Source of the DNA: Hellea sp.
GTDB lineage: Bacteria; Pseudomonadota; Alphaproteobacteria; Caulobacterales; Maricaulaceae
Direction: 5' to 3'
Assembly (NCBI GenBank): GCA_023300105.1
Contig: JALZWM010000046.1
Coordinates: 1 to 56,045 of the forward strand
Length of the DNA stretch: 56,045 bases
Each line of letters opens with the position of its first letter. Position 1 is the first letter of the stretch. A program made the position numbers and the translations under genes. This document shows positions 1-56,045 of the stretch, in pieces. The notes under the pieces are model-generated. The model did not search any database and was not told where the DNA came from. It worked only from the letters and a program-made list of their open reading frames with translations.

Positions 1-585
1 CAGTTCATCAAACTCACGGACGCTTTTACAACAGGCAGTTCTATCATGCCGCAAAAGCGTAACCCGGACGCGGCGGAATTAGTCCGCGCCAAAGTCGGCC
101 GTATTATGGGCGCGTTTACAAGCCTAACAATTGTCATGAAGGGGCTGCCGCTAGCCTATTCCAAAGATATGCAAGAAGACAAAGAACCTGTCTTTGACGC
201 CTTCGACGCGCTTGATCTTGGCCTCGCCGCTATGGCGGGAATGGTGACGGATATGACGCCCAATAAACCCCGCCTCGCAGAAGCCGCAGGTGCAGCCTAT
301 TCCACCGCGACAGACCTTGCCGATTGGCTTGTGCGGAAACTTAACATGCCATTTCGCGACGCTCATCATGTGACAGGCACCATTGTCGCTCTGGCTGAAA
401 AGCAAGGCAAGACTTTGGATGAAATGGATTTGGCAGATATGCAAAAGGTCGAAGCTAAAATCACCAAAGACGTGTTTAAAGTCCTCTCCCCGCTAGCCTC
501 AGCCAATAGCCGCGTAAGCTACGGCGGCACAGCGCCAATGGAAGTTCGTAAGCAGGTTAAGCGCTGGCAGAAGACTTTGGGGTAA
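1..585 (+). CDS. argH: Argininosuccinate lyase, C-terminal part (5' truncated by window edge)
   Basis: This frame is open from base 1, so only the last 194 residues or so of a protein normally about 460 long are present. The fumarase/aspartase-superfamily signature [12 protein letters not shown] is read at residues 13-24; its flexible loop carries the catalytic serine. It is followed by the [17 protein letters not shown] segment typical of ArgH, and the C-terminal [13 protein letters not shown] stretch also fits the family. The enzyme splits argininosuccinate into arginine and fumarate in the last step of arginine synthesis. In many alphaproteobacteria argH lies just upstream of a small lipoprotein gene and lysA; here that link is interrupted by about 4.9 kb of minus-strand genes. 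Confidence 0.97.
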
Positions 586-644
586 CGAAGAAAATTAAAC
601 GACTTCATTCGTCTTTCACATATATACGTTTTCCTGCCGAATAT

Positions 645-1406
645 TCACTCATGACCGCATTCCCGCGCAGCAACGCCAAGAACATCCATAACCCGTTTCG
701 CCGCATCGCTATCATCTAGCGACTTTTTAATCGTGTTGGCTTTCCACTTCATCACCCATGCGCCCGTTTCATTATCCCACTCTGTATTGAGGCCGATATC
801 GTCGCCATCTGCGCGGATAAAAATACGTATCAACCTATCATTCTTGGAGCCTAAGGATTTTGACGTGGCGTAGCCTTTATTATCGGCGGCAATAAAGACG
901 GGAATGTCCGTCTCGCCGAATTTTATGGAGAGCGCGCAGACTTTGTTTTCATGTCCGCCAAAATTGGCCGTCCAGAATACGCGTGTTTTCAGGCTCTCAG
1001 GCGGCGTAGCAGACATATTCGTCACTGCCGCAAAAGCCGCCTCTGCGGTTGTGTCCAAGGCGCGTTGATTGGGCGTTTTAATGACAAGGCGTTTTATCAT
1101 CTCGGCTGTGCTGTCTTTGACTGAAGACGCGCCTGATTTTACCGTATCCGTTACGGTTTCCGCGGCATTGCTAACGGCGCGGGCTGGCGCGGTGACGAGT
1201 TTATAGACGGTAGAACCTACGAAAATCACAAGGCCAAGAGAGACCGCAATCGCAATCCATTTAACGGCGCTAAAAGCATTATTGGCGGTCTCGGCAACCG
1301 AGGCCACAGACTCCCGCGCTTCATTGGCTTTGCCTAAAATTTTAACCGCTTTTCTAGCTGTACTTTTTTCAGAATTATTTTCGGGAGTTTGGGGGTCATC
1401 GCTCAT
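645..1406 (-). CDS. Hypothetical single-pass membrane protein
   Basis: A 253-residue product if it starts at the ATG at 1406 (MSDDPQTPE). A TTG at 1448 in the same frame would add 14 residues but directly follows the stop of the upstream DUF1289 gene, so the ATG is preferred. A charged N-terminal segment rich in Glu, Lys and Ala precedes one strong hydrophobic stretch at about residues 50-71 (WIAIAVSLGLVIFVGSTVYK), then an amphipathic Ala/Thr/Val segment. The C-terminal half looks like a small folded domain with alternating strands (FWTANFGGHENKVCALSIKF). I do not recognise the family. It is probably cotranscribed with the DUF1289 gene. Confidence 0.75.
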   Translation of the reverse strand: MSDDPQTPENNSEKSTARKAVKILGKANEARESVASVAETANNAFSAVKWIAIAVSLGLVIFVGSTVYKLVTAPARAVSNAAETVTDTVKSGASSVKDSTAEMIKRLVIKTPNQRALDTTAEAAFAAVTNMSATPPESLKTRVFWTANFGGHENKVCALSIKFGETDIPVFIAADNKGYATSKSLGSKNDRLIRIFIRADGDDIGLNTEWDNETGAWVMKWKANTIKKSLDDSDAAKRVMDVLGVAARECGHE

Positions 1407-1448
1407 AGGTGGTTCATCGCAAAATTTGAACCAGACGTCTACGTGCAA

Positions 1449-1652
1449 TTAATTCTTGGCATCACCTGCGAGTTTTTCGAGCCGCTCATCAAGCTCGGTC
1501 ATAACAAAGGCCCGCATGGCAGGACTATAGCGCGTCCACATGGCGATTTCTTCGCGCGAGCGCCCGCACCCTTTGCAAAGGCTTGATTCCAGATCAAGCT
1601 CACAAATGAGTTTGCACGGGCTTTCAATTTCAGGGGCCATATTTAGGGTCAT
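1449..1652 (-). CDS. DUF1289 domain protein
   Basis: A 67-residue protein with the DUF1289 hallmark: SPCKLICELD, then CKGCGRSREEIAMW, giving four cysteines in a CxxxC...CxxC arrangement followed by a conserved Glu-Ile-x-x-Trp. The cysteines probably bind a metal such as zinc or an iron-sulfur cluster; the role of the family is not established. Two ATGs compete (1652 and 1640); the second begins MAPEIESPC, close to where the family homology begins. It precedes the membrane-protein gene ending at 645 with almost no gap, suggesting one transcript. Confidence 0.88.
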   Translation of the reverse strand: MTLNMAPEIESPCKLICELDLESSLCKGCGRSREEIAMWTRYSPAMRAFVMTELDERLEKLAGDAKN

Positions 1653-1700
1653 GTAAACATTTCCATATTTGTCCTAGGGATTGCGGCGGTGTGACAATTA

Positions 1701-2864
1701 TTATTCATTCCACCCACGGTCGGTCATTAGATAAGTCGCAAAACTGGCGAGCCAATGACTGCCCGAATAATGCTCGGCGCTGACGGCGGCAACGCCTGTG
1801 TCGGCGTGTATTTTAGCGGCAGCTACTAATGACGCTTTGCGCGCATCACCATCTGGGAGGGCGCGGGCAATATTATAAAGGTTCCACGCGCGAGATGAAT
1901 TCACGCCGTCCAAATGCACAAGTTTCCCATCACTGGCATCTTTGACAATACCAGGCGCGAGCCAATCGCCCGACCCATTAACAGGAATGCTTGGCATGAA
2001 TTTTGTGAGCCAGTTTGAAAAATCGGCACGGGGCAAAATACGCCGCATCAAATCTGCCTCCATGAGACACGGCGAGAGGAAATCTTCGCCGCTAGGCTCA
2101 TACGCCAAGGGACAGTTCACATCATCATTATGAAAAGCCACTGAGCGCTGCACAATCAAACGTTCCATATCAGCATCCCCCGATACCCGCGCCCAGTCCA
2201 GCATCAGACCAAAGGCAAAGGCGCTTTGGTTATGTGTGCCGAGCCGAATAGGATAAGCCAGTTTTGGAAGCCACGCTTTGAGGCTATCTGCGATATCTTG
2301 TTCTAGGGGCTTTAGGGCCTCAAGCCATGCTTTGGCTTGCGAGTCGTTAGTCTCGCCTGCCCATTCGCGAAGTTCTGATGTCAGCTGTAGATACCAAGCG
2401 AGGCCATAAGGGCGTTCCCATGAGCCCCGCGCAGGCTGAGCAAAATTCGCGACTTCACCCGCCATGTTCTCTGCGGTGAAACTCTGATTAAGTTTCGCAA
2501 TGGCGTCTTCACGCCACGGCGCGTCTTGAGGGCCAACGCGTAACAAGCGCACCAAAAGCCAATGGCCGTGAACCGAACTGTGCCAATCAAAACAGCCATA
2601 AAACGCAGGGAACAAATCTTTAGGACGGCCAATTTCTTCGGCTGTATTGGTTGTCCTAGCTATTTTATTCGGGAATTCTTGATGCACACAGGTCAGGGCG
2701 AGCGCGGAAAAACGGTCCGCAAGGTCAGGCGCAATGGATGTTGGATATTCGAGAGATTTAACAGACGCTGCAGTCTCAACGACTTCAGATGTAATTACGC
2801 TGTCACTCGCAGAGCACGCCGTTAAAGCAAGAATGGATAAGGCCGTAAAATAAATATGTTTCAT
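1701..2864 (-). CDS. DUF2891 family lipoprotein
   Basis: A 387-residue protein with a lipoprotein signal peptide: MKHIYFTALSILALTACSAS, lipobox LTAC, modified Cys at residue 17. The mature part carries the DUF2891 signature FYGCFDWHSSVHGHWLLVRLLR followed by WERPYGLAWYLQL and the conserved THNQSAFAFGLMLDWAR and SPCLMEADLM segments. The predicted fold is an all-helical alpha/alpha toroid, and the paired WHSSVHGHW and HNQSAF motifs suggest an active site, though the family has no assigned reaction. The protein should be anchored to the periplasmic face of a membrane. It stands between the DUF1289 pair and the three-paralogue array, with short gaps on both sides. Confidence 0.9.
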   Translation of the reverse strand: MKHIYFTALSILALTACSASDSVITSEVVETAASVKSLEYPTSIAPDLADRFSALALTCVHQEFPNKIARTTNTAEEIGRPKDLFPAFYGCFDWHSSVHGHWLLVRLLRVGPQDAPWREDAIAKLNQSFTAENMAGEVANFAQPARGSWERPYGLAWYLQLTSELREWAGETNDSQAKAWLEALKPLEQDIADSLKAWLPKLAYPIRLGTHNQSAFAFGLMLDWARVSGDADMERLIVQRSVAFHNDDVNCPLAYEPSGEDFLSPCLMEADLMRRILPRADFSNWLTKFMPSIPVNGSGDWLAPGIVKDASDGKLVHLDGVNSSRAWNLYNIARALPDGDARKASLVAAAKIHADTGVAAVSAEHYSGSHWLASFATYLMTDRGWNE

Positions 2865-2927
2865 GAAAGCAATCTAGCCGCTAACGGCTAAGATGCAAAT
2901 TATTCCGTAAGCTCATAAATACAGAAA

Positions 2928-3722
2928 CTACTCTTCTTTAGTCTCTTCATCCTCAGCGCAACCCGCAAATTTAGCGAGCGTCTTTGGGTCGGGTACGGGC
3001 GCGAGCTTATAGGGACCTCCCATGACTTTCAGCCCATCAGCCCCTAAGGTTTCAAGGTCTTCAATTTTTATCATAGCGTTATCGCAGAAGGTTGCATGAT
3101 CAAGGCCTGCTGTGGGCGTTTGCGCCTGCATAGCTGTAAATTGCGGCCTCGTGTCATCATTCTCGTAATCAATCATAACATAAGTCATTTTTGGTACGAT
3201 CACACGCATCGGCGCGGGGACCATTTTCTTATAATGAGATTTCCCATCCTTCAAACCGTCCTTGAGGGTTGCCAAATCATGGTAGCCCGTATTTTCAAGA
3301 AAAGTCACGTCACTCGTTAGATTAAACCGTATGCCCTCGCCTCGCGGCATGCCTTCTCGGCTCGGGTCTTCGGAACAAAGTTCGCTAGTTTTTGAGGCCT
3401 TTCCAATTTTAGAAAAGTCAGAAATATTTCCTTCTTCATCCACCGTGAAGTTTTCTTCAACGCCATTATCACGCATAAATACACGCTCTGGCAAAACACC
3501 CCCGTCTTGCACTTCAAAATTGGCGTCAAACAACATATCAACCGTATCACGTTTATCCGCGTCTAAACCTTGGAATTTATTTATCAGTCTGATGATTTTC
3601 TTAGCAGAAGAACACGTAATACGCTCACGCAACTCTGGGGCATCGTCATTGGCTTCGGCCAATACAGGTGTCCACATCATAAGCGCCGTAAGCGTTATAG
3701 CTTTACTTTTCATCATTTTCAT
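2928..3722 (-). CDS. Secreted paralogue 3 of a tandem family (unrecognised)
   Basis: The start is probably one of the ATGs at 3722 or 3716, giving MKMMKSKAITLTALMMWTPVLAEA, a clear signal peptide cleaved after an Ala-x-Ala-type site; a longer frame reaches 3737. It overlaps the end of the upstream paralogue by some 12-20 bases. The mature protein shares with its two neighbours a CxxAKK motif near the N-terminus, a middle segment on the pattern LKDGxKDGKSHYKKMVPAPMRVIVP, and a C-terminal LxxxGADGLKVMGGPYKL block. It is the most diverged copy and alone has extra cysteines near the C-terminus (TFCDN and FAGCAED). I do not recognise the family; periplasmic or outer-membrane location is inferred from the signal peptide. 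Confidence 0.8.
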   Translation of the reverse strand: MKMMKSKAITLTALMMWTPVLAEANDDAPELRERITCSSAKKIIRLINKFQGLDADKRDTVDMLFDANFEVQDGGVLPERVFMRDNGVEENFTVDEEGNISDFSKIGKASKTSELCSEDPSREGMPRGEGIRFNLTSDVTFLENTGYHDLATLKDGLKDGKSHYKKMVPAPMRVIVPKMTYVMIDYENDDTRPQFTAMQAQTPTAGLDHATFCDNAMIKIEDLETLGADGLKVMGGPYKLAPVPDPKTLAKFAGCAEDEETKEE

Positions 3723-4482
3723 CTTCACCCCAGCCAAAACGCTTCATTGTTTTGACACTGACTGTTGGCTGTAATTGATAGGCGCCGCCTTTAATTAAAA
3801 GTGCTGTTGCGCCCATATCTTCAAGCGTGTCCAAAGAGACAACATGCATGTCTTTGAAAAGCTCAGATTCAACGGCAACGTCTTCACCGTTCACTTGCAC
3901 ATAAATTTGCGAAGTTAGGCGAAAGTCATCATAGCGTACCGCGAGATATTTCGTATCTGGCATGAACATGCGCACGGCGGGTGGAATCATCTTTTTATAA
4001 AACTTCTTCCCGTCTTTTGCCCCTTCTTTAAGTTCAGCCACATCATGACGCCCTGACTTATTATGAAAAAGCGGGGATAAGCCCATTTCAAAATAGAGGC
4101 CTTCATCATTTTCATGACGGTCCGCGCGGGCCTTATCGGCAACACAAACATCGCCTTCCGAATTGGCCATCGCGGTGTCAAGAAAGCTCGGCGTAAAACC
4201 AGAGGGTTTCTCAATAGGAATATCAATTTCCAAAGTTTCAGTCCGTATGAAAAATCTCTCGGGCCAAGTCCCGCCGTCCTTAATGAGGAATTTTGGCGTC
4301 AGCGCCACGTCAACAACATCCCGCCGCGAAGCATCCACTTCGCTAATTTTTTCAACGAGCTTGGGCACATCCTTTGCGGGGAAACAAAACACATCCCCCC
4401 GAAGCTTTGTTTCAGCATGCGCAGCGCTAAAACCACCCAAGCTAAGGAGGCAGGCTAGAACTATTGGACGATGTAATTTCAT
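3703..4482 (-). CDS. Secreted paralogue 2 of a tandem family (unrecognised)
   Basis: A 259-residue protein with the signal peptide MKLHRPIVLACLLSLGGFSA ending AHA. The mature domain has two cysteines shared with both paralogues (CFPAKDVPK and GDVCVADKAR), the segment AKDGKKFYKKMIPPAVRMFMPDT in the middle, then AVRYDDFRLTSQIYVQV and LLIKGGAYQLQP. The alternating pattern of strands suggests a beta-rich periplasmic domain. It is nearly collinear with the gene at 4579-5355, so the two are a recent duplication. No known family recognised. Confidence 0.82.
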   Translation of the reverse strand: MKLHRPIVLACLLSLGGFSAAHAETKLRGDVFCFPAKDVPKLVEKISEVDASRRDVVDVALTPKFLIKDGGTWPERFFIRTETLEIDIPIEKPSGFTPSFLDTAMANSEGDVCVADKARADRHENDEGLYFEMGLSPLFHNKSGRHDVAELKEGAKDGKKFYKKMIPPAVRMFMPDTKYLAVRYDDFRLTSQIYVQVNGEDVAVESELFKDMHVVSLDTLEDMGATALLIKGGAYQLQPTVSVKTMKRFGWGEDENDEK

Positions 4483-4578
4483 ATTGCATCATAAGCCAAA
4501 TTTTACGTTCTGCATCCAGTTAATAGTTGGTCATTTAGCAGCTATAATTTAGTACGCACGGCGCAAACCTCTGCGTAT

Positions 4579-5355
4579 TTATTCCTCGTCTTCGCTTTTC
4601 CAAGCAAAACGCTTCATGTTTTTGGCACTCAACGTCGACTTCAGTTGATATTCACCGCCTTTAATCAGAAGTTCTGTTGCGCCCATTTCCTTTAACATTT
4701 TCAAGGGCACCACATGCATATTTTGAAATCGCTCAGGTATAACGGCAATTTCTTCATTGCCAACGCGTGCGAAAATTTGCGCCGTTAAACGTAAATCATC
4801 ATAACGCACAGATAAGTGTTTCGTATCTGGTAAGAACAAGCGAACAGCAGATGGAATCATTTTTTTATAAAATTCCCTCCCATCTTCTGCGCCTTTTTCT
4901 AATTCTGCTACATCATGACGGCCTGAATGATTATGAAAAACAGGTAAGAGTCCTATATCTAAAGACAGACCTTGGTTATTTGTAGGGCGCCCTGTGCGTG
5001 TTTTGTCTACAATGCATATCTCGCCTCCGGCATTGGCCGTCACGGTCTCTAAAAATGTCGGCATCAAACCAGTCGTTTGATTAATGGGGACATCTATTTC
5101 GGAATCTTTTGTCTTAATAAAAAGCCGCTGTGGCCATTTTCCACCGTCCTTAATGAAGAACCTTGGCATGGGATTAACATCCACAATGCGCCTATTGGCG
5201 ACATCAACCTCGTTAAGTTTTCGAACAGTTTTAGGTAGCTTTTTGGCAGGAACGCAAGAAACATCGTTACTTGATTTTGTACCGACTTGAGCAGCAGCAT
5301 TAAAGCTTCCGAGGCTCAGAAGGCAGACGAGAATTATGGACATTTGCATTTTCAT
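4579..5355 (-). CDS. Secreted paralogue 1 of a tandem family (unrecognised)
   Basis: A 258-residue protein, first in the minus-strand array. Its signal peptide MKMQMSIILVCLLSLGSFNA closely resembles that of the next gene. The shared features are CVPAKKLPKTVRKLNEVD near the N-terminus, GGEICIVDKTR, AEDGREFYKKMIPSAVRLFLPDT, SVRYDDLRLTAQIFARV and TELLIKGGEYQL. A 96-base gap separates it from paralogue 2. The promoter for the array probably lies in 5356-5486, back to back with lptM. Function unknown. Confidence 0.82.
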   Translation of the reverse strand: MKMQMSIILVCLLSLGSFNAAAQVGTKSSNDVSCVPAKKLPKTVRKLNEVDVANRRIVDVNPMPRFFIKDGGKWPQRLFIKTKDSEIDVPINQTTGLMPTFLETVTANAGGEICIVDKTRTGRPTNNQGLSLDIGLLPVFHNHSGRHDVAELEKGAEDGREFYKKMIPSAVRLFLPDTKHLSVRYDDLRLTAQIFARVGNEEIAVIPERFQNMHVVPLKMLKEMGATELLIKGGEYQLKSTLSAKNMKRFAWKSEDEE

Positions 5356-5486
5356 AAAAGTCTTAAGCCCAATCTTTACTGTCTAATCCAGTAAAACTTT
5401 TGTTATGTATTTGTCATTAACGCACAAGGTGACTCGACGTAGGGAAAATTCCCTCTTACAAGGGCACTTCGTCCCATGGAGCCCTT

Positions 5487-5729
5487 ATGAAACGCCGCCA
5501 ATTACCTGCTAGATTACTCTGTCTAACTTTGATTTCAGGTTTCGCCTTATCAGCTTGCGGTATTCGCGGGGATCTGCAAACACCCCCACCTCTTTGGGGT
5601 GAAGATATCAGAACTGACGCTCAAAAAGCAGAGGCTGAAAGTGCCAAAGCTGATCGTGCCAAACGCGCAGCGGAGAGAGCTGAAAAAGAAGCTAAAAAAG
5701 CCGCAGAAGCTTTAGAAACTTCGGAATAA
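5487..5729 (+). CDS. lptM: LptM (YifL)-type small lipoprotein
   Basis: An 80-residue protein with a lipoprotein signal: hydrophobic LLCLTLISGFALSAC, lipobox LSAC, then GIRGDLQTPPP right after the modified cysteine. The pattern Cys-Gly-x-(Lys/Arg)-Gly-x-Leu-x-x-Pro is the LptM/YifL hallmark. In E. coli LptM helps the LptD/LptE lipopolysaccharide translocon mature. The rest is a short charged Ala/Glu/Lys helix. It lies 3 bases ahead of lysA, the usual context for this gene, so the two are probably cotranscribed. Confidence 0.88.
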   Translation: MKRRQLPARLLCLTLISGFALSACGIRGDLQTPPPLWGEDIRTDAQKAEAESAKADRAKRAAERAEKEAKKAAEALETSE

Positions 5730-5732
5730 CCC

Positions 5733-6998
5733 ATGCGCCATTTTGATTTTAAAGACGGCGAAATGTTTGCCGAAAACGTCGCTCTGCGCGAAATCGCACA
5801 AGACGTCGGCACGCCCTGTTATGTCTATTCAACGGCAACCTTTGAGCGCCATTACAATGTATTTGCTGATAGCTTTAAAGGCATCGACGCCCTCGTCGCC
5901 TATTCCGTCAAAGCCAATTCTAATATTGCAGTCCTTGCGACGCTTGCCAAACTCGGCGCAGGTGCAGATGTCGTCAGCGGCGGCGAACTTGCCCGCGCTT
6001 TAACCGCAGGTATTCCAGGATCTAAAATTGTTTTCTCAGGCGTCGGTAAAACAGGCGATGAAATGCGCGCCGCTCTAAGAGCCGGTATTCGTGTTTTTAA
6101 CGTCGAGAGCCTGCCAGAACTTTATGTCCTTAATGATGCCGCTAAAGAGCTAGGTGTCAAAGCACCTGTTGCCTTTCGGGTGAACCCTGATGTCAGCGCT
6201 GGCGGGCATGAAAAAATCAGCACAGGTAAAAAAGAAAATAAATTCGGTATTGCATGGTCACAGGCAGAGATGGCTTACGCAGAAGCGGCTAAACTCTCGC
6301 ATATCAATATCGTCGGCGTTGACGTGCATATCGGAAGTCAAATTGACGAGCTTGCGCCTTTCGAAGCCGCAATCGCAAAATGTAAGGACCTTATTTCGCG
6401 CCTACGTGCGCAAGGCCATGAGATTAAGAGCTTTGATATCGGCGGCGGCCTCGGCATTCCTTATGGGGACAATAGTAAAACACCTCCGCCCCCCGCAGAA
6501 TATGGCGCGCTCGTCAAAAGACTAACAGCAGATATGGATGTTCAAATGATTTTTGAGCCTGGCCGTATGATAGCCGGCAATGCAGGTGTGCTACTCTCAA
6601 AAGTTCTTTATGTTAAAAAAGGAGAGGACCGGAGTTTCCTTATCGTCGACGCGGCGATGAATGACTTAATTCGCCCCGCCCTTTATGAAGCTTATCACGA
6701 AATTGAACCTGTCAAAGCCCCTGGTTCCGCTTATTCAGAATCAACTTATGACGTTGTTGGACCCATTTGTGAAAGCGGCGATACATTCACCAAATCACGG
6801 GACTTGCCAGAAATGGAAGCGGGAGATCTATTAGTAATGCATTCGGTGGGCGCTTATGGGGCGGCGCAGGCTAGCCAATATAACACCCGTCCGCTTATTC
6901 CAGAAGTTTTGGTAAAGGGCGAGCTTTATGAAGTTATACGAGAACGTCCAACGATTGCAGAGATACTAAGCCATGAACATCTTCCAAGTTGGCTCTAA
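5733..6998 (+). CDS. lysA: Diaminopimelate decarboxylase
   Basis: A 421-residue PLP enzyme of fold type III, the normal length for LysA. The PLP-binding lysine is K60 in AYSVKANSN. Other family segments are GVDVHIGSQI, the phosphate-binding GGGLGIPY, EPGRMIAGNAGVL, GPICESGDTF with the active-site cysteine, and the C-terminal VGAYGAAQASQYNTRP. It decarboxylates meso-diaminopimelate to L-lysine in the cytoplasm. It follows lptM directly and was once next to argH in related genomes. Confidence 0.97.
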   Translation: MRHFDFKDGEMFAENVALREIAQDVGTPCYVYSTATFERHYNVFADSFKGIDALVAYSVKANSNIAVLATLAKLGAGADVVSGGELARALTAGIPGSKIVFSGVGKTGDEMRAALRAGIRVFNVESLPELYVLNDAAKELGVKAPVAFRVNPDVSAGGHEKISTGKKENKFGIAWSQAEMAYAEAAKLSHINIVGVDVHIGSQIDELAPFEAAIAKCKDLISRLRAQGHEIKSFDIGGGLGIPYGDNSKTPPPPAEYGALVKRLTADMDVQMIFEPGRMIAGNAGVLLSKVLYVKKGEDRSFLIVDAAMNDLIRPALYEAYHEIEPVKAPGSAYSESTYDVVGPICESGDTFTKSRDLPEMEAGDLLVMHSVGAYGAAQASQYNTRPLIPEVLVKGELYEVIRERPTIAEILSHEHLPSWL

Positions 6999-7071
6999 AC
7001 TAATTACAATTATTGCACTATATCACGTAAATTTAACGCGACATACAAAATGACGGCGCTATAGTTTCAAC

Positions 7072-9777
7072 ATGTCGCAAATCACCGACACATCCGCGCT
7101 CTCTAAGCGCATAAAGAGCTACGTCAAACGCGCGTGGGCTCAACTGTATTGGGAGCGTTACGCCCCAGTTTTTGCATTTTCTGCTGCAATTTTAGCGGTA
7201 TTCCTTATTGGTGCATTTGGCGGCATATGGGAACGTATTGGAGATCCTTGGCGGCTTATCCTACTGGGTGCCGCGATTATTTTTCTTGTAAACGCCGCGC
7301 TTACTGCACGAAAAACATCACGGCCAAATTTATCAGCCGCCCGCCGCCGCGTTGAAACAGATTCTGATGTGAAGCATCGTCCCCTTGATGTTTTAGATGA
7401 TAGACCCGCAATCAGCGAAGACGTCTGGCCGCTTCACTACAAGACAGCCAAGACATCTGCGCAGACATTAAAGCCCGCGAAATGGCGTCATGCCCTAAGC
7501 CCGATTGACCCTTATTATATGCGCTATATCCTGCCTTGCGCAGTCGGCCTTGCCATGATGTTTGGGTTTGGAGATAATACAGAACGCTTAAGACGTTCAC
7601 TCACGCCAAGCTGGCAAAGCGCAATCAATGCGTCTGATGTCCAGTTCGAAGCATGGGTCGACCCGCCCGAATATACAGGACGTCCTCCCCTTTATTTTAA
7701 AGATAAAAAGAAAATTGATGTGCCTGCGGGCTCTGAACTTGTTGCACGCATTTCTGGCACTAAAGATGCCCCTCGGTTAAAGCTTCAAACATCACGCGGT
7801 GGTAAATACTTGGGCCTTAAACGGTTAGGTCCAAAAAGCTTTGAGGCCCGGGCGATATTAAAAACAAAGACAACTGCGCGTTGGCGTATTGGGACAACTC
7901 AAAAAAAATGGGCCCTGAATGTTCTACCGGATACACCGCCAACCTTATCTTTGAACTCTGATGTCAAAGCAGATAAAAGAGACCGTCTTGCATTTACTTA
8001 TTCCTTTGAGGATGATTACGGCGTCGAAACTCTTACTTTGGAAATACGCTTATTAACTGACGCAATTCATAAAACTGAGACCCGTTCAAATATTACAATT
8101 CCTCTGTCCTCAGGCTCTGTCAAACGCGCCGAAGAGGTTGAGGCCACACTTGACTTAACCAAGCATGAATGGGCGGGCCGTAAAGTTGCCGGCCGTTTGG
8201 TTGCTGTCGATGGATTGGGACAAAGCGCGAGCAGTGAAGACGCTTTTTTTACAGTACCTGATAAAATTTTTATCGAGCCTTTAGCTAAGGCCGTGATTGA
8301 ACAACGCAGCTTAGTTATTGAAGGCCATGCTGAATACGCAACGGTACCGCCTGAACTTGATCCGAAAATCGCGCCAACATTCGATACTTATGAACCTGAT
8401 TACCGGATGAATCGTTCTCCAAAATCTATTCAGCGTGCTGCTTTGTTAATTGATGTTGTGACAGATAAACCTGCAGGCTTGTTTCAAGATCCTGCTATAT
8501 TTATGGGACTTAAAAATGTTCATGGACGCCTGCGCTATGCTCGTGAACAAGACGACTTAAACGGTATTCCCGAAGATCTTTGGGCGATTGCTCTCCGTGC
8601 AGAATTTGGCGTTTTAGGAACAGCTCTTGAAGAAATGCGGGAAGCCAAAGCCGCCCTTCAAGACGGCATGGCAAGACGCGCCCCGCAACGCGAAATTGAC
8701 ACACTTTTTGAACGTTATGACGAAGCTGTTGAACGCTACATGGAAGAGCTTCGCAAAAAAGCGCTTGAAGACGGCAACATCAAAGATGCAGATGGCGGCG
8801 GCGGTGGCGGTGGACGCAACGCCGATGAAATAGAAGAGCTACTGAAGGCTATAGAGGAAGCCAATAGAATTGGCGACGTTGAAGGCGCACGCAAAGCTCT
8901 CGCACAATTAGCTGAATTATTAGAGAATATGGAAATCGAGCTTACGCGCGGAGGGTCCGGCGGCGAAGGAGGTGAAGACACACTCCCGGGCGAAATGAGC
9001 GAGGAAATGGAAAAGTCGCTGGAAGAATTAGCCGACCTTTTAGGTGAACAGCGTGAATTGCAAGATGAGACACGCCAAGCTGAAAACGAAGCAGAGGCTC
9101 AACAGAGTGAACAAGACGGAGACCAAAACGGCGAACAAAATGGAAATGGTTCAAGCGGTGATGGCGCCTTAAGCCCCGGTGAACTTGCTAAAAGACAAGG
9201 TGCTTTAGAAAAGGCCCTTGGCGCTCTCAGTGAAGCTTTACCCGAAGAGGGAGAAACCGGCAACGCGCTCCTATCTGAAGATAAAGATGGAAAAGGGGCG
9301 GGTAGCGCAGAAGATAGAGAAGGTGAAAACGGCGGCGGTGCTGAAGACCCTGATAGTAAAAATCAAGGCGGCGCAGGCGCAGATGACGACGAGCAAACAG
9401 CCGCTGAAGCTTTAGCCGAAGCCGGTGAAGCCATGCGCCGGTCTCAAGACAGTCTACAATCTGGTGATATTTCTGCCGCAGGTGACGCGCAAAGCGAGGC
9501 TGTTAAAGCCCTCCGGCGCGCAGGACAAGCCATAGCTCAATCTGGGCGCAAGGACAGCAAAGGTCAAGGTGAAGACGGAAGTGAAGAAGCCGAAAATGAA
9601 GACCCTCTTGGCCGTGAAAACGGGGGTACGTCTGATGAATCAGAAGCGGATATAGACACGCGCGATAATGCCACGCGTTCGCGCGAACTCAGAGAAGAAC
9701 TACGCCGTCGCTCATCTGAGCAAGAGCGTGAAAAGATTGAACGCGATTATCTCGAGCGGCTGTTAAAGCGTTTTTAA
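7072..9777 (+). CDS. TIGR02302 / DUF4175 family membrane protein
   Basis: A 901-residue protein. The N-terminus has two membrane segments (about residues 30-50 and 62-80) and a third hydrophobic stretch near 150-165; a large extracytoplasmic beta-rich part follows (about 190-430). The C-terminal half is low-complexity and acidic: a poly-Gly run GGGGGG near residue 580, many Glu/Gln/Asn/Gly blocks from about 625 to 870, then a final charged helix. This architecture is that of the alphaproteobacterial TIGR02302 family, which has no settled function but often sits beside lysA. Its own promoter probably lies in 6999-7071. Confidence 0.9.
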   Translation: MSQITDTSALSKRIKSYVKRAWAQLYWERYAPVFAFSAAILAVFLIGAFGGIWERIGDPWRLILLGAAIIFLVNAALTARKTSRPNLSAARRRVETDSDVKHRPLDVLDDRPAISEDVWPLHYKTAKTSAQTLKPAKWRHALSPIDPYYMRYILPCAVGLAMMFGFGDNTERLRRSLTPSWQSAINASDVQFEAWVDPPEYTGRPPLYFKDKKKIDVPAGSELVARISGTKDAPRLKLQTSRGGKYLGLKRLGPKSFEARAILKTKTTARWRIGTTQKKWALNVLPDTPPTLSLNSDVKADKRDRLAFTYSFEDDYGVETLTLEIRLLTDAIHKTETRSNITIPLSSGSVKRAEEVEATLDLTKHEWAGRKVAGRLVAVDGLGQSASSEDAFFTVPDKIFIEPLAKAVIEQRSLVIEGHAEYATVPPELDPKIAPTFDTYEPDYRMNRSPKSIQRAALLIDVVTDKPAGLFQDPAIFMGLKNVHGRLRYAREQDDLNGIPEDLWAIALRAEFGVLGTALEEMREAKAALQDGMARRAPQREIDTLFERYDEAVERYMEELRKKALEDGNIKDADGGGGGGGRNADEIEELLKAIEEANRIGDVEGARKALAQLAELLENMEIELTRGGSGGEGGEDTLPGEMSEEMEKSLEELADLLGEQRELQDETRQAENEAEAQQSEQDGDQNGEQNGNGSSGDGALSPGELAKRQGALEKALGALSEALPEEGETGNALLSEDKDGKGAGSAEDREGENGGGAEDPDSKNQGGAGADDDEQTAAEALAEAGEAMRRSQDSLQSGDISAAGDAQSEAVKALRRAGQAIAQSGRKDSKGQGEDGSEEAENEDPLGRENGGTSDESEADIDTRDNATRSRELREELRRRSSEQEREKIERDYLERLLKRF

Positions 9778-9795
9778 AACCAATGCTGGTATATT

Positions 9796-10572
9796 TTATC
9801 TTATAGAATGCGGTATCTCGCCAACGTCTGCTGGTGCAGCACCATCCTGCGTATCAAATTTATATTTTAAAGCAGCCATATCTAATGGCGGGTTTGGATA
9901 TTCAGATATGAAAGTAAGACGCGATTCTTTATCTATACGCTGAGCCTGAGTATCAACAATCCAAGACGTCAACTCATTACCCGCCGCATCATGTAAAGAT
10001 AGCCTGATCAAAGGAATGTCTTGAGCTTTTGAAGAAATATTACGTATGGCCCCATTAACAACCAAGACAGATTTATTCTCAATAATGGTATGACGTATAA
10101 TGGGATCTTCAAATTCTAATCCGGTCAAACTTACATTGATACCAAGAGTCTTGTAGAGTGTGGCAGTCTTGGGCCATTTATTTACAATATCTTGACGAGA
10201 AACATAGGCGAGCCCAGCAACGGTCGATAAAATTAATAAAGGTACAAACCAAATTAAACCTACTGCCAACATACGGCGTCCCCGCCGTTTACTGTCTGCG
10301 CGGTTACGTATATCGACATGTGCGCCAGGCTTACTTTGGGTAACAGCAGGCTTGTTCGGGAGACTATCGTCCTTCTCAACCGTACTGCGTGCGAGCGCAG
10401 GCGCTGCAGTTATAGATTCAACTTGATTATCCTGAAGAGTCAATTCGTCGAGTTCAGAGCCGACAAACCATGTCGTCTCACACTTAGAACAGCGCACAGT
10501 GCGCCCATTTGGGCCAATTGAGCCTTCTTTAGCCAAATAACGCGTGGTACATTCGGGACAGGTAAGTATCAT
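9796..10572 (-). CDS. MJ0042-type zinc-ribbon protein with DUF3426-like C-terminus
   Basis: A 258-residue protein starting MILTCPECTTRYLA; two CxxC pairs (CPEC and CSKC) in the first 33 residues form the MJ0042 zinc ribbon. After a low-complexity linker there is one membrane helix at about residues 107-128 (LAVGLIWFVPLLILSTVAGLAY), then an extracytoplasmic domain containing VLVVNGAIRNISSKAQDIPLIRLSL, typical of DUF3426. The arrangement suggests a cytoplasmic sensing ribbon linked to a periplasmic domain. It is divergent from ftsE across only 43 bases, which is a common alphaproteobacterial arrangement and suggests shared control. Confidence 0.9.
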   Translation of the reverse strand: MILTCPECTTRYLAKEGSIGPNGRTVRCSKCETTWFVGSELDELTLQDNQVESITAAPALARSTVEKDDSLPNKPAVTQSKPGAHVDIRNRADSKRRGRRMLAVGLIWFVPLLILSTVAGLAYVSRQDIVNKWPKTATLYKTLGINVSLTGLEFEDPIIRHTIIENKSVLVVNGAIRNISSKAQDIPLIRLSLHDAAGNELTSWIVDTQAQRIDKESRLTFISEYPNPPLDMAALKYKFDTQDGAAPADVGEIPHSIR

Positions 10573-10615
10573 TGAGTTCTCGATTCGTTTCCGTTATATG
10601 TGCAAATAAATTATT

Positions 10616-11338
10616 GTGAAGTCCAGCCCTAGCCAACATACAAGAGACCTAACCTCACCTTCATTCGATGTTGTTCGATTTGAGCGCGTAGGCGTGCGGT
10701 ATAATCGCGGCCCTGAAATTCTGTCTGATGTAAACATGAGATTAAAGCGCGGTAGCTTCACCTTTCTAACAGGCGCTTCTGGCGCGGGGAAATCTACGCT
10801 CTTAAAATTATGCTATCTGACGTTAAAACATTCTCGCGGTCTCATAAATCTATTTGAAAATGATGCTTCAATCATGACCCACGCGGAGCAACAATCAACA
10901 AAACGAAAAATTGGAGTCGTGCTTCAAGACTTTCGCCTTATTGATCATTTAAACGTCTTTGAAAATGTGGCTCTCCCTTTACGAGTTATGGAAGAGACCC
11001 GTAGCGAATACACACAAGACGTTGTTGAGTTATTGCAATGGGTTGGCCTCGGGCATAAAATGGATGCTATGCCTCAAACATTATCAGGCGGAGAACAACA
11101 ACGCGCAGCCATTGCACGCGCTGTCATTGCCAAGCCAGACCTCCTTATTGCGGATGAACCAACAGGTAATGTTGACCCCGTTATAGCGCGGCGGCTTCTA
11201 CGGCTTTTTTCTGAAATGAATAGAATGGGCACGACCATTCTTATCGCAACCCATGACACAACACTTATAAGAGAAATTCAAGCCGACATATTACGGATAG
11301 AAAACGGACAGCTATTTGAAGGTTTAACGAGCTTATAA
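10616..11338 (+). CDS. ftsE: Cell-division ABC transporter ATPase FtsE
   Basis: A 240-residue ABC ATPase, read from a GTG start. Walker A is GASGAGKST (residues 53-61), the Q-loop glutamine is Q104 in VLQDF, the signature is LSGGE (156-160), and Walker B is LLIADEP (176-182), followed by an H-loop IATHD. FtsE pairs with FtsX to relay cytoplasmic ATP hydrolysis to periplasmic peptidoglycan hydrolases at the divisome. The stop codon overlaps the ftsX start by one base (TAATG), so the two are translationally coupled. The first 15 residues are poorly conserved, so a slightly later start cannot be excluded. Confidence 0.95.
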   Translation: MKSSPSQHTRDLTSPSFDVVRFERVGVRYNRGPEILSDVNMRLKRGSFTFLTGASGAGKSTLLKLCYLTLKHSRGLINLFENDASIMTHAEQQSTKRKIGVVLQDFRLIDHLNVFENVALPLRVMEETRSEYTQDVVELLQWVGLGHKMDAMPQTLSGGEQQRAAIARAVIAKPDLLIADEPTGNVDPVIARRLLRLFSEMNRMGTTILIATHDTTLIREIQADILRIENGQLFEGLTSL

Positions 11339-12237
11339 TGGATAATAGAGCTGACATTCCAAGCGCCTACCCTTTGCTCAATACGCGCCATGATAATGCC
11401 CGCACGCTTATAACTGTCCTTGCGATCATGACCTTCCTTGCGAGCTTGGCGCTCGTCTTTGCTTTATCAGCCCAAAGGCTTAAATCGAATTGGCAAGATG
11501 AACTTAGGAGCAGTGCAACGATTCAAATCATGGTCGAAAATCCAGACATGAAAGCCCTCAAGATAGATACAGCAACGGCCTTCTTAAAAGCTGAATTTCC
11601 AAACGCATCAATCAAGACTATCCAGACAGCAGAAGCCAAAGAACTTCTCACGCCATGGCTTGGTAGTGTTAATCTACCCGAAGACCTCCCAATCCCCACA
11701 CTGATGACAATCGATTTTGAAGATCAAAAGACATTTAATGCAAGTGATCTAAAATCAAAATTATCTGCGGAAGGTATCATTGCAGACGTCGATGACCACT
11801 CTAGATGGTCAGACCAGATAAGCCGAACTGGTAGCGGCCTTCTCGCAAGTGCCATAGCTTTGCTTGTTCTGATTTTTTTAGCCTGCGCCGCAGTGTCTGC
11901 CTTTGCAACGCAAGCAGCCCTTTCTGCTCAAAGAAATGTTATCAGGGTACTTATTCAGGTCGGGGCTTCAGATAATTTCATCACCAAACTTTTTATTTGG
12001 CAAGCTGGAAAACGCGGCTTGATTAGTGGTTTTATTGGAGTTTTATTTGGGACGATTGTCTCAATCATCGCAAACCTCAAACGAAATACGGAAACGTCCT
12101 TAATTCCAGACCTAACTATGAATTGGACAGATGCACTCTGGTTGATTTGCCTCGCTCTGTGTATAAGCCTTATCTGTGCCGTCGCAGCGGGCATCACATC
12201 CTTACGTCTTTTACACGAAGAAAATCGCCGCTCATGA
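11338..12237 (+). CDS. ftsX: Cell-division permease FtsX
   Basis: A 299-residue membrane protein with the FtsX layout: first membrane helix near residues 22-43, a periplasmic loop of about 120 residues, then three helices near 163-185, 218-240 and 262-285. The loop contains the ATIQIMVENPDMKALK strand and PIPTLMTIDFEDQ. It is coupled to ftsE at the 5' end and overlaps the next gene by ATGA at the 3' end. It partners FtsE in control of septal peptidoglycan cleavage; in Caulobacter FtsEX also affects divisome assembly. Confidence 0.93.
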   Translation: MDNRADIPSAYPLLNTRHDNARTLITVLAIMTFLASLALVFALSAQRLKSNWQDELRSSATIQIMVENPDMKALKIDTATAFLKAEFPNASIKTIQTAEAKELLTPWLGSVNLPEDLPIPTLMTIDFEDQKTFNASDLKSKLSAEGIIADVDDHSRWSDQISRTGSGLLASAIALLVLIFLACAAVSAFATQAALSAQRNVIRVLIQVGASDNFITKLFIWQAGKRGLISGFIGVLFGTIVSIIANLKRNTETSLIPDLTMNWTDALWLICLALCISLICAVAAGITSLRLLHEENRRS

Positions 12238-12935
12238 CACGCCAACGTAAAAAATTGTCACCCGGTGAAAAGCGAAGCGGTTGGATAAAGTTCATCTTAT
12301 TCATGTCTCTTTTAAGCCTGTTTTTATTTATAGTCGGCTTCGTTATCTTTGCCTTTAAAATAGAACAAATCAGTCCCCCGACCTCTATTCCCAAAGCAGA
12401 CGGTATTGTTGTTTGGACAGGCAAAGGCGGCGGCCGCCTCGAAACTGGTGCTGACCTTCTCATGCAAAACAAGGGCGAACGTTTATTAATATCAGGTGTG
12501 AATGAAAAGACTTCTTTAGAGGCCATCAAAGACCTTTTAATTTTGTCTGACGAAAAGTCTGATTGCTGCATTGATTTGGATTACAATGCAAAAGACACAA
12601 TCGGTAATGCACGTGAAACCGCTAGTTGGACCCGTGCTTTAGGATATGAGCATATCATACTCGTAACATCAGCCTATCATATGCCACGCGCTGAAATCGA
12701 AATTGGCGCAGCCATAGGCAGAGTCAAAATAACTCCCTACCCCGTCGTTAGCCAAAATAGACTCCCTTGGTTCGTCAATAGCACACGTTTTAAACGCTTG
12801 TTCCAAGAATATGGAAAGTTATTACTTTCATATTTAAGAGAACCTGCCAGCCGCGAAAATCAACACGCGCCACTATTAGGTCCACTACCGCAAATTTTGG
12901 AAGAAGACGTCATAGATAAAAAGATCAAAAAATAA
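12234..12935 (+). CDS. YdcF/SanA (DUF218) family protein
   Basis: The start is taken at the ATG at 12234, whose ATGA overlaps the ftsX stop; the frame is open further upstream but that part lies inside ftsX. The 233-residue product has one membrane helix (FILFMSLLSLFLFIVGFVIFAF), then the DUF218 domain: ADGIVVWTGKGGGRLETGADLL, GERLLISGVN, the conserved DTIGNARETASWTRALGY, and LVTSAYHMPRAEIE. Members include SanA and ElyC, which affect envelope permeability and peptidoglycan precursor use. Its place after ftsEX supports an envelope role, but the substrate is unknown. Confidence 0.9.
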   Translation: MTRQRKKLSPGEKRSGWIKFILFMSLLSLFLFIVGFVIFAFKIEQISPPTSIPKADGIVVWTGKGGGRLETGADLLMQNKGERLLISGVNEKTSLEAIKDLLILSDEKSDCCIDLDYNAKDTIGNARETASWTRALGYEHIILVTSAYHMPRAEIEIGAAIGRVKITPYPVVSQNRLPWFVNSTRFKRLFQEYGKLLLSYLREPASRENQHAPLLGPLPQILEEDVIDKKIKK

Positions 12936-12947
12936 GAAGTCAGGGCG

Positions 12948-13931
12948 ATGAAGAAATTTTTACTTACTGTGATAGTTTTCTTTGTTGGATTTTGTATCTA
13001 TTGGGCCGCTGGACGCTCAATCATGTTAAAGACGTTAGATCATGAGTTTAAAACTTTAGAAGTTCAAGGTTATGATGTTGACCACAAAGGTTTATCGGCA
13101 GGAGGCTTCCCGCTACTCTTTCGCTCATCCCTCGCAGAGCCAGATTTTTCATCCCCAAGAGCCATACCAAAACCTTGGTCAATCAAAGCCAACAAAGTCA
13201 CACTGCAAGCGTCGGTCTTTAATCCCCTAAGTTGGAGTGTTCGGCATGAAGGAGACGCTAGAATAGATTTACGCGCCCCCAAAGGAGAACGGTGGTTATT
13301 TGACGTTCGTCCCTTTTCACTCGACCTTCAGGCCAAGGTCAGAAAAGATGGAACCGTAAAATCTTTAAACGCTGAAATAAACCGTCCCCAAATTCAAGCC
13401 GTAATAGGAACACTGCCGCCCTTAGTTGGATTAGATAAGGCTCGCATAATTATTCAGCCTCTAAAAGAGGACATGATGTATGAGTTTTCATCGCAAAATA
13501 TTTTTTTAGAAAAAGATACTCTAAAATACTTACAGATGGCTTTTGGCCCCAAAATCAGCATGTTAGATATGATTGTTTTTGCTAAAAATATGGAGACATT
13601 AGATATAAAATCACAAGAAAACTGGACGAAGTCGGCTAGATTAATTTCGCCAGATTGGACAATAAAATGGAACGACAATGTATTTACAGGAGACTTTGAT
13701 TTAACGCTCACAAAGCTCGGTTTGGATGGCAGTATACGCGCAAAAGTCGAAGACTTACCTAGCCTTATTAATCAACTTACAGAGGCTGGCATGTTTACAA
13801 AGCAACAAGCAACATCTCTTAAAATGGGCGCAAAACTACTGCCTAGAAATAATGAAGGGCGCCAAGAAATCACTTTCAATTTAAGACAGGGATATCTTTT
13901 GCTCTTTGGACAGAGGCTTTATAAATTTTAA
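12948..13931 (+). CDS. DUF2125 domain protein
   Basis: A 327-residue protein with an N-terminal signal anchor (LLTVIVFFVGFCIYWAAG) and a long beta-rich extracytoplasmic part. The segments GLSAGGFPLLFRSSLAEPDF and VTLQASVFNPLSWSVRHEGD match the start of DUF2125, an alphaproteobacterial family of unknown function. It is the last gene of the ftsE-ftsX-ydcF run, 12 bases after the preceding stop. Its stop codon overlaps that of the convergent prephenate dehydrogenase gene by 3 bases. Confidence 0.87.
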   Translation: MKKFLLTVIVFFVGFCIYWAAGRSIMLKTLDHEFKTLEVQGYDVDHKGLSAGGFPLLFRSSLAEPDFSSPRAIPKPWSIKANKVTLQASVFNPLSWSVRHEGDARIDLRAPKGERWLFDVRPFSLDLQAKVRKDGTVKSLNAEINRPQIQAVIGTLPPLVGLDKARIIIQPLKEDMMYEFSSQNIFLEKDTLKYLQMAFGPKISMLDMIVFAKNMETLDIKSQENWTKSARLISPDWTIKWNDNVFTGDFDLTLTKLGLDGSIRAKVEDLPSLINQLTEAGMFTKQQATSLKMGAKLLPRNNEGRQEITFNLRQGYLLLFGQRLYKF

Positions 13932-14836
13932 TCATCTCTGCCAAAATTAGGTGCGGCACTATCCTGACCTGCATCAACGATTTTTTTACGAATATCTCTT
14001 GTCTTAGCAAAATGCTCTAACAAAGCATCACCATCTTCCCAGCGTATAGCACGTTTGAGGGCTGATAAATCTTCGATAAACCTATCCACCACTTCAAGCG
14101 TTGCCTCACGGTTACTTAAAAAGACATCCCGCCACATAACAGGGTCTGACGCCGCGATACGGGTGAAGTCTCGAAACCCCCCCGCTGAAAACTTTACCAC
14201 TTCATTATTGGTGACAGTCTCCATATCCACTGCTGTTCCGACCAGCGTATAAGCAATTAAATGCGGAACATGTGAAGTAGTCGCTAAAACAATATCATGA
14301 CGCTTGGGGTCCATTATCGCAACATCTGAACCAATTCCAGTCCAGAAGGCTTTTAAGGCATCAACAGCCTTTTCATCGGAACCCTCTACAGGCGTAAGGA
14401 CACACCATCTATCTTGAAACAACTCAGCAAAGCCAGCTTCGGGCCCTGAATACTCAGTCCCTGCAATCGGATGTGCTGGAATAAAATGAATATCATCTCT
14501 TAGATATGGGGCGATTTGACGAATCACATCTCCCTTAACTGATCCAACATCAGATAATATAGTACCAGTTTTCATAACGGGAATAATTTGCTCCGCCACT
14601 TCGCCCATACGACCCGGCGGAACACATAAAATAATGAGATCGGCTTTGGAGGCGTAAAACTCAGGTGCATTTTCAGAAACACCATCCGCAAAACCTAAGC
14701 GTTCAATGGAGGCGCAAGCGCTAGCTGATTGGTCCGCCACATAGACAGTTTTAGCCTGACCATGTGCTTTTGCAGCTCTTGCAATAGAGCTGCCGATAAG
14801 CCCACAGCCAATGATTAAAAGCGTATCAATACTCAC
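13928..14836 (-). CDS. tyrC: Prephenate/arogenate (cyclohexadienyl) dehydrogenase
   Basis: A 302-residue NAD(P)-dependent enzyme, GTG start. The Rossmann motif GCGLIGSSIAR is at residues 9-19; LILCVPP, SDVGSVKGDV, the HPIAGTEYSGP loop with the active-site histidine, and TTSHVPHLIAY follow, all typical of TyrA/TyrC. It oxidatively decarboxylates prephenate or arogenate on the way to tyrosine. No ACT domain is present. The upstream gene is a chorismate mutase, 33 bases away, so two aromatic amino acid steps are cotranscribed. Confidence 0.95.
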   Translation of the reverse strand: MSIDTLLIIGCGLIGSSIARAAKAHGQAKTVYVADQSASACASIERLGFADGVSENAPEFYASKADLIILCVPPGRMGEVAEQIIPVMKTGTILSDVGSVKGDVIRQIAPYLRDDIHFIPAHPIAGTEYSGPEAGFAELFQDRWCVLTPVEGSDEKAVDALKAFWTGIGSDVAIMDPKRHDIVLATTSHVPHLIAYTLVGTAVDMETVTNNEVVKFSAGGFRDFTRIAASDPVMWRDVFLSNREATLEVVDRFIEDLSALKRAIRWEDGDALLEHFAKTRDIRKKIVDAGQDSAAPNFGRDD

Positions 14837-14869
14837 AATATTATCCCGTCAGTTTTTAAACTAGCTTCA

Positions 14870-15604
14870 TCAAGTTAATTTCATGGGCTTAGGTAGAACG
14901 CCAATAATTTTAGCCCTCTCAGGTGCAGTTTCAATATACCCGTCTAAACTAATCAACTTATGATCACCTGCCTCGGCCCGTAAAACAGCGCCATTGATAT
15001 GACTGTAATCAGAACACACTAGTAATGTTTGGTCGTTTCCAGAAGGTTGAATATCCGCCGTAGACACAGCCACAGCCCGCGGCCACCCGCTATCACCTGT
15101 ACGGGGCAAACCCGCAAGGATATGCATATCTGGCATCGCGCCTTTTGCGCCTAACGCCGTCCACCAACTATTCATTCCACCCGGCGCGGGTAAAACGGCC
15201 ACGCCTTCATCATCACCATAAGCCGCGGCCAAAGCAGAGCTCGCTGTCGGATAGGACATCGCGGGTATAGCCGCGCCAAAACGGTCACGCACCAATGACC
15301 AGACCTCTAGGGCATCTCCTTCCAAGGCGATATGCAACTTCATTGGCCCTTGCAAAGCAAGGCTAGCACTCATGAGTTCTGCCCAGATACGTGAGACGAG
15401 TTCTGCGGGCGTATCCTCTGTTGCTTCAGCCAACTCCCTAACATGACTTTCCTCGCGGGACGGACGCCAAACACGGGCTCCTGATTTAGCCCTTCGGACA
15501 GCCCCCGCAAGCTCAAGACGTTCAGCAATAAGACCAAGCAAAGCCTTATCAACACGGTCGATTTCAACACGCACTTGTTCAATTTTGAGTGTCGGTTTAC
15601 TCAT
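14870..15604 (-). CDS. Chorismate mutase with a prephenate-dehydratase-like C-terminal domain
   Basis: A 244-residue protein. Residues 8-90 are an AroQ-type chorismate mutase helix set: VRVEIDRVDKALLGLIAERLELAG, then REESHVRELAE. The remaining part, starting MKLHIALEGDALEVWSLVRDRFG, has the alternating pattern of a periplasmic-binding-like fold, as in prephenate dehydratase, but the catalytic Thr-Arg-Phe segment is not visible, so dehydratase activity is doubtful. This composite is found in other alphaproteobacteria. It overlaps the methyltransferase upstream by 8 bases. In related genomes a histidinol-phosphate aminotransferase gene often sits between this gene and tyrC; it is absent here. 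Confidence 0.88.
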   Translation of the reverse strand: MSKPTLKIEQVRVEIDRVDKALLGLIAERLELAGAVRRAKSGARVWRPSREESHVRELAEATEDTPAELVSRIWAELMSASLALQGPMKLHIALEGDALEVWSLVRDRFGAAIPAMSYPTASSALAAAYGDDEGVAVLPAPGGMNSWWTALGAKGAMPDMHILAGLPRTGDSGWPRAVAVSTADIQPSGNDQTLLVCSDYSHINGAVLRAEAGDHKLISLDGYIETAPERAKIIGVLPKPMKLT

Positions 15605-16349
15605 GCGTATTCCTATTAGTGCCTGTTCTATTCACTATGGGCTTAGCACTAAAATTTGGCCGCATAACTAACTTCTTTGAATGTCCTTTAGGCTCGGCAT
15701 AAAGACGCTTTACAGCTTCCACAAGGACAAGTCCTGAAAATCCAGGCCAAACCGTTTCGCCAAAGCGTTCACACCCCCGCGTAAAGCTTGGATTCACGAC
15801 TTTACGGATAGGCGGAACGTATAATGCCCCCGACCAAACCGTCGGGACAAAACCTGCATCATTGAGTGCACCGCGCAATTGGGTTCTCGAAAAAGGCCGA
15901 CCCGCGCCAAAAGGGCTTTTATCTGAACGCGCCCACATGCCGCTTCTATTTGAGGCAATCACAACAATGCGCCCTTCGGGCCGTGTGACGCGCCATAACT
16001 CTCGTAATAAAACGGGTAAATCTGGCGCTTCTTCGGCCCCATGAACACATAGAACATGATCAAATCTGGCATCAGAAAATGGTAGAGAGTACTCTTCGGT
16101 CAGGCAAGCTATAATACCTCGACTACTCGTGCTAGCGACAGCTCCTTGTCCGCCCGGCATGGCAAGTACAACACGGTTAGCTGTGCGCATATAAGAATTT
16201 AAATAGGGGGCGCAATAACCAAAGCCCAAAACGTCGCGCCCTGACAAGTCAGGCCATAAGGACTTTAAACGGCGCATTGCCATTTCAAGAGCCGCATGCC
16301 CTAAACGAGAGGCATAAAATTTTTCCAGTGTGATTACGGTCTGGCGCAT
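15597..16349 (-). CDS. Class I SAM-dependent methyltransferase
   Basis: A 250-residue protein with a methyltransferase type 11 core: DVLGFGYCAPYL replaces the usual glycine-rich SAM loop, FDHVLCVHGAEEAPDLPVLLRELWRVTRPEGRIVVIA gives motifs II-III, followed by GRPFSRTQLRGALNDAGF. This kind of gene is commonly found beside the chorismate mutase in alphaproteobacteria. Its substrate is unknown. The atypical first motif leaves open whether it is fully active. It overlaps the chorismate mutase gene, so the two are cotranslated. Confidence 0.85.
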   Translation of the reverse strand: MRQTVITLEKFYASRLGHAALEMAMRRLKSLWPDLSGRDVLGFGYCAPYLNSYMRTANRVVLAMPGGQGAVASTSSRGIIACLTEEYSLPFSDARFDHVLCVHGAEEAPDLPVLLRELWRVTRPEGRIVVIASNRSGMWARSDKSPFGAGRPFSRTQLRGALNDAGFVPTVWSGALYVPPIRKVVNPSFTRGCERFGETVWPGFSGLVLVEAVKRLYAEPKGHSKKLVMRPNFSAKPIVNRTGTNRNTHE

Positions 16350-16387
16350 AAGCAGACCTTAGCCGCATCTGAATAAGATTTAAACGA

Positions 16388-18106
16388 TTAAGACGCTTCT
16401 TTTCTCCAAGCAGGTGCAGCGCTTGGAATACCAAACATATACCCTTGAAGGTAATCTACACCGAGACGTGTCAAAAGGTCAGCATCTGCCTTATTATCAA
16501 CCATTTCGGCAACAGTACGCACACTGAATGTATGAGCGAGGTCGACCATCATGCGAACAAATGTTTGATTATTTGGGTTGTGCGAGAGACCTTGGATGAA
16601 GCTGCCATCAATCTTAATTGTATCAGCTTCTATGGCCATAAGGTTTCTAAAAGTCGTGTAGCCTGCACCGAAATCATCAACGGCAAACTTACACCCAAGG
16701 GACCGTGTTTCAACAGAAAAACGGCTGGCCATAGCAGGGTCTTCTAATGCGACTGTTTCCGTCAATTCTAGGGTCACACGATTTATAGCTGGGCCTAAAG
16801 CCCGCAAGGCCGCAATATAGGCATCTGCAGCGTCTTTATTTTTGACCGTACCGGCTGAAACATTTAGGGCTAGATGCACATCAGAGTGCTGGCGCAACAT
16901 TTCGCTTGCGAGCTCTAAGGCCCGTCTGTCCAAGAGGTCAACGAGGCCCATCTTTTCTGCGGCAAGGATAAATTTCCACGCAGACACGACCTCCCCACCT
17001 TCGGTACGTAGCCGCATTAAACACTCATAATGATGAATTTCACGTGTTTTTGCATCTATGATAGGTTGATATGCCAAAGATATCCTACGGTCGTTCAGGG
17101 CATCCAATATGTCTTCTTCAGTGAGTTTATTATTTGAAGGCTTAGCCTTTAAAGCCCCCATTTCTGGTACGTATTTTGAAATAAGCTGCGTATTTGGTGC
17201 CTCTTGCGCTAACTCTGTTTGTGCAAAAGCCTCAAAAGCTGAATGCGCCTGATCTGCAAGCACCGTAGACGACACGTCATATTCAATATAAAGATCTCCA
17301 TGCTGACTTTGGTAAGGCGTGTCAGATAATATCTCTCTAAGACGTTTTTCGAAGTCATCTAAACTTTCATCATTAGTCTCTGATAGGACAACACCAAAGG
17401 TGACCCCTCCGATACGAGCCAACATATCTGGGACGCGTATTGTTTCCTGCAACCGTTCTGCAACTGACGTTAAGAGAAGGTCTCCGATCTCATACCCATA
17501 AGATTTATTTATATGTTCGAGGTTGGATATACGTAGCCGTAAAAACAAAGCAGGACGACGACTGCGTTTAGACATAGCAATCGTATGCTCTAAACCTTCT
17601 GTTAGCCGCGTCACATTCCAAAGCCCTGTGAGCTCATCATGCCCCGTCAAATAAGCGGCGCGATCAGTTGATAATTTCGTAGATTGTATGTTTAGAATTA
17701 CGCCGCGAACATGTGTAGCCTTTGGCCCATTTCCAGAAAATCTCTCACCACGTTCCTCGACCCAAACGTGTTGGGCGTCCTGTGTTTTTATTTGGTATTG
17801 AATAGCATATTGAGCACCGTCCCAAGACAGATTACGGATGGCTTGCGTTCGGGCCTGTTGACCTGGGGCATCGATTAAAGCTTCCAATGCTCCCAGTCTT
17901 CCGGGCAACAGACCTGATCTAACCCGCAGAAGTTTTTTGGCGAGTTTGGGTTGAGGCCAAATAAGCGTGTCCATATCAACAATAAGAAAAGGCGCTGCCT
18001 CTAGTAATGATAAGGCATGCGTATTTTCTTCATCTCCCGCCAGAGAGACAAGACCTGCAACAGATTTATCTGGAAGTTCCCTTTTACGCACGCGTTCGCT
18101 CTTCAA
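16388..18106 (-). CDS. PAS-like/GGDEF/EAL protein: probable c-di-GMP phosphodiesterase
   Basis: About 572 residues from a TTG start (a GTG five codons on is an alternative). A PAS-like region spans about 30-145. The GGDEF domain (about 155-290) has lost its signature: residues 233-237 read GGVTF, so cyclase activity is unlikely. The EAL domain (about 330-570) keeps the metal and catalytic set: E361 in YECLMRL, N415 in LNVSA, E447 in LELTE, D477-D478 in DDFGAG, K498 in IKIDG, E534 and Q554 in YLQGYMFG. It should therefore hydrolyse c-di-GMP, with the degenerate GGDEF perhaps acting as a GTP sensor (a known behaviour in the family; here inference). Confidence 0.93.
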   Translation of the reverse strand: MKSERVRKRELPDKSVAGLVSLAGDEENTHALSLLEAAPFLIVDMDTLIWPQPKLAKKLLRVRSGLLPGRLGALEALIDAPGQQARTQAIRNLSWDGAQYAIQYQIKTQDAQHVWVEERGERFSGNGPKATHVRGVILNIQSTKLSTDRAAYLTGHDELTGLWNVTRLTEGLEHTIAMSKRSRRPALFLRLRISNLEHINKSYGYEIGDLLLTSVAERLQETIRVPDMLARIGGVTFGVVLSETNDESLDDFEKRLREILSDTPYQSQHGDLYIEYDVSSTVLADQAHSAFEAFAQTELAQEAPNTQLISKYVPEMGALKAKPSNNKLTEEDILDALNDRRISLAYQPIIDAKTREIHHYECLMRLRTEGGEVVSAWKFILAAEKMGLVDLLDRRALELASEMLRQHSDVHLALNVSAGTVKNKDAADAYIAALRALGPAINRVTLELTETVALEDPAMASRFSVETRSLGCKFAVDDFGAGYTTFRNLMAIEADTIKIDGSFIQGLSHNPNNQTFVRMMVDLAHTFSVRTVAEMVDNKADADLLTRLGVDYLQGYMFGIPSAAPAWRKEAS

Positions 18107-18177
18107 AATTTATTAGGTAGCACATAATCATAAATAACTTTAAGTTGTGTATCGGTGAAAGATTAATAATTCCCGAC

Positions 18178-18618
18178 TCAATCACCGAAACCCCCATCGC
18201 CCACGCCGAAATCACGCCTCGCAGCCGCTATCGTTACCATAAACCCAGCCATGACATCGAGCAAAGACATCAACATGACAAGGAAAAATACAGATGTTGC
18301 AAAAGCTGGAAACATCAAAAACTCGACAATACAGACAATAAATAGAACCATAGAGAAAGCATGATTCATAACTGCTGCGCCGCCTGTACCCGTTGACTTC
18401 AAAAGTTCAAAAAACAGCATTATTAATGATAAGGTTATCAAAGCATGACCCGGCGTAATATCCCAAGGCACACCCGAGGTCATATGGACAGACATAAAAT
18501 CAGCATCCAAACGCTCACGAAGCGCTTCAACTGTTGAAAAAGCAGATCCACCCAATGCCAAGACATTGTATATAATGACAGGTATAATCATTAGCGGAAA
18601 AACTGTAAAAACGCGCAT
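18178..18618 (-). CDS. Small multi-pass membrane protein (unrecognised)
   Basis: The start is the ATG at 18618 (MRVFTVFPLM), chosen because AAAGGTG stands 8 bases upstream; an in-frame GTG at 18627 is less likely. The 146 residues contain four hydrophobic segments: FPLMIIPVIIYNVLAL, ALITLSLIMLFFELL, FSMVLFIVCIVEFLM and VFFLVMLMSLLDVMAGFMVTI. The C-terminal tail is glycine- and aspartate-rich. I recall similar hypothetical proteins in Caulobacterales but know no function. It has its own likely promoter in 18619-18763, divergent from the flavoprotein gene. Confidence 0.8.
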   Translation of the reverse strand: MRVFTVFPLMIIPVIIYNVLALGGSAFSTVEALRERLDADFMSVHMTSGVPWDITPGHALITLSLIMLFFELLKSTGTGGAAVMNHAFSMVLFIVCIVEFLMFPAFATSVFFLVMLMSLLDVMAGFMVTIAAARRDFGVGDGGFGD

Positions 18619-18763
18619 GGCGTTCACCTTTTAAGTTAGAAACGAATCGATTCTTAATGGAATCTAAATGTCAAAGGCTTGCAAAGGGTTAATAAGGCTA
18701 ACATTTGGTACAGTTAAAGCCTATGAATAACGCCTATAATAACGTGAAGTAAAAAGGGTTTAA

Positions 18764-19984
18764 ATGACAAAAAATTGCCTCATAATCGGCGCGTCCCATG
18801 CAGCAGCGCAAGCTTGTGTATCGCTGCGCCAAGGCGGATGGGGCGGCAGCATTACGGTTGTCGGCGATGAACCTAATTTACCCTATCATCGCCCCCCTCT
18901 CTCCAAAGATTTCCTCTCGGGTCAAAAGGACATTGAGGATATTCTCATTAGGCCCGCAAGCGCTTATGAGACGGCAAACATCGCGCTAAGATTAGGCACC
19001 CGTATAAAAACAATTGACCCCGAGGCAAAAACAGCCACCACAGACAGTGGTGACATCATCACTTTCACCAAACTCATTTTGACAACAGGTGCCCGCATCA
19101 GGCGTTTACCTGTACCGGGGCAAGACTTGCCCAATGTGTTTTACCTGCGCGATACCCAAGATGTTTTGGCGATTAAAGCCGAAGTGAGCGCTGGCAAACA
19201 AGCCGTGATTATTGGCGGTGGTTATATTGGATTAGAGACAGCGGCCTCACTGCGCAAGCAAGGCGTGGAGGTCACAGTCTTGGAGGCGATGGACCGTATC
19301 CTACAGCGCGTCACAGCCCCAGAACTCTCTGTCTTTTACAAACGCGTTCACACCGAAGAAGGCGTGAAAATTTTAGAAAATGTTGGCGCGACAGAGATTG
19401 TGAAGGACGGCGATGATCTTATTGTTAAAACAGGTGACGGCCAAGCCCTTGCCGCCGATATGGTTATTATTGGCATTGGCGTTATCCCCAATACAGAACT
19501 TGCCGCCGAGGCTGGCCTGCCTGTCAGCAACGGTATAGACGTCGATGAATTTTGCCAAACCTCTCACCCCGATATTTACGCGGCGGGCGATGTGACATGG
19601 CATTTCAATCCCATTTATGACCGCCACATCAGGCTTGAGTCCGTTCCCAACGCGACCGAACAAGCCAAAGTTTGCGCGGACCACATTAACGGTAAAGAGA
19701 AACCTTATAATAGCCTACCTTGGTTCTGGTCAGATCAATTTGACCTTAAGCTCCAAATCGCAGGGCTGTCTCAAGGTTATGATGACATTGTCATTCGCGG
19801 CGATATAGAAAGCAGCCGCAGCTTCGCCGCTTATTACTTCAAAGGCGATAAATTACTCGCTGTAGACGCCGTAAACGCGCCGCGAGATTTCATGATGACC
19901 CGCATGGTGCTCTCTAAGGGTAAGAATTTGGATAAGGCGATTTTGAGAAATCCAGACGCTGAGCTTAAGTCAGCTATGGTTTAA
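18764..19984 (+). CDS. NAD(P)/FAD-dependent oxidoreductase, ferredoxin/rubredoxin reductase type
   Basis: A 406-residue two-dinucleotide-fold flavoprotein. The first FAD motif is slightly altered (IIGASHAAAQACVSLR), the family-typical YHRPPLSKDFLSG follows, then the NAD(P) motif VIIGGGYIGLETAASLRKQG and the second FAD segment PDIYAAGDV. The C-terminal reductase domain contains WFWSDQFDLKLQIAGL, typical of reductases serving oxygenase-type [2Fe-2S] ferredoxins or rubredoxin. It would pass electrons from NAD(P)H to a ferredoxin partner. No partner or oxygenase lies next to it, so the pathway is unknown. Confidence 0.93.
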   Translation: MTKNCLIIGASHAAAQACVSLRQGGWGGSITVVGDEPNLPYHRPPLSKDFLSGQKDIEDILIRPASAYETANIALRLGTRIKTIDPEAKTATTDSGDIITFTKLILTTGARIRRLPVPGQDLPNVFYLRDTQDVLAIKAEVSAGKQAVIIGGGYIGLETAASLRKQGVEVTVLEAMDRILQRVTAPELSVFYKRVHTEEGVKILENVGATEIVKDGDDLIVKTGDGQALAADMVIIGIGVIPNTELAAEAGLPVSNGIDVDEFCQTSHPDIYAAGDVTWHFNPIYDRHIRLESVPNATEQAKVCADHINGKEKPYNSLPWFWSDQFDLKLQIAGLSQGYDDIVIRGDIESSRSFAAYYFKGDKLLAVDAVNAPRDFMMTRMVLSKGKNLDKAILRNPDAELKSAMV

Positions 19985-19991
19985 ATGAGGG

Positions 19992-20012
19992 ATAGGGTTC
20001 GAAAAACCCTAT
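19992..20012 (+). terminator. Hairpin after the flavoprotein gene
   Basis: ATAGGGTT and AACCCTAT form a perfect 8-bp stem around a 5-base loop, starting 7 bases after the stop codon at 19984. The following bases are only AT-rich, without a clean T-run, so intrinsic termination is plausible but may be inefficient. Confidence 0.45.
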
Positions 20013-20064
20013 ATTAACCCTGTTTCATTAGATTATGTGAAGACTGACGCTATATAAAAGAATT

Positions 20065-20301
20065 ATGAAAAAGCTGGTCTTAAATATTATCCGTAAATTT
20101 AGGAAAAGCGAACATGGCGCAACTGCCATTGAATACGGACTCATCGCAGCTTTGATCGCTGTTGGCATGATTGGTGGAGTCACGCTCCTTGGCAAAAAGA
20201 CAAATGCCATTTTGCAATGCACCTCTCAAAAACTAGTTAATCCAGGTTTAGACAGATCGGAACTAAGATTTAGAAACTGCGTAAGAAACCACTCTCGGTA
20301 A
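20065..20301 (+). CDS. Flp-type (type IVb) pilin, orphan
   Basis: A 78-residue protein with a short basic leader MKKLVLNIIRKFRKSEHG and a prepilin peptidase site before ATAIEYGLIAALIAVGMIGG; the glycine at -1, the Glu-Tyr at +4/+5 and the hydrophobic helix are diagnostic of Flp pilins. It is longer than the usual 50-60 residues: after the helix is a basic tail with two cysteines (C52, C72). No tad/cpa assembly gene is within the window, so it must use machinery encoded elsewhere. Confidence 0.9.
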   Translation: MKKLVLNIIRKFRKSEHGATAIEYGLIAALIAVGMIGGVTLLGKKTNAILQCTSQKLVNPGLDRSELRFRNCVRNHSR

Positions 20302-20365
20302 CTCAGGTCTTTCTTACCAAGAGAAAGTTCCCACAAACTCTACGCCACTGTGTCTCAGATTGCCT

Positions 20366-21175
20366 CTACCCCGCAGGGTCGCTCATCGCTTCCATATTAG
20401 CGTCGGCTTGGCGGATGGCCGCTTCTAGGCGGTCTTCGGCTGTTTGGAGGTTTTTCTTTGGGTCTTGATAAAAGGCTGTGAGCTTCATGATCTGCAAAAA
20501 GGCTTTATTCATGAAACGTCCCCAAAACTTCATCGGGCGGTCAAAATCATAGAGCAATATCACGCGTTCTTCGTCTGTATCATTCCAGACTTCATGCTCA
20601 TAAGTATCATCAAAGACAAATATCTCGCCCTCTTTCCACGCCGTGATGGTATCATCAACACGGATGCGGCATTGCTCACGGTCTCTGGGAATCATTAATC
20701 CAAGGTGCGAGCGTAAGATACCTTTGGTCACGCCTTTATGGGCGGGGATATGATAACCGGGCGCGAGGATTGAAAACATCGCCGTCTGTAAATTCGGCAC
20801 GCCTTCTAAAATTTCTGCTGTTCTTGGTGTCAGAGACGCATTTTTTTCAAGGCGCTGTCCAAATCCGTAAATGACAAATGTCTTCCAATTTTGTTCTGTC
20901 GCGAGGCGGTACTGGTCTGGCGAAATTTCTTGAAAGCCCGGAATGGCTTCGCGGAACTTAAGCACCTCTTTGACCTCAGATTGGATGACTTCCCAATTAT
21001 CTGTGAAGTCTCTGAGGAATGGAAAATGCTCGTTAGATATCTTTGGCGTGTCAGGCACAGTCGATTGCTTAGTCTGAAACGCCGCAATTTTTCGCACGAG
21101 TTTTTTGCCCGTCTTTTTAACAAAGGCGCGGCGGCGGTTATTGAGATGTTTCGGTTTTTCTACTGTGCTGGCCAT
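20366..21175 (-). CDS. Aspartyl/asparaginyl beta-hydroxylase (LpxO-like) family protein
   Basis: A 269-residue protein with the Asp/Asn hydroxylase fold, a 2-oxoglutarate and Fe(II) dioxygenase. Visible elements are PGYHIPAHKGVTKGILRSHL, with a candidate iron ligand and the oxoglutarate-binding region, and EIFVFDDTYEHEVWN, with Asp/His ligand candidates. The N-terminal 25 residues are basic. LpxO, a relative, hydroxylates lipid A acyl chains. Next to cfa and the sphingolipid genes, a lipid (for example fatty-acyl or ceramide) hydroxylase is a reasonable inference, but a protein substrate is not excluded. It begins 12 bases after the upstream Cfa-like gene, so they are cotranscribed. Confidence 0.9.
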   Translation of the reverse strand: MASTVEKPKHLNNRRRAFVKKTGKKLVRKIAAFQTKQSTVPDTPKISNEHFPFLRDFTDNWEVIQSEVKEVLKFREAIPGFQEISPDQYRLATEQNWKTFVIYGFGQRLEKNASLTPRTAEILEGVPNLQTAMFSILAPGYHIPAHKGVTKGILRSHLGLMIPRDREQCRIRVDDTITAWKEGEIFVFDDTYEHEVWNDTDEERVILLYDFDRPMKFWGRFMNKAFLQIMKLTAFYQDPKKNLQTAEDRLEAAIRQADANMEAMSDPAG

Positions 21176-21187
21176 GTTGGCGATTAC

Positions 21188-22396
21188 CTATGAGAATTTC
21201 CGTTCGCCGTCCATCATATAATCGCGGGTAATTGGCAGAGCAGAGACATCTTTAGCGAGTTGGATTTGAAAATTCATATGTTTTCCAACGCGGAATGACA
21301 GCTCACTAATTACCAGATAAAACTCCCACATACGGCAGAATTTTTCGTCAAACATCTCAGCCGCTTCGGCACGGTTCGCCTGAAAGCGCTTATCCCACTC
21401 TTTGAGTGTTTCCGCATAATGTAGTCGCAGTATTTCACAATCCGTCACCCAAAGGCCCGCCTTTTCAATTTCAGCAAAAGTCTCTGACAAAGCTGGGGAA
21501 TACCCACCCGGGAAAATATACTTACGTATCCACGCCCCTGTTGTTCCGGGGCCGCCTTTGCGACCAATAGAATGTACAAGCGCCGAACCATCTTCGGTTA
21601 GCAGATCTCTAATTTTTGAGAAATATTCTAAGAAATGCGTGACGCCGACATGTTCAAACATACCAACAGAGACAATACGGTCAAAGGTTTCAGGCACATG
21701 ACGATAATCTTGCAAACGCAAATCAACTTTATCTTCAAGGCCAAGGTCTTTCACGCGCTGTTTACCGAGCGCGAGCTGCTCATCGGACAGTGTGACGCCG
21801 ACAACGTGGCAATCAAAATTCTGCGCGATATAAATCGCCATACCGCCCCAGCCGCAACCAATATCTAGGACACGCATACCCGGTTTTAAATTTAGTTTGG
21901 TCGCGATATGTGCTTTCTTAACGCGCTGTGCTTCCTCGAGAGATATATCAAGGCTCGGCCAATAACCGCAGCTATATTGCATGTCTTCATCGAGGAAGAG
22001 CTTATAAAAATCATTAGAGAGGTCGTAGTGATGCTGCACATTTTTACGTGATGCTGTCGTCTTATTACGTTGATGCCACTTACGAATTTTCTTGAGCCAG
22101 CCTTTAAGCGCTTTTTGCAAAGGATGCCCTCGAAGGCCTTCACGGTTAGCGCCGAAAACATTTAGCAGTCCGCGAATACCGCCCTCTTCACAAATAAGGC
22201 GGCCATCCATATAAGCTTCGCCGGCCTTAAGTTCTGGGTTGAAGAAGAGCTCTTTATAAAGCTTTTTATCGGTCAATCTGATTGTGGCTGACGGCACGCC
22301 CCCCGGACCATGCACATGCTCATTCCCATCAGCGTCAATAATTGTAAGTTGCCCAACCTGTACGAAGCGAGCCATCATAGTATTTAAGAGTTTCAT
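21188..22396 (-). CDS. cfa: Cyclopropane-fatty-acyl-phospholipid synthase family
   Basis: A 402-residue protein. Its Cfa signature is VQHHYDLSNDFYKLFLDEDMQYSCGYW followed by SAM motif LDIGCGWGGMAIYIA, then VGVTLSDEQ and VSVGMFEHVG. It transfers a methylene from SAM to a double bond in a membrane lipid acyl chain; relatives also C-methylate sphingoid bases in fungi. The N-terminal lipid-binding domain is present (about residues 1-110). It is followed by the hydroxylase gene, and the pair heads or joins the lipid locus. Confidence 0.93.
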   Translation of the reverse strand: MKLLNTMMARFVQVGQLTIIDADGNEHVHGPGGVPSATIRLTDKKLYKELFFNPELKAGEAYMDGRLICEEGGIRGLLNVFGANREGLRGHPLQKALKGWLKKIRKWHQRNKTTASRKNVQHHYDLSNDFYKLFLDEDMQYSCGYWPSLDISLEEAQRVKKAHIATKLNLKPGMRVLDIGCGWGGMAIYIAQNFDCHVVGVTLSDEQLALGKQRVKDLGLEDKVDLRLQDYRHVPETFDRIVSVGMFEHVGVTHFLEYFSKIRDLLTEDGSALVHSIGRKGGPGTTGAWIRKYIFPGGYSPALSETFAEIEKAGLWVTDCEILRLHYAETLKEWDKRFQANRAEAAEMFDEKFCRMWEFYLVISELSFRVGKHMNFQIQLAKDVSALPITRDYMMDGERKFS

Positions 22397-22483
22397 GGGA
22401 CTCTATCTATTTCAACAATTAATATTTTAACAGTGAATAATTGCCCCCATGTAGGCAATTGACCAAAACGTGATAACGGGGGG

Positions 22484-23239
22484 CTAGACAGCCGTAAAAC
22501 GCGTTCTGGCCATTTTGCTATCTCCAAATAGCTCTCTACAGATTTCATAATCTTCAGGTGTATCGAGCTCTGCCCATTTTGAGCCTTGGATATTTGTCGT
22601 ATCAATGTGAACGCCAGATTTAGCCAAACCGTCAATTGCGGAGAGATACCAGTTTTTCGTACCCGCTTCGAGTTTCATCAAGCGCTTTAATTCATCTCTG
22701 AAAATCTTTGTGCCCTCGTTCATGAACCGCAACATACCGATAGACTCGCCATTGGTATCGCCTGCTAGAAGCGTCTTGCTAATAGCTGTAAGCTGCGTCC
22801 CTTCTAAAGATACTTTCATATCGTCGCCGTCATATTGATTTTTTTTATCAATCGTAACGGTAATGTTTTTCGCAGGTGCGTTAAGCACCGTCTCAAGTAG
22901 CTTAGGACTGAATAACGTATCACCATTGATAATTAAAAAATCAGACTTCATGCTCTTACGCGCCATCCAGCAAGATGCGAGATTATCCGCAACCTGAAAG
23001 AAAGGATTATAAAGCGTTTTAACTTTTGGCCCTGTCTTACGAGACTTGATTTCTTCGCGCACAAGGTGGTCGTTAAACCCTGTCACAACAGTCGCCGTTT
23101 TGACGCCTTGCTTAAATAAAGTGTCTAATTGAAGGCTAAGAACTGTCGATACGCCAATCGGCAGGAGACATTTAGGTAAATTTGTCGTCAAAGGGAGAAG
23201 ACGCGAGCCGCGGCCCGCAGATAGAATTATAGCATGCAT
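22484..23239 (-). CDS. Sugar/alcohol-phosphate nucleotidyltransferase (LicC/IPCT-like)
   Basis: Start at the ATG at 23239 (MHAIILSAGRGSRL); the frame is open further upstream but overlaps the HAD gene. The 251 residues carry the NTP-binding LSAGRGSRLLPLTTNLPKCLLPIG, NPFFQVADNLASCWMARKSM and the metal-binding IINGDTLF, then AELDTPEDYEIC. The NPFF...NLASCWMA pattern resembles phosphocholine (LicC) and inositol-phosphate cytidylyltransferases rather than the rhamnose/glucose enzymes. A CDP-activated headgroup is therefore the likely product, used by the CDP-alcohol phosphotransferase encoded nearby. The exact substrate is not readable. Confidence 0.88.
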   Translation of the reverse strand: MHAIILSAGRGSRLLPLTTNLPKCLLPIGVSTVLSLQLDTLFKQGVKTATVVTGFNDHLVREEIKSRKTGPKVKTLYNPFFQVADNLASCWMARKSMKSDFLIINGDTLFSPKLLETVLNAPAKNITVTIDKKNQYDGDDMKVSLEGTQLTAISKTLLAGDTNGESIGMLRFMNEGTKIFRDELKRLMKLEAGTKNWYLSAIDGLAKSGVHIDTTNIQGSKWAELDTPEDYEICRELFGDSKMARTRFTAV

Positions 23240-23258
23240 GTGATTTACCGTTAGGCGA

Positions 23259-23924
23259 TTACCATTCAACAACGTCGAATTTTTCGCCTTGAGCGGCCTC
23301 CTTGAGCTTTTTATCAGCGTTTACTGCGACACCTTTGTCCGAAAAGCGTAAAATATCAAGGTCAGAGTAACTATCTGAATACATTGTGATAATTGTGAGA
23401 TTATGTTTCAACTCTGGTTTTTTTGCCAATAATTGCTTCACGCGGGCTAATTTTTCAGCCCCATAACAATTCGCTGAGGCAAATTCGGGCGCTAATTTTG
23501 CATTTTCCCACTTCATATTCGTGGCGACCCACAATGAAATTTCTAATTTTTTAGCTATCGGTGCAACAATCAAATCTACGGCTGCGCTTGCAATAATCAA
23601 CGTATCACCTTGAGATCTATGATATTCTAGGGCCTTTAACGCGCCAGGACGAAGTCCTGTTTCAACCTCGGACGCCGCAAAGTCTTCTGCGAGTTGCTGC
23701 ATATACGCCTGCGGCTTACCCACCATACTCCACCGCATCATAGCTTGCTTGACGCGAATACGTGGTAGTTTACCGCGTTTATACCGCCACTGTGTCAATC
23801 CCGCCGAGACCGCTAGCGGCAACCAGAGCCAAGGTTTATGCTTTACATTTTGAACAACAAAGCGGCCCCAAGTCCCTTTTTTTGTTAAGGTGTAATCCAA
23901 ATCAAATATTGCAATATCAGCCAT
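23259..23924 (-). CDS. HAD-IB family phosphatase (SerB-like)
   Basis: A 221-residue HAD-superfamily hydrolase: motif I FDLDYTLT with nucleophile D8 and acid D10, motif II IIASAA, a motif-II lysine region KKLEISLWVATNM, and motif III YSDSYSDLDIL. A hydrophobic stretch WLWLPLAVSAGL near residue 35 may contact the membrane. HAD-IB enzymes cut small phosphates or lipid phosphates such as phosphatidylglycerophosphate. It lies 3 bases after the flippase/CDP-alcohol transferase fusion and 19 bases before the nucleotidyltransferase start, so it likely acts in the same headgroup pathway. Confidence 0.9.
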   Translation of the reverse strand: MADIAIFDLDYTLTKKGTWGRFVVQNVKHKPWLWLPLAVSAGLTQWRYKRGKLPRIRVKQAMMRWSMVGKPQAYMQQLAEDFAASEVETGLRPGALKALEYHRSQGDTLIIASAAVDLIVAPIAKKLEISLWVATNMKWENAKLAPEFASANCYGAEKLARVKQLLAKKPELKHNLTIITMYSDSYSDLDILRFSDKGVAVNADKKLKEAAQGEKFDVVEW

Positions 23925-23927
23925 GTA

Positions 23928-26441
23928 CTAGGCGTCCATCCAGCTCTGAAGAGGTTTTTTTGAAAATGCCCCTACAAGAACAACGAATATGTTGAAGGCA
24001 ATACAAACCCATGTCCAGATAGCAACAGCATAAAAGCCCCATTTACCCGCTTGAGGGAACCAAGGTATCAAGCAAATCCCGACCATGAAGATAAATACAT
24101 TTGGGTTCCGGCGCGCCGTGATAAAGCGAAGCGCAGAATTAATCGGCCGCCAGACATGTATATGAAACCCATGCTGCGCGATAAATATACCTTCAATAAC
24201 TCGGTCAACAACATACCCAATCCAAATAGCAACCAAAGCCAATGTCATAATGTCGGGGAACATGTCATGCCACATGAAGTGCCCCCCCAATCCGACAAAC
24301 CACGCCCAGTACCAAAACGGAGGATGAATTAAGTCTATGCCGTGGTCATAGATATTTCCCCAGCTAGAATAGGTCATGGTGGTTCGAGCCAATTTGCCGT
24401 CAACTGTATCTAAAAATGTCATCATCCAGCCCGTTAGAAAACCTAGGAACCATTGACCTTGCCAAAAATAATAGAGCGCGGCGAACATCAAAACCAAGCC
24501 AATTGTTGTCACCATATTAGGTGTCAGGCGGAGAGCCGCACATAATCGCGTCACATAAAATGCGGGAATAGGCCAAATCCACTTCGTCACAAAGTCGGTT
24601 ATCCCTTTATAGGAGCTATCAAATTGCCGTCTCATAATTTCGACAGGGGGCGTATTATCTATGTCGAGTGCATAAGGTGGTTCTTTTTTTCTCAAAACCT
24701 TGTTGTATCCATCATCAAGTTCATCAGGGACTACAGAGTCAATTTCCATGTTCTCTAAAGCAGTTTCATTTTGACCAATTAAATTTTCTGCCACGTCGTC
24801 CGCGACACCATTCACGGCTATAATTTTTCCATTTATCACAAGCGCAGACTTGTCGCGCGAAACAAAGGCTCTGGCTAAGGCGGATGATAAAACCCACCCT
24901 ACGCCGATATGAACAACTTTTTCTGACGGGTTTTGAGCTACACCCGCTTTTTTAAAAGCGCGCCCTTGCCATTTTGCAATAGGCATGCCCCAAATTTTGG
25001 CAGATGAATTGCCAATTAAATTAAGAGATGGTGCAAGCCTTGGCGATGTTTCTTCCTGTGTTTTTATTGTTCCTGTTATTTGCTCTTGAATTTTACGATT
25101 AAGCGTCGCACGCGCCAAGAAAACAACAAAGAAAACGGCACAAGCATTTGCTAATAAAGCCGCCCATCCGGGGGCCATTTTACCAATCGTATAACTAAAA
25201 ATAAAGAAGGCTACGATATAAATGATGACCCCTGTTCCTCGCGCATAAATAGCCCGCTCAGGGCGATCCGCTGCATAAAGCACGGGGTAAAGCGGGGCAG
25301 CAATTCCTGTCACGGCCGCAGCAAGGACCAGTAATGAGGCTAACGGCGCAGCGGGTAGATAATCTTCAGAGAAGACAAGCTTAAGAATGTCTGGTCCAGC
25401 AAAGCTTATAAAAACAGACATTGCCAAGCCAAATCCTAAAAGCATGATAGCCGTACGGGTCACAAGGCGCCAAATTTTAGAGGCCTTGCCCAAACTAACC
25501 ATTTTTGCCAACTCTGGATAAATAACCTGATCTAGTAACTTAAAACTTTCAGATAATAATTTCGACGCTTCCTCGGCGATCCGGTAAACCGCCACCCAAG
25601 CAGATCCAAAAACGCCCATAACAAGAAGAACCGGAAGATGCACATTTGCCGCTGCCAAAGTCGCATCAATATTTGCTTTAATAGTGAAAGCCCAAAGCCC
25701 TTCGCCAGGGTTTCGCAAAGAGGACCCCGCTGTAAAAACAGGCTTTAATAAATGGCGACGTTTCAACTCTAACAGGCCCATTATAGGTAAAAATATATAA
25801 GCCAGTAGGGAGCCTACGAACCAAGCCATGAGGAACCCTACAAACTCAGTACCGGACCATACAGCAATAAGAACACCAATAAACCGTGTTGCTGGCATAA
25901 TTAAACCTTGAGCAGCTAAGACATGAAACTTATCAAAAAGCCGGAAAACTCCAATTGACGTCCCGCGTTGGCGAAAGAGGACTAACAGGCAATAAACGCC
26001 AACCAATCTACCAAGAATATCCATGTCAAAAGCAGCCCACCCAGTGAATTTCCCTGGAAAATATCCAGAAATTTTCATAAATCCTGTAAAAATTAAAACA
26101 GATAATAAGAAGGCAAGGATGGCGCCTAACGCGTCTAATTTAATGCTAAAGTTCAAAAGACTTGCAAGTTTCTCATTTGCATTTTCTTTAACCGCATCTG
26201 TTCCAAACCTAATGATAGACTGCCAAGATTGAAACGTTGCAACCTCTGAAAAGAACAACATATAAGCATGTAGAAAAATGATTGTTCCAAGTTCAGCTGG
26301 GCTAAGAACTTTCGCAGCGATAGACAAACTGCCAAGGCCGAAAACGGCGCTCAGTGTTTTGGAGCCAAGCATCAAGCCCGCATTTGTAACAATACGTTTT
26401 CCAACGCCGTGTTTTGACGTAACTGACAGATCAGGCGTCAT
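23928..26441 (-). CDS. Fusion: polysaccharide-type flippase + degenerate NTase-like linker + CDP-alcohol phosphotransferase
   Basis: An 837-residue protein in three parts. Residues about 10-450 are a MOP/Wzx-type flippase with about a dozen membrane helices. Residues about 470-600 are soluble; they begin NSSAKIWGMPIAKWQGRAFKKAG and resemble the decayed nucleotidyltransferase-like domain that precedes some CDP-alcohol phosphotransferases. Residues about 605-837 are a CDP-alcohol phosphotransferase with its complete catalytic pattern: D678, D681, G682, A685, R686, G695, D699 and D703 (DxxDGxxAR-x8-GxxxDxxxD). The frame is continuous with no sign of a frameshift. Joining headgroup transfer to lipid flipping in one chain is unusual. 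It sits in a tight minus-strand operon with NTP transferases, a phosphatase and the ceramide-synthase-like gene. Confidence 0.92.
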   Translation of the reverse strand: MTPDLSVTSKHGVGKRIVTNAGLMLGSKTLSAVFGLGSLSIAAKVLSPAELGTIIFLHAYMLFFSEVATFQSWQSIIRFGTDAVKENANEKLASLLNFSIKLDALGAILAFLLSVLIFTGFMKISGYFPGKFTGWAAFDMDILGRLVGVYCLLVLFRQRGTSIGVFRLFDKFHVLAAQGLIMPATRFIGVLIAVWSGTEFVGFLMAWFVGSLLAYIFLPIMGLLELKRRHLLKPVFTAGSSLRNPGEGLWAFTIKANIDATLAAANVHLPVLLVMGVFGSAWVAVYRIAEEASKLLSESFKLLDQVIYPELAKMVSLGKASKIWRLVTRTAIMLLGFGLAMSVFISFAGPDILKLVFSEDYLPAAPLASLLVLAAAVTGIAAPLYPVLYAADRPERAIYARGTGVIIYIVAFFIFSYTIGKMAPGWAALLANACAVFFVVFLARATLNRKIQEQITGTIKTQEETSPRLAPSLNLIGNSSAKIWGMPIAKWQGRAFKKAGVAQNPSEKVVHIGVGWVLSSALARAFVSRDKSALVINGKIIAVNGVADDVAENLIGQNETALENMEIDSVVPDELDDGYNKVLRKKEPPYALDIDNTPPVEIMRRQFDSSYKGITDFVTKWIWPIPAFYVTRLCAALRLTPNMVTTIGLVLMFAALYYFWQGQWFLGFLTGWMMTFLDTVDGKLARTTMTYSSWGNIYDHGIDLIHPPFWYWAWFVGLGGHFMWHDMFPDIMTLALVAIWIGYVVDRVIEGIFIAQHGFHIHVWRPINSALRFITARRNPNVFIFMVGICLIPWFPQAGKWGFYAVAIWTWVCIAFNIFVVLVGAFSKKPLQSWMDA

Positions 26442-27189
26442 GAAATGACCTTGTTAAAATGGCTTCAACCAAAACTTTATCTGATGGTTTATCAACATCG
26501 ATAGCAGCCTCGGCGATAGGAATAAGAATGGGTTTAGCTGTAATTTTTAAGCGAGTCGAAGCATATTCAAAAGCCCCGCTCAAACTTAATCGTCCCAACG
26601 CATATTTGAATAAAACACCCCAGCCTAAGCTACGAGCCAGTTTAAGCGGTTGCTTACGCAGATGCTGCGCGTCTTTCCAGAATTCAATTGCGGCTAACCC
26701 GCGCGTATTATTTATGTAGAACAAATTACACCCAGAAACAGAACGGTCAGAAAACTTCAGATAGGTCCGCTTTACATTAGGATAAGCAGGCTGAATAATT
26801 GTTTTATCGGCAAAGCCTACACAAAAGTCTGCACCTGAACGGCGAGCTTGACTTAGAAAACTTTCAAGCATTTGCGGTGTTAAGAGCGGATGGTCAGCAG
26901 TTGTAATAAGACATGGAAAATCAATACCCGCGCGAAGTGCTGCATCTGTGCTATCTGCAGGTCCCGAGCCCGACGGGGACTGCGCCAGACGCTCATCATA
27001 AGCCGCGTCAAAGCCGCTAACATGAAACGGCTTTATAAGCCCTCCGTCATCTAAGGCGCTCAAAACATAATCTATCATAGGTTGGCCATTAATAGGAATG
27101 ACCGCTTTGCGCTCAACGCCAGATGCCGAGCAAAGCGGGTCAACTATGCCTTCACGTTGTCCCGCTAATATCAAAACTGAAACGCTCAT
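26431..27189 (-). CDS. MobA-like NTP transferase
   Basis: A 252-residue protein of the NTP_transf_3 type: VLILAGQREGIVDPL at the N-terminus, ERKAVIPINGQPMIDYVLSAL for the nucleotide and lysine site, and LITTADHPLLTPQML for the metal-binding aspartate. MobA itself guanylylates molybdopterin, but relatives make nucleotide-activated alcohols. The context favours a lipid headgroup. It overlaps the fusion gene by 11 bases and the upstream acyltransferase gene by ATGA, so all three are translationally coupled. Confidence 0.87.
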   Translation of the reverse strand: MSVSVLILAGQREGIVDPLCSASGVERKAVIPINGQPMIDYVLSALDDGGLIKPFHVSGFDAAYDERLAQSPSGSGPADSTDAALRAGIDFPCLITTADHPLLTPQMLESFLSQARRSGADFCVGFADKTIIQPAYPNVKRTYLKFSDRSVSGCNLFYINNTRGLAAIEFWKDAQHLRKQPLKLARSLGWGVLFKYALGRLSLSGAFEYASTRLKITAKPILIPIAEAAIDVDKPSDKVLVEAILTRSFHDA

Positions 27190-28340
27190 CCCAAAAGCCG
27201 TTTCTCATACATGCGGTATGTTTTATACGGAACAGCGCTAGCTTGCTCGCATATTGAAATCATCCCAGCATTATCTTCCAAAATCCAAGAGAGTTCGCAA
27301 TGCGTAAACCCTTTTTGGCGCGCCGCCTCGAAAACTTTTTCAGATAGCGCGGCGACAACAGACAAACCTGTACGCGTGTTATGAAACTCCCTTCGCAGTC
27401 CCATAAGCGGGATACGGGCTTGCTTCACACCACTGACTTTTAATCGCCACAATAGTTTCGCCCAGCCAAAGGGGAATAAATTTCCTTTTATATCTCGTAT
27501 CGCCTCGTTCAAATCTGGTATCATCCAAATATAAGCAATAGGCTCGCCCTTATATTCTCCAACCCACAGACCTTCTTTGAACATAATGGGTTTTATTTCC
27601 TTCGCCATATGCTTGATTTGAGCATCCGAAAACGGAACAAAGCCCCAGTTTTCTGACCACGCATCGTTAAAAATATCCATAACAGTTCGGACTTCATTCA
27701 TGAAGTTAGCGCCCATTGGACGAATGTTGATATCTTTGTTGCGTTCAGCTGACTTACACATCGCTTGAGCGATTTTAGGACGGGGGTAACCCGCCTTCAA
27801 TTCGGATTGATACGCGAGCATATCCGTAGCTTTTTGAAAACCTTGTGCTTCAATCATTTCTTTATAATCAGCGCGGCCATGAGGCATCATCACAACAGGC
27901 GGCGTCTCAAACCCCTTAATCAATAACCCGCATTCTTCGTTCACACTCCATTGCGCAGGCCCAATAAGAGTTACAACGCCGCGTTCTTCCACCCAGCTTT
28001 GCGCGGCAGACAATAGAGCTGCACCGGTTTCTAGATTAGCTTCACAATCAAAAAAACCAAAAAATCCAGCTTTTTCGTTTCGGTGAGCATCATGCGCAGG
28101 ATTGGTAAAGGCCGCGATACGGCCAACGAAGACTCCATCCCTTTTGGCTAAAAACAATCGACGATTTTTGGTAGCTGCTGCGCCTGGGTTTTTTTTGGGA
28201 TTAAGGTGCGCTGCCCGTTCAAATTTTAACTGAGGTCTCCAAGCTGGATCATTAGCATAGATAACATCTGGCATGGCTAAGAACTGACGTGTCAGCTTTG
28301 CCCCAACAGCAGGCAATATTTCTAATGATGATGACTGCAC
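27186..28340 (-). CDS. bcerS: GNAT-fold acyltransferase, probable bacterial ceramide synthase
   Basis: A 384-residue protein from a GTG start backed by GGAGG 5 bases upstream. Conserved segments are AMPDVIYANDPAWRPQLKFE, FGFFDCEANLETGAALLSAA, LIGPAQWSVNEECGLLIKGF, ENWGFVPFSDAQI and the acyl-CoA-type KVFEAARQKGFTHCELSWILEDN. In Caulobacter the ceramide synthase bCerS is a GNAT-fold acyltransferase encoded close to spt, and this gene has a matching type, length and location. It would N-acylate the sphingoid backbone (3-oxo-sphinganine) from acyl-CoA. The assignment rests on family and context; other GNAT substrates are possible. Confidence 0.75.
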   Translation of the reverse strand: MQSSSLEILPAVGAKLTRQFLAMPDVIYANDPAWRPQLKFERAAHLNPKKNPGAAATKNRRLFLAKRDGVFVGRIAAFTNPAHDAHRNEKAGFFGFFDCEANLETGAALLSAAQSWVEERGVVTLIGPAQWSVNEECGLLIKGFETPPVVMMPHGRADYKEMIEAQGFQKATDMLAYQSELKAGYPRPKIAQAMCKSAERNKDINIRPMGANFMNEVRTVMDIFNDAWSENWGFVPFSDAQIKHMAKEIKPIMFKEGLWVGEYKGEPIAYIWMIPDLNEAIRDIKGNLFPFGWAKLLWRLKVSGVKQARIPLMGLRREFHNTRTGLSVVAALSEKVFEAARQKGFTHCELSWILEDNAGMISICEQASAVPYKTYRMYEKRLLG

Positions 28341-28369
28341 AAAGCCTCCGCGCTTTTAGCGCTGTTGTG

Positions 28370-28921
28370 CTAATCTTTTTTCTTGGGGTCAACTAGATTG
28401 ATAGTAATATCTGCGCCGTTCATAGGGACATCAAAATTCGTTTCCGACCATTTAGGCAGGCGTAATGATTCAATTATAGGATTATTTGAAAGGCCGTATG
28501 GCTCTTTGGGTTTAAAGTTCCATTTTTTATCAAATTTACGGTCACCATCTTTATCATGATAGCTAGAAATAGCATAGGGTCCTGGCATGGCAACATTCAC
28601 ACACACAACAATCGGCGCGTCTTCGGCAGGCACACGAATGCGCCGTAATTTACCTGATTTTTTCATGAAATCTTTTTCTCCGAAAAGCTCGACCTTAACC
28701 ATGCCAGTTTTGGTTGCGCCAATCAAAGTGACTCTAATCTGCAAGCTTCCAGCAATACACGCATCAGCAACATCACGTTCATAAAGCTCTAAGCCGCGTT
28801 CAATACCTAATTGGGAGAGAGGCTCTGCAGCTTTATCATCGCCAGCAATCGCCGAAGATGACAAAGCAGCAATAATAGAAAAACCCAAGAAAAATCTGTT
28901 AAGAAAATTTGCTTTCATCAT
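28370..28921 (-). CDS. DUF2141 secreted protein
   Basis: A 183-residue protein with a signal peptide MMKANFLNRFFLGFSIIAAL ending at SAIA, from either ATG at 28921 or 28918. The mature region has the DUF2141 elements: VTLIGATKTGMVKVELFGEKDF, VCVNVAMPGPYAISSYHDKDGDRKFD and PKEPYGLSNNP. This is a small beta-sandwich-like periplasmic domain of unknown function. It heads the minus-strand operon containing the acyltransferase and the fusion protein, and it is divergent from lptF across about 100 bases, which must hold both promoters. Confidence 0.88.
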   Translation of the reverse strand: MMKANFLNRFFLGFSIIAALSSSAIAGDDKAAEPLSQLGIERGLELYERDVADACIAGSLQIRVTLIGATKTGMVKVELFGEKDFMKKSGKLRRIRVPAEDAPIVVCVNVAMPGPYAISSYHDKDGDRKFDKKWNFKPKEPYGLSNNPIIESLRLPKWSETNFDVPMNGADITINLVDPKKKD

Positions 28922-29022
28922 CCAGTCTCTATAATGCCTTCTTCAATGTATATGTTCCCATTGTGATTATCATATGGTGACGCAACCACGCTTAGTAAAG
29001 AGGTATTAGCAGTCTAGCACAT

Positions 29023-30231
29023 ATGGGACGACTTAACCGATATCTTTTAAAGCAAGCAATCACCAGCATAGGTGGCTTAGTCATATTTGCTTGCCTTGTT
29101 CTCTTACTTGAACGCTTGCTTCGCATTTTTGAAGTTGTTTCCAATTCAACGAACCCTGCAGGTGACGCAGGTTCCATGGTCATTAACCTCCTCCCTTATT
29201 ATCTTGGGATGGCAGTACCTATGGCCTTGTTATTGGGCGTGACCATTACAATCGACCGGTTTAGCCGCTCAAGTGAACTCACAGCAGCAATGGGCGCGGG
29301 TGTCTCTTTATTTCACATGACGAAACCTTTTATTTTAATAGCTGTTATATTATCTGGCATCACGGTTTTCATAGAAGGCTATATGCAACCCGTCGGGCGG
29401 TATAATTACCGCCAAGTCGTCCATGTCGTTAAACAACAATCATTCACGGCTGCGTTACGAGAGGGCACTTTCACCAAAGTTGGTAACAGAACTTTTTTCG
29501 CAGGCACGGAATCAGAAGGGGCAGGCATTGGTCCAATCTTTATTTACGAGCGCATGGTAAATGATAAAAACGAATATATTCGCACTGTTCTAACGACGGC
29601 TAATGAAGGGCAACTCATTGTCCAAGAAAAAACGCAAGAACCTGTCCTGCAACTCGCAGCAGGTCAATCATACACAATTGAGCAAGGACGCACTCTTAAT
29701 GACGATCTTAGTTTTGAAAGCAGTGACGTTGCAGGCACTGCCGACATTAATAGGTTTAGATCTCGCGGCGATGATGAACGGGAAATGACATCCCTTGAAC
29801 TTTTTCAAAACCGTAACGGTACATTATTTGATACCATTGACCAAAATACGAATGATGCAGCCTTGCATCTCCGGCTTGCCCGCTCAGCTTTATTACTTAT
29901 CCTGCCTTTCATTGCCGTGCCTTTTGGATTGAATTACGGGCGCAACCCCTCTTCGGCAGGCATATTTATCGGCGTCGTTCTTTTAGTGTCCTTACAAAAA
30001 GCTTTAGAATTTGCGCAAAGCCTTGGGGCAAGCGGGACTATTCCGCCTTGGGCAGGCATATGGGGCATCATTGGATTACTTGCCGCCTTCGCAGCTTATA
30101 TTTTCCGAAAAAGCGCCTATAAAATGGGGCAACCCCCCCTCACATCTTTTCAGCATTACATCAGTCATTTGCAGGGACTCTTAAAAGAAAAACTCGCGGC
30201 TCTGCGCGGCACAAAGGCTAATGTTAGCTGA
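29023..30231 (+). CDS. LptF/LptG (YjgP/YjgQ) family permease, first of a pair
   Basis: A 402-residue membrane protein of the YjgP/YjgQ family. Three membrane helices come first (about residues 15-35, 53-75, 101-122), then a beta-jellyroll periplasmic domain (about 130-285), then three more helices (about 288-310, 315-333, 346-365). The start MGRLNRYLLKQ and AVPMALLLGVTITIDRFSRSSELTAAMGAG are typical. The canonical pair joins LptB2 to push LPS across the periplasm. This pair lies inside a sphingolipid locus, so sphingolipid export is an alternative role. It overlaps the next gene by one base. Confidence 0.93.
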   Translation: MGRLNRYLLKQAITSIGGLVIFACLVLLLERLLRIFEVVSNSTNPAGDAGSMVINLLPYYLGMAVPMALLLGVTITIDRFSRSSELTAAMGAGVSLFHMTKPFILIAVILSGITVFIEGYMQPVGRYNYRQVVHVVKQQSFTAALREGTFTKVGNRTFFAGTESEGAGIGPIFIYERMVNDKNEYIRTVLTTANEGQLIVQEKTQEPVLQLAAGQSYTIEQGRTLNDDLSFESSDVAGTADINRFRSRGDDEREMTSLELFQNRNGTLFDTIDQNTNDAALHLRLARSALLLILPFIAVPFGLNYGRNPSSAGIFIGVVLLVSLQKALEFAQSLGASGTIPPWAGIWGIIGLLAAFAAYIFRKSAYKMGQPPLTSFQHYISHLQGLLKEKLAALRGTKANVS

Positions 30232-31310
30232 TGTTTAAATTTCTCGGATATTTATCAAAAAGTTTTTTAACGACATGGCTAATGACCGTCTTTGGTTTCC
30301 TTGTTTTGATTGGCCTATTGGACAGCCTTGCTAACGGCGGTGATATCTTATCTGGAGATGGAGGATTTTCGGATACGTTCCGGTATATGATGCTACGGGC
30401 GCCTGTGATTTTTGATCGTATATTTATCTTCACAATCATTGTGGCGATACTGCTCACCTATGTCAGACTTATTCGTCAACACGAACTTGTGGCCCTGCTT
30501 GGTTTTGGAATTTCGGTGCCCAAACAAATCATGTTATTAACGCCTATTGTTCTCTCAGCTGGATTCACATCGATAACCATTATTGATTTCACGATTGCCC
30601 CTGCGGTGAGATCACTTCAGACTTGGGGTATCGGTGAGTATAAAATTAAAAACATTACCCCTGAACACCCTTTATGGCTTGAAGATAATGGCCGCATTAT
30701 TCGCGCAGAAAAACGTGTCAGTTATGAAGAATTGGGCAATATTGAAATTTATGAACGCTCCTCAACTGGGCAGGTTCAAGAGATTATTTGGGCCCAAAAA
30801 GCGGTCTATAAAAACCCCAACTGGGAATTAACTGACGTTCAAGCCCTCCCTATAAAAGGTGAAGACGGCGCCGCGCGTCTGTCACTGCGGTCAGGTAAAC
30901 CCATGATGTGGGAAACTTCGCAAACCCCTATAACCATCGCACGCCTCGCCGCTGAACCCCGAGACTTGTCTATGTCAGAAATGCGTCAATTTAAACGTCG
31001 TGGAAATTCAGGGGCCAAACCACGCTTTGCTTATAGCTTTTGGCATGCCCACCGTTTTACGCGGCCCTTGGCAGCTTGGATACTCTTACTCTGTGCTGTC
31101 CCGCTTATGCAGCGTACGGGACGTCAAGATACAGGTGATAAGGCCTTAATTACAGGTATCAGCATGGGGTTTATTTTCCTTATTGTAGATGGCGCAATGG
31201 CAACCTTTGCAACATCAGGCGGTATGGGCGTAACCCCTGCAATTGCAGGTCCTTTGATTGTCTTTGCACTCATTGGGTCGCATCTATGTTTACAGGCTGA
31301 AAGCCTGTAA
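30231..31310 (+). CDS. LptF/LptG (YjgP/YjgQ) family permease, second of a pair
   Basis: A 359-residue partner of the preceding permease, with the same layout: MFKFLGYLSKSFLTTWLMTVFGFLVLIGLLD as first helix, FDRIFIFTIIVAILLTYVRLIRQHELVALLGFGIS containing the coupling-helix region after helix two, a jellyroll domain (WLEDNGRIIRAEKRVSYEELGNIEIYE), and three C-terminal helices. It is translationally coupled to the first permease and followed after about 23 bases by a lipid kinase gene. Confidence 0.92.
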   Translation: MFKFLGYLSKSFLTTWLMTVFGFLVLIGLLDSLANGGDILSGDGGFSDTFRYMMLRAPVIFDRIFIFTIIVAILLTYVRLIRQHELVALLGFGISVPKQIMLLTPIVLSAGFTSITIIDFTIAPAVRSLQTWGIGEYKIKNITPEHPLWLEDNGRIIRAEKRVSYEELGNIEIYERSSTGQVQEIIWAQKAVYKNPNWELTDVQALPIKGEDGAARLSLRSGKPMMWETSQTPITIARLAAEPRDLSMSEMRQFKRRGNSGAKPRFAYSFWHAHRFTRPLAAWILLLCAVPLMQRTGRQDTGDKALITGISMGFIFLIVDGAMATFATSGGMGVTPAIAGPLIVFALIGSHLCLQAESL

Positions 31311-31333
31311 CCCTGAGCGCCGCTACAAAAGCC

Positions 31334-32260
31334 GTGTCCGTTGTTGCTATTTCAAACGCAAATGCGAAAAAAGTCGCAAAAAATGGCTCGTCTCTAACGC
31401 CAAACCTGCTGCCTGAAGACGCGCTACACTTTAATACAAAATCCCCAGACGACCTACGCCCTCTTTTTACGCAAGCGGCTGAGACAGGCTTAGACCATCT
31501 CGTGATAGAAGGCGGTGACGGGACAGTTCGGACGATTATCTCAACGCTACTAAACACTTATAATGAAGACCAAGCTCTGCCTGCAATTTCGATTCTGCCC
31601 CGGGGAACAACAAATCAAATAGCCAGAAACCTCGGCGTTAAAAAACCCGCTGACTTAACAGCAATTTTTAACGGTAAATTCCGTACTATCACTATGCCTT
31701 TAGTGGAAATAAAATCCAAAAATTTAGAGACCAATTATGGCTTCTTGTTCTCAACGGGCGCCCTGCCCCATGTTAGCCGCTTCGCCCAAGATAAAATAAA
31801 TGCCAACGGTGTCGGCGGCGGTAGCGCTGTTGTTGGCGCGGTTCTTAAAGCCGTCACCAGTGACAGGGCCGCTTTAATGCCCCCCGTAAAACACAATATA
31901 AAAGGCATATTGGGTCACGGTGAAACCATCCTTGATCATGAAGGCCTTGCTCTTGGAACTGTTATGACAACGCTCCCAACATTAATGATGGGCCTTGACC
32001 CCTTTTGGGGCGAAGAAGACGCGCCGCTCCGCGTCACATGGGTCGAAGCAGAAAGCCTGAAATTAGGCAGAACAATTGCGGGTGTCTGGGCGGGCCGCAA
32101 ACAAAACCGAAGTGTTGACGGCTATCACAGCCATAATGTTGATAGCCTGAGTCTATTGACTGAAGCCCCGGCAACACTGGATGGAGACTTTATAGATATT
32201 GCAGGGCACGAACTTAAAATTTCGGCCTCGCGTCCTGTTACGTTTTGGATGCCACAATGA
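31334..32260 (+). CDS. DAGK-family lipid kinase, probable ceramide kinase (CpgB-like)
   Basis: A 308-residue protein from a GTG start. The DAGK catalytic motif GGDGT is at residues 60-64, and ISILPRGTTNQIARNLGV matches the LPxGTxN segment. The C-terminal beta-sandwich half ends GDFIDIAGHELKISASRPVTFWMP. The family phosphorylates diacylglycerol, sphingosine or ceramide using ATP. In Caulobacter a DAGK-family protein in the sphingolipid locus (CpgB) is a ceramide kinase, so ceramide 1-phosphate is the favoured product here; diacylglycerol is the alternative. It overlaps the Tam41-like gene by ATGA. Confidence 0.82.
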   Translation: MSVVAISNANAKKVAKNGSSLTPNLLPEDALHFNTKSPDDLRPLFTQAAETGLDHLVIEGGDGTVRTIISTLLNTYNEDQALPAISILPRGTTNQIARNLGVKKPADLTAIFNGKFRTITMPLVEIKSKNLETNYGFLFSTGALPHVSRFAQDKINANGVGGGSAVVGAVLKAVTSDRAALMPPVKHNIKGILGHGETILDHEGLALGTVMTTLPTLMMGLDPFWGEEDAPLRVTWVEAESLKLGRTIAGVWAGRKQNRSVDGYHSHNVDSLSLLTEAPATLDGDFIDIAGHELKISASRPVTFWMPQ

Positions 32261-33165
32261 GCGCCCTCAAAGATATGCTCCGCGAAGAAACGGCGCAGCT
32301 TCCACCGCGCGTAGAAGCTGTCTGTGATATTATTGAGAGCCGCCACCCCGGCCGTGTTCAAGCCTTCATCTATTATGGGTCTTCTTTGCGTGAGCTTGAT
32401 AATCCAGAGAAGATGCTCGACTTTTATGTTCTCGTTGATAGCTACCGCAAAACGCATAGCCTGATAAGAGCGGGGTTAAACGCCCTCATTCCGCCAGCGG
32501 TTTATTATGTCGAGCACACTGACGCCGACGGCGTCATGAGTACGTGTAAATACTCCATCCTATCCCTGAACGCATTTGAGCGGCGCTGTTCCTCTAAGGC
32601 GCTGCTGTCCCAAACATGGGGACGGTTTTCTCAGCCCTGCGCGCTATTACGGTCAAAATCGGGCGCGATTACTGAACGTGTTATCACCGCACGCGAAACT
32701 GCCATTCGGCATATTGCTATGGAAACGGAACCTCTTTTTGAGAACAATCCAACACCGCAAGAGTTTTGGGCGCGGGCTTTTTTTGAAAGCTACCGCACAG
32801 AGTTAAGACCTGAAAGCTCGGTTGAGCGCACAGCTGAATTTGTCGGGCGCTATCTCCCTCGTTATGAGCGTGTGTCGGGTATTTTATATACGCTAAATGA
32901 CGGCAGAATTAAGCTACCAAAAACGCGGCGCAAAGGGGCGAAACTGCGCTGGTTTTTCCGACGCATCCTCGGCAAACCCATGACCGCCATTCGCGTTATC
33001 AACAGCGCCGCGACATTTGACGGCGGATTGGATTACGTCTTGCGTAAAGTCAAAAACCACTCAGGCGTCACACTTGAGCCAAGTGCGTTTCAGCGTAAGC
33101 ATCCCGTTTTTTGCTCACCCGTGTTAGGGTGGAAGCTTTGGCGGCGGGGGGCGTTTAGAAGTTAA
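32257..33165 (+). CDS. Tam41-like phosphatidate (or ceramide-phosphate) cytidylyltransferase
   Basis: Start at the ATG overlapping the kinase stop (ATGA); 302 residues. It resembles the mitochondrial CDP-diacylglycerol synthase Tam41/Mmp37. The match covers several blocks in order: AFIYYGSSLRE (36-46; Tam41 AFxYGSGV), MLDFYVLVDSYRKTHS (53-68; Tam41 DFIxxVxxPxxWH), CKYSILS (97-103; Tam41 IKYGVIS), RFSQPCALL (123-131; Tam41 RLxKPVxIL), FFESYRTELRPESSVERTAEFV (175-196; Tam41 LSYxGDxR...GExxxKxxNIV) and PRYERVSGIL (201-210). The GSS-x11-D-x5-D layout is a nucleotidyltransferase active site. It would make a CDP-lipid from CTP and a lipid phosphate delivered by the coupled kinase. The similarity is judged by eye from remembered Tam41 sequences. 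Confidence 0.72.
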   Translation: MSALKDMLREETAQLPPRVEAVCDIIESRHPGRVQAFIYYGSSLRELDNPEKMLDFYVLVDSYRKTHSLIRAGLNALIPPAVYYVEHTDADGVMSTCKYSILSLNAFERRCSSKALLSQTWGRFSQPCALLRSKSGAITERVITARETAIRHIAMETEPLFENNPTPQEFWARAFFESYRTELRPESSVERTAEFVGRYLPRYERVSGILYTLNDGRIKLPKTRRKGAKLRWFFRRILGKPMTAIRVINSAATFDGGLDYVLRKVKNHSGVTLEPSAFQRKHPVFCSPVLGWKLWRRGAFRS

Positions 33166-33174
33166 GCCCGTTTA

Positions 33175-34398
33175 TTATCCCTGTAGCTTCGCGCTCATAT
33201 CGCTCATGAGCTGACCTTGGTTGTCTTTCAGGTCGCTAAAGGCTTTCAGGATGATATTGATGTCATCCTCAGTATGAGCGGCAGAAAGGCTGATGCGTAG
33301 CAAGCTTGAGCTTTGCGGCGTACCAGGCGGAACTGCGAGATTCACATAAACCCCGTTTTCCATCAAACCATTCCATTCCATCGCGGCAACGACTTCATTG
33401 GGGCGGCGAACCGCGATAACAGGGCTGGCATCCGCGCACAGATCATATCCCATCTCGGATAAACCTTTATGTAGCTGCTGTCCCCGTGCCTTTAGGTTCG
33501 CTCTTAAAGCTTCGCCTTGTTTGACTTTCTCAACGGCGGCAAGCGCCGCACAAATATTGGCAGGTGTTGCAGAGGCCGTGAACATATATGGCCGCATGAC
33601 TTTGCGCAGGATTTCAAATTCAGGATGGCGCGACGCACAAAACCCGCCGACAGAGGCCAGTGATTTTGAGAACGTCCCAGAGATAAAGTCGACTTTATCC
33701 AATACGCCTTGCTCTTCGGCGAGGCCGCAACCTGTGGGGCCAAAGACGCCGTAACTATGCGCTTCGTCGATAAACAGGTATCCGCCGTGATTATGCGTGA
33801 CTTCAACAAATTCATCAATTGGCGCCACATCACCGAACATGGAATAAAGACCTTCGATGACAACAAGCGCGTTGCCGCCTTCGATTTCGCCTTGGCGTTT
33901 TAGTCGCTTATCTAAATCTTCGGGATTATTGTGACGGAAGCGTATAGTCGAGGCCCCCGTAAGGCGCGTGCCGTCAATAATACAAGCATGTGCGTCCGCG
34001 TCCATAAAGACAACATCTTTATCACCCGCAAGACCTGAGATAGCAGAGAGGTTGGTTTGGTAACCCGTTGTAAAAACAATACAGCTTGGCATACCCAAAT
34101 GGTCGGCCAAGGATTTTTCCAAATCAATATGCTCGGAGTAAGTTCCATTAGCGATACGTGAACCCGTTGTGCCTGTCCCGTGATTATCAACGGCGTCTTT
34201 GGCGGCTTTCATACAGTCTTCGTCAAAGGTCAGACCCAGATAATTATTTGTCCCCGCCAGTAATATTTCCCGGTTACCAATGCGGGCGCGTGTCGTGCTG
34301 ATGATATCATCAAACTGAAGGCCAAGGGCATCGCGGCCCATCTTCATCATAACGTCAACGCGGGCCTGAAGCGGCGCATATTTATCAAACAGGGACAT
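33175..34398 (-). CDS. spt: Serine palmitoyltransferase (alpha-oxoamine synthase family)
   Basis: A 407-residue PLP enzyme. The PLP lysine is K245 in SGTFSKSLASVGGF, D211 and H214 lie in DEAHSYG, and HGTGTTGSRIANGTYSEHIDLE is the AONS/SPT active-site segment, with the TTGSRIANG form typical of SPT. It condenses serine with an acyl thioester to give 3-oxo-sphinganine, the first step of sphingolipid synthesis. The dedicated ACP, reductase and acyl ligase genes directly upstream support SPT over 8-amino-7-oxononanoate synthase. It is convergent with the Tam41-like gene with only 9 bases between. Confidence 0.9.
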   Translation of the reverse strand: MSLFDKYAPLQARVDVMMKMGRDALGLQFDDIISTTRARIGNREILLAGTNNYLGLTFDEDCMKAAKDAVDNHGTGTTGSRIANGTYSEHIDLEKSLADHLGMPSCIVFTTGYQTNLSAISGLAGDKDVVFMDADAHACIIDGTRLTGASTIRFRHNNPEDLDKRLKRQGEIEGGNALVVIEGLYSMFGDVAPIDEFVEVTHNHGGYLFIDEAHSYGVFGPTGCGLAEEQGVLDKVDFISGTFSKSLASVGGFCASRHPEFEILRKVMRPYMFTASATPANICAALAAVEKVKQGEALRANLKARGQQLHKGLSEMGYDLCADASPVIAVRRPNEVVAAMEWNGLMENGVYVNLAVPPGTPQSSSLLRISLSAAHTEDDINIILKAFSDLKDNQGQLMSDMSAKLQG

Positions 34399-34407
34399 AT
34401 ATAACTC

Positions 34408-34653
34408 TTATGCGGAGGTAAGTTGAATAATGGCGGTGGTTAGCTCTCCAACGGTCTTGATGTCGGACACCATTTCCATAGGGATAGATATATCATAATG
34501 GTCTTCAAGCCCCATGATAATGTCAAACACAGCGGTCGAGTCGACCTCAAGATCTGTCATAATACCGCTACTCATTTCAATCGGGCGGTTCTTAGGATTG
34601 TAAGGCTTTAAGAGCTCACAAATTTTATCATATACTTCGTCGCGTGTTGGCAT
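34408..34653 (-). CDS. acpR: Acyl carrier protein for sphingolipid synthesis
   Basis: An 81-residue acidic helical protein with the phosphopantetheine attachment serine S39 in LEVDSTAVFDIIMGLEDHYDISIP. The VDS-x-x-VFD pattern is that of the specialised ACPs that sit beside spt in Caulobacter and relatives, instead of the DSLxxVE of fatty acid synthase ACP. It probably carries the acyl chain loaded by the acyl-AMP ligase and delivers it to SPT. It lies 9 bases before spt. Confidence 0.9.
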   Translation of the reverse strand: MPTRDEVYDKICELLKPYNPKNRPIEMSSGIMTDLEVDSTAVFDIIMGLEDHYDISIPMEMVSDIKTVGELTTAIIQLTSA

Positions 34654-34664
34654 AGTCTTTTACT

Positions 34665-35579
34665 TTACTTACTTATTTCATACGAAGCTGCAGTTTCCCG
34701 CAGCGCGTCAATAAAGGGTGTCGCGCCCTGAATCACATCTTCACTTGACCAGTCCTCATAACGGAACTCCCTCAACTTGCCTAGAGTCAAGTGACCGAGG
34801 CCAAAGAGCCGTGATGTCACGGATGTGAGCGCTGCAATTGTCTTAATAACAGGAATTGGAATAGGGAGCACCTTAACAGATATGCCCAAAGCCGCTTCTG
34901 CATCAGCGGCAAAGTCTGGCCACGTCAAAGCGGGGACCGAACAGGGCGTAACAGTTTTTTCATCATAATCGCCAATCACCGCGCGCGCTGCAATATCATT
35001 GGCTAAATCTTTGGCATAAACCATCGCCATTGTCCGTGTCTGCCACCCCTTGCCGCCAACAACGGGGAGTTTTCCTTTGGTGATAAAATCAAAGAAAGGC
35101 TTTGTCGCCTCATCACCGGGTCCAATAACGGCGGGCGCTCGAATAATGGCAAGCGCCCCTGTGTAGGCGGCTTTCACAGCGCCCTCGCCTGCCTTTTTAG
35201 AGGCAGCATAATCAGATAATTGCGGTTGGTTCGCGGTTTGAGACGAGAGGAGAATAAAACGTTTCACGCCAGCTGCTTCAGCGGCAGCGGCCATATTACC
35301 CGCCGCGTCTTTGTTCGTTGCCATTATGATAGTGCGCGTTTTAGCTTTGATCAGTCCCGCCATATGAAGAACAGTATCAGCACCTTCAACTAACGCCGCG
35401 TCACAATCCCCTAGACCGCCTTTGCAGATAGACAAGTTATCATGCTTAATATCCGAAAGTTTTGAAGGTGTTCTCGCGAGCGCTCTAACAGAATACCCTG
35501 CGGCCAAGAGCGAATTAATAACGTGGCGGCCAACAAATCCTGTCCCGCCCGTTACAGCTATTAGTCCCAATTGAGGCAT
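34665..35579 (-). CDS. cerR: NAD(P)-dependent epimerase/reductase, CerR-like
   Basis: A 304-residue extended short-chain dehydrogenase: Rossmann motif GGTGFVGRHV (11-20), S112-S113 and the catalytic pair Y124-x3-K128 in DYAASKKAGE. In the Caulobacter sphingolipid operon a protein of this type, CerR, is needed to reduce the 3-keto group of the sphingoid backbone or ceramide. The position between the acyl ligase and the ACP supports that role. It starts 8 bases after the acyl ligase gene. Confidence 0.88.
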   Translation of the reverse strand: MPQLGLIAVTGGTGFVGRHVINSLLAAGYSVRALARTPSKLSDIKHDNLSICKGGLGDCDAALVEGADTVLHMAGLIKAKTRTIIMATNKDAAGNMAAAAEAAGVKRFILLSSQTANQPQLSDYAASKKAGEGAVKAAYTGALAIIRAPAVIGPGDEATKPFFDFITKGKLPVVGGKGWQTRTMAMVYAKDLANDIAARAVIGDYDEKTVTPCSVPALTWPDFAADAEAALGISVKVLPIPIPVIKTIAALTSVTSRLFGLGHLTLGKLREFRYEDWSSEDVIQGATPFIDALRETAASYEISK

Positions 35580-35587
35580 TCAGGCGT

Positions 35588-37339
35588 TTAGCTAGCTTCC
35601 GTGGACACGATATCCAAAGGGCTATCAGCTTGCAGATCGAGGATTTTGCCTTTGAGATATTTATCCTTCACGCGGGCGCGGGAGAGTTTCCCCGAAGACG
35701 TGATAACCATTGTACTGCGCGGCACTAATTGGAGCTTAACTGGCACACCAACTTCGAGGCGGATAGCCGCCATGACAGCTTTGTAAATTTCGTCGAGCAA
35801 CTGTGGGTCGCGAGTCCGGCATTCAAGCAGAAGCATAATTTCCTTTTCGTCACCAATGCCGCCCATCGCGAAAGAGCAAGCCCGTCCACATCGGTGCGGC
35901 GCCGCGGCTTGCGCGGCCCATTCAATATCTTGCGGCCAAATATTACGGCCATGCCAAAGAATAAGGTCTTTAAACCGCCCTGTCACAACAAGCTGATCTT
36001 CAAGCCAATACCCTAAGTCACCCGTATCAAGCCAACCGTCGGCGCTAAAGCAAGCTTCAGTCGCTTGCGTATTACGGAAATAACCCGGTGATACGCTCGG
36101 CCCTTTCAGGCATATGCGGCCAACTTTATTACCGTCCAAAACATTGTCATCAAAATCACGAATTTCGATGACATGCTCAGGCAGCACCTTGCCGCAGGCC
36201 ACAAATGTGCGGCGATGCTCAGGCTTTGTCAGTTCAGTCGCCTCAACGGCTTCGGATGTGCGCTCATAGCGGTCCATATCTATTGTGTGCTTTAAAAGAC
36301 CTTGCCCCATAGGCGCAAATGTTGCCGCCAATGTTGTTTCCGCAAGACCATAACTTGGCGTGAAAGCCCCCCGCACAAAGCCCATATCGCCGAAAAGGTC
36401 TTCAAACTCGGTAAGAGGTTCGGGGCGCACCATGTCGCCGCCAATGCCAGCAGCTCGCCAACTTGATAAATCAAGTTCACGGTCTCTACGCCAACGGCGA
36501 ACGCAAAGCTCATATCCAAATGTTGGAGAATAAGAGAGCGTGCCTTTGTGGTCAGATATAAGCTGTAACCACGAAATAGGACGGCGCGTAAAATCATTCG
36601 GATCCATAAAGTCTACGCTGATTTGCGAGACCATCGGGGTCAACATAAAACCAATTAGGCCCATATCATGATACAGCGGCAACCAACTTGTGCAGCGATC
36701 ATTTTCGACGACTTGCAAGCCGTACTTAGAAATACCGTGGCAATTTGCCATTACAGTGGACTGCTTGCCGGTAATGCCCTTGGGAGAACTAGATGAACCA
36801 GAAGAATACTGAATATAACACATATCATCTTTATTGAAGGGACGAGTTTCTTCGCCAGCTGGCAGATTTTCCAACTCTTCAAACGTCATTACGGGTATAG
36901 CTTGGTCATTGAGCGCAGAACTCATAATGGGTTCCATCGACGCGGGACAGAAGAGTGCGTGAAAATCACCCGTATCGGCCATGCGCTGCAATTGACGCTC
37001 ATAGGAACTACGCCCTCCAAGCGTGACAGGCAATGGCAATGGCGCCGGGACGAGGCCTGCATATTGGCAAGCCATGAATATGATAGCAAATTCGGGTGTT
37101 GAGACGGCAGCAAGCCCAATGCGCGCGTCTTTGTCTGCAAACACAACGAGCCGTTTTGCGAGCTCAACAGCTTTCTCTCTTAGTTCTGAATAAGGCAGAA
37201 CTGTCTTTATGTTTGCTTTACCATCAAAATAGTTAAACCCTGTTTCGCACGTCGCGGCATAATCCAGGGCCTCGCAAAGCGTATCAAAGTCAGCATAGCG
37301 GATGTTATTACCGCGCAAGGTCGGTGTCGGTTGTGTCAT
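35588..37339 (-). CDS. aasR: Fatty acyl-AMP ligase / acyl-ACP synthetase, AasR-like
   Basis: Start at the ATG at 37339 (MTQPTPTLRG); a TTG just before it is ignored. The 583-residue protein is an ANL-superfamily adenylating enzyme: ATP-phosphate loop YIQYSSGSSSSPKGIT, LPLYHDMGLIGFMLTP, PSYGLAETTLAATF, TGDLGYWLEDQLVVTGRFKDLILWHGRNIWPQDIE. The YHDMGLIG and GRNIWPQDIE features are those of fatty acyl-AMP ligases, which transfer to ACP rather than CoA. It likely loads AcpR for SPT. It is the promoter-proximal gene of the four-gene minus-strand operon. Confidence 0.9.
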   Translation of the reverse strand: MTQPTPTLRGNNIRYADFDTLCEALDYAATCETGFNYFDGKANIKTVLPYSELREKAVELAKRLVVFADKDARIGLAAVSTPEFAIIFMACQYAGLVPAPLPLPVTLGGRSSYERQLQRMADTGDFHALFCPASMEPIMSSALNDQAIPVMTFEELENLPAGEETRPFNKDDMCYIQYSSGSSSSPKGITGKQSTVMANCHGISKYGLQVVENDRCTSWLPLYHDMGLIGFMLTPMVSQISVDFMDPNDFTRRPISWLQLISDHKGTLSYSPTFGYELCVRRWRRDRELDLSSWRAAGIGGDMVRPEPLTEFEDLFGDMGFVRGAFTPSYGLAETTLAATFAPMGQGLLKHTIDMDRYERTSEAVEATELTKPEHRRTFVACGKVLPEHVIEIRDFDDNVLDGNKVGRICLKGPSVSPGYFRNTQATEACFSADGWLDTGDLGYWLEDQLVVTGRFKDLILWHGRNIWPQDIEWAAQAAAPHRCGRACSFAMGGIGDEKEIMLLLECRTRDPQLLDEIYKAVMAAIRLEVGVPVKLQLVPRSTMVITSSGKLSRARVKDKYLKGKILDLQADSPLDIVSTEAS

Positions 37340-37409
37340 CAATTATATCCCGCTTCGAACGAACACCTCCGGATAAGTTTACAGATGGGGCATTCTGTCA
37401 AAAAAATAT

Positions 37410-37433
37410 CTTTTAAGGGTTAAGCCTTAAAAG
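37410..37433. promoter_or_regulatory. Perfect palindrome in the aasR / radical SAM divergent region
   Basis: CTTTTAAGG (37410-37418) and CCTTAAAAG (37425-37433) are a perfect 9-bp inverted repeat around GTTAAG. It lies about 70 bases upstream of aasR, between two divergent start codons, so it is better explained as an operator or 5' leader hairpin than as a terminator. Confidence 0.5.
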
Positions 37434-37518
37434 TAAAGTCGCTGAAGACATGACTAACACATGGAAAACAACCATGAATTCACGCATTGATACAGTTTGT
37501 AACAAGACGATTACATCA

Positions 37519-37549
37519 TCACGTAATTATGCACTAACCTCACGTAATT
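37519..37549. promoter_or_regulatory. Two 10-bp direct repeats phased at 21 bp
   Basis: TCACGTAATT occurs at 37519-37528 and again at 37540-37549, 21 bases start to start, which is two helical turns. The pair ends 39 bases before the radical SAM start codon. Same-face tandem repeats of this kind are typical sites for dimeric activators or response regulators. Confidence 0.5.
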
Positions 37550-37588
37550 GTGTGTGACAGCCAGCCATAAAATAGTTAAAAGCCGTGC

Positions 37589-38530
37589 ATGAACGCACTT
37601 ATTGACCCTCGTAAATTTCAAAATCCGTTACTTACTGCTAAAGGTGAAAAACGGGCATCGGTCTTCTTTAAAGACTTAACAACGCTCTGGTTCAATTCAG
37701 GATCGCTCTGTAATATTGAATGTGCCAATTGTTATATCAAAAGCAGCCCCACAGCCGACCATTTTGTTTATCTAACGCCAGAGGACATGGCCCCTTATCT
37801 GGATGAGATAGACGAGCTTGGATATGGCCAAATTGAAATTGCCTTCACGGGAGGCGAGCCTTACCTCAACCCTCACATGATCCGTCTCTCTGAGATGGCG
37901 CTTGAACGCGGTCATGATCTTCTTATTTTAACCAATGCCATGAAACCCATGATGAGACCGCGGGTTCAAAAAGCTCTTCTCGATCTTCACGCTCGCTATC
38001 CAGATAAAATGACATTGCGCGTAAGTTTGGACCATTTCAGCCAAGACGGTCACGACCAAGAACGCGGCAATGGCAGTTTTGCGATTGCTCTGAAAGGTAT
38101 GAAATGGCTAACTGAGCATGCGTTTAAGCTCAATATCGCGGGGCGTTCGATGTTTTCTGAAAGCGAAAAAGCGGCTCGGATTGGCTACGGCACGCTGATT
38201 GAAAATGAAGGCTGGGATATCGATGCGAATGACCCTGCCATCACGATTTTATTTCCAGAAATGGATGAAGACGTAGATGTTCCCGAAATCACAAATGCCT
38301 GCTGGGGAATTCTTGATGTTCACCCTGACAGTATGATGTGTTCCTCATCTCGTATGATTGTCAAACGCAAAGGCGAAGAAAAGCCTGCCGTTCTGGCCTG
38401 CACCCTTCTTTGGGATGATCCGCAGTTTGAAACGGGAAAGACTTTAAAAGAAAGCCTCGGCCCGGTAAAACTCAACCATCCGCATTGTTCAAAATTTTGC
38501 GTCCTAGGCGGCGCAAGCTGCTCGGCTTAG
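37589..38530 (+). CDS. Radical SAM protein with C-terminal cysteine cluster
   Basis: A 313-residue protein with the radical SAM cluster motif CNIECANC (C41, C45, C48; CxxxCxxC) and the SAM-binding FTGGEPYLN. The C-terminal part has further cysteines (NACWGIL, MMCSSSR, VLACTLL, then HCSKFCVLGGASC), which suggests an auxiliary iron-sulfur site as in SPASM/twitch enzymes. The substrate is unknown. It is transcribed away from the sphingolipid operon across a 250-base region with marked regulatory repeats, so a shared regulator is possible. Confidence 0.88.
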   Translation: MNALIDPRKFQNPLLTAKGEKRASVFFKDLTTLWFNSGSLCNIECANCYIKSSPTADHFVYLTPEDMAPYLDEIDELGYGQIEIAFTGGEPYLNPHMIRLSEMALERGHDLLILTNAMKPMMRPRVQKALLDLHARYPDKMTLRVSLDHFSQDGHDQERGNGSFAIALKGMKWLTEHAFKLNIAGRSMFSESEKAARIGYGTLIENEGWDIDANDPAITILFPEMDEDVDVPEITNACWGILDVHPDSMMCSSSRMIVKRKGEEKPAVLACTLLWDDPQFETGKTLKESLGPVKLNHPHCSKFCVLGGASCSA

Positions 38531-38546
38531 ATATCACACAAACTAG

Positions 38547-40499
38547 CTATTTCATAAATTCGCTAGGCCCGTTCACCTCTGTTAAGAACTTATCTAACCC
38601 TTTGAAGAATTTTTGACGATTTTCCTGATTAGACAGAAAGTGATCTTCCCCGTTAAATTGCATAAACGTCGTTTTAGACTTACTTTTCTTTAGGGCTGAC
38701 TTCATACGCGTATATTGATCAAAGTGGACACGTTGATCTAATGTCCCATGGGCAAGAAAAACGGGTATCGTAATATTTTCTGCAAGCTGGGTCGGTGAAT
38801 TTGCTTTGATTTCATCCTTGTTTTCAAAACCATCATTTACGAATTTTTTCGCTGTAGACTTACCATGCTTATATTTTCTTATGTCGCGAATAAGGTCTTT
38901 CAAATCAGTCACTGCCGCCATCGCGATAGAACAGCTATATAGTTCGCCGGTTTTAGCGGCCCCCATCAAAGATGCGTATCCGCCATAAGACCATCCCGCT
39001 ATGCAAGTCCGCTCCGGGTCAGCATATCCTTTTTCAAGGAGCCACCGCATACCATCCTCAACATCTTCTTGCATGACTACCCAGTTTTTGCGGCCCGCCT
39101 CTTCATAGGCTTTTCCGTAGCCTTCAGACCCCCGAAAATTCATCTGTAGAACTCCATAACCCCGAGAGGCAAAAAACTGGGCAAAATAATCAAACCGTTT
39201 GGAATCTCGCGAATAAGGACCTCCATGCGGAAGAATGATAAAAGGAAGTTTTTTAAGCATAGACGTATCTGTTACTTTCGGAGGCAACGTAACGTATGAA
39301 GGAATTTTTTGTCCATCACGCGCTGTATATTTAACGCTTATGACTTCACCCATCTCAGCACTTGGCAAACTTGGACGAAGTCTTCCCAAAGATGTTGGTT
39401 CACTATCACCAGCCTTTAAAAGCATGAGAGCCCCTGGCTCATACGGCCCAGTAAGTTTAAATAATATTTTGTCACCCGAGGACGTCTGATCAACATAATC
39501 GACTGTAAAACCTGAGAATTTGGCCCGCATTCTCTCTAAGCTCGTTTTATAACTTCCAAGCAGTTCGACTTCACTTGTATCGGCGGTATAGCGCGCCCCG
39601 ATAATTTGATCACCATCTTTACTGCGGACAACACCTTCCGCATCATATTTATCATTATGATAAATTTTGCGCGTAATAGACTTCGTATTTAAGTCATAGA
39701 CATAAAGCCCAAGTGTGTCTTTTCCTCTATAATCTCCAATTATTAATTCATTAGCTTGGCCCGTAAAACCAAATATCCGAGTATCAGCATCAAGCCCAGG
39801 GTAATCATTCGCATTATACCACTTATCTTCAGTCATATCTCGAATACGCATAACTGGCGTTGCGTCTGCGTTATCCTTTCGCCCTTTTCCAACTCTCGGT
39901 TCTCCACTGGCATCAGTATACCAGCTCGTGATATTTGAGAGTCCGCGTTGAACCATCAAATTTCGCCCATTTGTGAGATTAACTTTATGAATTGCAGGCT
40001 TTTCGTTATTACTTAATTTGTCGTATGACATCAAAATATGATCAGGTTCGTCCTCCAACCAATCTACGACAGTCGCATTATATTGCCTAAAGACATCTGC
40101 AGAGGGTTTAACTAGTACCTTACCCTTAAGGGCAACAGTGTCGAATGAGAAAAGATAGCTAGAGGTAATTGGTATTGAACGAATTTTTTGACTCTGCCAA
40201 AAAGAGACAATGACATGTGTATCATTTCCCCATTTAACGTAACTAGGTTTCACGCCTTTTCCTAAACCGATAACCTTTGGTTTTTCTCCTGACTTTCTAT
40301 ACAAGGAGGAAACACTGATTACATATTGACCATTATGATTAATAATCGACGCAATTTCATCGCCGTCAGGGGAAATTGCGGCGTCATATATATTCGGCAA
40401 TTCTCCAAACGCTTCCGCAGGCGGCGCCGCATGTGCGTTTTGCATAGAGCCCAAAGACAGAGCCAAAGCCGCCATACAAGATGTGAAGTAGTTACGCAT
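38547..40499 (-). CDS. S9 family prolyl-oligopeptidase-type peptidase, secreted
   Basis: Start at the ATG at 40499 (MRNYFTSCM), with GGGGA 6-10 bases upstream; an earlier in-frame ATG overlaps that ribosome site. The 650-residue product has a signal peptide ending NAHA, a beta-propeller region (about 40-380) and an alpha/beta hydrolase domain. The nucleophile is in GWSYGGYAS, the acid in AHGTLDQRVH and the histidine in NGEDHFLSN. Such enzymes release dipeptides or short peptides from unfolded peptides in the periplasm. It is convergent with the radical SAM gene. Confidence 0.93.
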   Translation of the reverse strand: MRNYFTSCMAALALSLGSMQNAHAAPPAEAFGELPNIYDAAISPDGDEIASIINHNGQYVISVSSLYRKSGEKPKVIGLGKGVKPSYVKWGNDTHVIVSFWQSQKIRSIPITSSYLFSFDTVALKGKVLVKPSADVFRQYNATVVDWLEDEPDHILMSYDKLSNNEKPAIHKVNLTNGRNLMVQRGLSNITSWYTDASGEPRVGKGRKDNADATPVMRIRDMTEDKWYNANDYPGLDADTRIFGFTGQANELIIGDYRGKDTLGLYVYDLNTKSITRKIYHNDKYDAEGVVRSKDGDQIIGARYTADTSEVELLGSYKTSLERMRAKFSGFTVDYVDQTSSGDKILFKLTGPYEPGALMLLKAGDSEPTSLGRLRPSLPSAEMGEVISVKYTARDGQKIPSYVTLPPKVTDTSMLKKLPFIILPHGGPYSRDSKRFDYFAQFFASRGYGVLQMNFRGSEGYGKAYEEAGRKNWVVMQEDVEDGMRWLLEKGYADPERTCIAGWSYGGYASLMGAAKTGELYSCSIAMAAVTDLKDLIRDIRKYKHGKSTAKKFVNDGFENKDEIKANSPTQLAENITIPVFLAHGTLDQRVHFDQYTRMKSALKKSKSKTTFMQFNGEDHFLSNQENRQKFFKGLDKFLTEVNGPSEFMK

Positions 40500-40538
40500 A
40501 TCAATCCCCATTTTTCTAAGAGGATAGACACTACGCGC

Positions 40539-41573
40539 CTAGGATGTAAAGTGTTTTGATAACCTTAAACTTTGTGCTTGGTAGTGCGAGCCTTTTTCGC
40601 CGTAAAGCGAAGCTGGCGTTTCCGTCATGGCCTCGAACAAGAGCTTGGCGACAGGTTGTCCGTCGCGCATAAGGAACGGCACGTCACGCCCTCTAACTTC
40701 AAGAACCGCGCGAGACCCTGCACCGCCCACAGCGGCAACGCCGAACCCAGGATCAAAGAACCCTGCGTAATGAGCACGAAACTCCCCTATCTCTGTTGCG
40801 ATTGGAGCCATTTCCGCCGCGTGATTTGCGGGAATAGAAACGGACTCTTTAGAAGCCAAGATATAAAATTCCTCTGGGTCGAGAACAAGCTGTCCTGCTT
40901 CGCTGTATAGGGGCTCCCAGAAATCACGTGCTTTATGACCGCCAACATTGCCAATATCAACAAGGCCAGCATGACGGCGCGCGCGCCAACCGATAATGCC
41001 GCTACCATCAAAGCCTTTTAAATCAAGGCTAACAGTTTGCGTGCTCAGAATATCCATAATCCCTTGGCGAAAGCGCATTTGCACGAGACGATCACCAGGC
41101 CGCACGAGAACAGAAAATGTCCGCGGCGCGACTTCTACATATAACGGCCCAATGTAACCCTTCGGTATTGCGTCAAATTGCGTCGCACCATCACAAATGA
41201 CCCGCGTAAAAACATCAAGTCGTCCCGTAGAGCTTTTAGGGTTAGCGGCAGCCGCAATATTATGAGGTAAATACAAGCTCTCTTGAAGCGGCACGAGATA
41301 GACACATCCTGTCTCTAATACAGCTCCGTGCGTGAGGTCGACTTCATGCATGTGCACATCACTGAGGCAGTCTGTGATCTTTCGGCCTTCACCGGGCAAG
41401 AAACTCGCGCGCAAACGATAAGCCTTATGCCCGAGGCGCAAATCAAGGCTTGCAGGCTGAACTTGCGAGGGATGTCCGTCATCTCCCATTTGCGGAGCAA
41501 TTATAGCGCCACGCGTTAGAAGCGTTTCGATCACCTGCTGTGGTAATATACCTTGTTTAGTCCCCTTTGTCAT
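40539..41573 (-). CDS. dcd: 2'-Deoxycytidine 5'-triphosphate deaminase, long alphaproteobacterial form
   Basis: Start at the ATG at 41573, preceded by AGGTGA; a GTG three codons earlier is an alternative. About 344 residues, much longer than the E. coli Dcd (about 190), matching the alphaproteobacterial type with two dUTPase-like halves. Visible are QPASLDLRLGHKAYRLRASFLPG in the first half, NPKSSTGRLDVFTRVICDG with the catalytic region, and AHYAGFFDPGFG in the second half. It deaminates dCTP to dUTP for dTMP synthesis. It is divergent from apaG. Confidence 0.93.
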   Translation of the reverse strand: MTKGTKQGILPQQVIETLLTRGAIIAPQMGDDGHPSQVQPASLDLRLGHKAYRLRASFLPGEGRKITDCLSDVHMHEVDLTHGAVLETGCVYLVPLQESLYLPHNIAAAANPKSSTGRLDVFTRVICDGATQFDAIPKGYIGPLYVEVAPRTFSVLVRPGDRLVQMRFRQGIMDILSTQTVSLDLKGFDGSGIIGWRARRHAGLVDIGNVGGHKARDFWEPLYSEAGQLVLDPEEFYILASKESVSIPANHAAEMAPIATEIGEFRAHYAGFFDPGFGVAAVGGAGSRAVLEVRGRDVPFLMRDGQPVAKLLFEAMTETPASLYGEKGSHYQAQSLRLSKHFTS

Positions 41574-41734
41574 GGCTTTCACCTAGCTACCCCATTCCCC
41601 TGAGACAAGTATGAACTGTAAATTTATAGTGGAGACTGGCTAAATGACTTGCGGGTTTCGCCTGAACAGGTCAGTAACAGATAGAGAGAGCGCTCCAACG
41701 ACTCAAAAACCAGAGATGCGCCCAGGAGAGACCG

Positions 41735-42145
41735 ATGTCGTCAGACTATCCTATGTTCGAACAGCGCACAAAAGATGTGGTTGTCAGAGTCGAACCTGAA
41801 TATCTTGCAGATCAATCAAGCCCAGCAGAATCGCGTTTCATTTGGGCCTATACAGTCGAAATTGATAACCAAGGTGCAAAAGACCTCACAGTTACAGACC
41901 GTTTTTGGCAAATCGCGGATAGCCGCGGCCAAGTTCAAGAAGTGCGCGGCAAAGGCGTCATCGGCGAAAAACCCGTTGTCAAACCCGGCGAAGTTTTCCG
42001 CTACACAAGCGGCGCGCCGTTAACGGCCCCATCAGGCATGATGCGCGGTAGCTATACCGTCGCTGAAACGGACGGCGAGAGCTATGACATCGACATTCCA
42101 GCTTTTGTTTTAGACAGCCCGCATGAGGGTTTGGTACTTAACTAG
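41735..42145 (+). CDS. apaG: ApaG domain protein
   Basis: A 136-residue protein covering the ApaG beta-sandwich: FIWAYTVEIDNQG, QLL-type strands in LTVTDRFWQIADSRGQVQEVRGKGVIGEKPVVKPGE, FRYTSGAPLTAPSGMMRGSY and the C-terminal IDIPAFVLDSP. A strong AGGAGA stands at 41724-41729. ApaG is linked to Co/Mg resistance phenotypes, and its biochemical role is not settled. Confidence 0.95.
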   Translation: MSSDYPMFEQRTKDVVVRVEPEYLADQSSPAESRFIWAYTVEIDNQGAKDLTVTDRFWQIADSRGQVQEVRGKGVIGEKPVVKPGEVFRYTSGAPLTAPSGMMRGSYTVAETDGESYDIDIPAFVLDSPHEGLVLN

Positions 42146-42308
42146 GTTTAGCACGTTAATCTTAAATACGGTCAAAAGGTACAAGGCCAAATCCAGTTTT
42201 CACCAAGTTCATCTGCATAGCGATGTGCAAAAGGCCGTTAAGCCAACCTTTAAAACGTAGAAAATCAGCTCTATCCTCTGTCTTTATTTATGCTATTGAG
42301 CGCGCGCT

Positions 42309-43490
42309 ATGAGTACGACCTTAATTTCAGAGACTAATCGCCCAACCGCGCCCGCGTCGGGGGACGGTTTAATTATGCTTGTCGGATTGGGCCGCAAAGA
42401 GATTGCCGCGCATCTGACCGAGCTTGAACCCATTTTAGGAATCGAGCCTAAAAAAGTGCGTATGCGGACGAAGCAGCTTTTCCAATGGATTTATAATTTT
42501 GGCGTGACCGAGTGGTCTCAAATGACCAATATCGCCAAACCTTTGCGCGCAAAATTTGAAACTGTTTTTTCGTTAGAACGCCCCGAAGTCATTGAACGTC
42601 AGGTCAGTGTCGACGGTACGCGTAAATATCTTATTCGCATGGGCCCCGGTATTGAAGTCGAAAGCGTCTTTATTCCTGATGTATCAAAGACAGGCGCGCT
42701 ATGTGTGTCTTCACAAGTTGGCTGTACGCTTACCTGTAAATTTTGTCATACGGGCACGCAAAAGCTCGTGCGTAATTTAACGGCGCGGGAAATTGTATTG
42801 CAAATTATTATTGCCCGTGATGACCTTGGCGAATGGCCGACGACGCAAGAAAATCGCAAGCTCACCAATATTGTCTTTATGGGCATGGGCGAGCCGCTCT
42901 ATAATACAGAGCAAGTTGGCGATAGCCTCGACATTATATGTGACCCCGAAGGCCTCGGGATTGGCCGCCGCCGTATCACCGTTTCAACCTCTGGCGTCGT
43001 GCCTGAAATCGTGCCTATGGGCGCACGCACATCTGCGATGCTTGCGATTTCCCTTCACGCTGCAAATGATGAACTGCGTGAGCAAATCATGCCCATTAAC
43101 CGCAAATATCCGCTTAAAGACTTAATGCAGGCCTGCCGCGATTATCCGGGGCTATCAAACTCGCGCCGTATCACATTTGAATATGTCATGCTTAAAGGCA
43201 TTAATGACCAACCTTGGCATGCCAAGCAACTTATTCGGTTGCTCAAAGGCATACCCGCGAAGGTCAATCTCATCCCCTTCAACCCATGGCCGGGCAGTGA
43301 ATATGAGTGCTCCGACTGGGAGACAATTGAGACCTTTTCAGACCTTGTAAACAGTGCGGGCTACGCCTCGCCTATACGCACACCACGCGGAAGAGACATT
43401 TTGGCGGCCTGTGGTCAATTAAAATCTGAGTCCGAAAAGATGCGTGCCAGTGAAAAGAGAAAACTCGAGCAACAAACGCCAGAGTCGTAA
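42309..43490 (+). CDS. rlmN: 23S rRNA (adenine-2503-C2)-methyltransferase RlmN
   Basis: A 393-residue radical SAM methyltransferase. The iron-sulfur motif is CTLTCKFC (C139, C143, C146), followed by [38 protein letters not shown] and [10 protein letters not shown]. The second catalytic cysteine is C368 in LAACGQL. The enzyme methylates A2503 of 23S rRNA and A37 of some tRNAs. It appears to be a single-gene unit, with 163 bases upstream and 121 downstream. Confidence 0.96.
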
Positions 43491-43611
43491 AAACATCAAA
43501 TCTGCATAAAACGCTTGAATTTTTGGGCGTTACAGCCTCAAAGTAACTGGGACAAATCGTAATTGTGGGTGTGTCAACTTTAGTTTATAGATAACGGACT
43601 ACAATATAATT

Positions 43612-44025
43612 ATGATACCTGCCCTTGATAGTCTCGCTAATGGTTTCCCATGGTTGATTTTCTACCTCTTAATTGTCACGGCAATATATCTCGCTGGACT
43701 ATTTATTTACGTTAAACTGACGCCTCACAAAGAACTTGAACTCGTCCAAAATGGAAATATGGCCGCTGCCATATCTTTCAGTGCATTAGTTGTTAGTTTG
43801 GCGCTTCCTCTCGCGGCGTGTCTGATTAATAAATTTAGCCTTATTGATGTCGCATTATGGGGAACAATCAGCCTATTTTTGCAGTTGTTTTTATTCCGTC
43901 TAACGGACTCTATATTCAAGGGCATGCCCCAGCGTATCGTGGACAACCAAGTTCCCGCAGCTACGGTGTTAGCAGCGTTTAAAATTGCAGGATCTATTAT
44001 TCTCGCTTTTGCTATTTCGGGCTAG
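43612..44025 (+). CDS. DUF350 family membrane protein
   Basis: A 137-residue protein with four hydrophobic helices; QNGNMAAAISFSALVVSLALPLAACL and VDNQVPAATVLAAFKIAGSIILAFAI match the two repeats of DUF350. The family is of unknown function. It is followed 9 bases later by the trypsin-like protease gene, suggesting cotranscription of envelope proteins. Confidence 0.88.
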   Translation: MIPALDSLANGFPWLIFYLLIVTAIYLAGLFIYVKLTPHKELELVQNGNMAAAISFSALVVSLALPLAACLINKFSLIDVALWGTISLFLQLFLFRLTDSIFKGMPQRIVDNQVPAATVLAAFKIAGSIILAFAISG

Positions 44026-44034
44026 GCTTCACTG

Positions 44035-44829
44035 ATGTGGCGAAAAACCCCTGATTGGCTCTTCTACCTTATTGTTGTTATTCTGATTTACGCAAATTCC
44101 AACCGTGCATCAGAAAAAATAGACGCACCCGCGCCGCCGCCTGAACTCGGTACAATGTTGCCGATTGAAAGTCCGCGCGATGAACGCGTGGTCGTTAGCG
44201 TTGAAAAACCTAAATCGGGTATTGGAACAGCTTTTGCTATTGATACAAAAGGCAAATGGATGACAGCCCGTCATGTTGTCGATAGCTGCTCTGAAGTCGG
44301 CATACGTATTGGCGAACGAAAAATATTACGCGCCACTGCACAAGTATCAGAGAATACAGATACAGCTATTTTGACATCTCGCTGGAAGCGCAAGCCTTTA
44401 GTCAATGATTTATATACTGAACGGCAAATCGGTGAACGTGGATACTTCTTTGGTTTTCCACAAGGACGCCCGGGCGAAGTCGTTGGGTCCTTACTGGCAC
44501 GAAACCGTATGTTGGTACGAGGACGTTATAAATCAGACGAAGCTATTTTAGCTTGGTCCGAAGTCAGCCGAACAAAAGGGCTCTTTGGGTCGCTGGGCGG
44601 ATTAAGCGGCGCGCCTGTTATGGATAGAGACGGCGAAGTTATCGGTGTTGTCTCTGCCGAAAGCCCAAGACGCGGCAGAATTTATACCGTCACACCAGAA
44701 AACCTACGTACACTTATTACGAGCCAAAACGGAAAGCCCAACGCCTTAACTTTAGACACATATGGATTGCAAGCGGACAGGTTACGACGTGAGCGCCGCA
44801 TCGCTCAAGTCGTTTGCATCGTAGATTAA
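44035..44829 (+). CDS. Membrane-anchored trypsin-like serine protease
   Basis: A 264-residue protein with an N-terminal signal anchor (LFYLIVVILIYA) and a trypsin-fold domain. The triad is readable: H80 in MTARHVVDSC, D109 in ENTDTAIL and S191 in GLSGAPVMD. The GxSGxPV form is that of HtrA/DegP-like proteases, but no PDZ domain follows, and the C-terminus is short. It should act in the periplasm. It is 18 bases upstream of the extensin-like gene. Confidence 0.88.
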   Translation: MWRKTPDWLFYLIVVILIYANSNRASEKIDAPAPPPELGTMLPIESPRDERVVVSVEKPKSGIGTAFAIDTKGKWMTARHVVDSCSEVGIRIGERKILRATAQVSENTDTAILTSRWKRKPLVNDLYTERQIGERGYFFGFPQGRPGEVVGSLLARNRMLVRGRYKSDEAILAWSEVSRTKGLFGSLGGLSGAPVMDRDGEVIGVVSAESPRRGRIYTVTPENLRTLITSQNGKPNALTLDTYGLQADRLRRERRIAQVVCIVD

Positions 44830-44847
44830 TCTACGCATAATGAATTA

Positions 44848-45555
44848 ATGTGGAAACGGTCAGTTTTTTTAGCCTTTGCCATAATCGCAATTGCGGTTAT
44901 GGGCGGCGTAGCTCTTGACCGCACCCTGCCTGAGCAGCACTTGCCATGGCAAAGTCTTAATCCTGAAGCCCCGATTGGATTTGCCACAAAAACCCAGTTT
45001 ATGCGGCTGGCTCTATCACCCTCCAAAACTTGTATGGATATGGCACAAAAAGCTGTATTTTTAAATTCCGTTCCTGCGCAAGAACATAAACCCAATAAAC
45101 AATGCGGCTGGAGCGTTGCCCGCACGGTTTACGGAAATACGTCTGTGACTTTCAAGCCCAGTGAAGCCAATATGCAATGTCCTTTAACGCTAGGCACTTA
45201 TATTTGGATGCGGGAATTAAATATTCTCACGCAAAAGCACTTCAAGTCAGACCTTTCACAAATACACCATGCCGGAACATATTCATGCCGCAAGCAAAAG
45301 GGAAATAGCTCAGGTCAATGGAGCGAACATGCCTTTGCCAACGCTTGGGATATTACAGGATTTGCACTTAAGGATGGGCGGATTATATCTATCCAGAAGG
45401 ACTGGAAAAGCAAAGATACAACCCGCCGTAATTTTTTGCGTGATGCCAGAGACAAAGCCTGCAAAATATTCAGGGTTACATTAAGCCCTGATTTTAATGC
45501 CGCCCATCATGATCACTTCCATATAGATATGGGGCCTAACTTAAGCTGCCGTTAG
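44848..45555 (+). CDS. Extensin-like family protein (M15-like fold)
   Basis: A 235-residue protein with an N-terminal signal anchor (VFLAFAIIAIAVMGGVAL) and the extensin-like C-terminal domain: CGWSVARTVYG, ANMQCPLTLGTYIWMREL, IHHAGTYSCRKQKGNSSGQWSEHAFANAWDITGF and HHDHFHIDMGPNLSC. The SEH-x6-WD...HDHFHxD pattern is the zinc site seen in D-Ala-D-Ala peptidase-like (M15) folds, so peptidoglycan hydrolysis is plausible though unproven. It ends 3 bases from the convergent DUF2793 gene. Confidence 0.9.
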   Translation: MWKRSVFLAFAIIAIAVMGGVALDRTLPEQHLPWQSLNPEAPIGFATKTQFMRLALSPSKTCMDMAQKAVFLNSVPAQEHKPNKQCGWSVARTVYGNTSVTFKPSEANMQCPLTLGTYIWMRELNILTQKHFKSDLSQIHHAGTYSCRKQKGNSSGQWSEHAFANAWDITGFALKDGRIISIQKDWKSKDTTRRNFLRDARDKACKIFRVTLSPDFNAAHHDHFHIDMGPNLSCR

Positions 45556-45558
45556 AGC

Positions 45559-46845
45559 TTAACTCCACTTCTCCCACTTCGGAATAAAGGGAAGGTAGCC
45601 ATAGGGTTGGACAGTAAGTAAATCCAACACAGGATTGATAGGCCAGATTTCCGAATATCCATTCTCGATTTGGTCATAGGCATTATTTGCATATAAATAA
45701 TTTGCTGCCCCAGAAAAGCGGACATCGGCCGTTACCCCGCTCCCAAACTTAACGAGGAAATTTTGGCAAGACTGATGACTTCTAACATTTCGTACTAACG
45801 CACCGGCGCCGTTCGTACCGATTGCTATAGCATACCAACCAGCGTCTAATATCGAAGAGTCTGATGTTTCGAAATCTTTATGACCTGGAATGTCTGCTGG
45901 CTGCGTCCCAAAATCAGCGACGCGTTCGCCTATGCTCCAATTATTTCCACTTGCCTGTCCAAGCTTGAATATGCCTGCTCTGGTAACGGCTCCCGCTGTC
46001 GTACTTGCAGTGAATTGAGCGATAAAACCGCCAATAATTTTTGTTGGGCGATCAACATAAATTGGACAAAAATAAATACGCCCCTTCACTAAACTTAAGC
46101 TTTGACGTCCAAAAAAACTGACAGAGACATTTGGAATACCGTAATGGTAATTCGTTCCGCCGCTATCCTCAACTGAACTGCCCATTTTGTCTAAGTCTAC
46201 ACCATACGGGAAGGAGACATTCCCCGTCTCGGGGTTGGCAATGAGACTGTCTTTAAAATGAATGCCGTCAGAGCTGACTTTTACACGTAAATTATCGTCA
46301 CCCACCAATCCAATCTCTGCCTTTGAAACATATTGCGTTTGTAACAAGAGACTGGCTGTTTTATTGCTGGTGGCTTTATTAATTTTAAGCTGATGTCCGT
46401 TCCCTTCATTATCAAATAATGACGCAGGACTTTTGACGGCGAATCTGTTGGTGGCATCAACCGCGGCGTTAATCCCAAACTGACTTATCTCTGGGTTTGA
46501 GTTTTGCGCCGAAACGGATGTCCATGCCGTACCGTCATATACATAAAGTTCAGACTCATCTTCGACATAAGCCCGCCATCCTGTTTTTGGCACAAAGTAA
46601 GCCCAAGCCCCATCTTGGAAAGCAGCAACATTATTTGTTTTATCAACAAAGATTCCCTCTGGATCAGGGCCAATGATTTCACGTCTACCGTTCTCTGGAG
46701 CAGTTGGCGGGCTATTTACGATTGATGTAACGCAGAGCTGCACAATTGCATCGAGTTGCCGCAGTGCTTCATTATGTGTGACATGTTTTTGAGCTTGGGC
46801 GGGCGCGAGATAAGGCAGTTTAAGATTAGGGCTAATAAAATCCAT
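45559..46845 (-). CDS. DUF2793 protein (phage/gene-transfer-agent spike type)
   Basis: A 428-residue protein whose first 120 residues are the DUF2793 module: LKLPYLAPAQAQKHVTHNEALRQLDAIVQLCV, GRREIIGPDPEGIF, VAAFQDGAWAYFVPKTGWRAYVEDESELYVYDGTAW. A middle region (NGHQLKINKATSNKTASLLLQTQYVSKAEIGLVGDDNLRV) looks like the fibre or intramolecular-chaperone-type repeats of phage tail proteins, and the C-terminal 170 residues are an independent beta-rich domain. DUF2793 occurs in phage and gene-transfer-agent spike proteins, which bind capsule. No other phage or GTA gene is in the window, so it is a stray or exapted gene. Confidence 0.88.
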   Translation of the reverse strand: MDFISPNLKLPYLAPAQAQKHVTHNEALRQLDAIVQLCVTSIVNSPPTAPENGRREIIGPDPEGIFVDKTNNVAAFQDGAWAYFVPKTGWRAYVEDESELYVYDGTAWTSVSAQNSNPEISQFGINAAVDATNRFAVKSPASLFDNEGNGHQLKINKATSNKTASLLLQTQYVSKAEIGLVGDDNLRVKVSSDGIHFKDSLIANPETGNVSFPYGVDLDKMGSSVEDSGGTNYHYGIPNVSVSFFGRQSLSLVKGRIYFCPIYVDRPTKIIGGFIAQFTASTTAGAVTRAGIFKLGQASGNNWSIGERVADFGTQPADIPGHKDFETSDSSILDAGWYAIAIGTNGAGALVRNVRSHQSCQNFLVKFGSGVTADVRFSGAANYLYANNAYDQIENGYSEIWPINPVLDLLTVQPYGYLPFIPKWEKWS

Positions 46846-46900
46846 GAGAGTTCCTTGTTGAGTAAAGTTTCAACAAAATAGAACGTCTCATATTTACGAG

Positions 46901-46970
46901 GATTAATCTCTTAATGGCAGCCGTAAACAGGCGGATTCAACAGTTATCCTTGAGGATTAAGATTAATCTT
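46901..46970. promoter_or_regulatory. Two GATTAATC palindromes between divergent genes
   Basis: The 8-bp palindrome GATTAATC occurs at 46901-46908 within GAGGATTAATCTC and at 46961-46968 within AAGATTAATCTT, 60 bases apart, in the 197-base divergent region between the DUF2793 and acetyltransferase genes. GAGGATTAA precedes both copies. This may be a pair of operator sites; no regulator can be named. Confidence 0.35.
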
Positions 46971-47042
46971 AAGCCGTTTCTAACCTTTTTTTGCTAAACC
47001 TGCTGAAGGTAATTAATCAAGAATCATAAGACCGGAGACGGC

Positions 47043-48176
47043 GTGGTGGGTCAAATCGTGACGACAATTGTAAAACGTGCTCAAGAGTTAAGCCAAACAG
47101 ATCGTAGAGTTTGGGCAGAGCTGCGCGCAGCGAACCCGCAAACCTATAGCCCTTACTTCCATCTTGATTACACCTCACTACTCTCTGAGTTACGTGACGA
47201 TGTATATGTAGCCTGTATCTATGAGGGCGAAACGCCGATTGGGTTTCTGCCTTATCAAGGCCAACGCTTTGCAAGGCCCGTTGGCGCGCCAATGACAGAT
47301 TATCACGGGTTAATCAGCGCTGCCGACGATATTGAGTCTGATGAAATTATAAAAGCCGCCGGTATTGGTGCGTTTCATTATAGCTCTAGCGTTAATGCAT
47401 CTATGAACGCCTTCGCGCAAAGCGAAGACTCCGGCGTTATGATGAATATAGAAAAAGGCGCCGAGGCCTGGCGCGCAGAGCGCGATTCAAGCTATCGCAG
47501 ACACCTTAAAAGCAACCGCCGCCGCATTCGGAAATCAAGTGAAGACATAGGCGATCCGCGTTTTGAATGGATGTCTGCAGATCAAACAGTTTTTGACCAA
47601 CTCATTTCATGGAAGAAACAGAAATTCGTTGAAACTGGTAAATATGATGTTTTATCAGCCGATTGGACGATGACGTTACTCGAAACGCTTTGGTCTCGCC
47701 AAAGCCTTCCAAAAGGAGACGGTTTACGCTGTGATATGCAAGTTCTCTATTTTGGAGACAGATTAGCCGCTGTTGACCTTGGTCTCTCAGACGGCAACAC
47801 TTTTCATAGCTGGATTGTCGCCTATGACGCTGAGCTTCATAGTTACGGCCCGGGCATTCAATTGCTTGAAGGCCTCATCGACGCCTCTGAAGAGCTTGGA
47901 TATAAGCGTATAGATCTGGGCGCAGGCACAGATGGGTATAAACGCCATTATGCCAGCGAAGATGTCAAAGTTAGCGGCGGGTTTATAGCGGCGCAAGGCT
48001 CAGCTGCAGCCTTATCAAATCTCTATAGCAAAGCTGAAAATTTCGGCCAAAAAACCTTAAAAGACGCTCCTGGTAAATTACGTCGTAGATATAGTCAAAT
48101 TGCGGCCTGCGAAGATAGTATATCAGGTCGCGCGAAAGCTATGCTCGGTGCAGTCGCCTCAAACCGACGGGGCTAA
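47043..48176 (+). CDS. GNAT acetyltransferase, CelD/BcsL (Acetyltransf_6) type
   Basis: A 377-residue protein with GTG start (a second GTG follows at once). PYFHLDYTSLLSELRDDVYVACIYEGETPIGFLPYQ, SYRRHLKSNRRRIRKSSEDIG and the acceptor domain YGPGIQLLEGLIDASEELGYKRIDLGAGTDGYKRHYA match the COG5653 family that acylates exopolysaccharides or cell-surface components. A basic SNRRRIRK loop is typical. The substrate is unknown. No polysaccharide operon is adjacent. Confidence 0.9.
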   Translation: MVGQIVTTIVKRAQELSQTDRRVWAELRAANPQTYSPYFHLDYTSLLSELRDDVYVACIYEGETPIGFLPYQGQRFARPVGAPMTDYHGLISAADDIESDEIIKAAGIGAFHYSSSVNASMNAFAQSEDSGVMMNIEKGAEAWRAERDSSYRRHLKSNRRRIRKSSEDIGDPRFEWMSADQTVFDQLISWKKQKFVETGKYDVLSADWTMTLLETLWSRQSLPKGDGLRCDMQVLYFGDRLAAVDLGLSDGNTFHSWIVAYDAELHSYGPGIQLLEGLIDASEELGYKRIDLGAGTDGYKRHYASEDVKVSGGFIAAQGSAAALSNLYSKAENFGQKTLKDAPGKLRRRYSQIAACEDSISGRAKAMLGAVASNRRG

Positions 48177-48315
48177 TAAGGGCCCTAATGGCTTACAATC
48201 CTTCTGACTAATACTTAATATAACATTCAACCCGCTACTATAAGTGTTGCAATATAGTGTCACGACGCAATTATATGCAACAAATTGCTTATTTATGTTT
48301 GGCAAGCCTCCCTCA

Positions 48316-48363
48316 GTGTGATTTATTAAAACTTCATAAGGAACTTTAAGATTCCAATCACAC
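48316..48363 (+). promoter_or_regulatory. Inverted repeat in the TonB-dependent receptor 5' leader
   Basis: GTGTGATT (48316-48323) and AATCACAC (48356-48363) pair perfectly around a 32-base interior that itself contains GGAA...TTCC. The right arm ends about 11 bases before the GGGGAG ribosome site at 48374-48379. It could be a leader hairpin or an operator with widely spaced half-sites. Confidence 0.4.
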
Positions 48364-48385
48364 ACTAAACATCGGGGAGATGTAC

Positions 48386-50959
48386 ATGAAAAACTTTAAG
48401 TTTGTATCCGCTTGTCTTTTGGCCACAACAGCCCTTACCTTACCAGAAATCGCCGCTGCTCAAACCGATGAAATCATCGTGACAGCAACGCGCCGCGCCG
48501 AGTCTATCCAAGACGTTCCAATTGCCGTAACAGCCATCCTTCCAGATGACCTAGAAAAGCAAGGCGTCGTCAACATACAAAACCTCACAAGCGTTGCGCC
48601 AAGTTTTTCAACCTCACAAGCTCAAACAGCTTCTGGCACAGTCGTTCTCCGCGTTCGCGGCGTCGGCACCACATCAAATAACATCGGGTTTGAATCTGCT
48701 GTGGGCGTCTTTATTGACGGCGCTTATCAGTCCCGCCCAGGTGTTGCCCTTGGCGAATTTGTTGATGTTGAACGCGTCGAAGTTCTTCGCGGGCCACAAG
48801 GGACTTTGTTTGGACGTAATACATCAGCGGGTGCGCTGAATGTTATTAATGTTCGCCCTGATCTTGATGAAGCTGGTGGATTTTTGAATGCCACTTACGG
48901 GAATTTCGATCATAAAAGCCTGCAAGGCGCGGTCAACATTCCGCTTGCTGAAGGTAAAGTTGCAGCCCGTGTAACTGGCGCGTATCGCAAGCGTGATGGC
49001 TTCGTCGATCTCTTAGACAGCGCAGGGAATGATATTGGCGATTCCAATGATGTTGACCAATTCATGCTTCGCGGCCAAATCGGCTTTGAAGGCGACACAG
49101 GCATAAAAGGCCGCGTTATTGTCGATTACTCTGAGACCGATTCAGTTTGCTGTGCCGCTGTTGAGATTTTACGCTCTCCCCTTGAAACGGCTGGTTTATT
49201 CGGCGCGGTCGATGGCCAATCAGCTACAGTTGTTGCGACTGACCCCTTAGATAACGCAACAGCGGAAGATGCTGTTAGTAACAGGCTTGCAACGGCTAGT
49301 TTCAGACCCAACCCTAGTAGCGATCAAATCGGCCTTGTTGCTGAGGTTGAATTCCCAGTTGGTGATAATATGGACCTCATTTATGTCGGGTCTTACCGTG
49401 AATACACCGCCATTGAAAATTATGACTCAGACTTCTCAGGTCTTGATGTATTTGATGTTGCGCCAAGCGAAACCAACATCAACACCCTCACACAAGAATT
49501 ACGCTTACAAGGCAGTTCCTTTGGTGACCGTCTTAGCTGGCTTGTCGGTGGTTTCTATTCAGAAGAAGATATCCAAGCAGAACAAAATTTCGTCCTTGGT
49601 GCTGACTTTGACAGATTAGTTGGAACTTTGTTTGGCGGCGCGGCAGGCCCAACTCCACTAGCTCTGTTTTCTGGCGGAGCTGATGCGAGTACAACATTCG
49701 CAGATAACTTCTTTACCCAAGACAGTACAAGTTGGTCAATCTTTACGCATAACACATTTGATGTGACGGACGCTTTAAGCCTCACGGTCGGCCTTCGTTA
49801 CTCAGATGAAAGCAAAGATGGTAGCTTTAGTCAGCCAGATGGCAATAATGATGTTTGCCCCGCCATTCTAACAAATGGTGTATTAGGAACGCCTCCTCCA
49901 GGTGCTTTGCCTGCGCCAGGGCCAGGACCAGGCTTAGGCAACGGCTTAATTGGTACGGGGTGTTTTGCTTTTACAGCGCCAGCTGACTTGCTAACACCTG
50001 CAGGGTTTCCATTTCCGCAGGGCACTACCTTTGCGGCCTTAGGTGTCCCACTGCCGCAGACATTCGATGATGAATTCAATGATGATGAACTGATCTACAC
50101 CATTAAAGCGGGTTATGATTTCACACCTGATATCTCATCATATGCTAGCTTTACACATGGTTATAAAGCCGGCGGCTTCAACCTTGATTCAACAGCAGCT
50201 ATCCCTGTAGGCGGCGTATCAGATCCGACTTTTGAATCAGAAGAAGTGGACGCCTTTGAACTCGGAGTGAAATCCAAATGGTTTGATGATCGTCTCACGC
50301 TTAATGTTGCTGGCTTCTACGAAGATTTCACGAACTTCCAAGTTCTTGAATTCACTGGCGCTCAGTTCCAAACGTTTAATGTTCCAACTGCGGAATCGAT
50401 TGGTGTTGAAATTGAGGCAAAAGCAGAGCCAACTGATAACATCTCTTTAACGGGCGGTCTGACAGTCTTAGATGCATCCTATCCAAGTGATTGTGCAGGT
50501 GATGATCAGCCACTGCGTGTACAAAACCTTTGTGGCTTTGATCTCACGAACGCCCCTAGCGTCGTTGGACTTATAGGCGGCACTTATACGGGTGACCTAC
50601 CGGCTGGTATGGACTTCTTCCTTAACGGACAATTGCGTTATGAAGATGACCGCCGGACATCGACACAAGCTGCGCTTGTACCAACAACAGCAGCTCAGCT
50701 CGGAGCCACGCCTCTCAACCCACTTGATGTGCAAGAGAGCACAGTTAAGATTAACCTGCGCGCGGGTATTGGCCATTCAGATAATGGCTGGGGCTTAGAA
50801 GCTTGGGCTACGAACATCACAGATGAAGTTACACGCGGCGTAACCTTTAACACGGTTCTTAGGGGTTCAGCAGCTAATCCGCTAGCATCAACAGCCTCAC
50901 GTTCTGCGTTCATTCAAGAACCTAGAACATATGGCGTAACAGCCCGTAAAAAATTCTAG
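48386..50959 (+). CDS. TonB-dependent receptor
   Basis: Start at the ATG at 48386, spaced 6 bases from GGGGAG; an ATG at 48380 abuts that site. About 857 residues: signal peptide ending EIAAAQ, TonB box TDEIIVTAT, plug domain with QDVPIAVTAI, FIDGAYQSRPG and VEVLRGPQGTLFGRNTSAGALNVI, then a beta-barrel ending in the aromatic VTARKKF. It takes up a scarce ligand through the outer membrane using TonB energy. The barrel has a Pro/Gly-rich loop near residues 505-525 (PPPGALPAPGPGPGLGNG). The downstream alcohol/aldehyde oxidation genes suggest an organic substrate rather than a siderophore. Confidence 0.95.
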   Translation: MKNFKFVSACLLATTALTLPEIAAAQTDEIIVTATRRAESIQDVPIAVTAILPDDLEKQGVVNIQNLTSVAPSFSTSQAQTASGTVVLRVRGVGTTSNNIGFESAVGVFIDGAYQSRPGVALGEFVDVERVEVLRGPQGTLFGRNTSAGALNVINVRPDLDEAGGFLNATYGNFDHKSLQGAVNIPLAEGKVAARVTGAYRKRDGFVDLLDSAGNDIGDSNDVDQFMLRGQIGFEGDTGIKGRVIVDYSETDSVCCAAVEILRSPLETAGLFGAVDGQSATVVATDPLDNATAEDAVSNRLATASFRPNPSSDQIGLVAEVEFPVGDNMDLIYVGSYREYTAIENYDSDFSGLDVFDVAPSETNINTLTQELRLQGSSFGDRLSWLVGGFYSEEDIQAEQNFVLGADFDRLVGTLFGGAAGPTPLALFSGGADASTTFADNFFTQDSTSWSIFTHNTFDVTDALSLTVGLRYSDESKDGSFSQPDGNNDVCPAILTNGVLGTPPPGALPAPGPGPGLGNGLIGTGCFAFTAPADLLTPAGFPFPQGTTFAALGVPLPQTFDDEFNDDELIYTIKAGYDFTPDISSYASFTHGYKAGGFNLDSTAAIPVGGVSDPTFESEEVDAFELGVKSKWFDDRLTLNVAGFYEDFTNFQVLEFTGAQFQTFNVPTAESIGVEIEAKAEPTDNISLTGGLTVLDASYPSDCAGDDQPLRVQNLCGFDLTNAPSVVGLIGGTYTGDLPAGMDFFLNGQLRYEDDRRTSTQAALVPTTAAQLGATPLNPLDVQESTVKINLRAGIGHSDNGWGLEAWATNITDEVTRGVTFNTVLRGSAANPLASTASRSAFIQEPRTYGVTARKKF

Positions 50960-50981
50960 TTTTTAACTGGAAGCCTAAATT

Positions 50982-51037
50982 AAAAGGCGCAAATTTGAGC
51001 ATTTGAGTAATCAAAAACTCGGGTTTGCGCCTTTTTT
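50982..51037 (+). terminator. Rho-independent terminator after the TonB-dependent receptor
   Basis: AAAAGGCGCAAA (50982-50993) pairs with TTTGCGCCTTTT (51024-51035), followed by a T-rich end. It starts 22 bases after the receptor stop. The loop is long (about 30 bases) and contains a smaller GAG...CTC pairing. It makes the downstream oxidation genes a separate transcript. Confidence 0.8.
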
Positions 51038-51095
51038 ATTCCATGCATTCAACTGAATGAAATGCATCAAAACACAAAATACAAAAGGGTGAGAC

Positions 51096-52541
51096 ATGGT
51101 TAGAATTGATTTGAAGGAAAAAAGTGCTGGCGAAAGCATTGATTTAAGTGCCGTTTTAGCCAAACAAAAAGCCGCCTTTAACACTCGCCCTAACCCGTCA
51201 TGGGCTGAACGCAAAGCCAATCTTAAAAAACTCGGCGACGTTATAGAAGCCCATAGTGCAGAGTTCCAAAAAGCTATTTCCGAAGACTTTGGCAACCGCG
51301 CTTATGAAGAAACAACCATCGCTGAACTTATGATTATCAAAGGCGGTATCTCTCACGCTATCAAACATACCAAGCATTGGATGCGCACCCGCCGCGCGCC
51401 AACGGCTCTACAATATAAGCCCGCAAGCAATAACATCATTCCGCAGCCTCTTGGCGTTATCGGTATCATCAGCCCTTGGAATTATCCCTTGCAGCTCGCG
51501 GTTATGCCGCTCATAGGCGCGATAGGTGCGGGCAACCGCGCGATGATAAAGCCGAGCGAGTATACGCCGAGGTTATCAGATTTATTAAAACGCGTCCTCG
51601 CTACAGTCTTTACAGACGAAGAAGTTTTCGTCGCAACAGGCGGCGTAAAAGTCGCGCAGGCTTTCTCTGGACTTCCTTTTGATCACCTGATCTTTACAGG
51701 CTCTACATCTGTTGGCCGCATTGTCGCCGCAGCTGCCGCAAAGAACCTCACACCTTGTACGCTAGAGCTTGGCGGAAAATCCCCCACCATTATTGACGAG
51801 AGCGCCAATATGGATCTCGCTGTTCCGCGTATTGCAAATGGTAAACTTCTCAATGCCGGCCAAACCTGCGTCGCGCCTGATTATGTCTTGATGCCACAGA
51901 AAAACATCGAAGCGTTCTCAGATGCCATCATCAAACAAGCCGAAGAGTTCTACCCCAAAGTTGCGGGTAATAAAGATTACACATCCATTATCGCCGATAG
52001 TCATTATGCCCGTCTTCAAACGCTTTTAGAAGATGCTGAAAACAAAGGCGCGCGTATTCGCGTGGCCGGGGATGATGATAAACAGCAGCTGGCCAAAGAA
52101 CGCCGCGTGCCTCTTACCGTCGTGACGAATACAACGCCTGATATGAAAATTATGCAGGAAGAAATTTTTGGACCGCTACTGCCTGTGGTCGCCTCAGAAA
52201 CCCTCAAGGATTCTATGCAATATGTTCAAAGCAAAGAGCGCCCTCTTGCGCTCTATTGGTTTGGTGAAAACAAAGCTAAAAAAGCTAAAGTTTTAAATGA
52301 AACAATTTCCGGCGGTGTCTCTATCAATGATTGCGCCTGGCACGTTATTCAGGAAGACATTCCATTTGGCGGCGTTGGCCCCTCTGGTATGGGTGCTTAT
52401 CATGGCGAAGATGGGTTTAAAACCTTCTCCCACATGAAAGGTGTTTTTGAGCAAAGCCGCTTTAGCCAAGGCAAAATGATGCATCCACCTTACACAGAGA
52501 AAACACAGAAGATGCTCCGCCTCATGAAGAAAATTTTATAA
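51096..52541 (+). CDS. Coniferyl-aldehyde-dehydrogenase-type aldehyde dehydrogenase
   Basis: A 481-residue ALDH. Catalytic residues are N129 in ISPWNYPL, K152 in KPSEYTP, E224 in LELGGKSP and C258 in [10 protein letters not shown]; the NAD-binding [10 protein letters not shown] is present. [16 protein letters not shown] near residue 95 and the short C-terminal end are typical of the CalB subgroup, which also includes fatty aldehyde dehydrogenases. It oxidises an aldehyde to an acid. The GMC oxidoreductase gene follows after one base, so the pair should act in sequence. Confidence 0.94.
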
Positions 52542-52542
52542 T

Positions 52543-54177
52543 ATGACCCCATATGATTACGTTATCGTCGGTGCAGGCTCGGCAGGCTGCGTGGTAGCCA
52601 ACCGCTTATCCGAAGACCCAAATGTATCTGTTTGCCTTTTAGAGGCTGGCGGCACACACAAGCATTGGTCCGTTTGGGTGCCCATGGCAACTTTAGTCAA
52701 TATGGTCACGAAGAAACGTAATTGGGCTTTTGAAACAGTCCCTCAAAAAGGCCTGAACGGACGCAAGGGGTATCAACCGCGCGGCAAAATGCTCGGCGGC
52801 TCGTCTAGTCTTAATGCTATGGTCTATAACCGAGGTCACGCGCAAGATTATGATGAATGGGCTAAGCTTGGCAATAAAGGCTGGGCATGGAAAGATGTGC
52901 TTCCTTATTTTAAAAAGTCAGAAAATTATGAACCTCTTGAGACTGAAAATATAGAGAACGACCTCCATAACCAAGGCGGTCTGTTAAATGTCTCGCGTCT
53001 GCGTAGTCCGGGTTCAATTAACGAGGTTTTCTTCGAAGCCTCGCGCCAGAACCAATATAAAATTCATCAAGACCTCAACGGCATGACGAATGGCCCTGAC
53101 TATGAAGGCATGGGCTATTATGATGTCACCCATAAGAACGGCGAACGCTGGTCTGCGGCACGCGCCTTTCTCGATAGTGCAGAAGATCGCCCTAACCTGA
53201 CGGTGATAACGGACGCGCATACAGAAAAGCTTATTCTTGAAGATGGCCGCGCAACAGGCGTGCAGTATCGCACGAAAAAACAAAGCCAAACCGTTAGTGC
53301 TTCAAAGGAAGTCATCCTGTCGGCAGGTGCTTTTGGTTCACCTCAAATCATGCTTTTATCGGGCATAGGCGCAAAGGAAAAACTCGAACCCTTTGGGATT
53401 ACACAAACACATAACCTTCCCGGCGTCGGTGAAAACCTGCAAGACCACATTGACTATGTCATGGCCTATGACGCCGATGTGAAAGATAATATTGGCTTCT
53501 CAGTGATGGGAAGCTTTCGCTTAATTGGTGAAATTTGGAATTATGTGCGTAATCGGCGCGGCATGGTAACAACCAATTACGCCGAAAGTGGCGGCTATCT
53601 ATATGCTGACCGTTCAGAGACGTCACCCGATATTAAACTGACTTTTGTTCGGTCTGTCGTGGATGACCATGGCCGCAAACTACATTTGGGACATGGTTAT
53701 AGTTGCCACACAACAGTTCTACGCCCTAAAAGCCGAGGACGCCTAGAGCTTCAATCAGCAGACCCTATGGCTCCGCCCTCTATCGACCCAGCCTTCCTCG
53801 AAGATGACCGCGATATGGAAACCTTATTTCGCGGCGTGAAGAAAACACAAGCTATTCTAAAGGCACCTGCCTTTGATAAGGTGCGCAAAAAAGCATTTTA
53901 TGAATCTGATACAGATGATGACACTGCGCTACGCGAAGATATTCGCAACCGCTCTGATACAGAATATCATCCTGTCGGCACCTGTAAAATGGGTCATGAT
54001 GATATGGCTGTTGTTGACGACAGACTTCGCGTTCACGGCCTCAAAGGACTACGAGTTGTTGACGGATCAATCATGCCTAACCTTGTCTCTGGTAACACGA
54101 ATGCACCTTGTATTATGATTGGGGAGAAAGCCGCGGATATGATCAAAGAAGATGCTCTCAAAGTATCAACTACATAA
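52543..54177 (+). CDS. GMC family FAD-dependent alcohol oxidoreductase
   Basis: A 544-residue flavoprotein. The FAD motif [15 protein letters not shown] is at residues 10-24, [26 protein letters not shown] is GMC signature 1, [18 protein letters not shown] is signature 2, and [11 protein letters not shown] plus [19 protein letters not shown] carry the catalytic histidine and C-terminal flavin contact. It is of the choline dehydrogenase/AlkJ type and would oxidise an alcohol to the aldehyde used by the preceding enzyme. The gene starts one base after the ALDH stop. Confidence 0.94.
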
Positions 54178-54236
54178 CAAAGCAAGTCACGAAATTGTGC
54201 GGGGATGTTAAAACTTAGTGAGCCCACACCATAAGT

Positions 54237-54241
54237 AGGAG
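54237..54241 (+). promoter_or_regulatory. Strong ribosome binding site of the leader ORF
   Basis: AGGAG lies 5 bases ahead of the ATG at 54247. It is a far better match to the anti-Shine-Dalgarno than anything in front of the following gene at 54287, which has only GAGAG. Confidence 0.6.
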
Positions 54242-54246
54242 TGTTA

Positions 54247-54300
54247 ATGATGGGTATCCTTGATCCACTAGTTAACAGAGAGCCTTATGCAAAAGTTTAA
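54247..54300 (+). CDS. Putative 17-residue leader peptide ORF
   Basis: A short frame MMGILDPLVNREPYAKV ends at 54298-54300, 14 bases inside the next gene, which starts at 54287 in another frame. With the strong upstream AGGAG it may be translated and couple or attenuate the repeat-protein gene. No run of regulatory codons is seen, so an amino-acid attenuator is not supported. Confidence 0.35.
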   Translation: MMGILDPLVNREPYAKV

Positions 54301-54787
54301 AACAACACTCATTTTATCAGCCGCAGCACTATGCCTTAGCGCAGTTCCTAGCTATGCTCAATATGGAAGCGGAACCCCAAGCAACTCTGGTGGAAATATC
54401 TCACAAACTCAATCTTCTGTGAATAGCGCCAAACGTAGAGCTGAGAGAAAAGCCCGAAAACAATTGAAAAAACAGCAGGCCGCTCTGGCTGAAAAAGAAG
54501 CCATGGAAAAAGAGCTCGTGATGAAAGAAAAAGAAAACGCGGCATATGGCTCTGGTACGCCAGCAGCGAAACCTGCATATGGATCAGCCACACCAGCACC
54601 AGCATATGGCTCTGGCACGCCAGCAGCGCAACCTACATATGGGTCAGCCACACCAGCACCAGCACCAGCATATGGTTCAGGCAACGCAGCACCTGCTGCT
54701 CAACTTCCGGTGAATTGTCCCACGGGTACACAGCCTCAAAACGACGGTACGTGTATGCTAACAAGTGGTAACTTCCCAACAGGTTAA
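54287..54787 (+). CDS. Secreted YGSGTPA-repeat protein
   Basis: A 166-residue protein with a signal peptide MQKFKTTLILSAAALCLSA cleaved near SYAQ. A first YGSGTP lies at the mature N-terminus, then a basic/acidic coiled region (SAKRRAERKARKQLKKQQAALAEKEAMEKE), then alternating YGSGTPA and YGSATPA units in residues 85-131, and a small C-terminal segment with two cysteines (NCPTGTQPQNDGTCML). Tyr/Gly/Ser/Pro-rich repeats suggest an extended surface or matrix protein. I do not recognise a named family. Confidence 0.8.
   Translation: MQKFKTTLILSAAALCLSAVPSYAQYGSGTPSNSGGNISQTQSSVNSAKRRAERKARKQLKKQQAALAEKEAMEKELVMKEKENAAYGSGTPAAKPAYGSATPAPAYGSGTPAAQPTYGSATPAPAPAYGSGNAAPAAQLPVNCPTGTQPQNDGTCMLTSGNFPTG
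54542..54681 (+). repeat. 60-bp tandem repeat inside the YGSGTPA protein gene
   Basis: Two nearly identical 60-base units (54542-54601 and 54602-54661), then a 6-base GCACCA duplication and a partial third unit from 54668. Each unit encodes AYGSGTPAA(K/Q)P(A/T)YGSATPAP. Units keep the reading frame, so copy number may vary by slippage. Confidence 0.85.
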
Positions 54788-54803
54788 TCGTTACAAAATC
54801 GGT

Positions 54804-56045
54804 ATGAAATTTCCGACTTTTATATTATCTGGAGCAGCCCTTATAGGGGCTCTTCTATTTTTTATTCGCCATCTTTCGGCAGACTTTTACCTTGGCACAA
54901 CAACGGCAGATCATCCTTATGTTGTCTTCACATTTTGTTTGATCATTGCAGGCCTTATATGGACTGCGTTGATACCTGCTTTTAAAAAATGGGCAAAAGA
55001 AACCCCGTTAAGTTCACCTCGACCTATAAAAGCACTCGGTATCTTAATCGCCCTTGGCCTTATCTTTCGCGCAATCTTCTTTAGCTCAACACCAATATAT
55101 GAAGATGACTGGAACCGTTACCTCTGGGATGGTGCTGTTATCACTCAAGGCACGAACCCCTATATCTATAGCCCCGATTACATCCTGTTAAACAAAAACC
55201 CGGAACAAACCCAAACTCTTAATGATCTCTCTAAATATTATGATGATATTTTGCACAAGATAAACAACAAACACCTTACGACAATTTATCCACCCGTCGC
55301 CATAACGGCCTTTGGACTCGCTGCAATTATCAAACCTATGAATTTAGATGCGTTACGCTGTGTCTTCCTACTCAGTGAGGCAATCGCTATGTTCCTAATG
55401 ATTAAAGCTCTCATACTCTATGACCGCTCACCTCTTTGGGTTGGTCTTTATGCGCTCAACCCGCTGTTGATTTTTAGCGCTTTTAATGCCGCGCATATGG
55501 ATATCCTTTTAGCGCCATTTCTTATTGGCACGGTTATCGCCATGCGTAAAAACCCTTACATTACTGCAGTTTTATTATCAGCGGCAGCCGCCATTAAAAT
55601 CTGGCCCTTACTTCTCGCCCCCATTGTCTTTCGCTCGTGGCGACGTGATCTTAAAGTATATATGACCTCTGCCTTCATCAGCGCTGCGCTCTCTCTCGTT
55701 TTACTTTGGCCGATGATATCAAACTTAGGCGAGACTAGCGGCCTGAGCGCCTATTCAGCCCAATGGCAACGCAGCAGTTTCCTTTTCCCGCTCTTAGACA
55801 GTGGTTTAGACCTCATAACAGATAACTCAGGCACTTTTGCGCGTATTACGGTCGCATTGACCTTAGTGGGGCTTAGCCTCTGGCGCGGGCTTCTATCACC
55901 AATAGGTACGTTGGCACAGCAACCTAAAGAGCTGATGCTCATGACCTTGGCGCTTTATCTTTTATCGCCAACTGGGTTTCCTTGGTACTTAATTTGGGCG
56001 CTCATCTTTATGCCGTTTCTACCCCTTTACGGCCTTGCGCTACTT
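54804..56045 (+). CDS. GT-C family mannosyltransferase-like membrane protein (3' truncated by window edge)
   Basis: The frame is open from the ATG at 54804 to the last base, giving at least 413 residues. It is very hydrophobic, with around ten membrane segments. The first loop has the acidic motif YEDDWNRYLWDGAVITQGTNPYIYSP, the GT-C pattern of polyprenol-phosphate-sugar-dependent transferases, with candidate catalytic Asp-Asp; AHMDILLAPFL and KIWPLLLAPIVF follow, as in DUF2029/GT87-type mannosyltransferases. It would transfer a sugar from a lipid carrier on the periplasmic side. It starts 16 bases after the repeat protein, so the two may share a transcript, and the repeat protein could be its target (inference). 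Confidence 0.85.
   Translation, partial: MKFPTFILSGAALIGALLFFIRHLSADFYLGTTTADHPYVVFTFCLIIAGLIWTALIPAFKKWAKETPLSSPRPIKALGILIALGLIFRAIFFSSTPIYEDDWNRYLWDGAVITQGTNPYIYSPDYILLNKNPEQTQTLNDLSKYYDDILHKINNKHLTTIYPPVAITAFGLAAIIKPMNLDALRCVFLLSEAIAMFLMIKALILYDRSPLWVGLYALNPLLIFSAFNAAHMDILLAPFLIGTVIAMRKNPYITAVLLSAAAAIKIWPLLLAPIVFRSWRRDLKVYMTSAFISAALSLVLLWPMISNLGETSGLSAYSAQWQRSSFLFPLLDSGLDLITDNSGTFARITVALTLVGLSLWRGLLSPIGTLAQQPKELMLMTLALYLLSPTGFPWYLIWALIFMPFLPLYGLALL

Follow-up and report, generated by a model that had tools for sequence, protein, structure and literature searches.

The stretch of Hellea sp. DNA analysed here (the window, 56,045 nucleotides) carries a lipid kinase gene that runs directly into a second gene. 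An earlier note on the sequence had read the second product as a cytidylyltransferase resembling mitochondrial Tam41 and coupled to a ceramide-kinase-like enzyme. This raises the question of what the second enzyme is, which lipid phosphate it acts on, and whether it bears on the origin of mitochondrial Tam41.

The gene pair and the surrounding cluster

Both open reading frames were found where the earlier note had placed them, and the stop codon TGA of the kinase gene overlaps the start codon ATG of the second gene as ATGA (32257-32260). A Pfam search detected a DAGK catalytic domain in the kinase (PF00781, E 5.9e-16). The 302-aa protein alone had no Pfam or NCBIfam match, and a PDB search with the single sequence was unhelpful. 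It is confirmed that the second gene is not a chance open reading frame, since it is conserved in the class and in the order with its gene order kept. The relevant features of the window are as follows.

22487..23320, minus strand: open frame holding a CpgD ortholog (CTP:phosphoglycerate cytidylyltransferase; 44% identity to the CpgD frame of Caulobacter, E 1.5e-69; bounds of the frame, not the exact start)
23928..26441, minus strand: fusion of a flippase (CC_1166 counterpart) and a CpgA-type CDP-alcohol phosphotransferase (PF01066 and Caulobacter comparison)
26431..27189, minus strand: MobA-like NTP transferase, counterpart of CC_1153 (PF12804 and Caulobacter locus comparison)
27186..28340, minus strand: bacterial ceramide synthase-type acyltransferase, counterpart of CC_1154 (38%, E ~1e-87)
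29023..30231, plus strand: LptF2-type transporter permease (PF03739 and Caulobacter locus comparison)
30231..31310, plus strand: LptG2-type transporter permease (22% identity to the Caulobacter counterpart, a weak match)
31334..32260, plus strand: lipid kinase, CpgB-type ceramide kinase with DAGK_cat domain (GTG start, 308 aa, PF00781)
32257..33165, plus strand: CpgC ortholog, Tam41-fold nucleotidyltransferase, proposed CTP:ceramide-1-phosphate cytidylyltransferase (ATG at 32257, 302 aa)
33175..34398, minus strand: serine palmitoyltransferase Spt, convergent to cpgC (NF047599, E 9.4e-167)
34408..34653, minus strand: acyl carrier protein of the ceramide pathway (45% identity to the ACP in the corresponding position of the Caulobacter locus)
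34665..35579, minus strand: NAD-dependent epimerase/reductase, counterpart of CC_1164 (domain match and Caulobacter locus comparison)
35588..37342, minus strand: fatty acyl-AMP ligase, counterpart of CC_1165 (domain match and Caulobacter locus comparison)

The Caulobacter references were two genomes that match exactly 4 and 5 of 8 published NA1000 primers and that we take, on these exact matches, as Caulobacter close to C. crescentus. Within one genus of the window's order, four genomes, these two among them, match exactly a primer placed on the start of Caulobacter cpgD (primer: PMC12275187). The Caulobacter locus runs from the flippase through the acyl-AMP ligase, epimerase, ACP and Spt to the convergent CpgC, CpgB and CpgA and, further on, to LptF2, LptG2, CerS, CC_1153 and CpgD, which is the published order from CC_1166 to CC_1152 (PMC11324152). 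The run ligase-epimerase-ACP-Spt/CpgC-CpgB is common to the window and Caulobacter, and the window also has orthologs of the flippase, CpgA, LptF2, LptG2, CerS, CC_1153 and CpgD. The second gene product matches Caulobacter CpgC over residues 1-296 (30-32% identity, E 2e-33 to 2e-38). The two genes are thus orthologs of cpgC (CC_1161) and, for the kinase, of cpgB, and both belong to the ceramide-phosphoglycerate (CPG/CPG2) cluster known from Caulobacter.

Further features were noted in and beside the window's cluster. In the 837-aa fusion protein (23928-26441), residues 15-449 match separate flippases and residues ~450-836 form the CpgA-type CDP-alcohol phosphotransferase; the two parts are separate genes in most relatives, and a genome of the same genus has its PF01066 match in an open frame of similar length (846 aa). 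A gene for a radical SAM protein (37589-38530, 313 aa) adjoins the acyl-AMP ligase gene. A DUF2141 protein gene lies inside the cluster (28370-28921) and is shared by a minority of the related loci.

Structural and sequence relation to Tam41

The AlphaFold2 model of the window's CpgC (pLDDT 91.7, pTM 0.88) was compared with the PDB. The top five Foldseek matches are all solved Tam41 enzymes (E 1.1e-7 to 3.6e-5), the best being the Firmicutes Tam41 with CTP (7ecd, E 1.1e-7), and S. pombe Tam41 is also among them. VIA-align superposed the model on Tam41 with Z-scores of 17.9, 15.8 and 15.2 over 209-222 residues covering both domains, and the next structural family, the aminoglycoside nucleotidyltransferases, reached Z up to 7.7. 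Sequence identity between the window's CpgC and Tam41 in the structural alignment is ~14%. Structure prediction, one of the checks proposed in the earlier note, thus bears out the Tam41 fold (Z 17.9 and 15.8, Foldseek E 1.1e-7).

The other proposed check, a search with the PF09139 HMM, gave a divided result: 17 of 49 CpgC relatives match the profile (best 2.3e-9), and the window protein itself has no match at the curated cut-off, nor does anything genome-wide even at E 10. A profile built from 49 CpgC members found S. pombe Tam41 in a PDB profile search (E 5.7e-5), while an earlier 27-row profile had not reached Tam41 in the PDB; hhalign comparisons of the CpgC family with Tam41 gave 2.9e-5 and 7e-4. 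The window protein is therefore a distant relative of Tam41 only, outside formal PF09139 membership. The Tam41 fold of CpgC and a distant common ancestry of CpgC and Tam41 are well supported.

YGS, Asp55, Lys98, Trp121, Arg123, Gln126, Glu182, Arg184 and Glu186 are invariant in 49/49 aligned members. The position two residues after Asp55 is a tyrosine (Tyr57) in 46/49, so that the second catalytic acid is absent there; Tam41 likewise lacks this second acid of ordinary nucleotidyltransferases (PMC11646218). The match to Tam41 had been described as holding block by block. All five peptides named (YGSS, DFYVLVD, CKYS, ESYRTELRPES and RYERVSGIL) occur in the translation, and the correspondence holds for YGS, the Asp of DF, the K of KY, R-x-x-P (RFSQP) and Y-x-x-[DE]-x-R; RYERVSGIL is without a clear Tam41 counterpart in the alignments. 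With regard to an amphipathic membrane-binding helix, C-terminal helices are predicted in the model, and the region past residue 254 does not align to Tam41.

Distribution and substrate

CpgC relatives were found in 28/240 sampled genomes of the class Alphaproteobacteria and in 61/249 sampled genomes of the order, with conserved gene order. They occur on at least 80 named contigs from Alphaproteobacteria, delta-type bacteria (including Geobacter, Desulfobacterales and NaphS2), Nitrospirales and Gammaproteobacteria. A kinase match (E 1e-6) lies close upstream of cpgC on the same strand in 61 of the 80 named loci listed. Both parts of the earlier note's reading, a Tam41-type fold and a coupled gene of the ceramide kinase type, are supported. 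In addition, 17 plasmid records (plasmids of Roseomonas, Pseudomonas, Diaphorobacter and Qipengyuania) carry homologs of CpgC, most of which are labelled hypothetical proteins, and because of these cpgC may be mobile.

Spt scored above the cut-off in 32/240 class genomes, namely in 28/28 with cpgC and in 4/212 without it (Fisher p 1.3e-32, a guide only, since species are not independent). A kinase search in the four Spt-positive, CpgC-negative alphaproteobacterial genomes gave no match in three and a marginal one in the fourth; these four may lack phosphosphingolipids. An ordinary CdsA is present in the window's genome. In Caulobacter, the need for cpgC in ceramide phosphoglycerate synthesis has been demonstrated (PMC11324152), and CC_1161 and CC_1160 are both required for CPG (PMC11324152, PMC12275187). 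Since cpgC co-occurs with Spt, the genome has its own CdsA and CPG is lost in CC_1161 mutants, the evidence points to a role of CpgC in the ceramide pathway and away from CDP-diacylglycerol synthesis, and as its substrate ceramide 1-phosphate is much more probable than phosphatidic acid. The earlier note had left the product as CDP-ceramide or CDP-diacylglycerol; activation of ceramide 1-phosphate with CTP now appears the most likely role, and CDP-diacylglycerol as product is not supported, given the CdsA in the genome and the restriction of cpgC to Spt genomes.

Proposed reaction and alternatives

The cpgC gene, its cluster and a printed guess of nucleotide activation were already known. An InterPro CDP-DAG synthase domain in CC_1161 had led to the suggestion that it makes an NDP-activated ceramide (PMC11324152), and in later schemes CpgC converts ceramide 1-phosphate to CPG by a mechanism that they call unidentified (PMC12275187, PMC13228409). 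The literature that we searched held no assay of CpgC and no paper mentioning the liponucleotide CDP-ceramide. To this the present analysis contributes the orthology, gene context, fold and conserved core residues of CpgC.

We consider it probable that CpgC is the CTP:ceramide-1-phosphate cytidylyltransferase of the CPG cluster, a Tam41-fold enzyme making CDP-ceramide; the use of CTP, ceramide 1-phosphate as acceptor and CDP-ceramide as product are what we infer for it. The upstream kinase CpgB would supply ceramide 1-phosphate, and its ceramide kinase activity has been assayed with formation of this product (PMC10331486). CpgC would bind CTP-Mg between the nucleotidyltransferase core (YGS, single Asp55) and the second domain, where the phosphate of ceramide 1-phosphate would attack CTP at its alpha phosphate, so that CDP-ceramide is formed and pyrophosphate released. 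CDP-ceramide could then donate ceramide-phosphate to glycerate or phosphoglycerate, yielding CPG, and the second phosphoglycerate would be added by CpgD and CpgA.

Synthesis of CDP-glycerate by CpgD has been shown by others in Caulobacter. Caulobacter cpgD mutants keep CPG (PMC12275187), and therefore CPG is not built from CDP-glycerate and another activation is needed. This bears on the published alternative in which CpgC itself is the CPG synthase and couples ceramide 1-phosphate directly with glycerate or phosphoglycerate, with no free CDP-ceramide. That scheme is based on lipid profiling of mutants of Caulobacter (PMC12275187, PMC13228409), and it agrees with the lack of a known separate joining enzyme. 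Nevertheless we regard it as unlikely: direct joining would be energetically unfavourable without activation (PMC11324152), CDP-glycerate is not the donor, and the fold and core residues, both of the Tam41 type, are consistent with nucleotidyl transfer. It is very unlikely that CpgC is some other enzyme of the nucleotidyltransferase fold, for example one of headgroup or protein modification, that is merely Tam41-like. The aminoglycoside nucleotidyltransferases do rank second in the structural comparison (Z up to 7.7), but the gap to Tam41 (Z 17.9) is large, both domains are matched and the second acid is missing. Least probable of all is a CDP-diacylglycerol synthase standing in for CdsA. This activity is known for solved Tam41 enzymes, one of them from Firmicutes (PMC11646218), but the genome already has CdsA, cpgC occurs only with Spt and adjoins a ceramide kinase gene, and Caulobacter mutants lose CPG (PMC11324152).

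For the preferred cytidylyltransferase reading, the joining of CDP-ceramide to glycerate is the weak point. cpgA is dispensable for CPG in Caulobacter, and a search of the two Caulobacter genomes for a dedicated CDP-ceramide-using transferase (PF01066) returned only CpgA and one other match, with no extra gene. Two CDP-alcohol phosphotransferase genes were seen in eleven sphingolipid loci, one copy being on the cpgB-cpgC strand and, in ten of them, another near lptG/cerS. The second phosphotransferase could be the missing CDP-ceramide-using enzyme; the Caulobacter locus and the window are without a second copy.

In the pathway that helps Caulobacter to live without LPS, the step still to be explained is how ceramide 1-phosphate becomes ceramide phosphoglycerate. 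The Tam41 fold with its named core residues reduces the question of the CpgC mechanism to one simple assay. If CpgC makes CDP-ceramide, the Tam41 superfamily gains a second substrate class. By a somewhat better than even chance, CpgC represents a second, sphingolipid-specific branch of this superfamily that makes CDP-ceramide in Alphaproteobacteria, delta-type bacteria, Nitrospirales and some Gammaproteobacteria.

Implications for the ancestry of mitochondrial Tam41

The earlier note had started from the premise that Tam41 is mitochondrial and that bacteria normally use the unrelated CdsA. This is too strong, as Tam41 in bacteria has already been reported (Kimura 2022, as cited in PMC11646218). 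The Tam41 proteins of S. pombe and Firmicutes match each other with phmmer at E 3.7e-21, whereas CpgC is reached only by profile. A PF09139 search of 240 class and 398 phylum genomes detected no canonical Tam41, only CpgC-like outliers below the cut-off, and the tree was therefore limited to the two solved Tam41 sequences. In this quick tree the two Tam41 rows, which are partial, split from all 52 CpgC rows with an SH-aLRT of 100, on long branches, each side of the root measuring 1.96 changes per column. The suggested bearing on the origin of mitochondrial Tam41 was not borne out: the Tam41 pair is far closer to each other than to CpgC, the tree agrees, and the window's CpgC says little on this origin. 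CpgC as the ancestor of mitochondrial Tam41 found no support, the mitochondrial and Firmicutes enzymes grouping together and away from CpgC in this limited test.

Comparison with known systems

CpgC of Caulobacter crescentus (CC_1161/CCNA_01219) is alike in homology over nearly the full length, in the identity and order of its neighbours and in being a single copy. The sequences have diverged, however, and in the window cpgA is not located upstream of cpgB but is fused to the flippase gene elsewhere in the cluster. CdsA (PF01148) would catalyse a reaction of this kind on a lipid phosphate, but it is an unrelated integral membrane enzyme that is encoded elsewhere in this genome.

The S. pombe mitochondrial CDP-DAG synthase Tam41/Mmp37 (6ig2/6ig4) has the fold over both domains, YGS, the single Asp, the Lys of K-Y, R-x-x-P and [DE]-x-R in common with CpgC. 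It differs in sequence (~14% identity), and the window protein has no Pfam match and stands in a sphingolipid gene context. The Firmicutes Tam41 (7ecd) shares the fold and is the best structural match (Z 17.9), but CpgC is far more distant from it than mitochondrial Tam41 is (phmmer 3.7e-21 for the latter).
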